39,003 bases of DNA from a virus: positions 1 to 39,003 of the IMG/VR virus record IMGVR_UViG_3300032285_001348. One strand, given 5' to 3'. Shown piece by piece: positions 1 through 39,003 of the stretch (positions are counted from its first letter, which is position 1; the number at the start of each line of letters is the position of its first letter). A model generated the notes under the pieces. That model was not told where the DNA came from and did not search any database. It saw nothing but the letters and a program-made list of their open reading frames with translations. Position numbers and translations under genes: made by a program.

Positions 1-123
1 CGATCCGGGCACCAACGTCAGCTTCGGCATCAAGTTTATCAATCAACAGCAGTACGACGGTATCGCTGTCAAAACGGTTACCTCCACTTATCCACAGGTT
101 ATGTGGATCAACATGGAGTACCC
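1..123. repeat. Terminal direct repeat, left copy (circularity signature)
   Basis: These 123 bases are identical to 38881-39003. The repeat lies inside a coding gene and the reading frame is continuous when the ends are joined, which is what an assembler leaves when it closes a circular or circularly permuted genome. P22-like phages package by headful and give circularly permuted DNA, so this is most likely an assembly overlap rather than a physical terminal repeat. Confidence 0.95.
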
Positions 124-442
124 GAACATCCAGATGACGATCTATCCGAAGCCCACGCGGGACTTGGAATGGCACTTCATCTCGGTGCAAGAACTCGATC
201 AGCCCGCAACGCTGGCAACTGATCTGAACTTTCCCCCAGGCTACCTGCGGGCGTTCACCTACAACCTCGCTATGGAGTTTGCTCCCGAGTTCGGTGTCGA
301 ACCCTCGGAGCAGGTCAAACGCATCGCTATGACCAGCAAGCGCAACATCAAGCGCATCAACAATCCCAACGACATCATGTCGATGCCGTATTCGATTGTT
401 GCTACTCGCCAGCGGTTCAACGTCTACGCGGGTAACTACTGA
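1..442 (+). CDS. P22 gp4-like tail accessory factor (C-terminal part; gene wraps around the window ends)
   Basis: The frame is already open at the window start (first full codon at base 2) and continues from the start codon at 38600 when the ends are joined, giving a protein of 240 aa. The N-terminal part, with repeated Leu/Ala helices and a motif like QMIDSWNTERLSIFNTIDQVF, is typical of the P22 gp4 family (tail accessory factor), which binds below the portal and begins closure of the DNA channel. This part carries the beta-rich, Pro-rich C-terminal half (YPNIQMTIYPKP) and a final helical stretch rich in Lys and Arg. Its stop codon overlaps the start of the gp10-like gene (TGATG), as expected for a gp4-gp10 module. 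The family call rests on motif memory and gene order. Confidence 0.8.
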   Translation, partial: DPGTNVSFGIKFINQQQYDGIAVKTVTSTYPQVMWINMEYPNIQMTIYPKPTRDLEWHFISVQELDQPATLATDLNFPPGYLRAFTYNLAMEFAPEFGVEPSEQVKRIAMTSKRNIKRINNPNDIMSMPYSIVATRQRFNVYAGNY

Positions 443-1875
443 TGAAGACCCCGATTCTCGGATCAGCCTATGTGGCCCGCAGCGTCAATGCTGCGGACAA
501 TCGCATGGTCAACCTGTATCCCGAGATCGTGCCCGAGGGTGGCAAGGAGGCTGCGTTCCTGCAACGCGCCCCAGGGCTTCGACTGCTGGCTACCGTGGGC
601 ACCGGCCCGATTCGCGGTCTTAACTCGTTTGACGGCAATTTGTACGTTGTCTCGGGTGAGCAACTTTACAAAGTCGATGCCACCTATGTGATAACGCTGC
701 TGGGTACGGTGTCTGGGGCAAGCGCCCCCGTGTCAATGGCAAACAACGGAAATCAGTTGTTTGTGGCCTGCAACGGCCCTAGCTACGTATACAACTCGAC
801 GACTAACGTCTTTGGGGCAATTACTGATCCGGATTTCCCTGGGGCGCTGACGGTGTCCTACCTTGACGGCTACTTTGTGTTCATCGAACCGAACAGCCAA
901 AAGGTATGGGTAACCGCACTCAACGACCCAACATCCATTGATCCGTTGGACTTTGCCAGTGCCGAAGGCGACCCGGACAATCTGGTTTCGTCCATTGTCG
1001 ATCACTCTCAAGTCTGGCTGTTTGGCACTAGTTCCGTTGAAGTCTGGTACAACTCGGGCAACGCTGACTTTCCCCTTCAGCGAATCGAGGGTGCCTTCAA
1101 CGAGATCGGATGCGCCGCAACCTTTTCGGTCGCCAAACTTGACAACAGCCTGTTCTGGCTTGGTCGGGATGCGCGGGGCCAAGGCATCATTTACCGGGCC
1201 AATGGCTACACGGGTCAGCGGGTCAGCACCCACGCCATAGAGTGGCAGATCCAACAATACGCCGATATGTCCGATGCGGTGGCCTACACCTACCAGCAAG
1301 ACGGTCACAGCTTCTATGTGCTGAACTTCCCATCGGCTAATGCCACTTGGGTCTACGATGCCTCTACTCAGGCTTGGCACGAGCGGGCCGGATGGGTCAA
1401 TGGCTCGTTCATGCGACATCGCGGGAACTGCCAAACTTTCTTCAATCAGACGATCACGGTCGGCGACTACCAGAACGGCAACATTTATGCGTTCGATATG
1501 GAGGTCTACACCGACTATGACCGGGTGCAAAAATGGCTCCGAACATGGCGGGCGCTGCCAACGGGTCAAAACGATCTGAAGCGCACCGCGCAGCACAGCC
1601 TACAACTCGATTGTGAGAGCGGCACAGGTCTTGTGTCTGGGCAAGGCAGCGACCCCCAGGTCATGCTGCGTTGGTCTGACGATGCAGGCCACACATGGTC
1701 GCATGAACACTGGGCTCCAATGGGTGCGATTGGTCAATATGGTCGCCGGGTGTTTTGGCGTCGGATGGGTATGACCACCAAGTTGCGCGATCGTGTGTAT
1801 GAGGCATCGGGAACTGACCCGGTAAAACTCACAATCGTCGGTGCTAATCTGCTGTTGAGCGGCACCAATGCCTAG
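442..1875 (+). CDS. P22 gp10-like packaged DNA stabilization protein
   Basis: The 477-aa protein begins MKTPILGSAYVARSVNAADN and continues with NLYPEIVPEGGKEAAFLQRAPG, the conserved opening of the gp10/stabilization family in P22-like phages. The rest is a run of short beta strands with Gly/Asn/Asp turns (for example FDGNLYVVSGEQLYKVD), consistent with the beta-propeller-like tail hub fold expected for this family. In P22, gp10 binds gp4 below the portal and helps keep packaged DNA inside. The length matches P22 gp10 (about 470 aa). The start overlaps the gp4 stop codon, and its 3' end overlaps the next gene by 8 bases, so translation is probably coupled. No tail-needle gp26 homologue was recognised nearby. 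Confidence 0.85.
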   Translation: MKTPILGSAYVARSVNAADNRMVNLYPEIVPEGGKEAAFLQRAPGLRLLATVGTGPIRGLNSFDGNLYVVSGEQLYKVDATYVITLLGTVSGASAPVSMANNGNQLFVACNGPSYVYNSTTNVFGAITDPDFPGALTVSYLDGYFVFIEPNSQKVWVTALNDPTSIDPLDFASAEGDPDNLVSSIVDHSQVWLFGTSSVEVWYNSGNADFPLQRIEGAFNEIGCAATFSVAKLDNSLFWLGRDARGQGIIYRANGYTGQRVSTHAIEWQIQQYADMSDAVAYTYQQDGHSFYVLNFPSANATWVYDASTQAWHERAGWVNGSFMRHRGNCQTFFNQTITVGDYQNGNIYAFDMEVYTDYDRVQKWLRTWRALPTGQNDLKRTAQHSLQLDCESGTGLVSGQGSDPQVMLRWSDDAGHTWSHEHWAPMGAIGQYGRRVFWRRMGMTTKLRDRVYEASGTDPVKLTIVGANLLLSGTNA

Positions 1876-2329
1876 CAATATCACACCGATTACCCCTTCG
1901 CGGGTGCCCATCGTTGACCCGATCACGGGTGGCGTCAATCGCCCGTGGTATATGTTCTTTCAGTCGCTGTATGAGAACAGCCTAGCATATGCTCTTGGCT
2001 CGGGCGGTGCAGTAACCCAGTTGACCAGCAAGTCCACATCGGTCATTCTTAACACACTGTGTGGTCAGATTACGATGGCAGCAAGTTCGTTGGCTGCCAA
2101 TACATCGGTCAGTTTTACCCTAGTCAATGACAACATCAGAGTCACGGACATTGTGCTAGTAAACCCTGCAAATGTCGCAGGTTCATCCCCCACAGCTAAT
2201 ACCTACATTGCTACCTGCGACTCGGTGCTTGCCGGGTCGTGCCGCATACAGGTTCGCAATATCTCAAGCACTTCCGCAGCCGAGGCGCTCGTATTAAACT
2301 TTGCAATCGTCAAGGCTGTGAACGCCTAA
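1868..2329 (+). CDS. Putative tail/neck protein with a domain shared with the 37955-38362 protein
   Basis: The protein has 153 aa and overlaps the gp10-like gene by 8 bases. About 40 N-terminal residues (PSNITPITPSRVPIVDP, then GGVNRPWYMFFQSLYE) are followed by a beta-rich domain of about 105 residues starting at AVTQLTSKSTSVILN and ending EALVLNFAIVKAVNA. That domain is clearly homologous to most of the protein encoded at 37955-38362 (AVTQ/TVTQ, TSKST, QITM/RITM, VRNIS/IRNIS, NFAIVK/NFAVIH). The WYMFFQ segment resembles openings I associate with phage neck or tail proteins. Position between the gp10-like protein and the tail fibre suggests a virion component. Exact function is not known. Confidence 0.75.
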   Translation: MPSNITPITPSRVPIVDPITGGVNRPWYMFFQSLYENSLAYALGSGGAVTQLTSKSTSVILNTLCGQITMAASSLAANTSVSFTLVNDNIRVTDIVLVNPANVAGSSPTANTYIATCDSVLAGSCRIQVRNISSTSAAEALVLNFAIVKAVNA

Positions 2330-2338
2330 AGGACAAAT

Positions 2339-3442
2339 ATGGCATTCAACCTTTCAGCATTCGCCGGCGCAGGCGCTCAGTTTTTCACCGATAGCGGTGT
2401 CCCTTTGTCTGGGGGACTGCTGTATTCCTACGCGGCAGGCACTACGACTCCCGCAACCACTTGGACAACGTCTGCTGGCACCGTTGCCAATACCAACCCG
2501 ATCGTAATGGACTCGGCGGGCCGCACCCCCAATGAAATTTGGATCACGGGCGGTATTGATTACAAGTTCATTCTCAAGACATCGGCTGGGGTGACTGTTG
2601 GCACTTACGACAACATCCCATCGCTCAACGACTTTACTGCTTTCAATAACCTCACCACGGTTACCGGAACCAACTCGCTGATCGGCACCTCGACCCCGCC
2701 GTTTACTTCTTACATCACAGGCATGACGATCAGCTTCGTGCCTGTCGCCACGAACACCGGTGCGGTTACGCTTGATCTAGACGGCCTGGGCGCCAAAAAC
2801 GTCTACTTTGACGCAACTACTGCGCTCAACGCTGGCGCAATTGCCGTGGGTAAAATTGCTACGCTGGAATACGACGGCACCCGGTTCCAGATGACCAATA
2901 GCGTCGGCACGGGTCAGATTCCCGATGGTGCGATTACTGCCGCCAAACTTGCCACCGATTCGGTCACCACGATCAAGATCACCGATCTAAACGTCACAAC
3001 CGCCAAACTTGCCGACAACGCGGTTACCACGGTCAAGATTACCGACGGCAACGTGACTGCTGCCAAGTTGTCCACGGGTGCACCGTCTTGGACTTCAGGC
3101 GGTGTGTTCTCAATGAATAGCGGTTATGGATCAACTGCTACGGCTTACGGATGTCGCGCTTGGGTGAACTTTAACGGCACGGGCACTATAGCGATTCGGG
3201 CAAGCGGAAACGTGACCAGCATCACAGATAACGGTGTTGGCGACTACACAGTCAACTTCACGACTGCAATGCCCGATGCCAATTACGCAACTTGCGTCAA
3301 TTCCACAAGAGATACCGGATACCCCATTCCGTTCATAAATACCCAAGCAACGGGAAGTGTTCGGATTAACACTACCCAATTTAACGCAAGTGTCGCAACG
3401 GCAATTGACACCACAATTACCAATGTTGCCGTTTTCCGCTAA
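2339..3442 (+). CDS. Tail fibre protein
   Basis: The 367-aa protein has three visible parts. Residues about 1-95 (GAQFFTDSGVPLSGGLLYSY, AGTTTPATTWT, NPIVMDSAGR, YDNIPSLNDF) match the virion-binding N-terminal domain common on podovirus tail fibres. Residues about 195-250 hold a degenerate 20-residue repeat (AITAAKL, NVTTAKL, AVTTVKITDG, NVTAAKL), typical of trimeric fibre shafts. Residues about 265-367 (CRAWVNFNGTGTIAIRASGN, SITDNGVGDYTVNF) form a C-terminal domain seen on many phage fibres, likely the receptor-binding tip. A ribosome site AAAGGAC precedes the ATG. The gene is the first of a run with two small downstream genes that often accompany fibres. Confidence 0.85.
   Translation: MAFNLSAFAGAGAQFFTDSGVPLSGGLLYSYAAGTTTPATTWTTSAGTVANTNPIVMDSAGRTPNEIWITGGIDYKFILKTSAGVTVGTYDNIPSLNDFTAFNNLTTVTGTNSLIGTSTPPFTSYITGMTISFVPVATNTGAVTLDLDGLGAKNVYFDATTALNAGAIAVGKIATLEYDGTRFQMTNSVGTGQIPDGAITAAKLATDSVTTIKITDLNVTTAKLADNAVTTVKITDGNVTAAKLSTGAPSWTSGGVFSMNSGYGSTATAYGCRAWVNFNGTGTIAIRASGNVTSITDNGVGDYTVNFTTAMPDANYATCVNSTRDTGYPIPFINTQATGSVRINTTQFNASVATAIDTTITNVAVFR
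2938..3070 (+). repeat. Intragenic 60-bp repeats in the tail fibre shaft
   Basis: The segment GCCAAACTTGCC recurs at 2942 and 3002, exactly 60 bases apart, with similar flanks (GTCACCACGATCAAGATCAC against GTTACCACGGTCAAGATTAC). A further diverged AAKL copy follows near 3060. This encodes the 20-residue shaft repeat and is a likely site for length change by recombination. Confidence 0.75.
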
Positions 3443-3451
3443 AGGTCAACC

Positions 3452-3664
3452 ATGAATCAACGAATCATTTACCCGATTGACGATGGCGGTGTCGCAATCA
3501 TCATCCCCGCGCCCGATTGCGGTTTGACAATTGAAGAAATTGCGGCCAAAGATGTGCCGATTGGTAAGCCGTTCAAAATCGTGGATGTAAGCGATCTCCC
3601 GATTGATCGCACAGATCGTGCGGATTGGAAATACGCGGATATTAATGCTGCGTCTAAAGAATGA
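3452..3664 (+). CDS. Small conserved phage protein downstream of the tail fibre
   Basis: The protein has 70 aa and is acidic, with the segments YPIDDGGVAIIIPAPDCGL, DVPIGKPFKIVDVSDLP and DRTDRADWKY. I recall proteins of this pattern encoded just after fibre genes in many tailed phages, where they could be fibre-assembly helpers, but I know of no proven function. It starts 9 bases after the fibre stop with a short AAAGG-type ribosome site, and its end overlaps the next start by 4 bases (ATGA), so it is part of the late operon. Confidence 0.7.
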   Translation: MNQRIIYPIDDGGVAIIIPAPDCGLTIEEIAAKDVPIGKPFKIVDVSDLPIDRTDRADWKYADINAASKE

Positions 3665-4104
3665 CCCAAGTCGCCCCAGTCGATCTGTTGCGCGGTAGCG
3701 TTGAGGCACTCCAAGTGGAGTTGTCAAAGCTGCCCCAGTATGAGCCGCCCACGGATCATATTTTCCACGGCGGGATGTATTGCCGCCAAGTGTGGCGACC
3801 CGCTGGGTGCACGATTGTGGGCAGGGTTCACAAAAAGGAACACTTCTATATGGTCGTCCACGGCACCGTGCTGGTGACTACGGACGAGGGTGCTCAGGAG
3901 ATTACGGGGCCGTTTTTGTTGTGTTCTAGCCCTGGTACTAAACGAGCAGTTCACGCGCTTACCGATGCTCTGTGCATAACCTTTCATCGGGTTGAGTCAA
4001 ACACGGTTGAGGAAGTAGAATCGGAACTAACAGAAGACGACCCGACTTCGATGTTCACCATTGGCAATAAGGTGAAAAATCTAGAAATTGAGGTAACACC
4101 ATGA
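3661..4104 (+). CDS. Cupin-fold protein
   Basis: The protein has 147 aa. Residues about 45-115 look like a single cupin barrel: GRVHKKEHFYMVVHGTVLVT gives the first cupin motif with two His and one Glu (H-x3-E-H), and the later strand SSPGTKRAVHALTDALCITF supplies the second motif with its His. The C-terminal tail (TVEEVESELTEDDPTS) is acidic. Phage cupins of this type are often found beside fibre genes; a role in binding or trimming sugars, or a structural role, is possible but unproven. The start overlaps the preceding stop (ATGA), and the end overlaps the next gene by 4 bases. Confidence 0.7.
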   Translation: MTQVAPVDLLRGSVEALQVELSKLPQYEPPTDHIFHGGMYCRQVWRPAGCTIVGRVHKKEHFYMVVHGTVLVTTDEGAQEITGPFLLCSSPGTKRAVHALTDALCITFHRVESNTVEEVESELTEDDPTSMFTIGNKVKNLEIEVTP

Positions 4105-4871
4105 GTTTTATTGCAGCAGCAGCGATTGGTGCGGGTGGCGCAATTGCTGGCGGTCTTATAGGTGCCAACGCATCCGGTCAAGCCGGACGTATGCAAGCCG
4201 AAGCCGCCGATCGAGCAACTCAGCTTCAGCGCGAACAATACAACCAGACCCGTGCGGATTACGAGCCTTGGCGTCAGGCAGGCACGGGTGCGCTTAACAA
4301 ACTGATTGCGGCATCCGACTACACAAAGTTTGGCATGGATCAGTTCCAAGCCGATCCGGGTTATGCGTTTCGGCTTGCCGAGGGGCAGAAAGCGATTGAG
4401 CGGTCGGCTGCTGCTCGCGGGATGCAGTTGTCTGGCTCGACTCTCAAGGGTCTGACAAACTACGGTCAGGGTGCCGCCTCGCAAGAGTACAACAACGCGT
4501 TCAATCGGTATCAGGCCGAGCGGGCTGCGACACTTAACCCTCTCCAAGCACTTGCGGGCATCGGTCAGTCGGCAACTAACCAAGTCAATGCCGCTGGTCA
4601 AAACTTTGCCAACGCTGCAAGTGACCTGACAACCTCGGGTGCAGCCTCCCGCGCCTCGGGTTATGTGGGCGGGGCCAACGCGCTCAATCAGGCGCTTGGT
4701 GGCGTGGGTAACGCATACATGAGCGGTGCAATGATGAACAGGTTGTTTCCGGCAAAAACCGGTGGAAGCAGTCTCCCTTCGTGGTATACCTCTGCGCCGA
4801 CCACACCGACTATGGTTGACGCTTCCAGCTATTACACACCCGGTCAGTACAGCTACGAAGGCATCGGGTAA
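4101..4871 (+). CDS. Putative DNA ejection protein (P22 gp7-like position)
   Basis: The protein has 256 aa. It opens with a Gly/Ala-rich hydrophobic helix (AAAAIGAGGAIAGGLIGAN), followed by Gln- and Ala-rich amphipathic helix (QAGRMQAEAADRATQLQREQ) and the segment DYEPWRQAGTGALNKL, which I recognise from many phage proteins annotated as DNA transfer or injection proteins. The C-terminus is a flexible Ser/Thr/Tyr-rich tail. It lies first in a run of three proteins in the place of the P22 ejection proteins gp7, gp20 and gp16. The role in forming a trans-envelope channel is inferred from order and composition. Confidence 0.65.
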   Translation: MSFIAAAAIGAGGAIAGGLIGANASGQAGRMQAEAADRATQLQREQYNQTRADYEPWRQAGTGALNKLIAASDYTKFGMDQFQADPGYAFRLAEGQKAIERSAAARGMQLSGSTLKGLTNYGQGAASQEYNNAFNRYQAERAATLNPLQALAGIGQSATNQVNAAGQNFANAASDLTTSGAASRASGYVGGANALNQALGGVGNAYMSGAMMNRLFPAKTGGSSLPSWYTSAPTTPTMVDASSYYTPGQYSYEGIG

Positions 4872-4880
4872 GGACAACTC

Positions 4881-6443
4881 ATGGCACTCAATCCCAACAT
4901 TGCATTGGCTGTCAAAGGCCCGGAGTTTGCTGACCCGCTGGCGATGTACGGCAGGATTGCCGCGATCCAGGGTGCTCAGGCTCAAAACCAACTGGCTCAG
5001 TATCAACTGGGTGCTGCTCAACGAACGGAAACCCGCGATCTTGCTCGCATGAACGCTTTGGCGGCTGCGGGTACTGATGAGACGGCAATCGCTAACGCGC
5101 TTTTGAAATCGGGTGACATTAAAGGTTATAGCGATCTTTTGAAGGCAAGTGCGGAGCGCAAGACTGCTCTTCTTGGTCAACAAAAAACCGAGGGTGAGAT
5201 ACTTAAAGGCAAACTAGAGCAGTCACGCGAGTTGCTGGGCACAATCAATTCGACTGATCCCGATGCCCCGAATCAGTACTTGGCATGGCATGAGGCCAAT
5301 CACAGAGATCCGGTTCTTGGCCCAATGCTTGCGGCTCGCGGAGTTACTGCTGACCAAGCACGGGCGCGAATTAATCAAGCAATTGAACAAGGCCCGCAGG
5401 CGTTTGCTGATCTGCTAAACCAGTCGAAGTTGGGTGTTGAGAAGTTTATGACGCTCAACGCACCCAAGACTACATCTCAAGACCTTGGCGGTACCGCTCG
5501 CCTGATTCAAACCCCAGGACTGGGCGGCCCTGCTACAGTTGTCGCAGGTTCCACGGCTGAGAAAACTCTGACACCCGGTGAAGCACAACGTGGTCAAGAA
5601 GTCGATTACGTAAATAACGGTAAATCGTTGATTCCGACTTACAAGATTGGCGGCAAGGCTGTTGAGGGGTTGAAGCCGATTCCGCTAACCTTGAACCCGT
5701 ATCAAGCGGAACAGATTCGACTGGAGAATGAGCGCCTTATTGAAGAGAGAAAACGGGTCAAACTTGAAGATCGTCGTGTTGCGGTTACTGAACGGCAACA
5801 GGAGCTTGCTGAAGATCCGGCGTTCCAAGCAAGAATGACTGAAGCTAAAACTGCTGGCCGAAAGTTTGCCGAGAGTGATGTGGCGGCTGTGCAAAATATG
5901 CCCAAGTTGCTCAATCAGGCCGATGACGCATTGAAGTTAATTGATGCGATGGTCGGCAAGGCTCCTGTGAAAGACAGCAGCGGTAAAGTTATTCAGGCAG
6001 GTACTGCACCACATCCTGGTTTCAAGTCTGCCGTTGGTATGGGAACTTGGGGCACTCTTGGTATCCCAGGGGTTGCGGCAATGATTCCGGGAACCGACGC
6101 TGCCGGTTTCATGAGATATTTCAAGCAGACCGAAGGTGCTGCATTTCTTGAAGTGTTTGAGGCACTTAAAGGCGGTGGCGCGATTACTGAAAAAGAAGGC
6201 GAGAAGGCCACTCAAGCCAGAATTCGATTGTCTACCACAACAGACGAAAAAGAGTTCATGACTGCCGCTCGGGAATATCAAGACATTTTGCGTCGAGGCA
6301 TAGAAAACATTAAAAAGCGGGGCGAACAAGCAAACGCTCGTCTGCGTGATGTGAATTCCTCACCCGTAGCACCATCGAGTTCGGTTACTCCTTCTAGCTT
6401 GCCCGCCGCCCCTCCTCTTCCTGCTGGCTATACCCGCGACTGA
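4881..6443 (+). CDS. Putative DNA ejection / internal virion protein
   Basis: The protein has 520 aa and is mostly helical, rich in Ala, Gln, Glu and Lys. Residues about 275-345 form a charged coiled-coil-like stretch (EQIRLENERLIEERKRVKLE), followed by a Gly-rich hydrophobic segment (MGTWGTLGIPGVAAMIPGTD, about 386-405) and a Pro/Ser-rich tail. There is no enzyme motif. Together with its neighbours it occupies the place of P22 gp20/gp16, so a role in DNA ejection is likely. The start has a ribosome site AAGGACA, 9 bases after the preceding stop. Confidence 0.6.
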   Translation: MALNPNIALAVKGPEFADPLAMYGRIAAIQGAQAQNQLAQYQLGAAQRTETRDLARMNALAAAGTDETAIANALLKSGDIKGYSDLLKASAERKTALLGQQKTEGEILKGKLEQSRELLGTINSTDPDAPNQYLAWHEANHRDPVLGPMLAARGVTADQARARINQAIEQGPQAFADLLNQSKLGVEKFMTLNAPKTTSQDLGGTARLIQTPGLGGPATVVAGSTAEKTLTPGEAQRGQEVDYVNNGKSLIPTYKIGGKAVEGLKPIPLTLNPYQAEQIRLENERLIEERKRVKLEDRRVAVTERQQELAEDPAFQARMTEAKTAGRKFAESDVAAVQNMPKLLNQADDALKLIDAMVGKAPVKDSSGKVIQAGTAPHPGFKSAVGMGTWGTLGIPGVAAMIPGTDAAGFMRYFKQTEGAAFLEVFEALKGGGAITEKEGEKATQARIRLSTTTDEKEFMTAAREYQDILRRGIENIKKRGEQANARLRDVNSSPVAPSSSVTPSSLPAAPPLPAGYTRD

Positions 6444-6458
6444 TCTTAAGGAATCAAG

Positions 6459-8597
6459 ATGCCATTTGAAACGGCAACTAATCCGAGCACAGGCGAGAAA
6501 GTCGTTCTTGTCGGAAACGAATGGAAACCTTATACCCAAAGCGCAACCAACGCTCAAGGCGGTAAGGCGTTTCTTGTCGGCAACAATTGGTTGACCGATG
6601 AGGGGATTCCCAACCAGCGATCAGCCGCACCCGCCCCCGCTGCACCCATGCCCGCGCAGCCAGAACTAACCACCGGACAAAAGATCTATCAGGCTGTGCG
6701 GCCCTATGTCGCCCCGACTGTTGAGATGCTGGGTGGTGCTGGTGGGGCCGTTGTCGGCGGCGGTGCTGGATCGCTTCTTGGCCCTGTCGGTACGGCTACT
6801 GGTGCTGTAGGTGGCGCAGGTCTTGGCTATGGCATGGCTAAGGAACTGCTAGAACTGGGCGATGTGTATCTTGGCGGCAAAGCTCCCCGCCAAGGTGCTG
6901 CCCAAGTTGTTGAGCCTGTCAGAAACGTGCTTGAAGGTAGCACGTTTGAAGCGGGTGGTCGGGTGCTTGGCCCGATTGTCGCCAAGGGTTTCGGCAAGCT
7001 CATGGACTTGCGGAGCATCCCGACAAACAAAGCCGCCGATATTGCTCGCAACGCCCTCGGCCCCGATATGCCCGAAGTGATTAACGCACTTAGAGCATCG
7101 CAAGGCACCGGGCAAAGTGCGGCGCAGGCTACTGCACAGATCAATAGTCCGACATGGCAGGCGCTAATCGACCGGGCTACGGCGCGTGATCCACGCTTTC
7201 TGCGGGCACTGGAGCAGTCTCAAGGCGAGGTGTCGCTCAACGCCCTTGCCAAGCTGGCAGGCGGCACTACGGCCACCGAGACTCGTGCGGCTAACGAACT
7301 GGCTAAACAGACGCTTAAAGACATCACAAGCCCCGCTCGTCAAGCATCGCTTGCTCGTGCTAATAAGGGCATGAATGTGGCGGCGCTGGAGGCCGAGGCG
7401 GGAGAGCAAGCGGCTGGTGCGACAAGCAAGGTGCAGCAGGTTCGTAATTTGGAAAGTGGCAAAAACAAAGCCATTGACGCTTACTATAAGTACGGCGTAG
7501 ATGATGCTACTGGTCAGATTGTTCCCACTCAGCAAGCAACCCATATGGGCAACCTTGCTAAAGATGCGGAACGCTGGGCTGTTGATGCCGCCAACGCATC
7601 GCTTGATTTGGGTCAAGGTGCTCGGTTTGCACAAGCCGCCGCTGACAGCCTTCGCGCTGCGGGAATTAAACCATTGGAAAGTGGTTCTCTTGTCCAGTCA
7701 CTTCGTGCTGTCACCAATAATCCCGAATTTGCTGGCAACGACATTCTCGCGGGTGCTGTTAAGACTGTCGCCGATGACATTGCAAAGTGGACAAGTCAAG
7801 GGGGCATTATTGACGCTCGGGCACTTGATGCGATTCGCAAGAACTCTGTCAATGCTGCGATTCAACAGCTTCGCCCTGGCGTTGATGCAACCACGCAGCG
7901 CAACCTTGCCGCTAGTGTGATGGCAAAAATTAAGCCGATGCTGGTTGATGCAATTGAAGCGTCGGGCGGCAAGGGTTATCGTGCATACCTTAAAGAATAT
8001 ACCGAAGGGATGCAAGAAATTGCCAAGCAAAAACTCAGTGGTGAAGCCCAGCGTTTGTGGAAAACGGACAAAGATGCGTTTGTTCGTTTGGTTCAGGGTG
8101 AGTCGCCCGATGTGGTGGAAAAAATTCTCGGCCCCGGCAATTACAACATCGCCACCGAACTTGCAGAAGACACGATGCAAGTGCTGCAAACCCAAGCTCA
8201 AAAACGCCTGACCGAGTTGTCAGTCAAGGGGCAGGTAACGGCGGGTCAAGATGCGCTCAAGCAACTGCTTCTAGATCACACCTCGAAACTGCGCCTCCCC
8301 TCGTATCTCAGCGCTGTTGCCGCGACAACCAACAAAGCCATTGCCATCTTGGAAAACAAGATTGGAAAAAAGACGATGGGGGTGCTCACCGAGGCGCTCA
8401 AGACACCCGAGGGTGCTGCCAATTTGTTGGAGCGCCTGCCTCCTGAAGAGCGCAATCGGGTGCTCAAGATTATTTCTGATCCAGACAACCTTAAAGGCCA
8501 AGCTGCTACAGTTGTCAAAGGCGCTCGTAGTGCCGTGGCAAACGCCATCGGATCTAATGCTCTGGCCCCCACTCATGAAAACGCATTGGTAGAGTAA
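6459..8597 (+). CDS. Large putative DNA ejection / internal virion protein
   Basis: The protein has 712 aa. The N-terminus holds two copies of a short motif, EKVVLVGNEWKPY and GKAFLVGNNWLTD, then a Pro/Ala linker. A strongly Gly/Ala-rich hydrophobic region follows at about residues 86-130 (GGAGGAVVGGGAGSLLGPVG), typical of membrane-active ejection proteins. The remaining 550 residues are predicted helix, rich in Ala, Lys and Gln. A size over 600 aa and the place last in the ejection block fit P22 gp16 by analogy; no lytic transglycosylase motif is visible. The ribosome site is TAAGGA. Confidence 0.6.
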   Translation: MPFETATNPSTGEKVVLVGNEWKPYTQSATNAQGGKAFLVGNNWLTDEGIPNQRSAAPAPAAPMPAQPELTTGQKIYQAVRPYVAPTVEMLGGAGGAVVGGGAGSLLGPVGTATGAVGGAGLGYGMAKELLELGDVYLGGKAPRQGAAQVVEPVRNVLEGSTFEAGGRVLGPIVAKGFGKLMDLRSIPTNKAADIARNALGPDMPEVINALRASQGTGQSAAQATAQINSPTWQALIDRATARDPRFLRALEQSQGEVSLNALAKLAGGTTATETRAANELAKQTLKDITSPARQASLARANKGMNVAALEAEAGEQAAGATSKVQQVRNLESGKNKAIDAYYKYGVDDATGQIVPTQQATHMGNLAKDAERWAVDAANASLDLGQGARFAQAAADSLRAAGIKPLESGSLVQSLRAVTNNPEFAGNDILAGAVKTVADDIAKWTSQGGIIDARALDAIRKNSVNAAIQQLRPGVDATTQRNLAASVMAKIKPMLVDAIEASGGKGYRAYLKEYTEGMQEIAKQKLSGEAQRLWKTDKDAFVRLVQGESPDVVEKILGPGNYNIATELAEDTMQVLQTQAQKRLTELSVKGQVTAGQDALKQLLLDHTSKLRLPSYLSAVAATTNKAIAILENKIGKKTMGVLTEALKTPEGAANLLERLPPEERNRVLKIISDPDNLKGQAATVVKGARSAVANAIGSNALAPTHENALVE

Positions 8598-8599
8598 TC

Positions 8600-8809
8600 A
8601 TGGAAGCTGAAATCGACCCGGTTAAGTATGGTGTCTTGTGGGAACGAGTCCAGACGATGGACAAGAAGATCGACAAGATGGAACGCCAGCTTGAAGAACT
8701 TGTTGCTCTAGCCAACAAGGGCAAGGGTGGTTTTTGGATGGGGATGACCATTGCCTCAATGGCTGGTGGCATCATCACTTGGGTCGCAGGACACCTTAAA
8801 GGCGGTTAA
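8600..8809 (+). CDS. Holin-like protein of the haemolysin XhlA type
   Basis: The protein has 69 aa. Residues 11-40 form a charged coiled coil (WERVQTMDKKIDKMERQLEE), and residues about 44-65 form one membrane helix (GFWMGMTIASMAGGIITWVA) followed by a short basic end. This build is that of the XhlA-like small membrane proteins that serve as holins or holin partners. It starts 3 bases after the large ejection gene and is followed directly by the endolysin, which supports a lysis role. Confidence 0.7.
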   Translation: MEAEIDPVKYGVLWERVQTMDKKIDKMERQLEELVALANKGKGGFWMGMTIASMAGGIITWVAGHLKGG

Positions 8810-8811
8810 TC

Positions 8812-9192
8812 ATGTTCTCACTTGGCCCACGATCAAAAATGCGTTTGAACGGGGTCAATGCTGATCTCGTCAAAGTTGTCGAACGAGCAATTGAGATAAG
8901 CATCGTTGACTTTACGGTGCTTGAAGGACTCCGAAGCCCCGAGCGTCAACGCACCCTGGTCGAGGCGGGCGCAAGTCAAACCATGAACTCGCGCCACATC
9001 ACCGGACACGCTGTCGATCTTGCTGCCTGGATAGACGATCAAGTTGATTGGTCATGGCCCCTGTATGAGCAAATTGCCAAAGCCATGAAAACAGCAGCGA
9101 AGGAATTCAATGTTCCAATCGTCTGGGGCGGCGATTGGACTAACTTCAAAGACGGCCCCCACTTCGAATTGAACAGAGAGGATTACCCGTAA
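8812..9192 (+). CDS. Endolysin: VanY/M15-type L-Ala-D-Glu peptidase
   Basis: The protein has 126 aa and fits a single M15 peptidase domain. The zinc-site signature SxHxxGxAxD is seen as SRHITGHAVD (Ser60, His62, Gly65, Ala67, Asp69), and the second part as WGGDWTNFKDGPHFEL (Asp108, His117). These residues bind zinc and catalyse cleavage of the peptide stem of peptidoglycan in the endopeptidases of this family. No signal peptide is present, so release by a holin is needed. Its stop codon overlaps the start of the next gene (TAATG). Confidence 0.88.
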   Translation: MFSLGPRSKMRLNGVNADLVKVVERAIEISIVDFTVLEGLRSPERQRTLVEAGASQTMNSRHITGHAVDLAAWIDDQVDWSWPLYEQIAKAMKTAAKEFNVPIVWGGDWTNFKDGPHFELNREDYP

Positions 9193-9572
9193 TGGATCCC
9201 TTGACCATCCTTGCCGCGTTCGGCCCCCTTGCCGTTGACTTGGGTAAGTCGCTTATCTCCCGATTCATCGCTCCGTCGGAGTTCAAGCCCGCGACCATTG
9301 ACGATTACATCAAGATGCGTGATCTCGATCTCAAAATGTTTGAGTCAATGAACGCAGCCGGAGGCAGCAACCCGTCGTACTTGTGGGTTGAGGCTCTTGT
9401 GCGGCTGATGCGACCGACTGTCGCCATGATCGTGCTGGGCACCTGGGCATCGCTCAAGCTCCAAGGCCAGTCAAGCGAAGCCGTAGACAACTTTGCCGCT
9501 GCCGTTGGCTTTTACTTGTTCGGTGACCGCACCCTGTTCTACGCTAGAAAAAATGTAGGATCAGGTAAGTAA
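9192..9572 (+). CDS. Putative second holin (three-helix, GTA-holin-like)
   Basis: The protein has 126 aa. Hydrophobic segments lie at about residues 5-22, 74-92 (PTVAMIVLGTWASLKL) and 99-117 (NFAAAVGFYLFGDRTLFY), separated by a charged middle with DDYIKMRDLDLKMFES. This matches the general plan of the gene-transfer-agent 3TM holin family, in which an RP-T/L hydrophobic segment follows a helical middle. It is translationally coupled to the endolysin. A second membrane protein in the lysis cassette could be a holin, antiholin or pinholin; the sequence does not decide. Its 3' end overlaps the minus-strand gene 9544-9711 by 29 bases. Confidence 0.6.
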   Translation: MDPLTILAAFGPLAVDLGKSLISRFIAPSEFKPATIDDYIKMRDLDLKMFESMNAAGGSNPSYLWVEALVRLMRPTVAMIVLGTWASLKLQGQSSEAVDNFAAAVGFYLFGDRTLFYARKNVGSGK

Positions 9573-9711
9573 GCGGTAATGCGAAGGCAAGGCTGAACAG
9601 CACCACAAGTACGAAGCCCGCGACACTCGGCAAGTGCTGTCGCCATGACTCAGGCTCGGGGTGCTGCGGGTAGCGCAACTTGATGGGTGCGACTTTGTTT
9701 TTCTGTTCCAT
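9544..9711 (-). CDS. Small single-pass membrane protein
   Basis: The protein has 55 aa. I chose the ATG at 9711 because GAGGAGA lies at the right distance upstream, while the longer in-frame start at 9753 has no such site. Residues 1-28 are polar and basic (QKNKVAPIKLRYPQHPEPES), and residues about 30-54 form one membrane helix (VAGFVLVVLFSLAFALPLTY). It is the last gene of the minus-strand replication cluster and converges with the lysis cassette, overlapping its end by 29 bases. Function is unknown. Confidence 0.6.
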   Translation of the reverse strand: MEQKNKVAPIKLRYPQHPEPESWRQHLPSVAGFVLVVLFSLAFALPLTYLILHFF

Positions 9712-9847
9712 TTTTAATCTTCTCCTCAGTTGAGAACCGATGTGTGTTGCCACACTCGTAACGGCGATTGACGATGTTGTCGATCTTGTTTGTGCGCGTT
9801 TCTTTAATCAACGACCAAGCGCCGCACATCGGGCAGTGCATACTCAT
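9650..9847 (-). CDS. Small NrdR-like zinc-ribbon protein
   Basis: The protein has 65 aa. It has Cys5-x2-Cys8 (MHCPMCG) and Cys32-x3-His36 within RRYECGNTHRFSTEE, very like the N-terminal zinc ribbon of NrdR (CPxCG ... RRRECxxCxxRFTT), but with the last Cys replaced by His and without the ATP-cone domain. The ATG at 9847 is supported by AAAGGGG upstream and sits one base after the helicase stop codon. It may bind DNA or RNA. The final third overlaps the small membrane protein gene by 62 bases. Confidence 0.65.
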   Translation of the reverse strand: MSMHCPMCGAWSLIKETRTNKIDNIVNRRYECGNTHRFSTEEKIKNGTEKQSRTHQVALPAAPRA

Positions 9848-9848
9848 T

Positions 9849-11255
9849 TCAAACCCCTTTCGATTGACGATACTGCTTGACCGCGTTGCGTAACCCTGCC
9901 TGCGTGGTAGCCTTCTCGTCAAGTGCCAACGCCTGCGCTTGGTCAAGGGTGTCCTGCATCAAAACGCGGTGGCACATAACCGGAGCACCCTGACCCTGGC
10001 GGCGCACCCGAGCGTTGAACTGCTCATACAGGTCAAGGCTCCAGTTGAGGCCATACCAGACTAGGATGTGGCCGTTTTGCTGAAGGCCGTCAATCCCGTG
10101 ACCCATCGACGCCGGGTGGCCGATCATCAGGGCGCAGTCACCCGTCTTCCACCGGTGCATGGCGTTTGTTAGCGACGCCTCGCTCTTGCACTCGGTCAGG
10201 TTGATCGGACGCAATGCCTTGAATCGCTCCATGATCCGCTCGGCGTCTGACCGATAGGCATAGGCGCACAGCACCGGGCTACCCTGGGCCTCATCGATGA
10301 TGTCCTCCAGTGCATCCAGCTTGAGTTCGTGCACCGGCTCCCACAGCGGCATTCCGGCCACCGGGTACATGGCACCGTTGGAGAACTGCAAGCACTTGTT
10401 TGTCAGGGTCGCTTGGTTGAACGCCTCGACCTCTTTGCCGCTGTCAAGCACGAGGAAAAACTCTTTCTCTAGCTTGTCGTACTTGGCCCGCAACTCGTCA
10501 GGCATCTCGATCTCGACGTTGTTGACGATCAAGTCAGGCAGCGGGTTGTAGTCTTCTGCGCTCATCTCAAGCGTGATGTCGCCGATCAACTTCTTGATCG
10601 TGTCCTCGGTGTCCTCGTATGCCACTTCTTTGTAGGGGCCGACCTTGCGATAGAACCGGGTGCGGAATGCTGTCTTGCTGGTGCCAAGGCGCTCACCCCC
10701 ATCTACCACAAGGAACTGCCCGTGGAGGTCTTTGTAACCGTTGCTTGCCGGAGTGCCGGTAAGGCCGGTAGCCCAGTCGAACTTATCCGCGATCTTGCGA
10801 AACGCCTTAACCCGGTTCGTGGCGCTGTTTTTCATCTTTGATATCTCGTCCCAGATGATCCCGTTGAAGGGCATCGGGCGATCCTTCTTGACGAAGTAGG
10901 TCTGTAGCGTTTCGGACAACCAGCCGAGGTTCTCGTAGTTGATGAGGTACACATCAGCCGGACGCAGTAGAGCCCGTGTGCGCTGATCCTTGGTGCCCAC
11001 AACCATGCTGAATTGGAGGTGCTTGGTGTGCTCCCACTTGACAGCCTCCTGACGCCACACGAGTCGGATGACGCGGATCGGTGCGACGATGATGACGCCT
11101 CGCAGGAACTGAGTGCGGATCAGGTGCGCCAGCGTGGTCAGCGTGATGACGGTCTTACCTAAGCCCATGTCCAGCCACAGCATCGAGTGCGGATGCGTGG
11201 CTTGAAAGTTGACCGCCTTCTTCTGGTAGTCGTGGAGCAGGTTAGGGGTTAGCAT
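9849..11255 (-). CDS. SNF2-like superfamily 2 DNA helicase
   Basis: The protein has 468 aa. Motif I is LDMGLGKT (Lys34), the DEAD-box-type Walker B is WDEISK (Asp136-Glu137), motif III is LTGTPASN (165-172), and motif VI is the Arg-rich NARVRRQGQ near the C-terminus. HDYQKKAV at the start is the Q-like motif of the SNF2 group. Such small phage SNF2-like helicases lie in replication or recombination modules and may act in fork remodelling or branch migration. The start chosen is ATG at 11255, with AAAGGG upstream; it overlaps the methyltransferase end by 14 bases. A longer frame to 11339 would lie wholly in the upstream gene. Confidence 0.88.
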   Translation of the reverse strand: MLTPNLLHDYQKKAVNFQATHPHSMLWLDMGLGKTVITLTTLAHLIRTQFLRGVIIVAPIRVIRLVWRQEAVKWEHTKHLQFSMVVGTKDQRTRALLRPADVYLINYENLGWLSETLQTYFVKKDRPMPFNGIIWDEISKMKNSATNRVKAFRKIADKFDWATGLTGTPASNGYKDLHGQFLVVDGGERLGTSKTAFRTRFYRKVGPYKEVAYEDTEDTIKKLIGDITLEMSAEDYNPLPDLIVNNVEIEMPDELRAKYDKLEKEFFLVLDSGKEVEAFNQATLTNKCLQFSNGAMYPVAGMPLWEPVHELKLDALEDIIDEAQGSPVLCAYAYRSDAERIMERFKALRPINLTECKSEASLTNAMHRWKTGDCALMIGHPASMGHGIDGLQQNGHILVWYGLNWSLDLYEQFNARVRRQGQGAPVMCHRVLMQDTLDQAQALALDEKATTQAGLRNAVKQYRQSKGV

Positions 11256-12318
11256 CAATTGCCCTTTGAATACGAGCACCAATCCAGCGAACCACAGGCA
11301 CGGCCCAACTGTTGCCAAGCGCTTTGTACCTCGGCCCATCTGGGCATTTGTCTTTAATGTTGGTGTAGTTGTCTGGGAAGCCTTGTAGTCGTTCGCATTC
11401 GACGGGGGTTAGGCGACGAACTTGTGATTGCACAATGGCTTTTCCTTGATTCACCCATTGATTACTGCCCCATTTTTTACCATCAACCGCTTCAATTGTT
11501 GGGTATACGCAAGGCACAAATGTTTCTGACTCGGCATCCAAACGACCCATTGAACCATCATTTAGGCACATAGAAACGATTGCTTCAGTCTCTACTCGGT
11601 CGTTCCCTGTGCGACTGAACGGAGGGCCAGCAGTAACTGTGGGGGCAGCACTTTGCCGCGCTTCTCTGCTCGGCGCAATATCCCGGCGCAAGCCTTCGAA
11701 CTCAAAAAGAATCTCGGCGGGATTGATGTCTGCTCTAGCACTTGCGACAACGAACACACGCTTGCGTCGTTGGGCCACTCCGAAATATTGGGCATCGCAG
11801 ACCCGCCACGCGATTGTTCTTTGGGAACCAAACACACAACCAGCGTTTTGCCATTTGCCCCCTGGTGGTTGTAGTTCACCATCTTCTCCGGCAAGTCCCG
11901 CCAAAAAGCATCCGAATGCGTTGTCTTTGGTGTTGAGGACGCCGGGCACGTTTTCCCAGAAGATGACGGAAGGAGCCAATCCGGCAAGTGATCGTCTGAA
12001 GTCAATGACATTAGCAATCTCGCAAAAAGTTAAAGACAAGTTACCCCGCGCATCGTCCAAAGACTTACGCAAACCCGCAACGGAAAACGCCTGGCAAGGT
12101 GTTCCCCCACAAAATAAATCAGGAGCCTCAACTTCTCCGCTCAGGATGCGATCAGGCAGCGATGTCATGTCCCCATGATTAGGTACTGTGGGGTAGTGAT
12201 GTTGAAGAACTTCACAGGGAAACTTTTCAATTTCGCTGACCCACGCGGCTTTCCAACCCAGCGGCTCCCATGCAACGCTGGCGGCTTCAATGCCTGAACA
12301 AACAGAACCGAACCTCAT
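11242..12318 (-). CDS. DNA (cytosine-5) methyltransferase
   Basis: The protein has 358 aa. The C5 motifs are present in order: motif I FGSVCSGIEAAS (SAM binding), motif IV GGTPCQAFS with catalytic Cys75, motif VI WENVPG (Glu122), motif VIII QRRKRVF (183-189), motif IX RRLTPVECERLQGFP and motif X YKALGNSWAVPV. The target recognition region is about residues 195-285; its site cannot be read. No restriction endonuclease is next to it, so it is probably a solitary enzyme that protects phage DNA or marks it. The ATG at 12318 is preferred over a GTG at 12324 because GAGG is 7 bases upstream; it overlaps the VRR-NUC stop (ATGA). Confidence 0.93.
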   Translation of the reverse strand: MRFGSVCSGIEAASVAWEPLGWKAAWVSEIEKFPCEVLQHHYPTVPNHGDMTSLPDRILSGEVEAPDLFCGGTPCQAFSVAGLRKSLDDARGNLSLTFCEIANVIDFRRSLAGLAPSVIFWENVPGVLNTKDNAFGCFLAGLAGEDGELQPPGGKWQNAGCVFGSQRTIAWRVCDAQYFGVAQRRKRVFVVASARADINPAEILFEFEGLRRDIAPSREARQSAAPTVTAGPPFSRTGNDRVETEAIVSMCLNDGSMGRLDAESETFVPCVYPTIEAVDGKKWGSNQWVNQGKAIVQSQVRRLTPVECERLQGFPDNYTNIKDKCPDGPRYKALGNSWAVPVVRWIGARIQRAIDANP

Positions 12319-12602
12319 TGACACACCTCAATCATGTCGTCAACCATCCGCAGACCCGCGATCACATCGTCGATCACATAGACCACGACCTTGTACTGAC
12401 GCAGCCGATGATGCTCGCGCTCCTGGGCTTGCGTGGGCTTCTCTCCGCTGCGTTTGAACTCGCAAAAAAAGATTTTTCCACTCGGCAGCACAAACATTCG
12501 ATCAGGCACCGCAGCCCTTGCGGGACTGGTGAACTTGTAGACCATGAGCCCGCGTTCTTTGGCGTAAGCGCAGACCTTGGCTTCAATTTGCTTTTCGAGC
12601 AT
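12315..12602 (-). CDS. VRR-NUC domain nuclease
   Basis: The protein has 95 aa, the size of stand-alone VRR-NUC proteins. The PD-(D/E)xK core is visible: PDRMFVLPSGKIFFCEFK gives Pro33-Asp34-Arg35 and Glu48-x-Lys50, followed by the supporting KPTQAQEREHHRLR segment. Stand-alone phage VRR-NUC proteins are structure-specific nucleases that can cut branched DNA, so a role in resolving junctions or recombination is likely. It is coupled to the methyltransferase by a 4-base overlap, and begins inside the end of the small coiled-coil gene. Confidence 0.85.
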   Translation of the reverse strand: MLEKQIEAKVCAYAKERGLMVYKFTSPARAAVPDRMFVLPSGKIFFCEFKRSGEKPTQAQEREHHRLRQYKVVVYVIDDVIAGLRMVDDMIEVCQ

Positions 12603-12765
12603 TGGTCACCACCAGTTGTCGATATGCGTCAATCGCCGCACGAAGGTCTTCACGCAACGCCTCGATTTCTTTCTCTTGCTCTTGTAGCCGCTCGTAGCAC
12701 TGTGAAGAAAACTTCACAAGTGAGCCGTGCTCCCAGGTTTCAAAAATCACGCTAGACCCAGACAT
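12583..12765 (-). CDS. Small coiled-coil protein
   Basis: The protein has 60 aa. Residues about 22-55 form a charged heptad-like helix (CYERLQEQEKEIEALREDLR). GGAAAAGCT precedes the ATG. The gene overlaps the polymerase end by 19 bases and the VRR-NUC start by 20 bases, so it sits tightly in the replication operon. I do not recognise the family; it may be an adaptor or a subunit of a neighbouring enzyme. Confidence 0.6.
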   Translation of the reverse strand: MSGSSVIFETWEHGSLVKFSSQCYERLQEQEKEIEALREDLRAAIDAYRQLVVTNARKAN

Positions 12766-14576
12766 AGCTTTTCCACTTCTTGAATGTAGTAATCAAAGTC
12801 AATCGGCAACTTGGCGTCGGCAATGTCATTGCATACCTGTACACCCCAGCCACTCTCGACGCCAATCCTGCGCCACTCGGTCTTGCCCTTAAGCGGCGGC
12901 ATCCACTTGAACAGCGGCTTCCCACCCTTGGCGATGTAATAGCGCGTGGTGTTCTGCACCCGCTCCTCGCCCCACTGCAAATAGCTAGAGCGCGGCACCT
13001 TGGTACGGAGCATGAAGTCCATTTTGTCGGGCCACCGTTCGACTGTCTCGCGGATCGGTGCACCATTGACTAGCACCTCCTCTACCACCTTGGGCACCAC
13101 GAGGCCACCGGCGTTTTGGTGCCAGCCCATCTTGTACTCGTATGCACCCTTGCGCTTGACCTTGCCGTCAGCGTACCGAGCGATGTAGTTGTTGACATCG
13201 CGGATGAACATATGGGAGTAGACGGCCTCCTCCAGTTGCAACCCGGTGCGTGTCTCCCACGCGCTGCGAGCCAAGTCCACAAGCCACCTGTTCTCGCGGG
13301 GCACCTTGAGCGTCATGCCGTCAGTGTTGACCTGAATGATCTCGACACCCTCGATCTGCATCATCCCCTCGGCGAGAACACACAGCAGCAACTGACCGTT
13401 GAGCGTGATGCTCATCGTGAACAGCGGGTCATAGAACACGCTGAACTGGTTGTTGCTGTCGCCGTAAACGCCGTTGAGCGCCAGCTTGAGCATGGCGTTC
13501 TCTGCCGACGCCTTGGGATAGGTCTTGCGCTGCTCGTAGAGGTTCTTGTAAATCTCCACAAAGGTGTCGCCAAGGTGGGCGGGGAAGAATCTGTTGCTGA
13601 TGGCAAGGTTCGGGTAGTACGAACTGACATCCAAGTCAATGATCGTGTAATCGTCATCGGACTCGACCACCGTGGACTCAACCGAGCCGTGGATACCCCC
13701 GAGGCCGAACACAAAGGTGAAGCCGTTGATGGTCGCCGTCAGATCGGTGAACACGCCCTTCGTCTCGGTGATCTGCTGCTGTTTGAGCCAGTCAAGGATC
13801 CGATTGAACTCGGGCTCTTGGAATGTGATCCACGGCAAGATTGCCTCGCTGAGATCAATCACCGGGCGCTTGGTCTGCCTAGGTGTGCGACCCTTGGTGC
13901 CGTAGTCGTAGCAAGGCACCCCCGCCTTCTCTAGTTGCATCACAAAGTAGTCCTTGCCGATCTTGGTGTCGTTGTGATTGAGGAAGTCGCGGTTGTACTT
14001 CGTGCTCAGTTCCTCGCGGAATCTAATCATGTCCCGCGAATGTGTATAGAAAGCCTTGGTTTGCTTTACATCATGCTGGTTGTAGCGCTTGAGCACTTTG
14101 ATCTGCTCGCGGGTGAGCACGGTGCCCACGGGGAACGGCAAGTCCTCGATGCTGTCGGAGCGCATATTAAATTCCAGCACCTTGAGGCTCGTGGCGCGAG
14201 CCTTGTTGTCAAAGTGATGGATTTTGAATAGGTCAATCTGAGTGACAAACTGGTCGGTGGGCTTGACTTGATGCGTCCATTTCGACTCATCATCCTGCGA
14301 GCCAATGATTGCCTGTGCCTTGTTGTAGAGGGTGGCTGCGTCACTGTGACCCATGCGAATCAAAGTGTGTAGGACAGGGTAATCGAACCCCAAGTTGTTA
14401 AAACCAACCATGCGGCTGTCGGTCTGCTTGAGGTAAGTGAGGAATTCAATGATCGCTCGGCTATCGTTGCGAACGTCACTGATCTCATACATCCACGACA
14501 GTGGTACTTCAGAATGTTCGACCGCCAGCGTGAACACGTTGGGATAAGTCTCGATGTCATAGATGAAATCACTCAT
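12747..14576 (-). CDS. Family B DNA polymerase with 3'-5' exonuclease
   Basis: The protein has 609 aa, short for family B. The exonuclease motifs are Exo I YDIET (Asp7, Glu9), Exo II FNNLGFDYP (Asp65) and Exo III YNQHD (Tyr165, Asp169). The polymerase motifs are motif A DLDVSSYYPNLAI (Asp314/Asp316), motif B KLALNGVYG (Lys364, Asn368, Tyr371) and motif C QVNTDGMT (Asp419). Motif C has NTDG where most family B enzymes have DTDS; the metal-binding second Asp is kept. It is the replicative polymerase, and with the PrimPol gene it makes the core replisome. A stable hairpin lies upstream (14594-14611) and only a weak GAG ribosome site is seen. Confidence 0.93.
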   Translation of the reverse strand: MSDFIYDIETYPNVFTLAVEHSEVPLSWMYEISDVRNDSRAIIEFLTYLKQTDSRMVGFNNLGFDYPVLHTLIRMGHSDAATLYNKAQAIIGSQDDESKWTHQVKPTDQFVTQIDLFKIHHFDNKARATSLKVLEFNMRSDSIEDLPFPVGTVLTREQIKVLKRYNQHDVKQTKAFYTHSRDMIRFREELSTKYNRDFLNHNDTKIGKDYFVMQLEKAGVPCYDYGTKGRTPRQTKRPVIDLSEAILPWITFQEPEFNRILDWLKQQQITETKGVFTDLTATINGFTFVFGLGGIHGSVESTVVESDDDYTIIDLDVSSYYPNLAISNRFFPAHLGDTFVEIYKNLYEQRKTYPKASAENAMLKLALNGVYGDSNNQFSVFYDPLFTMSITLNGQLLLCVLAEGMMQIEGVEIIQVNTDGMTLKVPRENRWLVDLARSAWETRTGLQLEEAVYSHMFIRDVNNYIARYADGKVKRKGAYEYKMGWHQNAGGLVVPKVVEEVLVNGAPIRETVERWPDKMDFMLRTKVPRSSYLQWGEERVQNTTRYYIAKGGKPLFKWMPPLKGKTEWRRIGVESGWGVQVCNDIADAKLPIDFDYYIQEVEKLCLGLA

Positions 14577-14593
14577 TACAGTTACTCGGGTAA

Positions 14594-14611
14594 CGGGGGC
14601 CGAAGCCCCCG
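14594..14611 (-). other. Intercistronic hairpin with UUCG loop upstream of the polymerase
   Basis: On the minus strand the sequence reads CGGGGGC-TTCG-GCCCCCG, a perfect 7-bp stem with the stable UUCG tetraloop, between the DUF2815 gene stop and the polymerase start. No T-run follows, so it is more likely a processing or mRNA-stabilising element, or a translation brake, than a strong terminator. It has the same design as the hairpins after the coat and decoration genes. Confidence 0.75.
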
Positions 14612-14616
14612 ATTGA

Positions 14617-15279
14617 TTACGACTGAGTCATCATGAAGGGCGGCAGGCCCATCGCGGGGGCGGTTGCTGCTTGAGCAAACATCCCAGCGGGAGCACCGGC
14701 GACAGCACCAAACAGCTTGGACGCATCGACAGCATTCTCGCCGAACGCCGCATCGTCGCCAGCAAACTGAACAGCGATCAGGTCACAGCGAACACCGCGA
14801 CCATAGCTGTTCTCTTGCAGCCAAGGTTTGACCGCAGCGTTGACCCGGCAACCGCCGTACATCTTGCGAGCGAGCATTTGGTATGCCATCGTGTTCGCCG
14901 GGTCGATCGGCTGACCATCGGCTTGGATCATCTGCGGTGCAGAGTCACGGCCTGCCGTGATGAACACATGACCAGCATAGCCATCGTAGGGTTGGAAGGT
15001 TTTCTTGTTGACCTTCTCCTCGCCACGACCAAAGCAGCGCAGCTTGCGATCCGTTTGGATCATGCCCATCACGGCCTGACCGTGTTCTTTCCACTTCTCA
15101 AGCGCCATCGCAGCGTAGCGTTGCATGAACTGCTGGAAGCCCGCGTGATCCTGGGGCATGATGAACTCGCAGTTGTAGCTGATGCGCTCTTTGCCGTTGG
15201 ACTCGTTGACCTGCCGCTGGGGCTCGGCGAGGTGGGGGAACGACAGACGCACGTTCGACAGAAGAATGATTTCAGACAT
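14617..15279 (-). CDS. DUF2815-family putative ssDNA-binding protein
   Basis: The protein has 220 aa. The segments NVRLSFPHLAEP at the start, YDGYAGHVFITAGRD in the middle, and YGGCRVNAAVKPW with the following GRGVRCDLIAVQFAGD at about 140-175 are the marks of DUF2815, a family thought to be single-stranded DNA-binding proteins of phages by context and predicted OB-like fold. The C-terminal 40 residues are flexible, Ala/Gly/Met-rich (FAQAATAPAMGLPPF). It sits between the Cas4-like nuclease and the polymerase, as a replication SSB would. AAAGGTAACTGTAA precedes the ATG. Confidence 0.8.
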   Translation of the reverse strand: MSEIILLSNVRLSFPHLAEPQRQVNESNGKERISYNCEFIMPQDHAGFQQFMQRYAAMALEKWKEHGQAVMGMIQTDRKLRCFGRGEEKVNKKTFQPYDGYAGHVFITAGRDSAPQMIQADGQPIDPANTMAYQMLARKMYGGCRVNAAVKPWLQENSYGRGVRCDLIAVQFAGDDAAFGENAVDASKLFGAVAGAPAGMFAQAATAPAMGLPPFMMTQS

Positions 15280-15292
15280 TTACAGTTACCTT

Positions 15293-16594
15293 TTAAAGAA
15301 GCCACGAGGGCAGGGATTCGGCAGCGGGTGCTGCCTCAATTGCGCTGAACAGAGGTGCAGCGTTAACGCTAATGGCCTTGCGGCTATCAGACTCGGGAAC
15401 GACGGTCAGCTTGCCTGCTAACTTGACGACATATTCGCCGTCCATAGTCTTGAGTTGCCTGTCGGTAAGTTGCACTTTGGTGCCGTCGCGCTTCTCCCAA
15501 CTCAGCTTCTCAGCCTTGGCGGGACTGACAAGTTTCGTTTCGTAGATAGCGCTCTTAGGGATACCCATCTTGACCAGCTTCTCAGCCATCTGATCCTCAG
15601 GCAACGCCCATGCGCGGGAGCCGCGACCATTGACCAACTTGAGGCCAGGGATAGACTGCCCAGCCTCCAGACGGCGCAGGGCTTCCTTCTCCACACCTTC
15701 AAGGAGTTGACGCATCAGGGGAGCGGCTTCCATGATCTGACGCAATTGATCGTCGCTCATGGCCGTGGGATCTTTATCGGCAGACTGCTGCGCGATGTCG
15801 AGTGTTTGCATTACAGGCTGGAACATGATTCCCACCTCCTTCATTACGTTACCTGCCAGCGCGGCGCATGAGCCCTTAGCGCGGCAGTATTTACATTGAC
15901 TTTCACCCGGCACCAGCGGTGCATCAGGGGCTTCGGTAGCCCTTGCCTGCTGGCCCAGCAATGATACACGATCGAGCAGTTCCTTCGTGGTCACTGTCCA
16001 TGTGCTGATCGGATTCATGCCCTTGAGCGCCAGCTTAGGTTGAATGATCGTCATGCGGACTTCTTGCCACGGGTACTGCTCAGGCACGTTCCAGCCAAGC
16101 TGACATTCGGCCAGGACACCGATGGCGTACTGCTCCAGTTGCAGGTTGCCCTCGGCCTCCACAATGCCCATGCCGTCCTTGTAATCGATGATCTCCAGCA
16201 CACCAAGGCCGCGCAGTTGCACATCCACGGTACCGCTAAGATCGTCGCGGTGCAGGAACCACTTAGGGTCAACCCGAGTCTCGGCGATCACTTCGCACAT
16301 ACCAAGGAACACTTCTTTGCGCGACTTGATGTAGTCAAGGGCCACCTGCACACGGGCAGCGCGAGGTGCGTCCACAAGGAACTCGCCTTCATGGTCAGTC
16401 AGCAGCAAGCCGACGAAGGTCGATGCATCCCTGTGCATTTCGATGCAGTGCTCCAGCAGCGTGTGCGTGTGGGTGCCGTCAACCGCAGCAGGGCCGGAGT
16501 CCTGCTCGGGGTACTTAGCCTCTTCCCGAATCGAGCCGGAGCACAAGGCCCAGCGGCTGCGCTTCGATGGGGACAGTTGCGCGTGGGCGGGCAT
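15293..16594 (-). CDS. DUF2800-type Cas4/RecB-like nuclease
   Basis: The protein has 433 aa. PD-(D/E)xK core residues are seen in LSGTVDVQLRG (Asp124), LEIIDYKDG (Glu134, Asp137, Lys139) and QLEQYA (Gln155). Three cysteines, ESQCKYCRAKGSCAAL (234, 237, 243), and Cys18 in RWALCSGS match the four-cysteine arrangement that holds an iron-sulphur cluster in Cas4 and AddB-type nucleases. It is probably a 5'-3' or end-processing exonuclease in recombination with the DUF2815 protein. I place the start at the ATG at 16594 with GAAGG 7 bases upstream; a GTG at 16597 is next to it. The start overlaps the previous stop codon. Confidence 0.8.
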   Translation of the reverse strand: MPAHAQLSPSKRSRWALCSGSIREEAKYPEQDSGPAAVDGTHTHTLLEHCIEMHRDASTFVGLLLTDHEGEFLVDAPRAARVQVALDYIKSRKEVFLGMCEVIAETRVDPKWFLHRDDLSGTVDVQLRGLGVLEIIDYKDGMGIVEAEGNLQLEQYAIGVLAECQLGWNVPEQYPWQEVRMTIIQPKLALKGMNPISTWTVTTKELLDRVSLLGQQARATEAPDAPLVPGESQCKYCRAKGSCAALAGNVMKEVGIMFQPVMQTLDIAQQSADKDPTAMSDDQLRQIMEAAPLMRQLLEGVEKEALRRLEAGQSIPGLKLVNGRGSRAWALPEDQMAEKLVKMGIPKSAIYETKLVSPAKAEKLSWEKRDGTKVQLTDRQLKTMDGEYVVKLAGKLTVVPESDSRKAISVNAAPLFSAIEAAPAAESLPSWLL

Positions 16595-17019
16595 CACGCA
16601 GCCTTCAGAGCCTCAACACCCTGGTACAGGGCGGCGTAGTGCTCGGGCTTGACATCGCTGATGTTGTGGTACGCGAGGCTCGTCAGCACGTTCTGAATTT
16701 GAGCGCCCTTCTGGGGGCCAAGCGCTTTGTACGAGGTCATGACGTAGTCGATCAAACCTTTGCCGTCGGTGAACGGTGCGCCGGTGGGAACCGGAACAGG
16801 TGCAGGGGCGACGAAGGTCGGCGGCGCGGGCATGACTACCACAGGAGCGGGTGCAACCACGGGAGCGGGCACAGGAGCAGCCACGATAGGGGCCACCACG
16901 GGTGCGGGCTGCACTACTTGTGCAACGGGTGCAGCAACTGCTACATTGCCGTTCTCCAGCTTGGCGGTCAGTGCGACCACAGCGGCGGTGAGGGCTTCAA
17001 TCTTGAGTTCGAGTGACAT
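16594..17019 (-). CDS. Pro/Ala/Val-rich linker protein of the replication operon
   Basis: The protein has 141 aa in three parts: an N-terminal helix with heptad spacing (SLELKIEALTAAVVALTAKL), a low-complexity stretch at about residues 28-80 made of Pro, Ala and Val (APVVAPIVAAPVPAPVVAPA), and a C-terminal domain of about 55 residues (GLIDYVMTSYKALGPQKGAQ). The build suggests an oligomerising helix tethered by a flexible arm to a small helical domain. I recall similar proteins near DUF2800 genes in other phages, with no known role. Its stop codon overlaps the nuclease start, and its beginning overlaps the ribbon-helix-helix gene by 23 bases. Confidence 0.7.
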   Translation of the reverse strand: MSLELKIEALTAAVVALTAKLENGNVAVAAPVAQVVQPAPVVAPIVAAPVPAPVVAPAPVVVMPAPPTFVAPAPVPVPTGAPFTDGKGLIDYVMTSYKALGPQKGAQIQNVLTSLAYHNISDVKPEHYAALYQGVEALKAA

Positions 17020-17200
17020 ACAGGCTTTCTTTACGAGTTACAGGAGGAGTGATGGTGAGGCGGTTTTCAAGAAACGCCTCGATGAGTTCACGCAAAACAT
17101 CGCTTGGAATTCCAAACTTTTTAGCTTTGGCGTGAAACTTGGAGTGCATCTCGTTCGTGACTCGCACGACCAAGAAGCTCAATTTGGGTCTAGGGTTCAT
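16997..17200 (-). CDS. Ribbon-helix-helix DNA-binding protein
   Basis: The protein has 67 aa. KLSFLVVRV (about 6-14) is a beta strand, followed by TNEMHSKFHAKAKKFG and IPSDVLRELIEAFLE, two helices joined by the G-x-P/S turn of the Arc/MetJ fold. Such proteins bind operator DNA as dimers. It is the first gene of the minus-strand replication operon, directly below a pair of overlapping divergent promoters with an imperfect dyad (17221-17254), which makes it a candidate autoregulator. The tail (about 50-67) is polar. Confidence 0.75.
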   Translation of the reverse strand: MNPRPKLSFLVVRVTNEMHSKFHAKAKKFGIPSDVLRELIEAFLENRLTITPPVTRKESLYVTRTQD

Positions 17201-17220
17201 AAAAATTCCCGAAGCAATGC

Positions 17221-17248
17221 TTGCAATGTATCACGGGTGCGGTACACT
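17221..17248 (+). promoter_or_regulatory. Candidate plus-strand promoter for the primase gene
   Basis: TTGCAA (17221-17226) and TACACT (17243-17248) stand 16 bases apart, resembling a sigma70 promoter with 4 of 6 matches in each box. The primase start codon is 113 bases downstream. It shares bases with the minus-strand promoter for the replication operon. Confidence 0.45.
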
Positions 17249-17254
17249 GTGCAA
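17225..17254 (-). promoter_or_regulatory. Candidate minus-strand promoter for the replication operon
   Basis: Read on the minus strand, TTGCAC (17254-17249) and TACATT (17230-17225) stand 18 bases apart, 24 bases above the ribbon-helix-helix start codon. The -10 and -35 boxes of the two opposing promoters interlock, and TTGCA/TGCAA forms the ends of an imperfect dyad. Confidence 0.45.
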
Positions 17255-17290
17255 CATCTTTTTGAGAAATTTTTTAACCGCCCAAAAGAA

Positions 17291-17315
17291 AACCCCGGCG
17301 GGTGAGGCCGGGGTT
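17291..17315. terminator. Strong hairpin in the primase leader
   Basis: AACCCCGGC and GCCGGGGTT form a perfect 9-bp stem around the loop GGGTGAG. On the minus strand it is followed by TTCTTTT, so it could stop antisense transcription leaving the primase gene. On the plus strand no T-run follows, and it would sit in the untranslated leader of the primase mRNA. Confidence 0.6.
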
Positions 17316-17361
17316 AAAACGGAGATGAAATGAAACGCAACAAAGAAAGCGAGATCAGTAT

Positions 17362-19839
17362 ATGACAGTTGCCTCGTCGGTGCAACAGCACCCGGCGTCC
17401 GTCGATGCGTACATCAGACACGGGTGGTCGCTTGTACCCATCCCGATGGGGACAAAAGGCCCACGCACTCCTGGGTGGAACATTAAGAGCAACGCGCTCA
17501 AGACGCAGTCCGAGTTGCCGCTCGGCTACGGCATCGGGCTTGCCCACGCTTATAGCGGCACGATGGCCCTCGACATCGACGACTGGGGTATGGCAGGCAC
17601 CCTGCTGCATGAACGCGGCATAGACCTGCAAGCCCTATATACAGCGCCCGATGCAGTCATCATTGACAGTGGCAGACAAGGGCACGGCAAACTGCTTTAT
17701 CAGATGCCCTTCGGCATAGCGCTACCCTCGAAGAAGATCCTGCACACCGGCGTGACAGCATACGAACTACGCTGCGCCACCAGCAACGGCCTCACCGTGC
17801 AGGATGTGCTGCCGCCTAGTATCCACCCAGATACCCGGCAGCCTTATCGCTGGGCAGGCAGTGGCAACTGGATGCGTTTGCCTGTGATCCCGCAGCCCTT
17901 GCTTGATCTGTGGCAGTCGATGCTCACCCAAGACAAAGAGCGCACGATCAGTACTGATGGTGCGGTGGACGCATCGTGGGAAGAGATCCGTCAAGCCATC
18001 GAGTTTGTCCCCTCGGACTGTTCGCGTGACGAGTGGGTCAACATCGGCATGGCGATGCATTGGGCGGGGACACAGACAGAGCAGCTTGACCAAGCTCTGC
18101 ACCTCTGGAACGAGTGGAGCGCACAGTCGCAAACCAAGTACCCCGGCGAGAAAGAGATCATCAAGCAGTGGAGCAGCTTCCGCTCGGACAAAGCCACTGC
18201 GGTCAAGCTGGGCACACTCTTTCACATCGCCAAGCAGCACGGGTGGCAACGTCCTGCGCTCGATGTGAGCGATCTGTTCAAAAACATCGCACCCCCAAAA
18301 CTCACCCCCGCTGATCTCACGGCTGGCCTGCGCCCCCAGCCGCCCGAGATTGACCTAGACCTGTGGCCTGCAATCCTAGCGGAGCGGGCACGGCAGATCA
18401 GCGGGGAGATGGGGTGCGATCCACTAGTGCCGCTGTTCGCAGGCATGGCTGCGATCTGCGGGGCTGCTGACTCTCGCTCTCGCCTGGAACTGATCCCTCG
18501 GTTCCAAGTGCCGCCTGTGTTGTGGCTGATGACGATCGGTAGCCCTGCGCTCAAGAAGAGCCCAGGCTCAAAGCCCATGCTCAAGGTGTTGCCCGAGATT
18601 GAGTACGAGGATCGTCCACGGTATCAGAAAGAACTGCTGGCATGGGAGGGCAAAGAGGCAGCATACAGTGCGGCGAAGAAGTCATTCCTAGACTGGTCAG
18701 CCTCACCCGATGCACTACTGGGTGCAGACCAAGCGCCCCATGTGCCCGAGATGCCCGCGCAGCCCGTGCCCGTCAAGATCACGATCGGCGACATCACGAG
18801 TCAGAAGATGGTGCGTAGCGCAGCCGATCGTCCTCGCGGCCTGCTGCTGCACCTTGACGAAATGAACTCATGGATCAGGAAGCTCACCGACAAGTCAAGC
18901 GGTGATGATCGGTCGGCATGGGTTGTGTCGTATGAATCCGATCGGTATGAGATGGATCGCGTGGGTGCTGGCAGCATCCATTGCGAGAACCTCGCCGTCA
19001 GCATCTACGCCAACGTGCAGCCTGAGATCTATCGGCAGAGTGTGGCTGCACTGGCCGCTGACGGCCTGCTCCAGCGGTTCATCCCCGCAGTGCTGCGTGA
19101 ACGGGATTGGGGCATCGGTGACCCCATCCCCGACTTTCTGACCAACATCAGCGCCTGGGAAAACACGGTGCGCCTCGTGTACTCGCTGCCCGCGCAGACG
19201 TACAAATTGAGCCCCGAAGCATACGAGGTGTTTCGGGATTTCCAGCGTTGGTACAACCAAGCCAAGCAGGACGAGGTGCTACTGCGTAGCGGGGGGACTT
19301 TTCTGACCGCTTTTGGCAAATTAGAGGGCACCGTTGGCCGTTTGGCTCTGCTGTGGCACATGATGGAAAGCCCTTTCTCGCCCACGGTGAGCGCCGATGT
19401 GATTGAACGTGTGGTGCGATTCATCAAAGGTTATGTGATCCCGGCCTACCGCTACGCTTATGGTGAGATGGGCACCACGTTCGAGGAGTGGGTCGTAGAC
19501 TATGTGATCCAGTACGCCGACAAGCCCATCCTGACCCTGTCCGAGATTAAGCGCAGTGCCCGTAGGCAGCTAGAGGGTAAGAACAACTGGCTGCAAGACC
19601 AATGGGTGCTTGGTGCGATGCAGGTGCTCGAAGAAGCGCAGTATGTGATCCGCATGGATGATGGCAGCAAGGAGCACCTGCATCAGGCACAGTGGGCGAT
19701 CGACCCTAGGCTCGTGACGATGTTCGCCGACTACCGGGTGAGCGTGATCCGCGCCAAGCAGCGGCAGAAGGACGACATCTACAAGCTGTCCACGAAAGAA
19801 AAGCCCCGAGTCTACGGGGCCGACATTTTAGCGGGCTAA
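17362..19839 (+). CDS. Primase-helicase: PrimPol, PriCT and DUF3987 domains
   Basis: The protein has 825 aa. Residues about 10-180 are a bifunctional primase/polymerase domain: LDIDDW (Asp71, Asp73), SGRQGHGKLLY (His108) and YELRC (Glu135) are the expected catalytic residues, followed by DVLPPSIHPDTRQPYRW. Residues about 205-275 match PriCT (AIEFVPSDCSRDEWVNIGMA). Residues about 330-780 match the helicase-like DUF3987 domain: GSPALKKS (393-400) is a Walker A variant and LLLHLDEMNSW (Asp499-Glu500) is Walker B. It is the only plus-strand gene between two minus-strand clusters, with its own promoter candidate. Its end overlaps the convergent 47-aa gene by 12 bases. Confidence 0.88.
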   Translation: MTVASSVQQHPASVDAYIRHGWSLVPIPMGTKGPRTPGWNIKSNALKTQSELPLGYGIGLAHAYSGTMALDIDDWGMAGTLLHERGIDLQALYTAPDAVIIDSGRQGHGKLLYQMPFGIALPSKKILHTGVTAYELRCATSNGLTVQDVLPPSIHPDTRQPYRWAGSGNWMRLPVIPQPLLDLWQSMLTQDKERTISTDGAVDASWEEIRQAIEFVPSDCSRDEWVNIGMAMHWAGTQTEQLDQALHLWNEWSAQSQTKYPGEKEIIKQWSSFRSDKATAVKLGTLFHIAKQHGWQRPALDVSDLFKNIAPPKLTPADLTAGLRPQPPEIDLDLWPAILAERARQISGEMGCDPLVPLFAGMAAICGAADSRSRLELIPRFQVPPVLWLMTIGSPALKKSPGSKPMLKVLPEIEYEDRPRYQKELLAWEGKEAAYSAAKKSFLDWSASPDALLGADQAPHVPEMPAQPVPVKITIGDITSQKMVRSAADRPRGLLLHLDEMNSWIRKLTDKSSGDDRSAWVVSYESDRYEMDRVGAGSIHCENLAVSIYANVQPEIYRQSVAALAADGLLQRFIPAVLRERDWGIGDPIPDFLTNISAWENTVRLVYSLPAQTYKLSPEAYEVFRDFQRWYNQAKQDEVLLRSGGTFLTAFGKLEGTVGRLALLWHMMESPFSPTVSADVIERVVRFIKGYVIPAYRYAYGEMGTTFEEWVVDYVIQYADKPILTLSEIKRSARRQLEGKNNWLQDQWVLGAMQVLEEAQYVIRMDDGSKEHLHQAQWAIDPRLVTMFADYRVSVIRAKQRQKDDIYKLSTKEKPRVYGADILAG

Positions 19840-19971
19840 CAGATACAACCCGATGTTGCTGAACGCATAGCCTGCATAGACAATGCACATATGTGTGTTG
19901 CCTTTGGTCAATTGTTCAACAGATATGTATGCGTAGATCGCACCTGTTACGATGATGAGCCACGGACTCAT
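19828..19971 (-). CDS. 47-aa membrane microprotein
   Basis: The protein has 47 aa, with two hydrophobic segments: about residues 4-18 (WLIIVTGAIYAYISV) and 28-46 (MCIVYAGYAFSNIGLYLLA), separated by EQLTKGNTH. The ATG overlaps the phosphoesterase stop codon (ATGA), which supports coupled translation. Its last 12 bases overlap the end of the primase gene on the other strand. I recall hairpin-type membrane microproteins with a similar GxA..GYAxxNxGL pattern in other phages; function unknown. Confidence 0.65.
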   Translation of the reverse strand: MSPWLIIVTGAIYAYISVEQLTKGNTHMCIVYAGYAFSNIGLYLLAR

Positions 19972-20945
19972 AAGTGGCTCACATCAATCACTTGACCACG
20001 GAACTGGATATGATTGTCCGAGAACTTCTGCGCGACCTCCGGGTACAAGAGTTCACCATCCTTGAAAGTCAAGACCGCGAAGCCGCTGCGCCAGTTCGTC
20101 GGACTGTCTTCGAGATAATCTATGAACTGCGGCCCGTCGGTGTCCGCCAGGGTGCCAGTATCGACCCCATACCGTGTTCCATTGTAGTCGGAGTACGGAG
20201 TCACCTTCAGCGAATGGAGGTGTCCGGTTACGATTGTTTTGCCGCCGCTTACAGTATTGTTGTGAGTTGCATGGATGCCACCCTTGTAGCGGTGCTTGAC
20301 CACCACCTTATCCGTGAGCCAAGTAGACCAGCAGGCAACCCATGCTGGAAAATGATCTTTGAGGTGGAACCCTCCTACCCCCTCGAACTCGGGGGCATTC
20401 TGAGCGAGACGGTTCTCGAACCGCGCGTCGTGATTGCCTAGAGGCCAGATTAACTGGCAGTTGTGCCGCGCTGCTTTAGCGGCCTCTTCAATCTCGCCAA
20501 GACACGCTTCGCACGCTTTAAGCTCTTGAATGATTGACGGCTTTGAGTCCCAGCCAATACGAGGGTAGCGGCTAATTGACGCCCCATCAAACGCATCGCC
20601 GTTGTTGATAACAGCTTTCGGTTGCAGTTCTTTGATTGCCCAGAGCAACCCTTTGAATGCGGTGCTGCGGATTCCAGGCCAGAAGTGCGCGTCGGAGAAC
20701 ACCAACACGGTGCCATTTTCAATGCCCGCATGATGTCGACCTTTGTGATGATGCGCTGTTTGTAGGTGTTTGTACTGATCGCTTTTTACAGCAAGTTCGA
20801 TTTTGTGTTTGAGTTCTATTCGACGTCGGCGGCGCATAAGACCGCGTACATTCATATCAAGATCTTTTGCCATCTTGTCGGAGTTACCCCCACAAGAGCG
20901 CCAAGTTTCGATGAACTCGTCGTCACTAATTCTTGGCTTGGGCAT
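19968..20945 (-). CDS. Calcineurin-like metallophosphoesterase with N-terminal helix-turn-helix
   Basis: The protein has 325 aa. Residues 6-45 look like a helix-turn-helix (ISDDEFIETWRSCGGNSDKM then AKDLDMNVRGLMRRRRRIE). The catalytic domain shows all metal motifs: SDAHFWPG (Asp85, His87), NNGDAFDG (Asp117), LGNHDARFE (Asn171, His172) and TGHLHS (His242, His244). Enzymes of this family act on phosphodiesters, often DNA ends or nucleotides; the HTH part suggests a DNA substrate. The ATG at 20945 is chosen because GGAGAAGG lies upstream. The gene overlaps the end of the HEXXH gene by 20 bases. Confidence 0.85.
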   Translation of the reverse strand: MPKPRISDDEFIETWRSCGGNSDKMAKDLDMNVRGLMRRRRRIELKHKIELAVKSDQYKHLQTAHHHKGRHHAGIENGTVLVFSDAHFWPGIRSTAFKGLLWAIKELQPKAVINNGDAFDGASISRYPRIGWDSKPSIIQELKACEACLGEIEEAAKAARHNCQLIWPLGNHDARFENRLAQNAPEFEGVGGFHLKDHFPAWVACWSTWLTDKVVVKHRYKGGIHATHNNTVSGGKTIVTGHLHSLKVTPYSDYNGTRYGVDTGTLADTDGPQFIDYLEDSPTNWRSGFAVLTFKDGELLYPEVAQKFSDNHIQFRGQVIDVSHL

Positions 20946-21294
20946 ACAAAACCTTCTCCAATATGTTAATGACGCCGTGCTCCAGCGCCTCAAGTTGATC
21001 GTCAGTCGTGCGCGGATCTTTTGCGGCTACCATGAAATCCTGTAGCAGCACATGCAGAATTTCATGGAGAGCAGTCTTGCTCAAAGACTCGGATGTGATT
21101 TCTGTACCCCCGAAATCGCCGAGTCGATAGGTGGCGAGTTTGGCACCGATGTCAAATTCGATGCTCGCCATAGCGTTCTTCGCGGGCTTCCGGCCTCGTT
21201 CTATGCGCCAGTTGTGAAGCGACAGAACAGTTTGCCAATGCTCAACGTATTGGTCAAATTCTCGTGCTTGATCGGAATCTGGCACATTTTTCAT
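20926..21294 (-). CDS. Putative HEXXH zinc metalloprotein
   Basis: The protein has 122 aa. TALHEILHVLLQDF contains His77-Glu78-x2-His81, the zinc-binding site of zincin metallopeptidases, and Glu102/Glu105/His106 in the next helix (LEALEHGVIN) could be the third ligand. The size and layout recall small SprT-like or phage metallopeptidase-like proteins. No signal peptide is present. Its start lies only 6 bases after a -10-like TATTAT and has no clear ribosome site, so the mRNA may be leaderless. It heads an operon with the phosphoesterase and the 47-aa membrane protein. Confidence 0.7.
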   Translation of the reverse strand: MKNVPDSDQAREFDQYVEHWQTVLSLHNWRIERGRKPAKNAMASIEFDIGAKLATYRLGDFGGTEITSESLSKTALHEILHVLLQDFMVAAKDPRTTDDQLEALEHGVINILEKVLYAQAKN

Positions 21295-21300
21295 ACCAGA

Positions 21301-21328
21301 ATAATAGAAAATATTTTTGACAATTCAA
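21301..21328 (-). promoter_or_regulatory. Candidate promoter for the HEXXH/phosphoesterase operon, possibly leaderless
   Basis: On the minus strand TTGAAT (21328-21323) and TATTAT (21306-21301) stand 16 bases apart. Only six bases (TCTGGT) separate the -10 box from the ATG at 21294, so transcription would begin at or next to the start codon. Confidence 0.55.
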
Positions 21329-21344
21329 CTTATAAATATTGTCA
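21318..21344. promoter_or_regulatory. Candidate operator dyad
   Basis: TGACAAT (21318-21324) and ATTGTCA (21338-21344) form perfect 7-bp inverted arms around a 13-bp AT-rich spacer. The left arm overlaps the -35 box of the promoter at 21301-21328, so a bound dimer would block it. Confidence 0.5.
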
Positions 21345-21356
21345 TACTAAATGACT

Positions 21357-21383
21357 AAGGCCCGGATCACCGGGCCTTTTCTT
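21357..21383. terminator. Intrinsic terminator between two accessory operons
   Basis: AAGGCCCGG-ATCA-CCGGGCCTT is a perfect 9-bp hairpin. On the plus strand it is followed by TTCTT for a full terminator. On the minus strand it directly follows the stop codon of the winged-helix gene, where it would end that operon, though the T-run is weaker. Confidence 0.75.
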
Positions 21384-21711
21384 ATGCTGCCAACTGGAGC
21401 AGCGGGTCGTTCATGGCCCGCCGCTTGTCTCTCAAGCGCTTCTGTCGCTCCGCTTGGGTCATCCGCACACGAGCGGCATCTTTGCCCTTACCGAGTTTGT
21501 AGATTTTGATGATGTGCCTTCCCCGCGCATCGGCCTCATAGCGCACGATGTGGGCCGCGCCAAAGCGATGCAGTTCCCGCGTGTACTGATAGATCGTGAC
21601 GAGGTGTAACCCTGTCTCATCTGCCATCTCTTGACAAGTGAGGTCACCCTGGAGCAACAGGGCGCACATCTGGGCATAGAGCACCGCGCCCATCTTGACC
21701 TGTTTACGCAT
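21382..21711 (-). CDS. Winged helix-turn-helix DNA-binding protein
   Basis: The protein has 109 aa. Residues about 10-60 form a winged HTH: QMCALLLQGDLTCQEMADET and GLHLVTIYQYTRELHRF are the HTH, and AAHIVRYEADARGRHIIKIY is the beta wing. The C-terminal 30 residues are strongly basic (TQAERQKRLRDKRRAMND). It could be a transcription regulator or a replication initiator-like factor; it lies in the accessory cluster rather than next to the polymerase. It overlaps the upstream gene by 8 bases and is followed directly by a terminator hairpin. Confidence 0.75.
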   Translation of the reverse strand: MRKQVKMGAVLYAQMCALLLQGDLTCQEMADETGLHLVTIYQYTRELHRFGAAHIVRYEADARGRHIIKIYKLGKGKDAARVRMTQAERQKRLRDKRRAMNDPLLQLAA

Positions 21712-21934
21712 TTTTCTCTCTGAGTTTGTTTTCGATGAGGTGATAAAAGGCCAGCATACCCATGCCCTCGTGACGATCCAGGATGGCTTGATATTCGTCA
21801 GTGGTGAGACTGACCCACGGGCGCGGGGCTAGCTTTGCCTTGATTGCGTCGACGAGCATAGCCCGGTCGAATGCGTCCTCGGGGCTGTCCTCAATCCACC
21901 GCAGGCAGAGGGTGAGTAGTTCGCGTTCAGTCAT
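21704..21934 (-). CDS. Small acidic helical protein, function unknown
   Basis: The protein has 76 aa and is predicted mostly helical (LLTLCLRWIEDSPEDAFDRA, YQAILDRHEGMGMLAFYHLI). It has no motif I recognise. Overlaps of 8 bases at both ends with its neighbours show that it belongs to a tightly coupled three-gene set with the 77-aa protein and the winged-helix protein. AAAGGA lies upstream of the start. Confidence 0.6.
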   Translation of the reverse strand: MTERELLTLCLRWIEDSPEDAFDRAMLVDAIKAKLAPRPWVSLTTDEYQAILDRHEGMGMLAFYHLIENKLREKNA

Positions 21935-22160
21935 GTGTTTTTCCTTTCATGATTACTTCGCTTTCCGTTTCAATCCATACTTTTGCGCCGCACGATAAAG
22001 GCTTGTCCGGACTGTAGAAAATTCGGCTCGGGCCAAGGATCTCTACCTCGTGGGCATAGACGTTGGATTTGTAGGTTTTCACCGTCAGCACGGGGTCAGT
22101 CGCGCCTGTCTTTGCGTTGCTTCTGATGACGTGTTGATTTACATGGACAATGGTTTTCAT
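21927..22160 (-). CDS. Conserved small phage protein, function unknown
   Basis: The protein has 77 aa and looks beta-rich: HVNQHVIRSNAKTGATDPVL, TVKTYKSNVYAHEVEILGPS, then SPDKPLSCGAKVWIETE. I recall proteins with this same series of motifs in many tailed phages, always small and unassigned. AAGGAG lies 8 bases before the ATG, which is the strongest ribosome site in this cluster. It starts a three-gene overlapping set. Confidence 0.7.
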   Translation of the reverse strand: MKTIVHVNQHVIRSNAKTGATDPVLTVKTYKSNVYAHEVEILGPSRIFYSPDKPLSCGAKVWIETESEVIMKGKTHD

Positions 22161-22199
22161 TTGTCTTTCTCCTTAAGATACTTTTTTGTATGTTGCGGG

Positions 22200-22292
22200 T
22201 CATAGGGGTGCGTCCTCGTAGTCCTCGTGACCCAGTGGGACGCGAGTGGGTTGATTGATGGGTATGGGTTGGGGTGGGAAAGGCCAATTCAT
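22200..22292 (-). CDS. Possible 30-aa Pro-rich microprotein
   Basis: The open frame encodes 30 aa beginning MNWPFPPQPIPINQPTRVP and ending with the acidic EDYEDAPL. Its ATG overlaps the stop codon of the 57-aa membrane protein (ATGA), the usual sign of coupling in this genome. There is no recognised family, and the product is very short, so it may not be real. Confidence 0.35.
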   Translation of the reverse strand: MNWPFPPQPIPINQPTRVPLGHEDYEDAPL

Positions 22293-22462
22293 TTTTTCAA
22301 TTCTTTCTCGGGATAAATTGATTTTTGTACATGAGTCAATTCCTTAGCGAAAAGCAGCGTTCCAGTTTCCTCAAGGTCGATCGGATGAAAGAACACAACT
22401 GAGAGCCATGCAAGGGTGAGGCCCAGGACAAGCCCGCAGACAAAACCGATAGCGAATGTCAT
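22289..22462 (-). CDS. 57-aa single-pass membrane microprotein
   Basis: The protein has 57 aa. Residues 3-25 form one membrane helix (FAIGFVCGLVLGLTLAWLSV), followed by a polar tail with ELTHVQKSIYPEKELKK. CTGGAG lies 9 bases before the ATG, inside a weaker copy of the leader repeat shared by the cluster (22471-22482). Function is unknown; its size and topology recall Rz/spanin-like or superinfection-exclusion peptides, but there is no direct evidence for either. Confidence 0.65.
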   Translation of the reverse strand: MTFAIGFVCGLVLGLTLAWLSVVFFHPIDLEETGTLLFAKELTHVQKSIYPEKELKK

Positions 22463-22519
22463 TTTCAATTCTCCAGTGGTTCAGAAAAAGTTTCGGATGC
22501 CTTATAAGAGGCCGAATCC

Positions 22520-22840
22520 TCAATTGGCGGTCAATGATTCGGGATTTTTCGGCATGACCAAATCGCCTCGCGGTTTGCGCCCACGTTTAGCGGGCACCTT
22601 GGGTTCACCCAGTGGCGGGATAAACGATTCGTGCAGGGCGGGTGCGAGCGCTTCGATGGTGCCCAGTACGTCGACCAGTCGCAGCACCGATGCGTTGGGT
22701 GACCGTTCACCGGTCACCCACTTGTGGAACGTGTACAGGGGGACGCCGAGGTAAGCTGCGGCGCGGGGTTCATCAAGGGACAAGCGGGTCATCAGGGCTG
22801 CGAATTCGGGCCTGGGTGCGGGTTTGATAGAAGTGGACAT
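22520..22840 (-). CDS. Helix-turn-helix regulator with AT-hook-like tail
   Basis: The protein has 106 aa. Residues about 23-60 match a Cro/XRE-type helix-turn-helix (EPRAAAYLGVPLYTFHKWVT, then GERSPNASVLRLVDVLG). Near the C-terminus, residues 85-92 read KRGRKPRG, very like an AT-hook (core RGR-P), which binds the minor groove of AT-rich DNA. It is the best candidate in the genome for the protein that acts on the ACCC-N3-GGGT sites. It follows a strong terminator (22861-22890) after the upstream genes, and the leader has a diverged copy of the repeat (22848-22860). Confidence 0.7.
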   Translation of the reverse strand: MSTSIKPAPRPEFAALMTRLSLDEPRAAAYLGVPLYTFHKWVTGERSPNASVLRLVDVLGTIEALAPALHESFIPPLGEPKVPAKRGRKPRGDLVMPKNPESLTAN

Positions 22841-22860
22841 AGGTAGGATTCCAATGGGTC

Positions 22861-22890
22861 AAAAAAGCCCGCCAGGGGGATCCTGGCGGG
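22861..22890 (-). terminator. Intrinsic terminator upstream of the HTH gene
   Basis: On the minus strand CCCGCCAGG-ATCCC-CCTGGCGGG is a perfect 9-bp hairpin followed by CTTTTTT. It would stop transcription coming from the genes at 22912-25424, 20 bases before the start of the helix-turn-helix gene, so that gene should depend on readthrough or on antitermination. Confidence 0.85.
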
Positions 22891-22911
22891 TGCGGGTTGC
22901 AGGGATGGGGA

Positions 22912-22974
22912 TTAGAGGTCTAGTGCGTGACGGATGATTAGTACAGCCACCGCGACAAGAATGAACGTCACCAT
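22912..22974 (-). CDS. Possible 20-aa membrane peptide
   Basis: A 20-aa open frame (MVTFILVAVAVLIIRHALDL) starts at an ATG that overlaps the stop codon of the upstream 100-aa gene (TAATG). Nearly the whole peptide is one hydrophobic helix. It ends just before the terminator at 22861-22890. The coupling and the composition favour a real peptide, but the length is at the limit of what can be supported. Confidence 0.4.
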   Translation of the reverse strand: MVTFILVAVAVLIIRHALDL

Positions 22975-23276
22975 TAAGTGCGTTCCTCACCCAACGCACC
23001 CTGAATACGTTCCAGTAGATTTTGGAAAAATTCAGGGGCATAGTCGGTGTTTTTGGCATGGTCTTCTACGAATGCCAACGCAACCCGCAGGGTATCCCGC
23101 AGGGATTCACTCTGTTCAAGGGATTGGGTTTTCTCATAGTGCAGCCGATCACACTCAGCATCAAGGTCAGCGATGCGGGCGAACAATGCAGCCGTGCCGG
23201 TGTAGCCCTCAGCGTATGCGAGTCGCTCCGCTTCGTCGGCGGGTAGGGTTTGTAGGTCGATCACGCGAGGGTTCAC
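22974..23276 (-). CDS. Coiled-coil protein of the accessory cluster
   Basis: The protein has 100 aa. I chose the GTG at 23276 because AAAGGGGG lies 6 bases upstream and the codon overlaps the previous stop (GTGA); a longer frame to 23324 has no ribosome site. Residues about 30-80 are a charged helix with heptads (ARIADLDAECDRLHYEKTQS, LEQSESLRDTLRVALAFVED). I do not recognise the family. Confidence 0.6.
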   Translation of the reverse strand: MNPRVIDLQTLPADEAERLAYAEGYTGTAALFARIADLDAECDRLHYEKTQSLEQSESLRDTLRVALAFVEDHAKNTDYAPEFFQNLLERIQGALGEERT

Positions 23277-23524
23277 GCCAGACCCCCTTTCCACACCGAA
23301 CCGAGATCCGCCCAGGTTTTCCACGATTCGACGATATGAGTGCCGTAACGCGGTTTGGTCGTGCGGATATTGACGCGGATCATTTCAGACCGTTGACGTG
23401 CAACACGCTGAACTTGTTCAGCCTGTTCAATCGTGTCGCATTCAACGATCATTTTGTTAATGCGATCGGAGGCATAGCCCCAGCCCGACATAAATTTATC
23501 AGTCATCGTGACATAGAGTTTCAT
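23273..23524 (-). CDS. Conserved small phage protein, function unknown
   Basis: The protein has 83 aa with the segments MTDKFMSGWGYASDRINKMI, VECDTIEQAEQVQRVARQRS and MIRVNIRTTKPRYGTHIVES. I recall this order of motifs (FMSGWG, a C-D-T turn, a helix, then the strand with TTKP) in many phage proteins with no known function. Its leader has a full copy of the repeat (23534-23559) with GGAG nine bases before the ATG. It overlaps the next gene by 4 bases (GTGA). Confidence 0.7.
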   Translation of the reverse strand: MKLYVTMTDKFMSGWGYASDRINKMIVECDTIEQAEQVQRVARQRSEMIRVNIRTTKPRYGTHIVESWKTWADLGSVWKGGLA

Positions 23525-23551
23525 GGTTTCATGCTCCAGTGGGTTACAGGG

Positions 23552-23815
23552 TTACAGGGAAAGGTACTTTTTCTCAGCCCGACGCATGGCACGATATTCG
23601 CGTCGAATCAGGTCGATCAAGGGTGCACTGCCACCCCAAATCAACGTAGGGCCACGGCACTCCAGTCGTTCGCACACTTGGGCACCGTCGTCAAAGCGCA
23701 CATACCCGCCGCTGCGGGGTGCGAACACTTCGAACTCGATGGGGGTGCCATCGAGTCGGTGGGGATAGCGCACCAAGGCGCGATTGTGTTCTAGGTGCTT
23801 AAAGTAAGCTCGCAT
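23552..23815 (-). CDS. Small accessory protein, function unknown
   Basis: The protein has 87 aa, mixed alpha/beta with a basic C-terminal helix (LIDLIRREYRAMRRAEKKYL). The middle (PRSGGYVRFDDGAQVCERLE) is beta-like. GGGAGG lies 8 bases before the ATG and comes from the end of the upstream gene. Its last Leu codon and stop (CTGTAA) lie in the repeat that leads the next gene. No family recognised. Confidence 0.6.
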   Translation of the reverse strand: MRAYFKHLEHNRALVRYPHRLDGTPIEFEVFAPRSGGYVRFDDGAQVCERLECRGPTLIWGGSAPLIDLIRREYRAMRRAEKKYLSL

Positions 23816-23818
23816 GAT

Positions 23819-23962
23819 TCAAGCCTCCCAGATGGCGTAGTTTTTGGGCATCCGTTGAATTCCGTGCTGGGCACGGAATCGGGAAACAGCATCCCGCTTA
23901 TTTGTGCCGTAAATGGTCATGGTGTAAACCCAACCGGGAATGTGAATAGCAAACGATCGCAT
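23819..23962 (-). CDS. 47-aa conserved small phage protein
   Basis: The protein has 47 aa: a strand (FAIHIPGWVYTMTIYGTNKR), a helix (DAVSRFRAQHG) and a final RMPKNYAIWEA. I recall similar strand-helix-strand small proteins with an RxP...W end in other phages, with no function. The ATG follows the full leader repeat (GGAG plus 8 bases). The stop codon lies 3 bases before the start of the 87-aa gene, for which this gene supplies the ribosome site. Confidence 0.7.
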   Translation of the reverse strand: MRSFAIHIPGWVYTMTIYGTNKRDAVSRFRAQHGIQRMPKNYAIWEA

Positions 23963-23980
23963 AATATGTGCTCCAGTGGG

Positions 23981-24130
23981 TTACAGGGTGAACAGGAACA
24001 GAATGAAAGCGTACAGGGCGAGTGCTGCGACGACAGCACCCAGGACGACTTGAAGGGTGCTGGGTTCGCGTCTAGCCCGCTCGATGGGTTCGGGGTGTAG
24101 ATCGACGTAGGTGAGACGGTGACGGGACAT
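23981..24130 (-). CDS. 49-aa tail-anchored membrane microprotein
   Basis: The protein has 49 aa. Residues 1-25 are polar and basic (MSRHRLTYVDLHPEPIERAR), and residues about 26-48 form one membrane helix (LQVVLGAVVAALALYAFILF) that runs to the C-terminus. It has the leader repeat (24139-24151) with GGAG 8 bases before the ATG. Its last codons CTG-TAA are part of the leader repeat of the next gene, so gene and repeat are joined without a gap. Confidence 0.7.
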   Translation of the reverse strand: MSRHRLTYVDLHPEPIERARREPSTLQVVLGAVVAALALYAFILFLFTL

Positions 24131-24160
24131 GGTAGGTGCTCCAGTGGGTTAGGGTTAAAT

Positions 24161-24182
24161 GGCCCAGGGTTGACCCTAGGCC
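24161..24182 (-). terminator. Terminator-like hairpin
   Basis: GGCCCAGGGT and ACCCTAGGCC form a 10-bp stem with one wobble pair. On the minus strand it lies just after the 113-aa gene and is followed by ATTTAA. It could end or slow transcription between the 113-aa gene and the 49-aa gene. Confidence 0.5.
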
Positions 24183-24191
24183 AGGCGAAAC

Positions 24192-24533
24192 TTAATCGAC
24201 GGCCTTGACGTATCCGTCAGCGTCAATGACAACACGGCTGCCGTCGAAAAACTCGTAAACACCATCTGCGACGAGTTCAAAGCGCTCGTGTTCGGAATAG
24301 AAAAAGTCTTCGGGTGTAACGTGCAAGTGCCCATTGATGTATTTATCAGCGATTGTACCGACCCGAAACTCAGATCCGCTCACATAGATCAGCGAACCAT
24401 CAAAGAGCTCGTAGACAGTCGCCTCCCCGTCCCAGTCTTGAACGAGTGAGCACGAGTGATGATCGGCGAGTCGCTGGGCTTGTGCTTTAGCGCCATGCTC
24501 GTACAGCGCGACAATGTTTTCTGCTTGGGACAT
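24192..24533 (-). CDS. Small acidic accessory protein, function unknown
   Basis: The protein has 113 aa and is acidic. An N-terminal helix (AENIVALYEHGAKAQAQRLA) is followed by two related beta units: ATVYELFDGSLIYVSGSEF at about 38-56 and DGVYEFFDGSRVVIDADGY at about 90-108. Both carry the pattern Y-E-L/F-F-D-G-S, so the second half looks like an internal duplication. It has the leader repeat with GGAG 8 bases before the ATG. No known family. Confidence 0.65.
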   Translation of the reverse strand: MSQAENIVALYEHGAKAQAQRLADHHSCSLVQDWDGEATVYELFDGSLIYVSGSEFRVGTIADKYINGHLHVTPEDFFYSEHERFELVADGVYEFFDGSRVVIDADGYVKAVD

Positions 24534-24581
24534 AGTAAGTGCTCCAGTGGGTTAACGATTACAGGGACGAGTAACTATAGA

Positions 24582-24650
24582 TCAATCACCCGCTGGGTGA
24601 TTGAATTTGTTTCTATGGACAGGCCAGGCCTCATAGGGAAATCCTATGGG
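24582..24650. other. Structured intergenic region with nested hairpins
   Basis: TCAATCACCC-GCT-GGGTGATTGA (24582-24604) is a perfect 10-bp hairpin whose centre is a copy of the ACCC-N3-GGGT palindrome. A second set follows: CTATG (24613-24617) can pair with CATAG (24632-24636), which can also pair with CCTATG (24643-24648), so two folds compete. A short AGGCC-A-GGCCT palindrome lies between. It separates the 70-aa gene from the 113-aa gene, and could act as an attenuator or terminator. Confidence 0.6.
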
Positions 24651-24665
24651 CCCAGGTTTTGCCAA

Positions 24666-24878
24666 TCAGCCGAAATAGAGGACATCGACTTGATGCGTCG
24701 CGGCTTGAATGACTCCAACGATTTCGCACGAGTCGCAGTCGGGCATGAGTCGGATGAGATCGTCCGCTGCGCGGATGACTCGCAGACAATCAATAGCGCA
24801 CCCATCGGTTTCGTCCATTCCCAGAATGTCGCTATCAAAGTGCATCCACCGCGAAGAGAGGATTTCGGAAAGTTTCAT
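24666..24878 (-). CDS. Small accessory protein, function unknown
   Basis: The protein has 70 aa. The ATG at 24878 is preferred because the leader-repeat core TGGAGCAC lies 8 bases upstream; a longer frame to 24920 would ignore it. The sequence is acidic and mixed (ILGMDETDGCAIDCLRVIRA, LIRLMPDCDSCEIVGVIQAA), with three cysteines and no classic metal motif. No family recognised. Confidence 0.6.
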   Translation of the reverse strand: MKLSEILSSRWMHFDSDILGMDETDGCAIDCLRVIRAADDLIRLMPDCDSCEIVGVIQAATHQVDVLYFG

Positions 24879-24946
24879 AGTGTGTGCTCCAGTTTCTGCG
24901 GGATTCGCATTCCAATGCACCCATCGAAAGGTGCATCAGAATGGAA

Positions 24947-25132
24947 TCAGACAATGAAGTCGGGATGATTTGTGACTTCGAAGATTTCAGCCCAGCGCAT
25001 CAATTGAACACGCGAGGTTTTGGTGCGGGCTGCGCGGATCAGCGCGGAAAGGCCGCGAGCTACAACGTCTTTCATGTTTCCCGCGTTGTATTGGGAAAGG
25101 TTTGTGACTTCGCGGATTTCGGATTTAGTCAT
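24947..25132 (-). CDS. Small helical accessory protein, function unknown
   Basis: The protein has 61 aa, basic and helical (TKSEIREVTNLSQYNAGNMK, VVARGLSALIRAARTKTSRV). It could be a small nucleic-acid-binding protein, but no motif is clear. The leader repeat with GGAG 8 bases before the ATG supports expression. The following 68 bases before the 70-aa gene are non-coding. Confidence 0.6.
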   Translation of the reverse strand: MTKSEIREVTNLSQYNAGNMKDVVARGLSALIRAARTKTSRVQLMRWAEIFEVTNHPDFIV

Positions 25133-25175
25133 GATGAGTGCTCCAATGGGTTAACGATTACAGGGGCGGGGTGAA

Positions 25176-25424
25176 TCAGTAGCCGAACATCCAGATGGGC
25201 AGGGCTTGTTTGCGAATCAGGCTGGCACGGGTTTTGGGGTGAAGGAACGCCACATCCATCCACTTGTAGTGCGCTTCGATGGCGACATCGTGGGCGAGCA
25301 TGGCATCTTGGGCGAGCTTGTCGGCGCCGCCGAAAGTGGAGGCCATCAGAGCGTGGCGGGCGAGGGCGAGCTTCGCAGCATGGCGAGCTGCTTCTGCTTT
25401 GGTGAGGCATTCGGTTTTGGTCAT
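25176..25424 (-). CDS. Small helical accessory protein, first gene of the cluster
   Basis: The protein has 82 aa and is rich in Ala, with long helices (CLTKAEAARHAAKLALARHA, GADKLAQDAMLAHDVAIEAH) and a C-terminal basic segment with WMFGY. It starts five bases after the GGAG of a leader-repeat copy (25430-25440), a shorter distance than elsewhere. It is the first gene after the promoter at 25458-25485, so it should be the most strongly expressed early product. No family recognised. Confidence 0.65.
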   Translation of the reverse strand: MTKTECLTKAEAARHAAKLALARHALMASTFGGADKLAQDAMLAHDVAIEAHYKWMDVAFLHPKTRASLIRKQALPIWMFGY

Positions 25425-25457
25425 CAGTGCTCCAGTAGGTGCGTTGTTGAAGTCTCA

Positions 25458-25485
25458 ATGATACCCAGTGGGTTGCACGAGTCAA
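25458..25485 (-). promoter_or_regulatory. Strong candidate promoter for the accessory cluster with an embedded operator
   Basis: On the minus strand TTGACT (25485-25480) and TATCAT (25463-25458) stand 16 bases apart, each matching the sigma70 consensus at 5 of 6 positions. The spacer holds ACCCACTGGGT (25473-25463), a copy of the repeated palindrome, so a protein bound there would block RNA polymerase. The first start codon, 25424, is 34 bases downstream of the -10 box. Confidence 0.7.
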
Positions 25486-25985
25486 GAAATCAATTCCAAT
25501 CAAACCCAGCGGGTCAATAGGAATTCTCTATCCCACTGGGTCTAGTGCGTTGGGGGTGTGACAACTGCACTAGCGGCGAGGGGTAGGGTTTTGAGATTCT
25601 GAAAAATCTGTGCTTTTCAAAAAAGTCGTGGGACAAACCTAGAACCCGCGGAAGCCGGTTGTCACACTCGCCGCCCTGAACCCACTGGAGTCGTTCCAGC
25701 GGGTCAATAGCACCCGCTGGGTCAATGGTTCACTTACCCGCTGGGTTCCCGAGTACCCGCTGGGTTGAGTGCTCATCCGCTGCGTTGCACCACGACCCAG
25801 CGGGTTTCCGTTGTGCGTTGCACCACGACCCAGCGGGTTTCCGTTGTGCGTTGCACCACGGCCTGGGGCGACCTGGATTCCCTGGCCGACGGGGGCCGGG
25901 TAGGGCCGGCGCAACTGGCCTGCGGCTACGGTGGCACCACGAACCATTTTTTAAATTTTTCAAAATAAGCAGTTACCCACCGGGT
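25463..25985. repeat. Array of ACCC-N3-GGGT palindromes
   Basis: Copies of ACCC-N3-GGGT (spacers AGT, AGC, GCT or ACC) are at 25463-25473, 25504-25514, 25712-25722, 25736-25746, 25755-25765, 25795-25805, 25828-25838 and 25975-25985. One-base variants are at 25531-25541 (TCCC), and weaker ones at 25694-25704 and 25775-25785. Another full copy is at 24588-24598. The flank GGGTCAAT is kept at three sites. The arms are short but the repeat count and the clustering in a non-coding region are far above chance. Confidence 0.85.
25781..25860. repeat. 33-bp tandem repeat, two and a half copies
   Basis: The unit at 25781-25813, beginning TGCGTTGCACCACGACCCAG, is repeated exactly at 25814-25846, and a third, diverging copy begins at 25847. 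Each full unit carries one ACCCAGCGGGT palindrome. Confidence 0.9.
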
Positions 25986-26038
25986 TCCGAAATCCCATTA
26001 ACACACCGCCGGTCAGTTATGCTAGGATCAGTGCCACT

Positions 26039-26572
26039 ATGGAAAAGCCCATCGCACAATCCATAGGCGCAGATGTATCGCTGCCAGACTGGCTTACTGC
26101 CGGTGACCCTGCGCCTATCAAGCCCTCTCGGGAGGCTAGAGTGCTTGTGTTTCAACAGTTTGAGACTGTCTTCCCTCGCGTGATTGACCTGATCGCATCG
26201 GGCTACACGCTGACCAGCGCGGTCAAGGAAGTGCCCTACGGGATTGATCTCGGAGCGTTCACCCGCTGGATCAAAAAAGACCCCACGCGCAACGAGTTGT
26301 ACAAAGAGGCCAAGGAGATCCGCACCGAGGCCTGGGCGGGTAAGGTCATCGAACACGCCACCGCTGAGGACTCGTTTGAGGATGTAGCGCGATCCAAGCT
26401 GATCGTCGATGCCTACAAGTGGCTGATGGCTGCGGACAATCGCAAGACTTACGGCCAATCGACCCAGATCGAGTTGGGTGGGCAGATTAGTATCTTGGGA
26501 GCGTTGGCTGCGGCTAACGAGCGCACACTCGAACTGGTTGAGGATGTGACACCTCGCCTTGAAAACGACTAA
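26039..26572 (+). CDS. Terminase small subunit
   Basis: The protein has 177 aa. Residues about 55-80 (IASGYTLTSAVKEVPYGIDL, then GAFTRWIKKD) form the helix-turn-helix that recognises the packaging site, followed by a long helix (YKEAKEIRTEAWAGKVIEHA) for ring assembly and a C-terminal helix ending in charged residues that contact the large subunit. This order and the place directly before the large subunit (TAATG overlap) are typical. AGGA lies 11 bases upstream. It is the first late gene on the plus strand after the control region. Confidence 0.82.
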   Translation: MEKPIAQSIGADVSLPDWLTAGDPAPIKPSREARVLVFQQFETVFPRVIDLIASGYTLTSAVKEVPYGIDLGAFTRWIKKDPTRNELYKEAKEIRTEAWAGKVIEHATAEDSFEDVARSKLIVDAYKWLMAADNRKTYGQSTQIELGGQISILGALAAANERTLELVEDVTPRLEND

Positions 26573-28113
26573 TGCAAAAACTCAGATACAGCGCAGAAGA
26601 AGAGCAACTGTTGATGGCGCAGTTGTGGTCTGCTCAGATTAAAGATGACCCAGAGGCTTTTGTATTGTTCTGTTTCCCGTGGGGGCAGGCCAACACACCA
26701 CTAGAGCGATTCAAAGGGCCGCGTAAATGGCAAAGAGAAACTCTTCGGGACATCAGGGATTTCATTCGTGAGAATCGAGACAAGTTGTCGCAAGAGGCGC
26801 TGATCGACGCGATGCGGCAAGCCGTGTCGTCTGGCCGGGGTGTGGGGAAGTCGGCACTGGTTAGCTGGCTCATCCTGTGGATGCTGACAACTCGGATCGG
26901 TAGCTCCGTCATCGTGTCGGCTAACAGCGAGGCGCAGCTTAGAAAAGTCACTTGGGGTGAGTTGACTAAGTGGGCCACCATGAGCCTGAACGCTCATTGG
27001 TGGGAGCCGACGGCTACGAGCCTTCAGCCCGCGCAGTGGCTATCCGAACTCGTCGAGCGTGACCTCAAGAAGGGCACCCGGTACTGGGGCGCTGAGGGGA
27101 AGCTCTGGAGCGAGGAAAATCCTGACGCCTATGCCGGTGTGCACAACATGGACGGCATGATGGTGATTTTCGATGAGGCGTCGGGTATCCCGGATAGCAT
27201 CTGGTCAGTGGCTGCGGGCTTCTTTACAGAGAACATTTTGGATCGGTATTGGCTGGCGTTCAGTAACGGTCGGCGAAACACCGGGTACTTCTACGAGGCG
27301 GTGGACGGGTCAAAGCGGGATTTCTGGCGGTCAAAGAAGATTGACGCTCGGCAGGTCGAGGGCACCGACAAGTCGATCTACCAGCAGATCATCGAGGAGT
27401 ACGGCGAGGACAGCGACGAGGCTCGCGTCGAGGTCTATGGGGACTTCCCCAAAAGCGGGGCTGACCAGTTCATCGGGCCGTATCTGGTCGATGACGCCAT
27501 GAAGCGGCCCAAGTACAAAGACCCGTCAGCACCCATCGTCGTTGGCGTTGACCCCGCTCGCGGGGGTATGGACTCGACCGTGATCGTGGTGCGCCAAGGG
27601 CGTGACATCGTGGCGATCAAACGCTACAAGGGGGACGACACCATGACCACCGTGGGTAACGTCATCGACACCATTGAGGAGTACCGCCCCGCGCTGACCG
27701 TAATCGACGAGGGTGGGCTGGGCTATGGGATCCTTGACAGACTGACCGAGCAGAAGTACAAAGTGCGCGGTGTCAACTTTGGCTGGAAAGCGAAAAACCC
27801 GGTCATGTGGGGTAACAAGCGAGCCGAGATGTGGGGAGCCATGCGAGACTGGCTCAAGACGGCCAGCTTGCCCCAGGACAGAATGCTCAAAGCCGATCTA
27901 GTTGGGCCGATGAAGAAGCCCAACTCGGCAGGCACTATCTTTCTTGAGGGGAAAAAGGAAATGAAGGCTCGCGGACTGGCCTCGCCCGATGCGGCAGACG
28001 CCTTGGCCGCGACTTTTGCGTTTCCTGTGGCCCACCGCGAGTACAATGATCGAGCAACCCGGCGCGTAAATGCTCAATCGAGTAGCGCCATAACATCTTG
28101 GATGGGATCGTAA
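26572..28113 (+). CDS. terL: Terminase large subunit
   Basis: The protein has 513 aa. The packaging ATPase has Walker A GRGVGKS (88-94, Lys93) and Walker B MMVIFDEAS (Asp201-Glu202). The nuclease domain shows VGVDPARGGMDST (Asp327, Asp334), VIDEGGLG (Asp379) and SPDAADALAA (Asp473, Asp476), the acidic set of the RNase H-like fold. Length and order match P22 gp2-type headful terminases. It uses the small subunit to choose DNA, then cuts and pumps it into the portal. It is followed without a gap by the small basic protein gene. Confidence 0.95.
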   Translation: MQKLRYSAEEEQLLMAQLWSAQIKDDPEAFVLFCFPWGQANTPLERFKGPRKWQRETLRDIRDFIRENRDKLSQEALIDAMRQAVSSGRGVGKSALVSWLILWMLTTRIGSSVIVSANSEAQLRKVTWGELTKWATMSLNAHWWEPTATSLQPAQWLSELVERDLKKGTRYWGAEGKLWSEENPDAYAGVHNMDGMMVIFDEASGIPDSIWSVAAGFFTENILDRYWLAFSNGRRNTGYFYEAVDGSKRDFWRSKKIDARQVEGTDKSIYQQIIEEYGEDSDEARVEVYGDFPKSGADQFIGPYLVDDAMKRPKYKDPSAPIVVGVDPARGGMDSTVIVVRQGRDIVAIKRYKGDDTMTTVGNVIDTIEEYRPALTVIDEGGLGYGILDRLTEQKYKVRGVNFGWKAKNPVMWGNKRAEMWGAMRDWLKTASLPQDRMLKADLVGPMKKPNSAGTIFLEGKKEMKARGLASPDAADALAATFAFPVAHREYNDRATRRVNAQSSSAITSWMGS

Positions 28114-28269
28114 ATGCCTTTGATGAAGTCCACCTCTTCAAACGCCTTCCGCAAAAACGTCAAAGCCGAGGTAAATGCGGGTAAACCCGTAAAACAGGCT
28201 GTTGCCATCGCGTATTCCGTCAAACGTCAAGCGGCGGCTAAAACCCCCGCTGCCAAGCCCAAAAAATGA
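28114..28269 (+). CDS. Small basic conserved phage protein
   Basis: The protein has 51 aa and is strongly basic. The segment NAFRKNVKAEVNAGKPVKQA followed by AIAYSVKRQAAAKTP is the mark of a small protein found next to terminase or portal genes in many phages. The start codon directly follows the terminase stop, and the end overlaps the GroES-like gene by 4 bases (ATGA). It may bind DNA, but no function is established. Confidence 0.8.
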   Translation: MPLMKSTSSNAFRKNVKAEVNAGKPVKQAVAIAYSVKRQAAAKTPAAKPKK

Positions 28270-28514
28270 CTCTGCAAGCCCTCCAAGACTGCCTCATCGT
28301 CCGTCCCGATCTGGAAAAACACGAGCTTTTTGTCCTTTTGCGACAAAAACAAACGGGTGAAGGCACAGTTATCTCTGTCGGCCCAAGCGCAGAGGACGTA
28401 CAGGTAGGCGATCGGGTACTATTTGGTGATTCCATTGGTCAAGACCTAAAATGGGAAGGGCAAGACCTTCTCGTGATGCGAGAGGGTCATATCCTCGGAG
28501 TATTTAGCGAATGA
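28266..28514 (+). CDS. GroES-like co-chaperonin (Cpn10 family)
   Basis: The protein has 82 aa. QALQDCLIVRPD is the first strand, EGTVISVGP and DVQVGDRVLFGD are the barrel core of GroES, and ILGVFSE ends it, as in bacterial GroES. The mobile loop that binds GroEL (about 14-31) is EKHELFVLLRQKQTG, unlike the usual GGIVLT tripeptide but still hydrophobic in the centre. By analogy with T4 gp31, it may replace host GroES to help fold the coat or portal. It is shorter than host GroES (about 95 aa) but complete in its core. Confidence 0.8.
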   Translation: MTLQALQDCLIVRPDLEKHELFVLLRQKQTGEGTVISVGPSAEDVQVGDRVLFGDSIGQDLKWEGQDLLVMREGHILGVFSE

Positions 28515-30679
28515 AAGACGTCACCGGAATCGCAGCCGCAGGTAATGTGGCAAAAAACGGCCCGTACCCGTCTAAGGGCGGTTCCGAGGACATCCTAGCC
28601 ACGGCGCGGACGCGCATGGACATGGCAATTTCGGCTCTGTCCGAAAGCCGTGAGGATGAGATTGACGATCTGAAGTTTTATGCAGGTTCCCCGGACAACC
28701 ACTGGCAGTGGCCTGCGGATGTCCTAGCGACCCGAGGGGCGGTTCAAGGCCAGACGATCAATGCTCGGCCCACGTTGACCATCAACAAGCTACCCCAGCA
28801 CGTTCGGCAGGTCACCAACGACCAGCGCCAAAACCGCCCCTCGGGTAAGGTCATCCCCGCCGATGACAAGAGTGATGTCGAGGTCGCCGAGGTCTTCAAC
28901 GGCATGGTGCGGCACATCCAGTACATGAGCGATGCCGACGTCGCCTATGACACCGCTTGCGAAAACCAAGTGGCCTACGGCGAAGGCTACATTCGCATCC
29001 TGACCGAGTATTGCGACGACAAGACATTTGACCAAGACCTCAAGATCGGTCGGATTCGCAACAGCTTCAGCGTCTACATGGATCCGCTGATTCAAGACCC
29101 CTGCGGGTCTGACGCCCGGTGGTGCTTCATCACCGAGGACATCCCCCGGGACGAGTACGAGCGGATGTACCCCGACTCGGCCCCGATCACGACGTTGCAG
29201 ACGCTGGGCGTGGGTGACCAGAACCTGTCGCAATGGCTCAACGACGACACGATCCGTATTGCGGAATACTTTTACGTTGAGATCGTCCGCAAGACCCTGA
29301 ACTTGTACCCTGGAAATATCACCGCGTTTGAGGGCACCCCTGAAGACAAAATGCTCAAGATGCAGTTCTTGAAGCCCCTCAAGAGCCGGGAATCGGATAT
29401 CAAGCAGGTCAAGTGGTGCAAGATCAACGGGTACGAGATCCTTGAGGAATCCGATTGGGCGGGCAAGTGGATCCCCGTGGTGCGCGTGGTCGGCAACGAG
29501 TTTGAAGTCGATGGGCGCATTTACGTCAGCGGTTTGGTGCGTAACGCCAAGGACGCCCAGCGGATGTACAACTACTGGGTGTCTCAAGAGGCCGAGATGC
29601 TGGCCTTGGCTCCAAAAGCCCCGTTCATCGGTTACGGTGGTCAGTTTGAAGGCTACGAAACTCAGTGGAAGACGGCTAACACGCAGAACTGGCCGTATCT
29701 AGAGGTGAACCCTGATGTGACCGACGGCCAAGGCAATATCCTGCCGCTGCCCCAGCGGGCGCAGCCCCCGATGGCATCAAGCGGACTTTTGCAGGCCAAA
29801 GCAGGTGCCTCCGAAGACGTTAAGTCGGCTACGGGTCAATATAACGCATCTTTGGGCATGACGAGCAATGAACGCTCGGGTAAAGCCATTCTGGCTCGCC
29901 AGCGTGAGGGCGATGTTGGCACCTATCACTACGTGGACAACCTTGCCCGTGCCGTGCGTCACATTACCCGGCAACTAGTTGACCTGATCCCAAAAATCTA
30001 TGACACCGAGCGCATCGCCCGCATCATCGGCGAGGACGGCGAGGTGGACAATGTCAAGATCAACCCGGCGCAGCCGGAGGCAATGAAGAAGATTGTCGAT
30101 CAGACGGGTAAGGTCATTGAGAAGGTCTACAACCCCGGCGTCGGCAAGTACGATGTGGTTGTCTCTACCGGCCCTGGTTACGCCACCAAACGTCAAGAGG
30201 CTTTGGAGGCGATGGCTCAGTTGCTGCAAGGCAACCCGCAGCTTTGGTCTGTGGCTGGCGACTTGTTTGTCAAGAACATGGACTGGCCGGGTGCTCAGGA
30301 AATGAGCAAGCGGTTTGCCAAGACCATCGACCCGAAGATCATGGCTGACGACGAGGATCCGGTGGTGGCGGCTGCTAACCAGCAGGTTGAAGCCATGAAC
30401 GCCGAGATGCAGAATATGCATCAGATGCTGGTCAATGTGCAGAACTCAATAGAAGCCCGTGACATTGAGATCAAAGAGCAGGCTAACCAGATCAAACTGT
30501 ACGAAGCCGAAACGCGCCGGATTGCCGCTGTTCAAGCTGGTATGAGCGAGCAGCAAATCCAAGACATTGCGATGGGTGTGGTCGCCGCCGCGCTGGAAAG
30601 CAACAATTTGATTGAGTCTGAGATGCGCCAGCACCCGGCTGAAGAAGCCCAAGAGATGCCCCAAGGAGGTATGGCATGA
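28511..30679 (+). CDS. Portal protein, P22 gp1 type
   Basis: The protein has 722 aa, the size of the P22 portal (about 725). Conserved parts are RPTLTINKLPQHVRQVTNDQ and RQNRPSGKVIPADD at about 95-125, QVAYGEGYIRI at about 155-165, YMDPLIQDPCGSDARW near 195, and the barrel-region SNERSGKAILARQREGDVGT at about 455. The C-terminal 100 residues form a coiled coil rich in Gln and Met (EMQNMHQMLVNVQNSIEARD), like the helical barrel of P22 gp1 that reaches into the capsid. The start overlaps the GroES-like stop by 4 bases. Confidence 0.9.
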   Translation: MKDVTGIAAAGNVAKNGPYPSKGGSEDILATARTRMDMAISALSESREDEIDDLKFYAGSPDNHWQWPADVLATRGAVQGQTINARPTLTINKLPQHVRQVTNDQRQNRPSGKVIPADDKSDVEVAEVFNGMVRHIQYMSDADVAYDTACENQVAYGEGYIRILTEYCDDKTFDQDLKIGRIRNSFSVYMDPLIQDPCGSDARWCFITEDIPRDEYERMYPDSAPITTLQTLGVGDQNLSQWLNDDTIRIAEYFYVEIVRKTLNLYPGNITAFEGTPEDKMLKMQFLKPLKSRESDIKQVKWCKINGYEILEESDWAGKWIPVVRVVGNEFEVDGRIYVSGLVRNAKDAQRMYNYWVSQEAEMLALAPKAPFIGYGGQFEGYETQWKTANTQNWPYLEVNPDVTDGQGNILPLPQRAQPPMASSGLLQAKAGASEDVKSATGQYNASLGMTSNERSGKAILARQREGDVGTYHYVDNLARAVRHITRQLVDLIPKIYDTERIARIIGEDGEVDNVKINPAQPEAMKKIVDQTGKVIEKVYNPGVGKYDVVVSTGPGYATKRQEALEAMAQLLQGNPQLWSVAGDLFVKNMDWPGAQEMSKRFAKTIDPKIMADDEDPVVAAANQQVEAMNAEMQNMHQMLVNVQNSIEARDIEIKEQANQIKLYEAETRRIAAVQAGMSEQQIQDIAMGVVAAALESNNLIESEMRQHPAEEAQEMPQGGMA

Positions 30680-31038
30680 AAGCCGCTGATTTTGTAGGCA
30701 TCTTGTTTTTGGCTCGGGATGTGGCGCACTCGGTGCACCTCAACACCCGCAGCTTCTCCAAGCACATGGCGCTCAACACCTTCTACGATGAGATCATCGA
30801 CCTCGCGGACAAGTTCGCCGAAGCCTACCAAGGGCGGCACACGCTAATCGGCCCCATCAGTCTGATGAGCGCCAAGAAGACCACCAACATTACCGAGTTT
30901 CTGGAACAATCGCTCAAAGACGTCGAAGAAGGCCGATATTTGGTGTGCGAAAAGTCGGATACGGCGATCCAGAACATCATTGACGAGATTGTCGGGCTGT
31001 ACCTTTCGACCCTTTACAAGCTGAGGTTTTTGGCATGA
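30676..31038 (+). CDS. Putative ferritin/Dps-like helical protein (DUF5856-like)
   Basis: The protein has 120 aa and is all-helical: LFLARDVAHSVHLNTRSFSK, HMALNTFYDEIIDLADKFAE, AYQGRH, then a C-terminal helix. The pattern AHxxHLxTxSxxxHxALNxFYDxI matches the small phage family I know as DUF5856, which has a predicted four-helix fold like Dps. A role in DNA protection or metal binding is possible but unproven. The gene overlaps the portal by 4 bases and the next gene by 4 bases (ATGA), so it is in the late operon. Confidence 0.7.
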   Translation: MKAADFVGILFLARDVAHSVHLNTRSFSKHMALNTFYDEIIDLADKFAEAYQGRHTLIGPISLMSAKKTTNITEFLEQSLKDVEEGRYLVCEKSDTAIQNIIDEIVGLYLSTLYKLRFLA

Positions 31039-31208
31039 TTAACTTGAGCGGGCAGATGGGCGAGTTGCGTTTTGTTGTCGAGGTGAAACGCGCCGAAACT
31101 GGAAAAGTCGAACAGTATGAACTGATCGGTTACCTCGATGAAGATAAACTGAAGGAGCTTCAAAATGGCAGTGACTCACAGCACGGCAGCACGGAACGCA
31201 GCAACTGA
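31035..31208 (+). CDS. 57-aa small late protein, function unknown
   Basis: The protein has 57 aa. ELRFVVEVKRAETGKVEQYE is a pair of beta strands with a GKVE turn, followed by LIGYLDEDKLKELQNG and a polar tail. I recall similar short proteins between portal and scaffold in other phages. The ATG overlaps the previous stop, and the 3' end overlaps the 130-aa gene by 44 bases. That long overlap is unusual but the coupling at the start favours expression. Confidence 0.65.
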   Translation: MINLSGQMGELRFVVEVKRAETGKVEQYELIGYLDEDKLKELQNGSDSQHGSTERSN

Positions 31209-31557
31209 CGCGGTTACGGCGCTGATTAGCACCAGCGGCAAGCTGGTGTTCCGCATTTCCCCCTCATCTATTGCATCCCCTGGCACCGCTGTTGCCACGC
31301 TATCGCTCTCCGCGACTGCGTTCGGTGCAGCGTCTACCGGTACGGCTACCGCCAACTCTATCACCAGCGACACCAACGCGACGGGCAACGCCTCGGCTGT
31401 GGCGTTTGCAACGTTGCAAACCTCCGGCGGCACGATCGTGATCCAGTGCGCTGTGGCTGCGTCGGGTTCGGACATCAACATGACCAACGGCCTCACGGTT
31501 GCTGCTGGCGACACTGTTTCTTGCAGTTCCCTGACTTACACCGCGCTGACTGCTTGA
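31165..31557 (+). CDS. Ser/Thr/Ala-rich putative structural protein
   Basis: The protein has 130 aa, rich in Ala, Ser and Thr, with short beta strands (GKLVFRISPSSIASPGTAVA, GGTIVIQCAVAASGSDINM). It has no charged core and looks like a virion decoration protein. AAGGAG precedes the ATG. I recall proteins that begin AVTHSTAARNAATDAV in other phages near head genes. The role is inferred only from composition and position. Confidence 0.65.
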   Translation: MAVTHSTAARNAATDAVTALISTSGKLVFRISPSSIASPGTAVATLSLSATAFGAASTGTATANSITSDTNATGNASAVAFATLQTSGGTIVIQCAVAASGSDINMTNGLTVAAGDTVSCSSLTYTALTA

Positions 31558-31569
31558 TGAGGCAGAGCC

Positions 31570-31767
31570 GTGGTTCAAATCATTTTCGAATTTCAAACGC
31601 AGTACGGCGTTTTTCGAGATGCTCTGTATTTGCCAGAGGATCACGGGCTGACAGGCGCTGAAATTGACGCGCTCAAACAGGAACGGGTAAACAACTGGGT
31701 TGCGTTTGTAACGCCTAAAGACCCGGTGGAACCGGTAGAGCCGCAGGAGCCGGTGGATGGCGAATAG
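31570..31767 (+). CDS. Small late protein with Pro/Glu-rich tail
   Basis: The protein has 65 aa, using a GTG start with GAGG 7 bases upstream. VQIIFEFQTQYGVFRDALYL forms strands, followed by GLTGAEIDALKQERVNNWVA as a helix, and the C-terminal 15 residues are a PVEPVEPQEP-type repeat. The 3' end overlaps the following large gene by 11 bases. No family recognised, but such short proteins with this pattern are common next to fibre-like genes. Confidence 0.6.
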   Translation: MVQIIFEFQTQYGVFRDALYLPEDHGLTGAEIDALKQERVNNWVAFVTPKDPVEPVEPQEPVDGE

Positions 31768-33751
31768 ATATTGGGTGCTTGGAGGAAGCGGCATTTGGAA
31801 TACCGCTGATACCAATAATTGGTCTACCACGCCGGGTGGAGCTAGCGGCGCGTCTACTCCGACGGCAGTAGATGATGTATTTTTTGATCGAGCCAGCACT
31901 TATACGGTCACAATTACCGGCGGTCTGTGTCGAGACATTACTGTTTCTGCCGGAAGTGTTTCGTTTACCATGACAACGACAATGAACATTAGCGGTTCTT
32001 TGTCGTTTACGGCAGGCACAGTAGCGTCATGGGGCACTCAGACTACCACATTTAATGCAACCACCACTGGAAAAACAATTAATACCGGCGGTACTACGCT
32101 AAATGGCGGGGTAATTTTTAACGGCGTAGGTGGAGGATGGACTTTAGCAAATACTTTGACTATTGGCAATACTTCTACACTATCATTTATCGCTGGTACT
32201 TTTAGCACATCAGCCTCTAATTACAATATTAATTGTGGATCTTTTTCCACCACAGGATCAGCAGTAAGAAACCTTTCATTTAATAGTTCTACTATTACAT
32301 ATGGCGTAAGTACAAGTGGTACTATTTTTACTGTTATAAATAATGCCAACTTAACTTTTAATGCCGCTTCTGCAACATTTGCAACCGACCAAGTAGCGGG
32401 AGCAACATTTGCCGGAGGTGGATATTCTTACGGAACTGTTAGTTTTACGAATAGCGCTCCCACAGGGGCGTACATAATTACCGGGGTCAATACCATAGGA
32501 GAATTGAGGTTTTCTACCAGAAACACGGTTGGAATAACCAATATTGTTTTTGGAAATAACCAAACAATTACCACATTAACGCTAAACTCTACCTCAACAT
32601 CTATTAATCGTACATTTTTGCGCTCCGATGTAATTGGAACGCAGCGCACTTTGACAGTGACCACGGTGACGGGAGGAAATGATTACGATTTTCGAGATAT
32701 TGCTCTTTCTGGTGTGTCAATTTCTCCGACACGGGCAGGGAACTGCGGTAATAACTCCGGCATTACTTTCCCTTCAGCCAAAACAGTTTATTATCGCAAC
32801 ACCGGCAGCAATAGTTGGGGGACTACATCGTCTTGGTCTGCCACATCTGGCGGGGCAGCAAGCGCCGCAAATTTTCCTTTGGCCCAAGACACTGCTGTTT
32901 TTCCAGCAGCCACTTACCCCGCATCTGGTTCGACAACGACTATCAACGCCGCCTACAACATTGGCACCATTGATATGTCGTTGAGAACAGTAAACTCAAT
33001 GACACTGGCGACAGGAGCAAACTCGCCAACGATTTATGGGAACTGGATCAACGGAACGGCGCTAAACAATTCCACCGGCACTCAGACATTGACGTTTGCC
33101 GGGCAAACAACGCAGCAAATTACCAGCGCCAGTAAATCATTTTCTCAATCTATTCTTATAGATAGCCCGAACGGGTCGGTTACGCTGCAAGACGCGTTCA
33201 CCGGAACCAGCACTACTTTGTATCTTATACGATTAAATGCTGGAACATTTGACGCTAATAATTTCAATGTCAGCGGGCCAGCGTCTATAAACTTTGGCGT
33301 TTTGATTTCAGGGACACTTTCAAAAACATTAGCTATAGGTTCTGGAACTTGGACAATAGCCGCTGGTGGTACTACTTCGTGGAATAATACCGGTTCTAAC
33401 CTTACCGTCACTGGCACCGGCACAATTAGCATGACCAGTTCGTCCTCCAAGACCTTTGTGGGCGGCGGCATTCAGACCTACCCAACGCTAAACCAAGGCG
33501 GTACTGGGGCGTTGACAATTACTGACAGCAACAAATTCGTTGCCATGACAAACACGGCCATCGGTTCGGTTTTTTTCACATCCGGCACCACAAATGATTT
33601 CACGACTTTTGAGCTAAATGGTGTCTCGGGTAACTTGCTGACTCTTGGGGCTACGACAACGGCGCAGGCGATTTTGAGAAAACCAACGGCGTGGAACGTG
33701 GGTGCAAACAGTACAGACGGTGGCAATAACACCGGCCTAAACTTTATCTGA
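31757..33751 (+). CDS. Large beta-rich surface protein, AT-rich, possible acquired gene
   Basis: The protein has 664 aa with almost no charged helix: Thr, Ser, Gly and Asn make up most of it. The opening RYWVLGGSGIWNTADTNNWS and VDDVFFDRASTYTV recur near residues 345-385 as NTGSNSWGTTSSWSATSG and QDTAVFPAATYP, so two related modules are joined. The spacing of strands suggests a beta-helix or stacked beta-sandwich, as in adhesins and head fibres. The DNA from about 32050 to 32750 is clearly richer in A and T than its neighbours. It may decorate the head or bind cells. Confidence 0.65.
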   Translation: MANRYWVLGGSGIWNTADTNNWSTTPGGASGASTPTAVDDVFFDRASTYTVTITGGLCRDITVSAGSVSFTMTTTMNISGSLSFTAGTVASWGTQTTTFNATTTGKTINTGGTTLNGGVIFNGVGGGWTLANTLTIGNTSTLSFIAGTFSTSASNYNINCGSFSTTGSAVRNLSFNSSTITYGVSTSGTIFTVINNANLTFNAASATFATDQVAGATFAGGGYSYGTVSFTNSAPTGAYIITGVNTIGELRFSTRNTVGITNIVFGNNQTITTLTLNSTSTSINRTFLRSDVIGTQRTLTVTTVTGGNDYDFRDIALSGVSISPTRAGNCGNNSGITFPSAKTVYYRNTGSNSWGTTSSWSATSGGAASAANFPLAQDTAVFPAATYPASGSTTTINAAYNIGTIDMSLRTVNSMTLATGANSPTIYGNWINGTALNNSTGTQTLTFAGQTTQQITSASKSFSQSILIDSPNGSVTLQDAFTGTSTTLYLIRLNAGTFDANNFNVSGPASINFGVLISGTLSKTLAIGSGTWTIAAGGTTSWNNTGSNLTVTGTGTISMTSSSSKTFVGGGIQTYPTLNQGGTGALTITDSNKFVAMTNTAIGSVFFTSGTTNDFTTFELNGVSGNLLTLGATTTAQAILRKPTAWNVGANSTDGGNNTGLNFI

Positions 33752-33755
33752 AATA

Positions 33756-34565
33756 ATGAACTACTTAAGCATTAGTTACATTAACGGCCAACTGGTCAAT
33801 GTAACTCATGCTACGACTGGTGCACTCAGCGGCTCCGGTGCAACAATTGCTGGGTCGGCGCAGCACGTTGCCGTTCACGATGCCACTGGTGTTCTGAGCG
33901 GTCAAGGTTCGACAATCAATGGATCGGCTGACCGATCTGCGGGTGCCGGAGCGCACGTTGCCACCGGCACATTGAACGGCCCCGGATCGGCAATTGTCGG
34001 CTCGGCGCAGCACATCGCCACCCACACAACCACGGGTGCACTAAGCGGTCAAGGGACAATCGTCAACGGCTCCGCTGCCCGATTCCATGCCTTTAGCACA
34101 AGCGGAGCACTTAACGGCCCCGGTGCCGCAATCGCCGGTTCCGCTGCCCGGTTCCATGCCTTTAGCACAAGCGGTGCACTGAACGGTCAGGGCTCGGCAA
34201 TTGCAGGTTCCGCTAACCGAATCCGTGCGTTTGACGCCACTGGGTCGCTTTTTGGCCCAGGCGCGAATCTGTCCGGTGTTGCTAGTCGAATCCATTATTT
34301 CACGACATCGGGTGATCTTCTTGGCCCCGGTGCGGCTATTGCCGGTACCGCATCACGACTTGTAAACCATGTGACCACCGGTGCTTTGAACGGCTCCGGT
34401 GCAGCAGTTGCTGGCACCAGCAATCACATCAGTTTGTATCCAAACCCGGACGATGTGCGCGAAGGCGTACAATACGGCCCAGGTGGAATCTATGTCGGCA
34501 CCTTGACCGTGGGTTCTGGCAGGTCAATAATCAGGTTGCGGTCATTCACCGAAGAAGGATCCTAA
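33756..34565 (+). CDS. Repeat protein with nine 23-residue units
   Basis: The protein has 269 aa. From about residue 20 to 230 it is a tandem array of nine units near 23 residues, with the consensus TGALxGxGAxIAGSAxR-hx (for example TSGALNGPGAAIAGSAARFH). Units five and six are nearly identical in DNA as well. The C-terminal 40 residues are different (NPDDVREGVQYGPGGIYVGT), which looks like a conserved attachment or capping part. It is probably a filamentous virion protein, such as a head fibre or tail appendage, but no partner is known. Confidence 0.7.
   Translation: MNYLSISYINGQLVNVTHATTGALSGSGATIAGSAQHVAVHDATGVLSGQGSTINGSADRSAGAGAHVATGTLNGPGSAIVGSAQHIATHTTTGALSGQGTIVNGSAARFHAFSTSGALNGPGAAIAGSAARFHAFSTSGALNGQGSAIAGSANRIRAFDATGSLFGPGANLSGVASRIHYFTTSGDLLGPGAAIAGTASRLVNHVTTGALNGSGAAVAGTSNHISLYPNPDDVREGVQYGPGGIYVGTLTVGSGRSIIRLRSFTEEGS
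33830..34420 (+). repeat. 69-bp tandem repeat coding for the 23-residue units
   Basis: Each unit is about 69 bases and the series covers most of the gene at 33756-34565. The two units around 34080 and 34149 share the long stretch GCCTTTAGCACAAGCGG with only a few changes, so the array is probably prone to expansion or loss. Confidence 0.8.
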
Positions 34566-34566
34566 A

Positions 34567-34872
34567 ATGGCGCTTACGCTTAAGGCAATAACGACCCGTC
34601 TGGGTTATCAGCAGATCACCTCGCTCAGTTCTGCGACGAGTCTGACTGTTCCGCAAACCGACCTCAACGGTCTGGCTTGCAAGCCTTCTCTTGCCCTCAT
34701 TACGGCAGAGACTCAGGCCGTCCGCTGGCGCGATGATGGAGTCGCCCCGACAGCATCCGTCGGTATGCCTTTGGCGTCGGGCGCAACGCTGCAATACGAC
34801 GGTGATCTGACAAAGATCCAATTCATTGAGCAAACCGCCAGCGCCAAGATCAACATCACTTACTACGCTTAA
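34567..34872 (+). CDS. Putative virion structural protein
   Basis: The protein has 101 aa and is beta-rich: QAVRWRDDGVAPTASVGMPL, ASGATLQYDGDLTKIQFIEQ and ASAKINITYYA. I recall this pattern (RWRDDG, PTAxxGMPL, YDGDL, INxxYYA) in small structural proteins of many phages, but no function is known to me. It begins 2 bases after the preceding stop with GAAGGAT upstream. Confidence 0.65.
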   Translation: MALTLKAITTRLGYQQITSLSSATSLTVPQTDLNGLACKPSLALITAETQAVRWRDDGVAPTASVGMPLASGATLQYDGDLTKIQFIEQTASAKINITYYA

Positions 34873-34881
34873 GGGGTTGAC

Positions 34882-35379
34882 ATGGACATTTTCGACACCG
34901 GTGCCAACATTGATTCTGCCAAGCTGATTGAGTACATCACGACTCAGTTCCCTGGCGAACTCAAAACTCTCATCGAAACCAAGGATGAGTTGGCAAAACG
35001 CCAAGGCGCTTTGAGCGCGGTTGATGCCGCAGTTGCCGATCGTGCTGCCGCCAAAACCATTCTGGAAGAGGCCAAAGCTACCGCCAAGGGTCTACTGGAT
35101 GACGCTAAGGCCAAGAACGCTGCCGCCAAAGCCAAACTCGCCGAATTCGACCAAAAGGTTTTTGCATTCAACGCCGAGGTTGACGAAAAGAATGCCGCCC
35201 TGTTTGTTCGGGAAAAGAACGCCTCGACCGTTGAAGCTGTTCAAGCCGGTCAAGGCGAGAACCTCCGCAAGCAGGAAGCAAACCTCAACGAGCGTGAAGC
35301 TGCGTTGCAAGCAAATGAGCAGGCTTTGCAAGACCGTATTAAAGCGTTCCAAGATAAAGTTGCATCTTTGACCGCTTGA
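34882..35379 (+). CDS. Coiled-coil protein upstream of the scaffold
   Basis: The protein has 165 aa. From about residue 35 to the end it is one long helix with heptad spacing, rich in Ala, Lys, Glu and Gln (KTILEEAKATAKGLLDDAKA, LRKQEANLNEREAALQANEQ). It lies just before the scaffold gene, and may be a second scaffold-like or assembly factor. It is separated from the scaffold by a structured leader (35381-35427). Confidence 0.65.
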   Translation: MDIFDTGANIDSAKLIEYITTQFPGELKTLIETKDELAKRQGALSAVDAAVADRAAAKTILEEAKATAKGLLDDAKAKNAAAKAKLAEFDQKVFAFNAEVDEKNAALFVREKNASTVEAVQAGQGENLRKQEANLNEREAALQANEQALQDRIKAFQDKVASLTA

Positions 35380-35380
35380 T

Positions 35381-35427
35381 GTAAGATTTCCAAAACCGTA
35401 CCGGTGAGGCTCACCGGGCACTCTTAC
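35381..35427 (+). ncRNA. Nested RNA hairpin in the scaffold leader
   Basis: GTAAGA (35381-35386) can pair with TCTTAC (35422-35427), and inside them CCGGTGA-GGC-TCACCGG (35401-35417) forms a perfect 7-bp stem. The ribosome site GAG and the ATG of the scaffold gene follow the outer stem within 9 bases. No T-run follows, so it is not a terminator; it is a candidate cis-acting RNA for translation or processing of the scaffold-coat mRNA. Confidence 0.65.
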
Positions 35428-35435
35428 GAGTAAAA

Positions 35436-36224
35436 ATGTCAGAAGAAGTTCAAAACCTAGCGGAAGTTGACTCCGCGCCAGCCCCGGAAGTGACGGCCAC
35501 TCCCCAAGCTGTAGAAACCGCGCCGGAAGTAGCTGAAGTTGTCGCCGAGGACAAACCTGCGGAAAAAACATATACGCAGGCTGAAATCGACGCAATGATC
35601 GGCAAGCGTCTTGCCAGAGAGCAGCGCAAGTGGGAACGTGAGCAGCAAGCAAGACAGGCACCTGTGCCCGCTGTGCCTACTGAGATTCCGACCGCTGACC
35701 AGTTTGACAACCCTCAAGCGTATGCCGAATTCATTCGCGCTGAGGCTGAGAAACTAGTCAAAAATCGAGAAATCAGCAAGCAGCGAGCCGAGATTGATGA
35801 CGCCTACGCTGACCGTGAAGAAGAGGCTCGGAGCAAGTACGACGACTTTGAACAAGTTGTCTACAACCCGAAACTCGTCATCACGAACGAGATGGCCGAG
35901 ACAATCAAGGCGTCTGATATTGGGCCTGATCTAGCCTATTGGCTAGGGTCTAACCCGAAAGAATCTGCCCGCATTTCTGCAATGTCGCCACTCCAGCAGG
36001 CGCGGGAAATCGGGAAACTTGAGGCCAAACTTGGCAGCAACCCGGTCACCAAACCAACATCGTCAGCGCCAGCACCTATCAAACCTGTTACCGCCCGAAC
36101 CTCTGGTTCACCGGCTTACGACACAACGGATCCCCGGTCTACCAAGACCATGACGGATTCCCAGTGGATTGAGGCCGAACGGGCAAGACAGATGCGAAAG
36201 TGGCAGGCGCAAACAAACCGCTAA
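35436..36224 (+). CDS. Scaffold protein
   Basis: The protein has 262 aa. The first 50 residues are acidic, with Ala, Val, Pro and Glu (SEEVQNLAEVDSAPAPEVTA); then comes the helix TYTQAEIDAMIGKRLAREQR, common to scaffold proteins of P22-like and other tailed phages; a second helix rich in charges follows at about 90-135, and the tail is basic with QWIEAERARQMRKWQ, which fits the coat-binding helix-turn-helix of scaffold. The place directly before the coat gene supports the call. A role in procapsid assembly is inferred. Confidence 0.8.
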   Translation: MSEEVQNLAEVDSAPAPEVTATPQAVETAPEVAEVVAEDKPAEKTYTQAEIDAMIGKRLAREQRKWEREQQARQAPVPAVPTEIPTADQFDNPQAYAEFIRAEAEKLVKNREISKQRAEIDDAYADREEEARSKYDDFEQVVYNPKLVITNEMAETIKASDIGPDLAYWLGSNPKESARISAMSPLQQAREIGKLEAKLGSNPVTKPTSSAPAPIKPVTARTSGSPAYDTTDPRSTKTMTDSQWIEAERARQMRKWQAQTNR

Positions 36225-36242
36225 TTATCGAAAGGACTCAAG

Positions 36243-37451
36243 ATGGCTAACAGTATTCTCACCATCGACATGATTACCCGTAAGTCTCTGGAAATTCTGG
36301 AGAACAATCTTGTCATCACCCGCAACGTCAACCGTCAGTACGACGACAGCTTCGCTGTTGAAGGTGCCAAGATCGGTTCCACGCTGCGTATTCGTCTGCC
36401 CGACCGCGCTCTGGTGACCGACGGTGCCGCCCTGCAAGTTCAGGACGACAACGAGCAGTACACCACCTTGTCTGTCGCTACGCAAAAGCACATCGGCATC
36501 AACTTTACGTCTGCCGAACTGACGATGCAGTTGGACGACTTCGCGGAGCGTGTGCTCAAGCCGCGTATCAGCCAGCTTGCCTCTAGCGTGGACGCTGATA
36601 CCGCCAACGTCTACAAGACGATCGGCAACTCGGTCGGCACCCCTGGCACCACCCCCGGCACCTCACTGGTTCTGCTGCAAGCCCAGCAGAAGCTGAACGA
36701 GAACGCCGCTGTGATGACCCCCCGTTATGCCACCGTCAACCCCGCCGCCAACGCTGCGCTGGTTGAAGGCATGAAGGGTCTGTTCAACCCGACGGACACC
36801 GTCAGCCGCCAGTTCAAGAACGGCATGATGGGCACTGGCGTGCTGGGCTACGAAGAAGTCAACATGAGCCAGTCAATCAAGGTGCACACCACCGGATCGC
36901 GTGACGCCACCGCGTCTACGACCGTTGGTTCTACCGTGACGACTGAAGGCGCTTCGACGATCACCTTGTCGCAGGGTTCTGTGACCACCACGATCAAGGC
37001 TGGTGACGTTTTCACCGTGGCTGACTGCTACGCTGTGAACCCCCAAACCCGTGAGTCCACCGGCTCCCTGTTCCAGTTCGTCGCTTTGGCCGATGCCACC
37101 GCTTCGTCTGGCACCTGGACTGTGACCGTGTCTCCGATCTTCTCGTCCGCGAACGCTCTGGCTACCGTCAACTCTCTGCCGGTGTCCGGCAAGGCTGTGA
37201 CGTTCTTGGGTGCTGCTTCTACGCAATACCCCCAGAACCTCGTGTACCACAAGGACGCGATCACGTTTGCCACCGCTGACCTGCTCCTGCCCCAGGGTGT
37301 GGACATGGCTTCCCGCGCTGTGCACAACGGTATCAGCCTGCGTGTCGTTCGTCAGTACGACATCAACAACGATCGTATGCCTTGCCGCGTCGATGTGCTC
37401 TACGGCTTCAGCACCATCCGTCCGCAGATGGCTTGCCGTATCTGGGGCTAA
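36243..37451 (+). CDS. Major capsid (coat) protein, P22 gp5 type
   Basis: The protein has 402 aa, near the 430 of P22 coat. NSILTIDMITRKSLEILENN and LVITRNVNRQYDDSFAVEGA are the typical start of the P22 coat family, followed by KIGSTLRIRLPDRALVTDG. The region about 215-300 is beta-rich and Thr/Ser-rich (SRDATASTTVGSTVTTEGAS), probably the inserted domain of this family. Ribosome site AAAGGA. Base use is strongly biased to codons with C or G in the third position, as in highly expressed genes. It is followed by a UUCG hairpin. Confidence 0.92.
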   Translation: MANSILTIDMITRKSLEILENNLVITRNVNRQYDDSFAVEGAKIGSTLRIRLPDRALVTDGAALQVQDDNEQYTTLSVATQKHIGINFTSAELTMQLDDFAERVLKPRISQLASSVDADTANVYKTIGNSVGTPGTTPGTSLVLLQAQQKLNENAAVMTPRYATVNPAANAALVEGMKGLFNPTDTVSRQFKNGMMGTGVLGYEEVNMSQSIKVHTTGSRDATASTTVGSTVTTEGASTITLSQGSVTTTIKAGDVFTVADCYAVNPQTRESTGSLFQFVALADATASSGTWTVTVSPIFSSANALATVNSLPVSGKAVTFLGAASTQYPQNLVYHKDAITFATADLLLPQGVDMASRAVHNGISLRVVRQYDINNDRMPCRVDVLYGFSTIRPQMACRIWG

Positions 37452-37457
37452 TCAAAT

Positions 37458-37471
37458 GGGGCTTCGGCCCC
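37458..37471 (+). other. UUCG hairpin after the coat gene
   Basis: GGGGC-TTCG-GCCCC is a perfect stem with a UUCG loop, 7 bases after the coat stop codon. Only a loose T-rich stretch follows, so it is more likely a 3'-end stabiliser or weak terminator that raises coat expression over the genes downstream. Confidence 0.7.
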
Positions 37472-37502
37472 GTTCATCTATCTCATTTGAAAGGAACTTA
37501 TC

Positions 37503-37913
37503 ATGGCTCTCCCTAATGGCGCTGGTGGTTATCAAGTCGGCGACGGCAACCTGAACGAACTGATTCTGGGTTATGCTGCCGCTCCTCAAACGGCCACTTC
37601 TACGGCTACCCTGACCGCTGCTCAAGTGACCGGCGGTATGCTGGTTGCCAACCCCGGTAGCGGTTCTGCTGCTACCTACACGCTGCCCACCGCTGCTTCG
37701 ATTGACGCTATCCTGACCAGCGCCAAAGTCGGCAGCACCTTTGACCTGAACCTTATCAACATCGGCACCTCGTCCGGCACTGCCACTCTGGCAACTGCTA
37801 CCGGCTTGACCGATGGTGGCAATGCTTTCACGGTTGTGGCTGTCACCTCGTCTGCCCTGTTCCGTTTCCGCAAGACCGGCGACGCGGCATACACGGTTTA
37901 CAAAGTGGCCTAA
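37503..37913 (+). CDS. Putative decoration protein
   Basis: The protein has 136 aa and is beta-rich with little charge: PNGAGGYQVGDGNLNELILG, GGMLVANPGSGSAATYTLPT and FRFRKTGDAAYTVYKVA. I recall proteins with this form directly after coat genes in many phages. It probably decorates the head. AAAGGA precedes the ATG, and a terminator-like hairpin follows the stop. Confidence 0.7.
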   Translation: MALPNGAGGYQVGDGNLNELILGYAAAPQTATSTATLTAAQVTGGMLVANPGSGSAATYTLPTAASIDAILTSAKVGSTFDLNLINIGTSSGTATLATATGLTDGGNAFTVVAVTSSALFRFRKTGDAAYTVYKVA

Positions 37914-37937
37914 AAGAAGGGGCTTCGGCCCTTTCTT
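37914..37937 (+). terminator. Terminator-like UUCG hairpin after the decoration gene
   Basis: AAGAAGGGGC-TTCG-GCCCTTTCTT forms a 10-bp stem with one wobble pair. Its right arm is rich in T and the run continues as TCCTTT, so this hairpin could act as a partial terminator. Confidence 0.65.
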
Positions 37938-37954
37938 TCCTTTAAGGAAACATC

Positions 37955-38362
37955 ATGCCCAATACACAAGCAGTCGGTGTTGCGTATAGCGACCCCGAAT
38001 TTACTACTTGCTACGCCAGCCAAGAACTCGGCTATTCTGCCGCTGCTCAAGGCACGGTGACTCAGGCGACCAGCAAATCCACTGCCGTGACTTTGAACAA
38101 GTCTTCGGGTCGCATCACCATGAACGCCGCATCGTTGGGTAGCAATACCTCTATTTCGTTCACGGTGAACAATAATTTGGTCAGCGCCAACGACACAATC
38201 ATTTTGAACATCAGTGGTGGTACTGCTACGGCAGCTACTTATAACGCTTGGGTTGACACGTTGACCACCGGCTCGTTCACTGTCACTATCCGCAACATTA
38301 GCGGTGGTTCGCTGTCTGAAGCTGTGATTCTCAACTTTGCTGTCATTCACGGTGCTTCTTGA
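37955..38362 (+). CDS. Putative decoration protein with a domain shared with the tail-region protein at 1868-2329
   Basis: The protein has 135 aa. The first 32 residues are separate (PNTQAVGVAYSDPEFTTCYA), and the remaining 100 residues form the beta-rich domain also found at 1868-2329 (TVTQATSKSTAVTLNKSSGR, then NAASLGSNTSISFTVNN and ending EAVILNFAVIHGAS). The same domain in a head-side and a tail-side gene suggests duplication within the genome or independent gain. It lies between two hairpins. AAGGAAA precedes the ATG. Confidence 0.7.
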   Translation: MPNTQAVGVAYSDPEFTTCYASQELGYSAAAQGTVTQATSKSTAVTLNKSSGRITMNAASLGSNTSISFTVNNNLVSANDTIILNISGGTATAATYNAWVDTLTTGSFTVTIRNISGGSLSEAVILNFAVIHGAS

Positions 38363-38365
38363 TAA

Positions 38366-38385
38366 AACGGGGCTTTGGCCCCGTT
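38366..38385 (+). other. Hairpin after the second decoration gene
   Basis: AACGGGGC-TTTG-GCCCCGTT is a perfect 8-bp stem with a four-base loop, 3 bases after the stop codon. A strong T-run is absent. It completes a set of three similar hairpins after the coat and decoration genes. Confidence 0.65.
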
Positions 38386-38393
38386 CCTAACCC

Positions 38394-38597
38394 ATGCCGC
38401 TTATTCATCTATCGCACTTCATTCACGGTAGGAAAATCGCCAACCTTGAGGCCGAAGCTGAATTCGATGAACAAAACGGCTGGGTTAGGTACAATCCCGA
38501 TCAGCCTCGGGATGACGAGGCATCTGAGAATTCGCTACGAGTGAAGCGCAAATACACCCGTCGGATTGTCGAAGAACCTTTGTCTGAGGAAAGCTGA
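38394..38597 (+). CDS. Small late protein, function unknown
   Basis: The protein has 67 aa and is charged, with HFIHGRKIANLEAEAEFDEQ and RVKRKYTRRIVEEPLSEES. No clear fold or family is seen. It lies between the second decoration gene and the gp4-like gene, 9 bases after the preceding hairpin, and has no strong ribosome site. It may take part in joining head and tail, from its position only. Confidence 0.55.
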   Translation: MPLIHLSHFIHGRKIANLEAEAEFDEQNGWVRYNPDQPRDDEASENSLRVKRKYTRRIVEEPLSEES

Positions 38598-38599
38598 AC

Positions 38600-39003
38600 A
38601 TGGCAACCGCAAACGATCAGATTAACCGGGCACTGCGTTTGCTGGGGGTTCTTGCCGAGGGTGAGACTCCGTCTGCCGCGACATCTCAGGATGCGCTGAC
38701 TGCCCTCAATCAGATGATCGACTCGTGGAACACCGAGCGACTTTCCATCTTCAACACCATCGACCAAGTTTTCACTTGGCCTGCTGGTGAAATTCAGCGG
38801 CACCTTGGCCCCAGTGGTGCGAGTATTGGTGGCTTTGACGGTCTGCGCCCCGTGCTGCTTGATGACGCAACCTATTACCGCGATCCGGGCACCAACGTCA
38901 GCTTCGGCATCAAGTTTATCAATCAACAGCAGTACGACGGTATCGCTGTCAAAACGGTTACCTCCACTTATCCACAGGTTATGTGGATCAACATGGAGTA
39001 CCC
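38600..39003 (+). CDS. P22 gp4-like tail accessory factor (N-terminal part; runs past the window end)
   Basis: The start ATG at 38600 has GAGGAAAGCTGAAC upstream. This part encodes about 134 residues: ATANDQINRALRLLGVLAEG, ETPSAATSQDALTALNQMID and SWNTERLSIFNTIDQVFTWP, the helical opening of the P22 gp4 family. The last 123 bases are the terminal repeat, so the true gene continues from 38880 to window base 1 and ends at 442, giving 240 aa. In P22 this protein adds to the portal after packaging and recruits gp10, which is also the next gene here. Confidence 0.82.
   Translation, partial: MATANDQINRALRLLGVLAEGETPSAATSQDALTALNQMIDSWNTERLSIFNTIDQVFTWPAGEIQRHLGPSGASIGGFDGLRPVLLDDATYYRDPGTNVSFGIKFINQQQYDGIAVKTVTSTYPQVMWINMEY
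38881..39003. repeat. Terminal direct repeat, right copy
   Basis: The last 123 bases are identical to bases 1-123. They fall in the middle of the gp4-like gene, and joining the ends keeps the frame. Confidence 0.95.

Follow-up and report, generated by a model that had tools for sequence, protein, structure and literature searches.

Why should a run of unrelated small genes in one phage genome each be preceded by nearly the same short sequence, placed a few nucleotides before the start codon? The question is raised by the window, by which we mean the whole 39,003-bp virus record that was analysed, from a phage known from sequence data alone. The nearest named phage, DSL-LC05, was assembled from Dishui Lake and is predicted to be virulent (PMC10611076). 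Because DSL-LC05 is annotated with a portal, a gp10-type stabilisation protein and DNA transfer proteins, the window is P22-like, and these P22-type virion annotations bear out the podovirus assignment made in a first-pass annotation of the sequence. A terminase search of bacterial genomes found no prophage, the sole match being one metagenome-assembled gammaproteobacterial contig. A terminase scan of the viral collection gave 596 related stretches, 80 of which were retained for comparison; these relatives are metagenomic contigs, and their genes were called mechanically with a home-made caller.

The early operon and its repeated leader

The terminase genes (26039-28113) run rightward on the plus strand, and the early operon, leftward on the minus strand, starts at 25424 downstream of a promoter-like site, TTGACT-16-TATCAT (25458..25485, minus strand), whose spacer holds an operator-like dyad, ACCCACTGGGT (25464-25474, minus strand). 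A de novo repeat search was dominated by operator palindromes, not by leaders.

Within this operon CCCACTGGAGCAC leads seven small minus-strand genes, in three exact copies, three with one mismatch and one with three mismatches, at the places reported by the first-pass annotation. Copy 1 (CCTACTGGAGCAC, one mismatch, 25427..25439) precedes the start at 25424; copy 2 (CCCATTGGAGCAC, one mismatch, 25138..25150), with CCTGTAATCGTTAA directly before it, precedes the start at 25132; and copy 3 (GAAACTGGAGCAC, three mismatches, 24884..24896) precedes that at 24878. The exact copies 4 (24539..24551), 5 (24136..24148) and 6 (23968..23980) belong to the starts at 24533, 24130 and 23962, with CCCTGTAATCGTTAA directly before the fourth and TTTAACCCTAA directly before the fifth. 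Copy 7 (CCCACTGGAGCAT, one mismatch, 23531..23543) serves the start at 23524 and is preceded by CCCTGTAACCCTGTAA. It had been noted that in two cases CTGTAA is both part of the repeat and the last codon and stop of the gene before, and this is correct: the CTGTAA upstream of copy 6 is the end of the gene at 23981-24130, and the first TAA of CCCTGTAACCCTGTAA is the stop of the gene at 23552-23815. The gap from TGGAGCAC to the ATG is 5 nt in five of the seven copies, 2 nt at 25424 and 6 nt at 23524. Two degenerate minus-strand leaders also occur, CCCATTGGAATCC (22846..22858) before a repressor-like gene starting at 22840 and ACCACTGGAGAAT (22468..22480) before a start at 22461.

The excess of these sequences over shuffled sequence is clear. 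TGGAGCAC is found 8 times in the window against 1.7 expected (0 of 100 shuffles reach 8), and ACTGGAGCAC, with up to two mismatches and an ATG within 10 nt, is found at 12 minus-strand sites, 8 of them inside the early operon, and at no plus-strand site, compared with a mean of 2.2 and a maximum of 7 in shuffled sequence. The repeat phenomenon is real, and larger than first reported.

Gene duplication as the source of the repeats was rejected, as the cassette genes (all on the minus strand) are of different families. Gene 1 (25176..25424, 82 aa) was not found in four close relatives; 46 viral contigs carry homologues of gene 2 (24947..25132, 61 aa), most of which have other leaders; for gene 3 (24666..24878, 70 aa) and gene 4 (24192..24533, 113 aa) no relative was found. 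Gene 5 (23981..24130, 49 aa) belongs to family f12; no other array gene occurs in all five close phages, and many relatives have f12 too. Gene 6 (23819..23962, 47 aa) is assigned to phrog_13225 and gene 7 (23273..23524, 83 aa) to phrog_5423, which has 69 relatives in diverse phages, with other leaders. An eighth array gene (23552..23815) is without the common leader; its start carries GGAGGCTTGAATCATG, of the leader type of the relative L032, and its leader, GGAGGCTTGAATC, is identical to that of L032. The last leader gene (22520..22840, minus strand) is the repressor-like one, which is helix-turn-helix-like by inspection only and whose product has no Pfam match; a DSL-LC05 gene annotated as 'repressor protein C' is probably its counterpart.

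Several predicted structures lie between these genes on the minus strand. Intercistronic hairpins are predicted upstream of leader 3 (24908..24943, z -6.1), leader 4 (24618..24663, z -3.9 for the whole spacer) and leader 5 (24160..24183, z -3.6), and the array is closed, immediately ahead of the repressor-like gene, by an intrinsic terminator-like hairpin (22868..22890); at this place most relatives have a GC-rich stretch and then a T-run.

Leader anatomy and genome specificity

Four relatives, L091, L134, L147 (with L160) and L148, carry the window's leader type, AACCCACTGGAGCCCACT, and are about 90% identical to one another over the promoter region as well as the downstream genes. The 30 array leaders of the five-phage clade almost all have ACCCACTGGAGC in common. 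When they are aligned on TGGAG, which is present in all 30, the bases before it are A in 30, C in 29, C in 29, C in 27, A in 30 and C in 29 leaders, and the base after it is C in 28, with information dropping on both sides. The random distances from start codons in relatives that would have counted against the first-pass reading were not found, TGGAG lying 5-9 nt from the start codon in all 30 leaders of the five phages. Its claim that conservation goes beyond GGAG pairing also stands, with ACCCAC before TGGAG conserved in 27-30 of 30 leaders at every position; by inspection, these six bases cannot lengthen the pairing with the 3' end of 16S rRNA. The CCCATTGGAA variant that stands before the window's repressor-like gene precedes that gene at the same position in all four relatives.

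The early regions of the wider relatives have the same layout, and their dominant leader varies from genome to genome. Many of these leaders consist of a stop-codon-rich GTAACCC repeat and a genome-specific Shine-Dalgarno block, for instance GTAACCCGTAAAAGGATCAATC in L026, GTAACCCGTAACCCTTGAAAGGATGTAACC in L049, CCTGAAAGGACCGTAACC in L063 and TGGAGGCTTGAATC in L032, and an upstream GTAACCC/GTAACCG repeat is common to most relatives. Among 63 de-duplicated relatives with an anchor gene, TAACC/T occurs at -42 to -12 of 185 of 569 early genes; in coding windows the counts are 8 of 569 and 21 of 510. The distance from one TAA codon to the next is mostly 7 nt (148) or 6 nt (68), and the stops thus often fall in several frames: all three frames are stopped by 53 of the 185 leaders, and two by 108. 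Where the gap before a leader measures 40-150 nt, the predicted spacer folds are more stable than those of shuffled sequence (median z of -1.7, with 42% of spacers and 11% of a coding control below -2), and the commonest hairpin loops in the predicted folds are GCAA and GAAA. Scans of the viral collection for exact CCCACTGGAGCAC with an ATG gave mostly single matches, probably due to chance; the informative matches were L111/L131 (four copies, a distant relative), L091, L134, L147, L148 and L160.

Leaders resemble the other leaders of their own genome more than they resemble the leader of the same gene elsewhere. Over the 14 nt before the start, identity of at least 13/14 is reached by 17.8% of within-genome pairs of different genes, by 6.8% of same-gene pairs between genomes and by 1.3% of pairs that differ in both gene and genome. 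The mean leader similarity is 8.51, against 7.32 +/- 0.10 when leaders are shuffled among genomes within each gene family, and 0 of 1000 such permutations reach the observed value. The leader of the f27 gene, for instance, is AAAGGAACCCGCACC in DSL-LC05 and AAAAGGATCAATC in L026; yet a 505-nt block spanning f12 and f27 has 86% identity between DSL-LC05 and L302, which is the same contig as L026. An exception is GGAGCACCT before the MLNNETV/MNSQTV gene in L134 and L148, a variant that travels with the gene and not with the genome. These figures come from a test restricted to early genes; a comparison over all genes was dropped as uninformative because antisense ORFs and genes outside the early operon were mixed in.

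Such leaders might reflect co-ordinated translational control, in which an RNA-binding protein, a small RNA or modified ribosomes would switch all cassette genes together. A trans-acting factor of phage or host would then keep the leaders identical, and their specificity to the genome rather than to the gene would record co-evolution with that factor. Such control would account for the conserved flanks of GGAG, whose bases cannot pair with 16S rRNA (a similar argument has been made for cluster K mycobacteriophages, PMC3203893), and for the placing of TGGAG. Against it, the 5 nt between block and ATG in the window are free, the array gene starting at 23815 is without the leader and no candidate factor was identified. 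We think this explanation unlikely; it is compatible with a role of the leader in gene exchange and does not exclude one.

Gene exchange at the leaders

The first-pass annotation had suggested that the repeats might be recombination joints for swapping small genes, and comparison with relatives backs this idea through breakpoints, homology blocks and kept junctions. The four closest early regions retain the promoter, f12, the repressor-like gene and the leaders, and their cassette genes are almost wholly different. By our count, the arrays of the five phages hold 25 gene families in 32 slots, f12 alone being common to all; the downstream MIDLQ, repressor-like, MVF and MNWPF genes are each in 5 of 5 phages. 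Among the four relatives, homology blocks in the array have both their ends at most about 50 nt from a start, mostly inside the leader. L091 and L147, for instance, share f12 only, in a block running from -18/-19 relative to its ATG as far as -22/-30 relative to the next, and L147 and L148 share two cassettes, from -19 to -5/-7. That homology ends inside the leader is left unexplained by translational control alone.

Across the relatives we distinguished 58 gain, loss or replacement events in the early region. Both breakpoints fell in a start window of -36 to +6 in 41% of the 58 events, against 7% with shifted breakpoints (0 of 400 trials). A breakpoint was carried by 43 of 185 starts with the leader and by 58 of 384 others (p = 0.02). 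Mosaic joints of phages generally lie at gene edges, and these figures might therefore reflect a filter at gene boundaries, whereby recombination is random and illegitimate, joints that leave genes intact survive and leaders are alike merely as good ribosome-binding sites. Indeed, tightly packed starts without the TAACC leader were struck about as often (55 of 232). As starts without a leader also carry breakpoints, selection for intact genes explains part of the breakpoint pattern. Among starts with a real intergenic gap, however, a breakpoint was carried by 40 of 165 with the leader and 3 of 150 without, and ACCCAC upstream of the Shine-Dalgarno sequence is near invariant in 30 copies, neither of which the filter would predict.

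The junctions themselves also speak against such a filter. We found 440 alignments (237 genome pairs, 58 genomes) of at least 30 nt in which the genes on either side are non-homologous while spacer and leader reach 85% identity or more, some neighbours possibly being mis-called by the home-made gene caller; one alignment extends over 74 nt at 93% and another over 95 nt at 95%. Whole junctions of 66-98 nt, with hairpin, GTAACCC repeat and leader, are 88-95% identical between neighbours that are unrelated on both sides. Junctions of 60-95 nt that stay 85-95% identical while both neighbours differ are difficult to reconcile with the boundary filter, which we regard as quite improbable, and conserved spacers of this length between unrelated genes are likewise left unexplained by translational control alone. 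An open debate, as described in PMC3945230, concerns whether phage genomes become mosaic through recombination at limited homology or through illegitimate events on which selection then acts as a filter.

It is very improbable that the leaders are repressor half-sites akin to stoperators of the cluster A type, with the leader's ACCCACTGG a degenerate form of the operator ACCCNNNGGGT that would let the repressor also bind inside the operon: ACCCNNNGGGT is repeated around the early promoter, many relatives have operator arrays of 7-12 copies beside the promoter and the leader's ACCCACTGGAG matches 9 of 11 bases of the promoter-spacer ACCCACTGGGT, but the leaders break the right half (GGAG for GGGT), most relatives' leaders are without it (e.g., AACCCGTAAAAGGATCAATC in L026) despite the same operators, ACCCAGTGGGT, and, since related leaders read GTAAC-TGGAG, GTAACC-TGGAG and GTAACCC-TGGAG, the match is plausibly a chance junction of two leader parts, and an operator origin was set aside.

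A proposed dual role and its precedents

We consider it reasonably probable that the leader is both the common translation start and the homology joint of an array of early-gene cassettes. The leader holds the ribosome-binding site GGAG, and the TAAs of the GTAACCC repeat that often lies upstream would stop translation in more than one frame, so that any small gene behind it could be translated independently of the preceding gene. A near-identical leader before unrelated genes could at the same time serve as a homology joint, at which genes would be gained, lost and replaced leader-to-leader behind one promoter, the pattern seen in relatives. To the leader's observed position, identity and genome specificity and the observed exchange of cassettes at the joints, this reading adds two things that we infer from the sequences, namely that the leader drives the translation of each cassette and that exchange uses leader homology. 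Recombination between copies, possibly with translational selection, would keep the copies within a genome alike, and the leader would drift between lineages.

The identical stretch is short, 13-30 nt and sometimes 60-95 nt with the spacer, which argues against the joint model, as such identity is near or below the length that host RecA uses efficiently. Exchange would probably proceed by single-strand annealing through phage proteins. On the minus strand of the window, the gene of a Gp2.5-like single-stranded DNA-binding and annealing protein (14617..15279; phrog_112, Pfam Enc34_ssDNA-bd), a candidate annealase, adjoins that of a RecB-like PD-(D/E)XK exonuclease (15293..16597; phrog_69, DUF2800), its candidate resecting partner, and two proteins of these kinds could together anneal short homologies. 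For Rad52-like phage recombinases relaxed fidelity is documented, for Gp2.5-like ones not yet (PMC3945230). A more ambitious reading, possible in our judgement though doubtful, would cover a large uncultured podovirus group: the early region would be a cassette platform with a fixed operator-controlled promoter, interchangeable promoterless genes and, at its end, a repressor-like gene. A genome-specific adaptor, made up of multi-frame stops, a ribosome-binding site and a homology arm, would join the genes; it would be kept chiefly for recombination by the phage's annealase, and its divergence between lineages would restrict the phages able to trade genes.

The resemblance to the start-associated sequences (SAS) of cluster K, proposed at first pass, proved close on the features given in the published account (PMC3203893), where the SAS is 13 bp long, stands before non-structural genes only, lies 3-7 bp from the ATG, has conserved bases that do not pair with rRNA and sometimes includes the upstream stop codon. 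The window leader is likewise about 13 nt long, in one orientation and a few nucleotides before the ATG of non-structural genes only, of different families, with a GGAG core, conserved non-pairing bases (ACCCAC, judged by inspection) and an upstream stop sometimes inside; it sits near starts in the minus-strand early operon, with no comparable site on the plus strand. In that account, about half of the sites are extended SAS (ESAS), with 17-bp imperfect inverted repeats upstream. Here the upstream sequence is the GTAACCC repeat, sometimes with one hairpin of unrelated sequence. As these paired inverted repeats are missing and the window consensus, ACCCACTGGAGCAC, departs from that given for cluster K, GGGATAGGAGCCC, the leader falls outside the cluster K family, though it works like an SAS. 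The cluster K phages are mycobacterial and have one SAS per cluster, whereas the window's group has one leader per genome; no claim on gene-exchange breakpoints was found in the part of PMC3203893 that treats SAS.

The phenomenon, which the first-pass annotation knew only from cluster K, is not confined to that group, for an SAS-like 26-bp repeat has been published from the Citrobacter phage Mordin (PMC4611695). In our own scan CCTAAACTGGAGAATCTAAA or a near copy stands before 16 of 18 consecutive small genes of that phage. The Mordin repeat has the same ACTGGAG core, but Mordin is an Ounavirinae myovirus with longer spacers and no known homology to the window.

In integron arrays, promoterless genes stand behind one promoter, separated by related junctions, and the early array is like these in logic only; unlike in integrons, the joint lies before the gene and includes the ribosome-binding site, and no integrase was found among the proteins scanned. 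Lambdoid boundary sequences mark module borders, each once per genome, and differ from the leader, a single sequence that recurs in front of nearly every gene and also serves as ribosome-binding site. These boundary sequences are short and conserved and were proposed as foci for homologous shuffling of mosaic modules (as cited in PMC3029335); in the leader, too, mosaic breakpoints fall, with the caveat that non-leader starts are also struck. What is new is one genome-specific joint before almost every array gene that doubles as ribosome-binding site and has breakpoints inside it.

With the same joint before dozens of unrelated genes, breakpoints inside that joint and many relatives at graded distances, this phage group is a natural, repeated test of how mosaicism arises. 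Start-associated sequences have lacked an explanation since 2011; our findings suggest that they may act as adaptors for recombination in addition to signalling translation, and shared leaders offer a simple means to find fast-swapping early phage genes of unknown function. Several unrelated large phages show the same leader habit.

Start leaders in the window and in other phages

The CCCACTGGAGMAC leader of the window also precedes four genes of L131 (contig 3300017565_000013), a distant phage with about 64-70% nucleotide identity where alignable, and ACCC..GGGT dyads similar to those of the window lie near these leader-bearing genes. The cassette array of the window holds a second leader type, GGAGGCTTGAATCATG (23813-23828), at the start of the gene at 23552-23815; relative L032 has exactly this sequence as its dominant leader. 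Repeated start leaders were also found in unrelated phage contigs, some very large (L284, with GGGTGTAACCAACAACAACACCAAGGAGACGAAAG; L294, with AAGAATTTAATTTAAAAGGAGAAGATTATT; L245; and L255), so the published record may understate how common start-associated repeats are.

Operator-like dyads and a candidate repressor

Operator-like ACCCNNNGGGT dyads form an array (25464-25839, also 24582-24604 and 22229-22239) in the region that separates the terminase operon from the divergent early operon, with one copy inside the early promoter spacer. Relatives carry 7-12 copies, and in several of them the dyads sit between TTGACA and a TAGAAT/TATAAT hexamer. A candidate for the dyad binder is the product of a small helix-turn-helix-like gene (22520-22840, minus strand), which is conserved in most relatives, usually with a terminator-like hairpin upstream, and is probably the counterpart of "repressor protein C" of DSL-LC05, the nearest named phage. 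The early promoter would thus be under repressor control in phages that are predicted to be virulent.

Replication and methyltransferase genes

The primase-helicase gene (17362-19839, plus strand) runs opposite to the early operon, whereas the DSL-LC05 primase is in the early orientation, which suggests that the replication block has been inverted or exchanged. A DNA methyltransferase-like gene (11242-12324, minus strand) overlaps an SNF2-like helicase gene (9849-11339).

Follow-up and report, generated by a model that had tools for sequence, protein, structure and literature searches.

The control region upstream of terS

The DNA analysed here, which we refer to as the window, is a stretch of 39,003 nucleotides from a virus contig whose ends are identical over 123 bp. 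It encodes P22/Sf6-like packaging functions and a prim-pol replication module, and the nearest named genome is DSL-LC05. Genes for a C5 cytosine methylase and an SNF2-type helicase (11242-12324 and 9849-11339) adjoin each other on the minus strand. The region between positions 25425 and 26038 divides a block of minus-strand genes from the plus-strand genes terS and terL, the latter starting at 26572 (Table 1).

This region contains an array of 11-bp palindromes. All eight full copies counted in the original prediction are exact matches to ACCCNNNGGGT, and an additional site with one mismatch lies within the same array. The region is expected to hold 0.03 exact sites under an order-1 model, and in the entire window 11 exact copies of ACCC-N3-GGGT are found versus 0.48 expected, a count reached by none of 100 dinucleotide-shuffled sequences. 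The sites are clustered in the control region rather than spread evenly over coding DNA: only three exact copies lie outside the array, at 24588, 23083 and 3798. The first of these, also predicted originally, is part of a 23-bp palindrome, while the other two are both located inside ORFs and are probably due to chance. The motif can be refined to ACCC-R-N-Y-GGGT, with ACCCGCTGGGT / ACCCAGCGGGT being its commonest version (eight copies in the window). The array sites are found in both orientations and are irregularly spaced (R about 0.1), and two of them belong to a 33-bp tandem repeat at 25781-25879. In the window and in its relatives the flank GGGTCAAT reads as ATTGACCC on the minus strand, and it is possible that the latter is a -35 hexamer overlapping the palindrome.

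Table 1. Features of the control region and of its putative regulator in window coordinates; operators and promoters are predicted
Feature	Position	Strand	Remarks
Leftward promoter	25458..25485	-	-35 TTGACT (25485-25480), 16-bp spacer, -10 TATCAT (25463-25458); would read into 25424 and the minus-strand genes
Operator ACCCAGTGGGT	25463..25473	-	In the spacer of the leftward promoter, overlaps first base of -10; same placement in most relatives
Second operator	25504..25514	-	Upstream of the leftward promoter; ATTGACC flank
Variant operator TCCCACTGGGT	25531..25541		One mismatch
Middle-array operator	25712..25722	+	
Middle-array operator	25736..25746	+	
Middle-array operator	25755..25765	+	
Operator in 33-bp repeat, unit 1	25795..25805	-	
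Operator in 33-bp repeat, unit 2	25828..25838	-	
terS-proximal operator ACCCACCGGGT	25975..25985	+	37 bp before the terS -10
Rightward terS promoter	25998..26028	+	-35-like TTAACA (25998-26003), extended -10 TGC-TAGGAT (26020-26028), 10 nt before the terS ATG
terS	26039..26572	+	Small terminase, Sf6 type; first late gene
Xre-type regulator	22520..22840	-	106 aa; proposed array binder
23-bp palindrome TCAATCACCCGCTGGGTGATTGA	24582..24604		Contains an operator; upstream of gene 24192-24533
Conserved block A	25558..25665		GTGACA...TGTCAC; kept with or without the array
Conserved block B	25860..25970		G-rich stretch, GGCACCACGA, AT-rich tract

Several other elements are present in this part of the window. 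Block A, which is about 110 bp long and bounded by GTGACA and TGTCAC, is conserved in 35 diverse relatives; no conserved RNA fold was found in it beyond the terminal repeat, and it may belong to replication or packaging. As for the array, an RNA element was considered and rejected, Rfam returning just one sub-threshold match of the miRNA type. Minus-strand genes share a AACCCACTGGAGCACT-like leader (24535-24550, 25134-25149 and 25423-25438), which contains the ribosome site and resembles half of an operator. A terminator-like hairpin at 22868-22890 is located directly upstream of the gene for the proposed regulator, and the expression of this gene may therefore be more complex than outlined below.

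The array and an Xre-type protein in related phages

The original prediction suggested looking for the array in related phages, and it does recur: most of the relatives collected by TerL similarity have it at the corresponding position upstream of terS, and nearly all loci that were fetched via the regulator and cover the region contain it. In complete relatives, among the matches listed, the motif is concentrated in the control region with few copies elsewhere. The evidence is comparative throughout, and most of the loci compared are metagenomic fragments, filtered for near-duplicates on the basis of shared k-mers. The distance classes, recognition-helix groups and promoter scoring described below were refined during the work, and the numbers describe the final choices rather than tests set in advance.

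Eight proteins of the window were tested for co-occurrence with the array, including all three helix-turn-helix (HTH) proteins originally named as candidates for binding to it. Only one of the three stood up: the 22520-22840 protein is present in 44 of 44 array-type loci and in 0 of 40 loci without the array, a contrast that largely corresponds to one phylogenetic split. The 21382-21711 and 16997-17200 proteins are found in 0 and 3 of the 44 loci, respectively; these two and four accessory proteins were rejected as binders, being missing from nearly all array-bearing relatives, and altogether the other seven proteins either fail to follow the array or do not discriminate array loci. Neither the regulator nor the array occurs in a sister TerL clade, L168-L247, for which the TerL of L082 served as query. 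Since the overall contrast largely reflects a single split, two loci, L004 and L014, are particularly useful: their TerL is 86-88% identical to that of the window and more than 4.5 kb of upstream sequence is covered, and they contain neither regulator nor array. They appear to be close relatives that lost both. The same two loci retain the conserved terS start region without the array, which led us to reject TerS as the binder. We propose that the palindromes are the operators of the 22520-22840 protein.

An AlphaFold2 model of this protein (pLDDT 84.5) contains helices at residues 10-19, 23-30, 34-42, 49-64 and 66-70, a predicted five-helix bundle with an HTH formed by helices 2 and 3, as is characteristic of the Xre/Cro-CI fold. 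Foldseek matched it to Xre proteins with a probability near 1 but with E-values above 0.04, and the nearest BFVD models carry the name HTH_XRE; matches to phosphonate synthases were taken as spurious. In profile searches the window protein scores 13.3 bits with HTH_31 (cut-off 27), while an E-value of 0.01 or better is reached by 9 of 31 family members for HTH_31 and by 9 for HTH_3. Matches in the PDB, with weak E-values, include HigA2, MqsA and Aca2. By both fold and profile the protein is nearest to Xre antitoxins, MqsA among them, and the PDB sequence closest to the family profile is that of MqsA (3fmy, E 0.0012). The alignment covers just the C-terminal HTH (residues 74-123 of the 3gn5 chain), and the N-terminal zinc-binding domain of MqsA has no counterpart in it. 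The operator of MqsA is 5'-AACCT(N)3AGGTT-3', with ACCT TGC AGGT found at rpoS (PMC4894380). The putative operator ACCC-N3-GGGT has the same 4-3-4 arrangement over 11 bp as ACCT-N3-AGGT of the Escherichia coli protein, with one base changed per half-site; the MqsA operators are single or paired, whereas here there is an array.

Different recognition helices are accompanied by different repeats, although the groups are small and partly nested in the phylogeny. The PVFT.RKW helix is found beside ACCC-N3-GGGT, QTTARKW and ESTARKW (L075 and L251) beside GCAC-N3-GTGC, and KITTWRNW (L040, L253 and L254) beside TCAATGGGT. The helix V[TK]SALYxW (L260-L264) accompanies 9-14 copies of the half-palindrome TTCACA-N-TGT; an exact operator TCAC-N3-GTGA was also considered for these loci and dropped, as it is present in 0 copies and the real repeat is the looser half-palindrome.

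Predicted promoters on the two sides of the array

For the leftward direction, the best promoter anchored at a palindrome was scored in 75 distinct control regions, the score being maximised over sites and offsets both in these regions and in a control set of random positions that was drawn once. A score of at least 11 out of 13 was reached by 56 of the 75 loci versus 1 of 91 random positions, and in 49 of the 59 loci scoring at least 10 the -10 element starts no more than 1 bp from the end of the palindrome. In most relatives the palindrome lies exactly between TTGACA and TATAAT or TAGAAT separated by a 16-17-bp spacer; in a second group it overlaps the -35 element, which then reads TTGACCC, and the spacer is 18-19 bp long. 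Between positions 22400 and 26600 of the window the sole promoter-like match is TTGACT-N16-TATCAT, with the palindrome inside. An operator that fills the spacer between the -35 and -10 elements is in a blocking position, and its occupation would therefore be expected to repress the leftward promoter, which, together with the genes behind it, we infer to be early.

On the other side of the array, just 9-10 nt separate the terS -10 element from the ATG in nearly all relatives, and the terS mRNA is therefore probably almost leaderless. Measured from the last operator, the distance to the -10 element falls into three classes, 26-28 bp (n=14), 36-38 bp (n=28) and 46-48 bp (n=15), which account for 57 of 59 distinct promoters, with none falling between the classes. 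The two loci that at first seemed to be out of phase, L026 and L052, have a nearer one-mismatch site in register, at 36 and 47 bp; once these two are reassigned by eye, all 59 distinct promoters are in register. The phase coherence at 10.5 bp is 0.91; the -10 element was placed by scoring within 8 offsets, a procedure that could produce small shifts but not classes 10 bp apart. Among loci with regulator variants, L260, L264, L040 and L148 are in register, as are the imperfect sites of L012/L013 and L042, whereas the candidate terS-proximal site of L075 and L251, at about 30-32 bp, is not (all counted by eye).

On the TerL tree at least 25 changes of distance class are counted, with no clustering, and the spacers between operator and terS promoter form 38 sequence families. 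These observations mean that the arrangement is not one inherited cassette, although promoter cassettes may have spread by recombination, so that independent insertions need not account for all 25 changes. Since the class changed so many times and always in register, the helical phase is under selection. The constraint is relative to the promoter, as neighbouring middle sites are unphased (R of 0.11 versus 0.91 at the promoter) and only weak phasing (0.48) is seen between the terS-proximal site and the site next to it. Looping or cooperative stacking between array sites was rejected for the same lack of phased spacing.

Such phasing would point to a contact between the bound protein and RNA polymerase, not to the sign of its effect, and a phased repressor is possible. 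Activation is most likely, since the rightward -35 elements are mostly poor whereas the leftward promoters are near-consensus. A perfect TTGACA at 19 bp is present in some terS promoters, which may need no help. In the relatives, T (74%) followed by A or T is favoured 4-5 nt downstream of the terS-proximal operator (25990-25991 in the window), which is not seen at the middle sites.

A putative early-to-late switch and its alternatives

As expected of a dual switch, one site is placed to block a near-consensus, presumably early promoter, and another precedes the late promoter with its helical face fixed. The blocking position on the left and the phasing on the right together suggest that one phage-encoded Xre-type protein represses the leftward early promoter and, acting on RNA polymerase, activates terS and the late genes through the array. 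We assign this reading, including the recognition of the palindromes by the 22520-22840 protein, a probability of about 0.75; it agrees with the original proposal of a set of operators between minus-strand accessory and plus-strand late genes, which both regulator co-occurrence and promoter geometry support. Upon infection, the leftward promoter would fire and produce the accessory proteins and the regulator, which is encoded in the same minus-strand block and presumably transcribed from this promoter. As the regulator accumulates, it would bind ACCC-R-N-Y-GGGT as a symmetric dimer; at the site inside the leftward promoter it would block RNA polymerase, leading to early shut-off and autorepression. 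At the terS-proximal site, whose helical face is fixed relative to the mostly weak promoter downstream of it, the bound protein would touch RNA polymerase and thereby switch on the genes for packaging and structure. The probable role of the middle sites is to tune the timing, either by buffering free protein or by blocking transcription.

Alternatively, the protein may be a CI/C2-like lysogeny repressor of both divergent promoters, with the array being an immunity region. The operator in the leftward spacer, the small size and Xre type of the protein, and the name "repressor protein C" given to its homologue by the authors of the DSL-LC05 report would all fit this, and a repressor that contacts the polymerase would fit the phasing. 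However, neither an integrase nor a partition gene was recognised among the larger ORFs scanned (not every small or structural-region ORF belongs to this set), 84,980 genomes contain no clear prophage apart from one doubtful 3-kb MAG contig, and DSL-LC05 is predicted to be virulent (PMC10611076). We consider lysogeny control unlikely, and the lack of a recognised integrase and of a clear prophage makes an early-to-late switch the likelier of the two. A plasmid-prophage was rejected, the plasmid matches to TerL being distant relatives with about 36% identity.

The original prediction had also offered iterons of a replication origin, whose initiator would bind the sites while the AT-rich 25946-25975 stretch served as the unwinding element. 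Clustered repeats, the 33-bp tandem repeat and the AT-rich tract are what such an origin would contain, but the regular or helically spaced direct repeats typical of iterons were not found, the sites lying in both orientations and the middle ones being irregular and unphased. Moreover, the sites are placed on promoters and track a gene of transcription-factor type, GC skew has no extreme here, and relatives without the array retain the neighbouring conserved blocks, L004, L014 and L070 having block A. Iterons are not needed to explain the array and this reading is very improbable; an origin may lie elsewhere in the control region. Still less credible is a packaging site (pac or cos) bound by the small terminase, for which the position directly upstream of terS would speak, as would lambda, where repeated terminase sites lie beside the small-subunit gene: L004 and L014 combine a close TerL and a conserved terS neighbourhood with no array, different Xre recognition helices come with different motifs, and phasing to a -10 element would be unexpected. 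Finally, the region is G+C-rich and carries a local tandem duplication, as a functionless low-complexity repeat might, but the excess of sites over expectation and conservation at a fixed place over many loci, together with phasing, already refute a chance origin, which has a negligible probability.

The proposed switch is of an ordinary kind and resembles known systems in part. Early proteins of the Bacillus phage phi29 bound between early and late promoters (A2b, A2c and A3) are reported to repress the former and activate the latter (PMC3100819). The proposed regulator would resemble phi29 p4 with p6 in combining early repression and late activation. Whereas p4, together with p6, occupies few sites, the present case involves an Xre-type protein, 5-10 palindromes and naturally occurring spacing variants that differ by one helical turn. 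CI/C2 and Cro of lambda and P22 are also Xre-type proteins, with palindromic operators overlapping divergent promoters, autoregulation, and activation by contact with the polymerase; in our case no integrase is recognised, the sites are many and dispersed, and the phased one adjoins terS. The P2 Ogr and P4 Delta activators, zinc-binding proteins of another fold, act from a site at about -55 of late phage promoters, compared to about -45, -55 or -65 here, as estimated from the -10 element. The stoperators of cluster A mycobacteriophages are many copies of one repressor site, but they are asymmetric and genome-wide, whereas those described here are palindromes restricted to a single control region.

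The form of the switch has, as far as the open-access literature goes, not been described, and it is unusually well documented by dozens of related viruses. Sequence alone was enough to find the regulator together with its putative operators, in phages of which almost all are known only through metagenomes. With about 60 distinct late promoters in which the site has been moved by whole helix turns, and with several recognition-helix variants beside altered operators, the relatives constitute a natural library. It makes testable how strict the distance constraint between an activator and the polymerase is, and in what way the specificities of an HTH protein and of its operators shift in concert. 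A further, rather doubtful idea is that the array works as a genome-copy timer, about ten sites per replicated genome titrating the regulator, with a private operator/helix pair in each lineage. If so, the leftward and the phased terS promoters would respond to phage copy number, and private pairs would keep co-infecting relatives from cross-regulating each other.

Other apparent arrays were seen upstream of terL. L043 has eight copies of TGAC-N6-GTCA, on a contig whose length is insufficient to show a regulator. In L082 and L168, members of the sister clade, the unrelated palindrome GTTTA-N2-TAAAC is present in 6-7 copies without an Xre protein, and in L082 a gene annotated as a DnaA-like HTH lies near it.

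Follow-up and report, generated by a model that had tools for sequence, protein, structure and literature searches.

In the window, that is the whole analysed stretch of 39,003 nucleotides of viral DNA, an array of ACCCN3GGGT palindromes occupies a gap of 614 bases (25425-26038) between a leftward accessory cluster and the rightward terminase/structural operon. This array is probably the centre of a transcriptional switch, in which an XRE regulator that is produced with delay represses the early promoter and acts from a fixed helix face on the late promoter, most simply by activating it. The model is based on sequence comparison of the array, its placement at both promoters, the spacing at the late promoter P_R, a co-occurring helix-turn-helix (HTH) gene with matching changes of the operator word, and a terminator. 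From these we infer binding by the protein encoded at 22520-22840, repression of the early promoter P_L, activation rather than phased repression of P_R, and the timing.

The record ends in a 123-base direct terminal repeat, and the window therefore corresponds to a circular map of approx. 38,880 bases. The virus is a podovirus with genes for head closure, portal, P22-like scaffold/head and endolysin on the plus strand, and for helicase, DNA polymerase, single-strand-binding protein and exonuclease on the minus strand. A primase-helicase gene (17362-19839) is located on the plus strand, opposite to the surrounding minus-strand replication genes, unlike the primase/polymerase of DSL-LC05, which is co-oriented with the replication genes. 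DSL-LC05 (OR003940, Dishui Lake) is the nearest named phage, with 77% identity over 32% of the right half of the window. For comparison, 80 viral contigs were gathered by a large-terminase scan; these loci are related by descent and recombination between them is possible, which makes p-values calculated under independence too small and indicative at most. An Rfam search of window positions 20000-27000 gave no match.

Table 1. Location of the regulator gene, operators, promoters and neighbouring features in the window
Feature	Position	Strand	Remarks
XRE-type helix-turn-helix protein, 106 aa, predicted array binder	22520..22840	-	
Leftward accessory genes, P_L to terminator	22859..25424	-	
Intrinsic terminator CCCGCCAGGATCCCCCTGGCGGG-CTTTTTT	22868..22890	-	just upstream of regulator gene
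P_L, leftward (early) promoter	25458..25485	-	-35 TTGACT 25485-25480, spacer 16, -10 TATCAT 25463-25458
P_L operator ACCCACTGGGT	25463..25473	-	flush with P_L -10, centre about -17
Array operator ACCCGCTGGGT	25504..25514	-	centre about -58 of P_L
Degenerate array operator TCCCACTGGGT	25531..25541	+	
Array operator ACCCGCTGGGT	25712..25722	+	
Array operator ACCCGCTGGGT	25736..25746	+	
Array operator ACCCGCTGGGT	25755..25765	+	
Array operator ACCCGCTGGGT	25795..25805	-	within 33-base direct repeat
Array operator ACCCGCTGGGT	25828..25838	-	within 33-base direct repeat
Conserved A/T tract adjoining proximal operator	25947..25968	+	
Proximal operator ACCCACCGGGT	25975..25985	+	37 bases upstream of P_R -10, centre about -55
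P_R, predicted late promoter	26020..26028	+	extended -10 TGC-TAGGAT, hexamer 26023-26028; without good -35
Terminase small subunit gene, first of rightward late operon	26039..26572	+	start codon 10 bases past P_R -10

The operator array and the early promoter

Eight exact copies of ACCCN3GGGT are found in the gap, where 0.007 are expected, and 11 in the whole window (0.46 expected); when up to two mismatches are allowed, the window contains 42 matches against 10.6 expected. The array is conserved upstream of the terminase, usually with about 4-11 copies, in most relatives for which enough upstream sequence is available, while almost no ACCCN3GGGT is found downstream.

A sequence-only reading had proposed that TTGACT and TATCAT, 16 bases apart, form a sigma70-like promoter with the palindrome in its spacer. 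The promoter is borne out, as the minus strand from 25485 to 25458 reads TTGACT-CGTGCAACCCACTGGG-TATCAT. The palindrome occupies 10 of the 16 spacer bases, but its last T doubles as the first T of the -10 element, and it is thus flush with this element and not wholly inside the spacer. The promoter was also considered the best of the window; it scores 10/12, but shares this score with a site at 34503-34531 on the plus strand. Because the score is shared and the total of promoter-like sites in the window is not above that of shuffled sequence, P_L taken alone in a single genome is weak evidence.

A chance promoter at this position is ruled out by its conservation in the relatives. Promoters scoring at least 10/12 surround 35 of 407 array palindromes when read towards the accessory genes and none of the 407 when read towards the terminase, with control positions at approx. 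0.4%. The most distal minus-strand site of the relatives reads TTGACA-N5/6-ACCCANTGGGT-TAGAAT/TATAAT/TACATT/TATCAT, TTGACA with TAGAAT or TATAAT being the most common form. In approx. 35 loci, the palindrome is centred at -17/-18 of a consensus promoter, and in a second class of approx. eight loci it lies near -29, one turn further up, where it covers the -35 element and forms part of it (TTGACCCANTGGGT). Accordingly, the gap between palindrome and -10 element is -1/0 in 34 and 10-11 in seven of 45 loci, and 34 of these 45 have a perfect TTGACA. The proposed link of the array to the control of the leftward accessory cluster is thus well supported by comparison, since the promoter-operator layout recurs in dozens of relatives with differing sequences and the putative cognate HTH protein is encoded within that cluster. 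Repression of P_L by the array-binding protein would be the simplest reading, as the promoter under the site matches the consensus and should be active unaided. The relatives also carry a recurrent TAGGGAAAGCACCTAGAA motif (CTAGG-N7-CCTAG type) upstream of the P_L -35 element, between two P_L operators; it is absent from the window and is perhaps a second operator.

Helical-turn spacing at the predicted late promoter

On its other side, the array extends to the rightward terminase/late promoter, from which it is spaced in helical turns, a feature that the sequence-only reading had missed. In nearly all relatives, a TA...T sequence precedes the start codon of the small terminase gene by approx. 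12-14 bases. In the window, the predicted -10 element ends 10 bases before this codon and a clear Shine-Dalgarno sequence is missing, which suggests that the late mRNA is nearly leaderless across the family. TGn precedes the -10 element in 27 of 38 unique cases, and the -35 elements are mostly poor and somewhat better than those of shuffled sequence. The combination of a poor -35 with a TGn -10 element is as expected of an activated promoter.

In all 50 loci with a proximal palindrome less than 130 bases from the terminase start, the distance between the two is 41-42, 50-53 or 61-62 bases, and no intermediate value occurs. In 31 segments that share less than 80% identity, R is 0.873 for a period of 10.5 bases. 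The spacing classes are scattered on the TerL tree with many switches between them, and even the diverged operators of L170, L171, L182 and L017 are located 61-62 bases from the start. Such steps of one turn are the signature of a protein that is held on one helix face relative to RNA polymerase. Looping among the array copies was rejected as the source of the period, because the spacings between array neighbours, of which the distal pair is dominated by an inherited 59-base spacing, show no period of 10.5.

The simplest reading of these sequence data is that P_R would be activated from the proximal operator. The operator centres, at about -45, -55 and -65, deviate by approx. 3 bases from the classical class I/II positions, which leaves phased repression, or contact with a different protein, as alternative readings.

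The predicted regulator gene and the terminator in front of it

The sequence-only reading had also missed the regulator gene, which is located inside the controlled cluster and behind a conserved terminator. A single HTH protein is common to the accessory clusters of the window, of DSL-LC05 and of nearly all relatives. It was found in all array-bearing loci whose upstream sequence exceeds about 4 kb, and the loci without a match have either short upstream sequence or no array. The gene is on the minus strand, downstream of the other small P_L genes and within the operon that its product is predicted to control. The 22520-22840 protein is the likely ligand of the array palindrome ACCCN3GGGT, as judged from its co-occurrence with the array and the covariation of recognition helix and repeat; it would bind as a dimer. 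Rhodoferax phage P26218, which is network-linked to DSL-LC05, was considered and has no regulator homolog.

The AF2 model of the 106 amino acid protein shows a confident five-helix XRE HTH (core pLDDT 93-97; helices 11-20, 24-31, 35-43, 50-65 and 67-71), followed by a low-confidence tail and without an N-terminal zinc domain. The nearest folds are those of HigA2, MqsA and Aca10 (Z about 7), Aca2 is also among the nearest, and MqsA is the best PDB sequence match. The HTH_3 profile matches 19 of 33 family members (best 2.1e-6), and the window protein itself is not among them.

The relatives L016, L042, L045, L072 and L077 lack ACCCN3GGGT and carry other words in the same gap (AAACATC...GATGTTT, AACCCATTG, TGACN6GTCA, TGTCACA, AGTGAGCACTCACT). 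Loci with other words and a changed recognition helix are L042, L077, L168/L169 and the L075 and L079 types; KITTWRN pairs with AACCCATTG and PQTTARK with AGTGAGCACTCACT, a covariation that comes from few heterotypic lineages, all of them divergent clades. L015/L017 have the typical recognition helix, yet only one exact site. A homolog is absent from L016 (37.4 kb) and L006, which both contain other repeats, and an HTH_3 search for an alternative regulator in L016, L006 and L072 gave no match. Since the layout is retained in L016 and L006, these loci must rely on a different regulator.

Of 36 non-redundant loci, 30 have a strong intrinsic terminator whose end lies 17-35 bases upstream of the regulator gene; it is usually the first strong one of the leftward cluster. 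The sequence of its stem varies between loci, while its position is kept. The terminator implies that the regulator should be made late, via read-through or antitermination.

The proposed switch, related systems and alternatives

In the proposed sequence of events, host sigma70 RNA polymerase would initiate at P_L and transcribe the leftward early/accessory cluster. Most transcripts would stop at the terminator (22890-22868), and read-through or antitermination would yield the regulator with delay. Its dimer would then occupy the ACCCN3GGGT sites; at P_L, it would cover the spacer together with the margin of the -10 element and so block RNA polymerase, while from the 25975-25985 copy it would act on P_R from a fixed helix face, most simply as an activator. 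The terminase and structural genes would thus be switched on while the early genes are switched off, and the remaining array copies may raise local concentration or cooperativity.

In our best model, the switch would work like phi29 p4 and the operon layout would resemble that of the Aca repressors. In the Bacillus phage phi29, the early protein p4 recognizes several inverted repeats that lie between the early and the late promoters; its sites overlap the early ones, and late transcription starts from a promoter that has a poor -35 element and depends on p4 (PMC3100819). The window sites likewise overlap the early promoter and are also found upstream of a late promoter with a poor -35 element. 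A homologous regulator was nevertheless rejected: p4 has a novel fold, recognizes a 27-base target (CTTTTT-N15-AAAATG) and works with p6, whereas the present system combines a predicted XRE HTH with an 11-base ACCCN3GGGT target in 5-11 copies. In addition, the window promoters are divergent, a terminator precedes the regulator gene, and activation is our reading of the spacing.

Aca2 and Aca10 (PMC9410906, PMC9410881) are small proteins with an XRE-like HTH fold, encoded within the operon they control, and their inverted repeat is inside the core consensus promoter of that operon. The window differs by having many more sites, a predicted action at a second promoter and a terminator before the regulator gene; no named acr was found among the PHROG/Pfam hits of the scanned accessory genes, nearly all of which lack families. 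MqsA is reported to bind ACCT(N)3AGGT (PMC5422877), which has the same 4-3-4 geometry as the window word ACCC(N)3GGGT; unlike MqsA, the window regulator is a phage gene product without zinc domain and without an MqsR toxin partner.

Operators between divergent promoters are also characteristic of lambda CI/Cro, where an HTH protein represses one promoter and activates the other, and the window HTH protein is predicted to occupy a comparable position. It differs from CI by the missing C-terminal domain, by operators whose distance from the late promoter is set in fixed turns and by the absence of signs of lysogeny among the window genes scanned.

Negative feedback only, of the Aca or Cro type, is the strongest competitor, though we consider it unlikely. 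The HTH protein would repress its own early operon via the P_L operator, while the P_R copy would silence or fine-tune late transcription. An HTH gene inside the operon together with an inverted repeat inside a consensus core promoter is what acr-aca operons show (PMC9410906), and the nearest folds include Aca10 and Aca2. Aca promoters, however, have one or two repeats and not 5-11 with a turn-phased copy at a divergent late promoter, and simple occlusion far upstream would not predict phasing to the -10 element.

A temperate-type immunity repressor is improbable. The array would then be an immunity region that maintains lysogeny with a specificity differing between phages, and close relatives indeed differ in the repeat word at one conserved place, as heteroimmune phages do. 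Against this, no integrase or partition gene was found among the window genes scanned, a set covering part of the small genes, DSL-LC05 is predicted to be lytic by its authors (PMC10611076), and a host search in genome contigs returned no prophage and, as sole match, one 3-kb metagenome-assembled contig.

Even less credit is given to a replication origin with the palindromes as iterons for an initiator and incidental promoters nearby. The long conserved non-coding gap with its A/T tract would fit, as would the inverted repeat GTGTGACAAC...GTTGTCACAC (25556-25565 and 25659-25668, approx. 100 bases apart), which the whole family conserves in this gap, often with TTTCGCGC..GCGAAAA following, and the two inverted DnaA-box-like TTATCCACA beside the distal operators in the upstream gap of L026, L037 and L041. 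The palindromes are locked to both promoters, however, the co-varying protein is a small repressor-type XRE HTH, and a DnaA-type origin was rejected for the window because its gap contains no DnaA box. Finally, a pac/cos packaging site bound by the adjoining small terminase would explain repeats directly upstream of the terminase genes, but is the least credible reading because TerS similarity does not follow the repeats: L016 and L007 have no repeat in common although their TerS are 76% identical, whereas window TerS is only approx. 50% identical to array-type TerS that share its repeat.

The early/late switch preferred here may further represent a widespread, undescribed family in freshwater podoviruses, a generalization that we put forward tentatively and at somewhat less than even confidence. 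In this family, a tiny XRE protein, delayed by the position of its gene after the first early-operon terminator, would shut off the early genes and turn on the late ones, the distance between operator and late promoter would evolve in whole turns, and the operator sequence would turn over with the recognition helix. A narrowly worded literature search found no identical lytic XRE switch. The model would provide a circuit for the early/late decision in abundant, uncultured lake phages, with regulator, operators, both promoters and terminator all mapped. With its dozens of natural variants, the group offers a data set on the co-change of HTH recognition helix and operator and on the permitted operator-promoter distances. 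Should the layout function as it does in Aca operons, the genes that separate P_L from the terminator would be candidates for host takeover or anti-defence.

The small accessory genes share a leader, ACCCACTGGAGCAC-N(5-7)-ATG, which joins an operator-like arm to a Shine-Dalgarno sequence and is found at the minus-strand gene starts 22462, 23524, 23962, 24130, 24533, 24878, 25132 and 25424. The ACCCACTGGAGCAC leaders are possible operators proper, but TGGAG leaders are also present in L072 and other operator-lacking relatives. In layout, they resemble the start-associated sequences of cluster K mycobacteriophages, a repeated element with a Shine-Dalgarno sequence just upstream of small genes (PMC3203893); sequence and host group differ, and in the window the leader is a side feature that shares one arm with the operator. 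Inside the accessory cluster, TCAATCACCCGCTGGGTGATTGA (24582-24604) is a perfect palindrome with 10-base arms and the operator core, close to a possible internal minus-strand -10 element, TATAGT.
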